From JBGPLH01 sp041486365 [NCBI: Thermodesulfobacteriota bacterium] (GTDB lineage: Bacteria; JAUYMQ01), in contig JBGPLH010000216.1 in assembly GCA_041486365.1 (NCBI GenBank), positions 1 to 5,784 of the forward strand: a stretch of 5,784 nucleotides of DNA. Reading direction: 5' to 3'. The notes under the pieces are model-generated. The model was not told where the DNA came from. It saw only the letters and a list, made by a program, of their open reading frames with translations, and searched no databases. Positions 1 through 5,784 of the stretch are shown here, in pieces. The position numbers and the translations under genes were made by a program. Position 1 is the stretch's first letter. Every line of letters starts with the position of its first letter.

Positions 1-7
1 AGGACGA

Positions 8-1084
8 TCAGGACGGGTTCTTGCGCGAGAGCTCCTCGTTGATGATCTCCTGGAACGCCTCCGGCGGCTGGGCGCCCGAGAGCATCCGGCCGTTGATGAA
101 GAAGGCCGGCGTGCCCGAGACGCCCACCGACTGGCCGAGCTTCACGTCGGCCGCGATTCCGGCCTGGAAGCGGCGCCCGGCGAAGCAGTCGCCGAACTTG
201 TTCTCGTCCAGGCCGACCTCCTTCGCGTACCGTTTCAGGTCCGCGTCCTCGAGCCCTGCACCTCCGAACAGCTTCTCGTGGTACTCCCAGTACTTCCCCT
301 GGTCCCCCGCGCAGCGCGCGGCCAGCGCCGCGGGCATCGCGCGCTGGTGGAAGGCGAGGGGGAAATCCTTGAACACCCACCGGATCTGCGTCGGATACTT
401 CGCCTTGACCGTGGACAGTGTCTCCTGCGACCGGCGGCAGAACGGGCACTCGTAGTCGGAGAACTCGATGATCGTTATCGGGGCGTTCTCGGCCCCGCGC
501 GCCGGCGAGTCGTTCACCGGTACCTCCAACCGCGGCGGCTGCAGGAGCACCGTCACCTGGGCGCTCTTGCGCAGGGCGGCCACGAAGGCTTCGCGCGCCT
601 GACGCTGCTGGCGCTCCTGCAGGAACATCTTGATCCGGTCCTTGAGCTGGTTGTAGTCGCCCTGGATGCGACTCTTGTTCTCGCCGTAGAACTTCTTCGT
701 GTCTTCCTCGGTGACGGGCCCGATCTTCGAGGTGACCTCCTTGGCGAGAAGTTCGTCGGAAGTCATTCCCTTCGCCTTGGCCTGGGCCTCGATCAGCTTC
801 TTGTCGATGAGGCGCTTGAGCCCTTCCTGCTTGATCGCGTAGATCTGCGACTCGATCGCCTTGAGATCCTGGTCCACTTCCGCGCGCAGTTCGCCTTCGG
901 TGACCACCTGGTCCCCGATCTTCGCCACGGGCGTGTTCGGGTCCACCGAAGCGCCGGTGGAAGAGGCGCCCGGCGCGGAGGGCGCCTGTTCCTTCTTCGG
1001 TCCGCAGGCCGTCAGCAGGAGTGACGCCGAGAGCGCCAGCAGGGCAGGGAAAATCCAGAGGGACCGCTTGGAATACATCTTCAT
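8..1084 (-). CDS. Lipoprotein with SurA/PpiC-like N-terminal region and DsbA-like thioredoxin domain
   Basis: The 358-residue protein is probably an extracytoplasmic thiol-disulfide oxidoreductase or isomerase anchored by lipid. Residues 1-26 form a lipoprotein signal (basic KRS, hydrophobic core, lipobox L24-T25-A26-C27). A Pro/Ser/Ala-rich linker follows, to about residue 51. Residues 52-180 resemble the N-terminal helical domain of SurA/PpiC chaperones ('VAKIGDQVVTEGEL', 'LIDKKLIEAQAKAKG', 'VTEEDTKKFY'); no PPIase domain follows. Residues 190-350 are a DsbA/BdbD-type thioredoxin fold: 'ITIIEFSDYE' leads into the active site C213-P214-F215-C216, and the cis-proline is P326 in 'GVSGTPAFFING'. 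The 'ARCAGDQGKYWEYHEKLF' helix and a further downstream Cys are typical of the Thioredoxin_4 branch. All catalytic elements are present. The first Met is chosen because AGGAGG lies 9 bases upstream; Met3 is a weaker alternative. Transcribed divergently from the GT-C genes. Oxidase versus isomerase activity and the client proteins cannot be read from sequence. Confidence 0.93.
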   Translation of the reverse strand: MKMYSKRSLWIFPALLALSASLLLTACGPKKEQAPSAPGASSTGASVDPNTPVAKIGDQVVTEGELRAEVDQDLKAIESQIYAIKQEGLKRLIDKKLIEAQAKAKGMTSDELLAKEVTSKIGPVTEEDTKKFYGENKSRIQGDYNQLKDRIKMFLQERQQRQAREAFVAALRKSAQVTVLLQPPRLEVPVNDSPARGAENAPITIIEFSDYECPFCRRSQETLSTVKAKYPTQIRWVFKDFPLAFHQRAMPAALAARCAGDQGKYWEYHEKLFGGAGLEDADLKRYAKEVGLDENKFGDCFAGRRFQAGIAADVKLGQSVGVSGTPAFFINGRMLSGAQPPEAFQEIINEELSRKNPS

Positions 1085-1093
1085 AAGGAAGAA

Positions 1094-1099
1094 CCTCCT
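1094..1099 (-). promoter_or_regulatory. Shine-Dalgarno site of the DsbA-like lipoprotein gene
   Basis: On the minus strand this reads AGGAGG, a full match to the anti-Shine-Dalgarno core, 9 bases before the ATG at 1084. It favours Met1 over Met3 as the start. Confidence 0.85.
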
Positions 1100-1162
1100 C
1101 GAGGGCGTGGGGCCGTCGCACCGGGCCGGGGGATCCCGGCGCGGCCGGCCGACGGAGGCCCC

Positions 1163-1168
1163 ATCATA
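1163..1168 (-). promoter_or_regulatory. Candidate -10 box for the DsbA-like lipoprotein gene
   Basis: The minus strand reads TATGAT, 5 of 6 matches to TATAAT and conspicuous in this G+C-rich setting. It would give a 5' leader of roughly 70 bases. No good -35 hexamer sits 16-19 bases upstream (CTACCC or TACCCC only). The promoter is therefore either weak, activator-dependent or used by another sigma factor. A G/C palindrome occupies the spacer (see 1170-1183). Confidence 0.45.
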
Positions 1169-1169
1169 G

Positions 1170-1183
1170 CGGCCCCGGGGCCG
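1170..1183. repeat. 14-base perfect palindrome in the divergent intergenic region
   Basis: CGGCCCCGGGGCCG is perfectly self-complementary. It lies directly upstream of the TATGAT box of the minus-strand gene, inside what would be the promoter spacer. It could be an operator. In DNA this rich in G and C, short G/C palindromes also arise by chance, so function is only a possibility. Confidence 0.4.
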
Positions 1184-1197
1184 GAGGGGTAGAGCGC

Positions 1198-1208
1198 GAA
1201 TCCGATTC
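1198..1208. repeat. 11-base palindrome GAATC-C-GATTC
   Basis: GAATCCGATTC is a perfect inverted repeat with one central base, in the only relatively A+T-containing patch between the two divergent genes. It lies about 30 bases upstream of the -10 box of the minus-strand gene and 83 bases before the ATG at 1291. It is a candidate binding site for a dimeric regulator of either gene. A poor -10-like TAGAGT lies just downstream at 1222-1227 on the plus strand, without a recognisable -35. Confidence 0.3.
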
Positions 1209-1290
1209 TCGGTGCGGCGTGGTAGAGTCGCACGCTCCCGGCCGCGGGTGGCCCTTTCCCCGGCGCCCCGCCCGGCCGAGCGGGACGTCC

Positions 1291-2871
1291 ATGATCGGCC
1301 TTTCTCCCGTCGCGATCCTCACGCTCCTCGGGCCCGCGCTGCTCGCGGCGGGGGCCATCGTCTTCGCGCTCGCGGCGGGCCCCCTGGCCGGCGTGGTCGG
1401 GCGGGCCGCCGCGCGTCTCGACGGCGAGCGCGCGGCCCGGGCCGCCGTCGCCCTTGCGATCGCCTTGTACGTCGGGTGGATCGGATTGGGGAGCCTCGCG
1501 CGCCACTGGCGCCTCGAAACGGAGACCTACGACCTCGGCAACGTCGAGCAGGCGACTTGGAACACGCTCCATGGCCGCTTCTTCCGGATGACGACCGATC
1601 CGGAATACGAGATGAATCTGCAGCACGGGACCCGTTTCCCCGAACTACCCGACCACCGCTGGGCATTCCACGTCGAGCCGATCCTGCTCGCCCTGCTCCC
1701 GCTCTACGCGGCTCACCCCCGGCCCGAAACGCTCCTCGCGATCCAGACGCTGCTCCTCGCGGCGGGTGCCATTCCCGCCTACGTGGCGGCGCGGGAAATG
1801 CTCGGCCGGCGTGCCGCGGGCGTTGCCTTCGCGGGGCTCTACCTCCTCAACCCGAATCTTCACCGCGCGAATCTCTTCGATGTCCACCCGCTGGTCTTCG
1901 CGACGCCCTTCCTGCTGGGCGCCTTTGCCCTCGCCCGGACGGGGCGGCCGGGCTCCGCGTTCGCATGCGCCCTCGCCGCGCTCGCATGCCGGGAGGACGT
2001 GGCTCCCGCGGTGGGAATCCTCGGCCTGATCTGGATCGTCGGCGGGCCGCGGCGGCTCGGCCTGGCGACCGTGATCGCGGCGGCGATCTGGGGCGCGCTC
2101 GTCTTCGGCTGGATCATGCCCCACGTGAATCCCCAGGGGAGCATCTTCGCCAAGAGGTTCGTCCTGGCGAGCGGGCCCCGGGATCTGATGCGGATGATTG
2201 TCACGCAGCCCGGCGTGGTGCTCTGGTTCCTCACGCGGCCGGCGCGGCTCGCCTACGAAGCATACCTGCTCCTGCCCTTCGCCTTTCTCCCGCTGGGGGG
2301 CCCGCACCTCCTTCTCCTCGCGGCGCCGAATTTCGCGACCATCGTCTTCTCGGCGCACGACGAATCGGGGCTCCTGCGCGGGCTGTACCACTACCACGCG
2401 GTCCTCGTCCCCGGGATGCTGCTCGGTGCCGCGTGGGCGCTCGCGCGCATGGGGCGGCGCGCCGATCCCGCCCGGCGCGAGAGACTGCGCCAGGCGGCGA
2501 TGGTCGCCATGGTCTTCCTCACGGTGGCGACGGGGATCGCGTGGAAAGACCCCGCCTGGGCCCGGCCCGGGCTCGACCGGTCGCGGCTCGCGGTGGTCCA
2601 TCGCGCGCGCAGGCTCATCCCGCCGGACGCATCCGTGGCGGCGTCCTACGTGCTCGGCCCCCACGTGGCCCGGCGGCGCAATCTCTACACGCTCTACTCC
2701 CCCAACCACGCGAAGGCCGATTACCTCTTTCTCGCGGACTGCCGGAAGGAAGGGTGCGACGGGATGCCCCGGGCGCGCTACGACGCCGAGATCGCCGCGT
2801 TCCGCGCCGACCCGGCCTGGCTCACCGTTTTCGAGGAGGACGGGATCGTGGTCCTTCGCAGGAAGAGGTGA
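1291..2871 (+). CDS. DUF2079 family multi-pass membrane protein, GT-C glycosyltransferase-like
   Basis: A 526-residue integral membrane protein with about 10-12 hydrophobic segments. It matches the DUF2079 pattern. The first outer loop has 'YDLGNVEQATWNTLHGRFF' with D81, in the position typical of a GT-C catalytic acid. 'HVEPILLALLPLYAAHP' and 'LLAIQTLLLAAGAIPAYVAAR' follow, then 'FDVHPL' (196-201) and 'CREDVA' (E235, D236). The C-terminal tail of about 90 residues is mostly soluble ('IPPDASVAASYVLGPHVARRRNLYTLYSP'), as in relatives. The reaction is unproven for the family; transfer of a sugar from a polyprenyl-phosphate donor is inferred from the GT-C fold. ATG 1291 is preferred: it begins a hydrophobic segment and has a weak GGGA 5 bases upstream. 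The in-frame GTG at 1219 would add 24 Arg/Pro-rich residues and has no ribosome site. The stop overlaps the next gene's start by four bases. Confidence 0.85.
   Translation: MIGLSPVAILTLLGPALLAAGAIVFALAAGPLAGVVGRAAARLDGERAARAAVALAIALYVGWIGLGSLARHWRLETETYDLGNVEQATWNTLHGRFFRMTTDPEYEMNLQHGTRFPELPDHRWAFHVEPILLALLPLYAAHPRPETLLAIQTLLLAAGAIPAYVAAREMLGRRAAGVAFAGLYLLNPNLHRANLFDVHPLVFATPFLLGAFALARTGRPGSAFACALAALACREDVAPAVGILGLIWIVGGPRRLGLATVIAAAIWGALVFGWIMPHVNPQGSIFAKRFVLASGPRDLMRMIVTQPGVVLWFLTRPARLAYEAYLLLPFAFLPLGGPHLLLLAAPNFATIVFSAHDESGLLRGLYHYHAVLVPGMLLGAAWALARMGRRADPARRERLRQAAMVAMVFLTVATGIAWKDPAWARPGLDRSRLAVVHRARRLIPPDASVAASYVLGPHVARRRNLYTLYSPNHAKADYLFLADCRKEGCDGMPRARYDAEIAAFRADPAWLTVFEEDGIVVLRRKR
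2860..2865 (+). promoter_or_regulatory. Shine-Dalgarno site setting the GTG start of the second GT-C gene
   Basis: AGGAAG lies just ahead of the GTG at 2868, inside the last codons of the upstream gene. The spacing is short (2-4 bases depending on pairing). With the GTGA start/stop overlap it supports re-initiation by ribosomes finishing the DUF2079 gene. Confidence 0.6.
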
Positions 2872-4736
2872 GCGAGCGCGCGGAGAAGCCGGCGGCGGCC
2901 GGCGGGGACCCGGACCGGCTGGAGATCACGGTGCTCCTCGGCGCGCTGGCCGCCGGCATCGCGCTCCGCCTCGCGTTCCTCCACGACCTGCGCCACGCGG
3001 TGCTCTTCCAGCAGCCCGTCATCGACTCGCTCGAGTACCTCCTCATGGCGCGCCGGATCCGGGAGGGGCATCTGCTCTGGGACGAGGTGACGAACCACTC
3101 GCCGCTCTATGCCTACTGGCTCGCCGGTCTCCTCCATCTCTTCCGGGACAACCTCGATCACCTGCGGGCGGCGCAGGCGATGGCGGTGGGGGCCGGCACG
3201 ACGCTGTTCGTGTGGTCCATGGCGCGGCGGTGCGCGGGGCCGCTGGCGGGCGGCGTGAGCGCGTGGCTCGCCGCCACGCTCTGGCCGCTCGTCTACCACG
3301 ATACGGAGATCCTGGTCGAGCCCCTCGCCATCGTCCTCAACGCGGGCGCTCTCTGGGCGCTCATGGTCGCGCGGGGCCGTCCCACGGTCCTCGCGCTGGC
3401 GGGACTCCTGCTCGGGCTCTCCACGATCACGCGCCCCAATGCCGCGGCCTTCGTTCCCATCGCGGCGCTCTGGGCCGGGTGGCAGGCGTGCGCGTCCCGC
3501 GGTGAAGAGGGGCCCCGCGCCGCGGGGCGGCCCCCTTCGCGCCGCGCGCGGGCCCCCGTGGCGGCGGCGGTCGTCATCCTAGGCGCGGCGCTCGCGGTGC
3601 TCCCGGTGCTCCTGCGAAACCACGCGGTCTCCGGCGCGTGGATCCTTCAGACCAATAGCGGCCTCAGCTTCCATGAGGGGAATCGGCCCGGAGCCGACGG
3701 CACGCCCAACGTGCGGCCCGGGCGCCCCTGGGCGCTGCTCGCCGCCATGGCACCCGCCCGCGGGCTGACGTCGCCCGCGGCGCAGGACGCTTTCTATCGC
3801 GGATTGTCGCTTCGGTGGTGGCGGGAGGCGCCGGATCGGGCGTTCGCCCTCTTCGTGAAGAAGGTCTTTCTCTTCTGGAACGCCTACGAGACGCGCCCGA
3901 GTCTGGACGTCTACTATTTCCGGAGCCTGTCTCCGACCCTCTCGCTCCCCTGGCCCGGCTTCGGCACGCTCGCGCCGCTCGCGCTCCTGGGCGCCGGCGT
4001 CGTCCTCCTCCGGCGGCGGCCGGAGACGGATCTCCTGCTGCTGTACGTGCTGGTCTACACGCTCGCGACGGCGGCGTTCATGGTGAGCAGCCGCTACCGG
4101 ATCCCGATCGTGCCGGCGGCTCTCCCGCTGGCGGGGGTCGGCGTGGCGGACCTGGTGCATCGCCTCCGTTCGGGAAACGCGCGCCGGGTGCTCGCGCCGA
4201 TGATGGTGCTGATCGCGCTGGCGGTGGCGGTCCGCTGGACGCCCTCGGACCTTCTCGTCCGGGACAACGCGGAGGAGCACTACAACGAGGGGACGCGCTT
4301 CATGGAGATCGGGCGGTTCCCGGAGGCGGAACGCGCCTTCCGCAGGGCCTGGGGCGAGCGGCAGGACGACGGCCGGGTTGCGAGCAATCTGGGCGCGCTT
4401 CTCGTGCGAACCGGCCGCGCGCCGGAGGGGCTGGGCTGGCTCCGGAACGCGGTGCGGCTGTACCCCGAGTTGCCGGAGGTGTGGGCCAACCTGGGGATGG
4501 CGGCGCTACTCACGGGACACCCGGAGGAATCGGAGAAGGCGTACCGCGAGAGTCTGCGAATCGATCCGGACGTCGGCGCGACCCGGCTTGGCTTCGGGTT
4601 CCTTCTCCTCGCCCGCGGTGATCGCGACGGGGCCGCCCGGGAGTTTGTCGAGGCGCGGCGCCTGGGAACGACGCTTCCACCGGAGGCGATGGCGGTCATG
4701 GCCCCGCCGATGGCCCCGCTGGTGGCGCCACCTTGA
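2868..4736 (+). CDS. GT39/ArnT-like membrane glycosyltransferase with C-terminal TPR repeats
   Basis: A 622-residue protein with a multi-pass N-terminal membrane part (about 18-460) and a soluble C-terminal TPR part (about 466-610). The first transmembrane helix leads to 'VIDSLEYLLMARRI', with D53 and E56 placed like the GT39/PMT first-loop acidic motif. 'HSPLYAYWLAGLL', 'TEILVEPLAIVLNAGALWAL' and 'TRPNAAAF' are also family-like. The tail has three to four TPR units ('HYNEGTRFMEIGRFPEAERAFRRA', 'VASNLGALLVRTGRAPEGLGWLRNAVRLYP', 'VWANLGMAALLTGHPEESEKAYRESLRIDP', 'ARLGFGFLLLARGDRDGAAREF' region). It likely moves a sugar from a lipid carrier to a lipid, glycan or protein acceptor; the substrate is unknown. 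The GTG start at 2868 is chosen because it overlaps the upstream stop and has AGGAAG before it. The same frame stays open back to 1212, but that stretch is an Arg/Pro/Gly-rich shadow of the DUF2079 gene. The protein ends in a Met/Ala/Pro-rich tail. Confidence 0.85.
   Translation: MSERAEKPAAAGGDPDRLEITVLLGALAAGIALRLAFLHDLRHAVLFQQPVIDSLEYLLMARRIREGHLLWDEVTNHSPLYAYWLAGLLHLFRDNLDHLRAAQAMAVGAGTTLFVWSMARRCAGPLAGGVSAWLAATLWPLVYHDTEILVEPLAIVLNAGALWALMVARGRPTVLALAGLLLGLSTITRPNAAAFVPIAALWAGWQACASRGEEGPRAAGRPPSRRARAPVAAAVVILGAALAVLPVLLRNHAVSGAWILQTNSGLSFHEGNRPGADGTPNVRPGRPWALLAAMAPARGLTSPAAQDAFYRGLSLRWWREAPDRAFALFVKKVFLFWNAYETRPSLDVYYFRSLSPTLSLPWPGFGTLAPLALLGAGVVLLRRRPETDLLLLYVLVYTLATAAFMVSSRYRIPIVPAALPLAGVGVADLVHRLRSGNARRVLAPMMVLIALAVAVRWTPSDLLVRDNAEEHYNEGTRFMEIGRFPEAERAFRRAWGERQDDGRVASNLGALLVRTGRAPEGLGWLRNAVRLYPELPEVWANLGMAALLTGHPEESEKAYRESLRIDPDVGATRLGFGFLLLARGDRDGAAREFVEARRLGTTLPPEAMAVMAPPMAPLVAPP
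3512..3528. repeat. G/C hairpin in a cytoplasmic-loop segment of the GT39 gene
   Basis: GCCCCGC-GCC-GCGGGGC can form a 7-bp stem with a 3-base loop. It encodes part of a Gly/Pro/Arg-rich loop ('GEEGPRAAGRPPSRRARAP') between two membrane segments. It resembles in size, but not in sequence, the hairpins in the Smr gene. It may be simply a by-product of base composition. Confidence 0.3.
4698..4733 (+). repeat. Three 12-base imperfect tandem units at the end of the GT39-TPR gene
   Basis: Three consecutive 12-base units encode MAPP-MAPL-VAPP, the last residues before the TGA. The first two units differ by one base (gccccgccg versus gccccgctg after each ATG); the third is more diverged. This looks like a small in-frame repeat expansion making a Pro-rich tail with no evident domain role. 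Confidence 0.55.
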
Positions 4737-4762
4737 CAGTCCCCGCGGAACCTCCCTAGATT
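4733..4762 (+). promoter_or_regulatory. Sigma70-like promoter for the Smr gene, overlapping the upstream stop codon
   Basis: TTGACA (4733-4738) matches the -35 consensus in all 6 positions. An 18-base spacer separates it from TAGATT (4757-4762), which matches TATAAT in 4 of 6. The -35 contains the TGA stop (4734-4736) of the GT39-TPR gene. Transcription would begin near 4769, leaving a leader of about 80 bases before the ATG at 4850. This indicates that the Smr/TonB-like genes form a separate transcription unit, although read-through from upstream is possible because no terminator is visible. Confidence 0.65.
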
Positions 4763-4790
4763 GAAGGCGGATCGCGTCGCGGCGCGTGGC

Positions 4791-4807
4791 GGGAATCGGG
4801 GGTTCCC
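4791..4807 (+). other. Short hairpin in the 5' leader of the Smr gene
   Basis: GGGAA (4791-4795) and TTCCC (4803-4807) can pair around a 7-base G-rich loop. The stem is only 5 bp and no U-run follows, so it is not a terminator. It may be a leader structure or chance. Confidence 0.2.
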
Positions 4808-4835
4808 ACGAAGTCCCGTCGCGCGGCGCCCTCTC

Positions 4836-4840
4836 CGGAG
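4836..4840 (+). promoter_or_regulatory. Shine-Dalgarno site of the Smr gene
   Basis: CGGAG, with the GGAG core at 4837-4840, sits 9 bases before the ATG at 4850. That spacing supports the chosen start. Confidence 0.65.
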
Positions 4841-4849
4841 CGTGATCCC

Positions 4850-5650
4850 ATGGCGCGGCGCAAGAAGTCCGACCAGCGTTTCAACGCTCCCTTCCGGGAT
4901 CTCGATAAGCGTCTGGGATCACCCAGGCCCGCCCATTCCAGGGACGAGAAGCCGGCGCCTCCCTCATCGAATTCGGCCCGCGCTCCGCGCGGGACGTCTG
5001 GTTCCGAGTCGGCCCGCGCTTCGCGCGGGACGTCTGGTTCCGAGTCGGCCCGCGCTCCGCGCGGGACCTCCGGTGTTTCCGAACCGCTCTCCGGCCCCGA
5101 CGACGACGCCACGCTCTTCGATCGCGCCATGGACGGTGTGACGCCGGTCGATCGCGGCCGCCGCCGGCGACCCGGCCCGAAGCCTGTCGAGGTCGCGCCG
5201 GGGCGCGCGCCCGACGACGAGGACGGCGAGGCCTACGCGATCCTGGTGGGGCTGGTCTCGGGCGAGGTCCCCTTCGACATCACCGAGACGGGCGAGTACG
5301 TCGAGGGGTTCGTGCCCGACTTCGATCGGCGGCAGCTACGCAGGCTTCGCGCGGGCGAGATGTCGGTCCGCGACGAGCTCGATCTGCACCGGATGACCAG
5401 CACCGAGGCGCGCGCGGCACTCGACCGGTTCATCCTCGGCGCGGTGGACAGGAGGCTCTCCTGCGTGCGCGTGGTGCACGGACGCGGCCTTCACTCGAAG
5501 GAAGAAGGGCCGGTCCTCAAGGAGAAGGTCGTGCGGTGGCTCTCGGGGAGGCGCCTGGGCAAGGTGGTCCTGGCCTTCACGAGCGCCCGCCCCGTAGACG
5601 GCGGGACCGGGGCCCTCTACGTCCTTCTGCGAAGGCGGCCCAGACCCTGA
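4850..5650 (+). CDS. Smr-domain protein (MutS2/SmrB-type C-terminal domain) with repeat-containing linker
   Basis: A 266-residue protein, predicted cytoplasmic (no signal or membrane segment). Residues 1-22 are basic ('MARRKKSDQRFNAPFRDLDKRL'), a common opening for stand-alone Smr proteins. Residues 23-125 are a low-complexity, probably disordered linker rich in Arg, Ser, Pro, Gly and Asp. It includes three 12-residue repeats at 42-77. Residues 128-170 ('EAYAILVGLVSGEVPFDITETGEYVEGF') lead into the Smr domain (about 172-263). The three hallmark motifs are present: D178-L179-H180 in 'LDLHRMT', H210-G211-R212-G213 in 'VHGRG', and 251-255 GGTGA followed by 'LYVLLRR'. Smr domains cut or bind nucleic acids; E. 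coli SmrB cleaves mRNA at collided ribosomes and MutS2 Smr acts on branched DNA or ribosomes. Which role applies here is not known. The canonical LDLHG glycine is arginine (R181). The gene has its own promoter upstream and a TonB-like gene 22 bases downstream. Confidence 0.93.
   Translation: MARRKKSDQRFNAPFRDLDKRLGSPRPAHSRDEKPAPPSSNSARAPRGTSGSESARASRGTSGSESARAPRGTSGVSEPLSGPDDDATLFDRAMDGVTPVDRGRRRRPGPKPVEVAPGRAPDDEDGEAYAILVGLVSGEVPFDITETGEYVEGFVPDFDRRQLRRLRAGEMSVRDELDLHRMTSTEARAALDRFILGAVDRRLSCVRVVHGRGLHSKEEGPVLKEKVVRWLSGRRLGKVVLAFTSARPVDGGTGALYVLLRRRPRP
4973..5080 (+). repeat. Three tandem 36-base units, each with a palindromic core, inside the Smr gene
   Basis: Units are 4973-5008, 5009-5044 and 5045-5080. 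Units 1 and 2 differ at one base. Unit 3 matches unit 1 for its first 23 bases and then diverges, including what looks like a one-codon insertion. Each unit holds CCCGCGC-loop-GCGCGGG (4977-4993, 5013-5029, 5049-5065), a perfect 7-bp stem with loop TCC, TTC and TCC. The unit length is a multiple of three, so the frame is kept and each unit encodes 'SARAPRGTSGSE' or a close variant. Codons such as tct, ggt and gct are less G/C-ending than those of the surrounding gene. Confidence 0.9.
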
Positions 5651-5672
5651 CGGCGGGCGGAGCATAGGAGCA

Positions 5673-5784
5673 ATGACTGCGCACACTCTTCCCAAGCGGG
5701 CGGATCCGAAGCTCGCACACGGGCTTCTCTTCAGCGCGCTGCTGCACGCGGTGATCCTCCTGGGCCTGGCGGCCGTCGTGGCCC
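5673..5784 (+). CDS. TonB-like energy-transducer protein, N-terminal fragment (runs off the window)
   Basis: Only the first 37 residues are visible and the frame is open to the window end. A short hydrophilic cytoplasmic start ('MTAHTLPKRADPKLAHG') is followed by one hydrophobic helix, 'LLFSALLHAVILLGLAAVVA'. The helix carries S21-x3-H25, the SxxxH spacing of the TonB transmembrane segment that contacts ExbB/ExbD. In that family the helix anchors a Pro-rich periplasmic arm and a C-terminal domain that docks on outer-membrane transporters; neither is visible here. The ATG at 5673 has AGGAG at 5666-5670, only 2 bases away, and a second GGAG at 5659-5662 at 10 bases. It follows the Smr stop by 22 bases, so co-transcription is likely. 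Other single-helix proteins (for example TolA-like) remain possible. Confidence 0.6.
   Translation, partial: MTAHTLPKRADPKLAHGLLFSALLHAVILLGLAAVVA

What the first reader, a model, noticed from the sequence alone, without database searches (positions are those of the whole stretch)
4973..5080. Palindromic 36-base repeat units embedded in frame in an Smr gene
Each unit contains a perfect hairpin (CCCGCGC/GCGCGGG) and the array sits in the disordered linker before the Smr domain. Two units are 35/36 identical while the flanking linker shows no such repetition, and their codon endings are less G/C-biased than the gene. This suggests recent expansion or insertion. Small palindromic elements that enter coding regions in frame are known in Rickettsia (RPE elements). 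Here the unit could be a genome-wide mobile palindromic repeat that tolerates translation, or a local slippage product stabilised by the hairpin. In mRNA the three adjacent stable hairpins could also slow ribosomes, which is intriguing in a gene whose family includes a ribosome-collision nuclease; that link is speculation.
Basis: partly seen in the sequence, partly recalled or inferred. Interest (0 to 1): 0.6.

Follow-up and report, generated by a model that had tools for sequence, protein, structure and literature searches.

The report
In-frame tandem repeat in Smr gene
A stretch of 36 DNA letters has been copied head-to-tail three times inside a flexible-looking part of a bacterial gene, most likely by copying slippage; its hairpin looks like a by-product of G+C-rich DNA, so this is an ordinary coding repeat.

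Summary
The array is real: three head-to-tail 36-nt units at 4973-5080 (units 1 and 2 match at 35/36), in frame in an Smr gene (4850-5650). It must be translated, because no in-frame ATG/GTG/TTG lies between residues 1 and 94, while SmrB-like sequence begins near residue 85. The palindrome is not exceptional: such 7-bp hairpins are expected several times in a window this G+C-rich, and 5.6% of random synonymous recodings of the unit give one as good. The predicted mRNA fold pairs unit 1 with unit 3 rather than forming three hairpins; recoded controls are often as stable. In viral contigs the 17-base core occurs only with unrelated flanks, and longer pieces were not found. Of 57 Smr genes from relatives of a Treponema genome, 8 carry other in-frame tandem repeats (TRF score 50 or more), all before the Smr domain, mostly without a strong hairpin. 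Best reading: a local coding minisatellite made by slippage or unequal recombination in a permissive N-terminal extension, not a mobile palindromic element. The source genome and close relatives were not available, so genome-wide copy number and copy-number change could not be tested.

The parts
4850..5650 (+). Smr-family gene, 266 aa, DLH and HGRG motifs kept
   Evidence: ORF; PF01713 83.1 bits, residues 177-261; alignment to a solved SmrB chain (named YfcN) over residues 85-261
4850..4972 (+). N-terminal extension, residues 1-41 (MARRKKSDQRFNAPFRDLDKRL... then low-complexity)
   Evidence: absent from the two SmrA/SmrB-type proteins aligned
4973..5008 (+). repeat unit 1, SARAPRGTSGSE
5009..5044 (+). 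repeat unit 2, SARASRGTSGSE, 35/36 to unit 1
5045..5083 (+). repeat unit 3, SARAPRGTSGVSE: diverged 3' part with one extra codon (GTT)
   Evidence: gap placed by eye
4977..4993 (+). hairpin in unit 1, 7-bp stem and 3-nt loop
5013..5029 (+). hairpin in unit 2 (TTC loop)
5049..5065 (+). hairpin in unit 3
5102..5647 (+). SmrA/SmrB-like core: segment aligning with the N-terminal part of SmrB (residues ~85-104), then the Smr domain (residues 177-261)
   Evidence: naming residues ~85-104 as a ribosome hook is inference

Best explanation
It is a coding minisatellite. A 36-nt stretch of a low-complexity N-terminal extension was duplicated head-to-tail, most likely by replication slippage or unequal recombination. 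The duplicates were kept because 36 is a multiple of three and the extension tolerates length change. Shown: the array, its register, that it must be translated if the SmrB-like core is made, and that the pre-Smr region of other Smr genes repeatedly carries other in-frame arrays. Inferred: slippage as the mechanism, near-neutrality, and any help from the hairpin as a polymerase pause or misalignment aid (possible but not needed).
For: Exact 36-nt head-to-tail register, inner units 35/36, divergence mainly at the 3' edge of the array. No in-frame ATG/GTG/TTG between residue 1 and residue 94, while SmrB-like sequence starts near residue 85. Survey of 57 Smr genes from relatives of a Treponema genome: 8 of 57 have arrays with TRF score >= 50, all before the Smr domain (15,198 nt against 14,559 nt; 0 of 57 in the domain), all 8 periods divisible by 3, units unlike each other by eye; codon-shuffled linkers gave a mean of 0.35 genes (max 2) in 40 trials. 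The strongest of these (18 nt x 4.8) is absent from the 14 other readable relatives of its genome. The hairpin is near chance level: a Markov model gives a mean of 3.62 such hairpins per window, against 4 independent ones if the three copies count once; 5.6% of synonymous recodings give a stem of 7 bp or more.
Against: No close orthologue was found, so graded copy-number change at this locus, the direct sign of slippage, was not seen. The unit has the longest perfect stem of the nine arrays compared (7 bp; next 5, 4, 4), which leaves room for a hairpin role. Unit 1 and unit 3 are identical over their first 23 bases, which include the hairpin, while their changes lie downstream. The TRF line of 50 was set after a first look at 40; at 40-49 three more rows appear, two in linkers with periods 10 and 16 (not multiples of 3) and one in an Smr domain (score 48).
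Confidence: 0.88

Rival explanations
1. Translated mobile palindromic element (like REP/RPE): a dispersed palindrome inserted in frame and then tandemly amplified.
For: Perfect hairpin in each unit; intragenic palindromes, some in frame and argued to sit in flexible linkers or loops, are known (PMC3733652 passages). On the minus strand units 1 and 2 carry CGTC at the foot of the stem, a loose likeness to CGTC-tagged repeats.
Against: The 17-mer core had 30 matches in 29 viral-contig stretches (several of them duplicates of one another), none with the unit's flanks; a permuted palindrome of the same composition had 55 stretches and a non-palindrome 20, so 29 is ordinary. A 22-mer and a 19-mer of the unit had none. 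Stem 7 and loop 3 do not fit CGTC repeats (stems 8-9, loops 4-5, A/T at the first two stem positions, head-to-tail dimers negligible). Third-position G/C is no lower than in residues 1-41. None of this replaces a search of the source genome, which was not possible.
Confidence: 0.05
2. Conserved functional protein motif: the 12-residue repeat SARAPRGTSGSE is selected, for example as an RNA- or ribosome-binding basic tail or as a spacer of tuned length.
For: All three point differences between unit 1 and unit 3, once the extra codon is gapped, are synonymous (codon list). Extensions before SMR domains matter in SmrB, where a helix contacts uS2 (PMC10897456 passages).
Against: Three changes are too few to show selection, and the one change between units 1 and 2 alters the residue (P to S). 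The array lies upstream of the part that aligns with SmrB. The other Smr arrays share no sequence with it by eye. The two SmrA/SmrB-type proteins aligned have no such segment.
Confidence: 0.05
3. mRNA structure that slows ribosomes in a gene related to a collision nuclease (autoregulation).
For: Minimum free energy -69.3 kcal/mol for 136 nt, z -1.69, 10 of 200 shuffles as stable.
Against: The minimum-energy fold pairs unit 1 with unit 3 around unit 2, not three hairpins. Triplicated synonymous recodings are as stable in 222 of 500, single units in 129 of 500. The protein scores better with the SmrA model than with SmrB, both below cut-off.
Confidence: 0.02

Closest known systems
Coding minisatellites / intragenic tandem repeats in disordered regions (for example the amino-acid tandem repeats of Borg elements, PMC9879509, passages)
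   Same: head-to-tail near-identical units, length divisible by three, disorder-type residues
   Different: here only three units at one locus; copy-number variation not seen because no relative is available
CGTC-tagged palindromic repeats, including Rickettsia RPE-4 and RPE-6 (PMC3733652, passages)
   Same: short perfect palindrome inside a reading frame
   Different: stem 7 and loop 3 instead of 8-9 and 4-5, no A/T at the stem foot, pure head-to-tail array, no dispersed copies known
PARCELs (PMC2996958, abstract and section 6 part 1)
   Same: tandem coding repeats with dyad symmetry
   Different: PARCEL unit is 25 residues with a conserved hydrophobic, amphipathic pattern; here 12 residues, hardly any hydrophobic
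SmrB / SmrA (SMR-domain proteins)
   Same: the host protein aligns with a solved SmrB chain over residues 85-261 and keeps DLH and HGxG
   Different: carries an extra N-terminal extension of about 84 residues that holds the array; below the SmrA and SmrB model cut-offs

Membership tests
coding minisatellite | head-to-tail tandem copies of a unit of 10 nt or more | tested here: met
   TRF period 36, 2.8 copies, score 183
coding minisatellite | unit length divisible by three, array inside the translated part | tested here: met
   36 nt, in frame; no in-frame ATG/GTG/TTG from residue 2 to 93
coding minisatellite | lies in a disordered region | tested here: inconclusive
   composition S/A/R/G/T/P/E; no helix or strand and pLDDT below 50 over nearly all of the array, but the model used one sequence and is poor almost everywhere (mean pLDDT 46.3)
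coding minisatellite | copy number differs among close relatives | not testable with these tools
   no source genome held; genome contigs gave only two distant spirochaete loci
CGTC-tagged repeats / RPE-4, RPE-6 | stem 8-9 bp, loop 4-5 nt, A/T at the first two stem positions | tested here: not met
   stem 7, loop 3, stem foot CC/GG against passages
CGTC-tagged repeats / RPE-4, RPE-6 | unpaired CGTC (or TGTC/CCTC) at one end | tested here: not met
   read from the sequence: minus strand GACGTCCCGCGC in units 1 and 2, where the last C of CGTC is already in the stem; unit 3 reads GGTC
CGTC-tagged repeats / RPE-4, RPE-6 | many dispersed copies in one genome | not testable with these tools
   no genome held; one locus with exact cores in 5784 bases
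GTAG-tagged REPs | stem 5-13 bp and loop 2-20 nt | tested here: met
   stem 7, loop 3 against the table
GTAG-tagged REPs | GTAG at one end | tested here: not met
   read from the sequence: no GTAG in any of the three units on either strand
PARCEL | 25-residue unit with periodic hydrophobic residues, amphipathic | tested here: not met
   12-residue unit SARAPRGTSGSE against abstract and section 6 part 1 of PMC2996958
Smr domain protein | PF01713 above gathering score, DxH motif | tested here: met
   83.1 bits against 25.7; D178-L179-H180 and H210-G211-x-G213 invariant in the three-protein alignment
SmrA or SmrB equivalog | NCBIfam model above cut-off | tested here: not met
   NF033154 82.3 of 180, NF003432 42.9 of 128

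The most novel reading that the evidence does not exclude
The 36-nt unit is one member of an undescribed family of short palindromic repeats dispersed in this unidentified lineage, able to enter reading frames because every copy is open and translatable, and amplified here in the permissive N-terminal extension of an Smr protein.
Probability: 0.05. Interest if true: 0.5.

Novelty: new member of a known kind. Interest (0 to 1): 0.15.

Why it matters
By itself it matters little: it is a three-copy coding repeat. The more useful by-product is that the region before the Smr domain repeatedly gains other in-frame repeats (8 of 57 genes). This suggests that the length of this segment is free to drift in a protein family that includes the ribosome-collision nuclease SmrB, which can be tested directly.

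Tried and rejected
Own-genome search: none held. The one genome-contig scan, spent on the Smr protein, found only two spirochaete loci. A plasmid locus did not lead to a whole genome, only to its own record, which gave no match. Smr protein against plasmids: 81 records, all under 60% identity, none covering 80% of the query. DUF2079 protein against plasmids: no match. Array DNA against plasmids at E <= 10: 20 records, best E 0.3, that is chance level; two are Gemmatirosa plasmids. Smr protein in viral contigs: none. Structure prediction from a single sequence is too poor for a fold search, so none was run. PARCEL and RPE/REP membership were considered and rejected on unit size, stem, loop or tag. 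Ribosome pausing was rejected on the folding controls. The hairpin as a required driver of expansion was rejected because only one of the eight comparison arrays has a stem of 5 bp or more. A paper search on palindromes with slippage, hairpin and tandem duplication listed two papers, neither used.

Full report
What is there. The window (5784 bases, 71% G+C) holds a DsbA-like lipoprotein gene on the minus strand, a DUF2079 membrane protein gene, a glycosyltransferase-like gene with TPRs, and at 4850-5650 an Smr gene of 266 residues. Inside the Smr gene lie three head-to-tail 36-nt units at 4973-5080, in frame, encoding SARAPRGTSGSE / SARASRGTSGSE / SARAPRGTSGVSE. Units 1 and 2 match at 35/36; unit 3 matches unit 1 at 28/36 without gaps, because of an extra GTT codon. 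With that codon gapped, the differences of unit 3 from unit 1 are three synonymous third-position changes, all 3' of the hairpin; the one change between units 1 and 2 is in the hairpin loop and turns P into S. A diverged edge copy next to near-identical inner copies is what slippage or unequal recombination would leave; the gap placement is mine.

Is it translated? The two SmrA/SmrB-type proteins aligned (one Xanthomonas plasmid protein and one annotated SmrB) begin near residue 80 of the window protein. Solved chains named YfcN, which I recall to be SmrB, align from residue 85 (E 1.3e-4); the SmrA model aligns from 86; tblastn rows in plasmids start between 72 and 85, so the weakest of them reach into the last unit. 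There is no in-frame ATG, GTG or TTG from residue 2 to residue 93 (one CTG at residue 22), so the core can only be reached through the array. The array therefore sits in an N-terminal extension upstream of the SmrB-like part. The segment DDDATLFDRAMDGV aligns with the N-terminal part of SmrB; that this is the uS2-binding hook described for SmrB (PMC10897456, passages) is inference. The window protein keeps DLH, the DxH motif that the same passages tie to catalysis, and whose residues they say SmrA of gammaproteobacteria lacks. It scores higher with the SmrA model than with SmrB but is below both cut-offs.

Is the hairpin special? Three tests say no. First, a first-order Markov model of the window yields on average 3.62 perfect hairpins with stem >= 7 and loop 3-5 (maximum 12 in 100 runs); the window has 6, or 4 if the copies count once. 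Second, 5.6% of 20,000 synonymous recodings of the unit with the window's own codon usage reach a stem of 7 or more. Third, the minimum-energy RNA fold of 4960-5095 pairs unit 1 with unit 3 around a unit 2 hairpin, z -1.69, with 10 of 200 shuffles as stable; triplicated recoded units are as stable in 222 of 500 and single recoded units in 129 of 500. A pattern search with up to 3 mismatches did find more matches than shuffles (11 against a mean of 1.39, largest 5), but 6 of the 11 are the array itself read on both strands.

Is it a mobile element? The direct test, the source genome, was not possible. Indirectly, the 17-mer core occurs in 29 stretches of viral contigs (30 matches, several stretches duplicates of one another); none shares flanks with the unit, and many look like terminators or other free-standing hairpins, which is my reading of the flanks. 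A permuted palindrome had 55 stretches and a non-palindrome 20. A 22-mer and a 19-mer of the unit had 0. Plasmids gave only chance-level matches. The CGTC-tagged repeats that include RPE-4 and RPE-6 have 8-9 bp stems, 4-5 nt loops, A/T at the first stem positions and negligible head-to-tail dimers (PMC3733652, passages); the unit fits none of these. GTAG-tagged repeats allow its stem and loop sizes, but the unit has no GTAG. PARCELs need 25-residue amphipathic units (PMC2996958, abstract and section 6 part 1).

What do other Smr genes show? The only genomes reachable were relatives of a Treponema genome found through the Smr domain: 177 of 194 matched. Their kinship is not told; I take them for spirochaetes. 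I took 60 places: the first 54 rows of that list in order, plus 6 picked by hand further down. Three gave no Smr frame, leaving 57 genes; one of them (L142) is cut by its contig's end. With TRF score >= 50, 8 of 57 carry arrays (7 of 52 from the ordered rows, 1 of 5 from the hand-picked ones). All 8 are before the Smr domain, with periods 12, 12, 15, 15, 18, 18, 21 and 33, and units unlike each other and the window's by eye; 0 of 57 lie in the Smr domain. Codon-shuffled linkers give a mean of 0.35 genes, maximum 2, in 40 trials. I set the line at 50 after a first look at 40; between 40 and 49 there are three more rows: periods 10 and 16 in two linkers, not multiples of three, and period 15 in one Smr domain (score 48). 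Longest stems in the eight arrays are 5, 4, 4, 3, 3, 3, 2 and 1 bp, so a hairpin is not needed. The clearest case, PAPGQQ units in G137 (18 nt x 4.8), was not seen in the other genomes checked: of 20 loci fetched, 15 gave a readable Smr frame, 14 of them not G137's own, and none has it. Most of these genomes are also in the 57-gene survey, and the nearest protein is only 53% identical, so this says little about recent copy-number change. Gene starts in this survey were chosen by rule and some may be wrong.

Limits. I do not know the lineage of the window. The surveyed Smr proteins are distant (identity 47% or less over the listed matches) and have a different N-terminus (MDFGDIL...), so the survey shows that the region before an Smr domain tolerates in-frame repeats, not the history of this array. 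The structure model is from one sequence and poor (mean pLDDT 46.3). Literature: six searches were run; the papers used came and were seen as passages, except PMC2996958 (abstract and one section part). Passages of PMC2635572 gave no structural definition of RPEs and were not used. One search (Smr domain, tandem repeat, disordered, N-terminal extension; three of four terms) found 54 papers; none of the 8 listed held the term 'Smr domain'.

Verdict. An ordinary in-frame coding minisatellite in a permissive N-terminal extension of an Smr protein; the palindrome is most likely incidental to G+C-rich codons for A-R-A-P-R-G.

Noticed in passing
window 3493-3563: Another G+C-rich hairpin and near-repeat stretch (GCCCCGCGCCGCGGGGC; TRF 22 nt x 1.9) encoding a low-complexity RGEEGPRAAGRPPSRRARAP loop in the glycosyltransferase-like gene, which shows that such hairpins are not peculiar to the array.
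   Followed up: partly
L122 (G137:C46), gene bases 120-206: Smr gene of a high-G+C genome with an 18-nt unit repeated 4.8 times (PAPGQQ) before the Smr domain; the array itself holds a 5-bp stem.
   Followed up: yes
L031 1817-1843 and 1990-2016: A 36% G+C viral contig carries two same-orientation copies, 173 bases apart, of a longer palindrome (AATGTCCCGCGCTTCGCGCGGGACATT).
   Followed up: no
window 8-1084 (minus): DsbA-like thioredoxin lipoprotein with a SurA-like N-terminal segment in the same chain (the SurA match is just under its Pfam cut-off).
   Followed up: no
L120-L178 Smr proteins: Many of the surveyed Smr proteins share an N-terminus like MDFGDILxxWD and a WLxxxGxxDKD motif flanking the variable, repeat-prone segment; possible ribosome-binding parts.
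   Followed up: no
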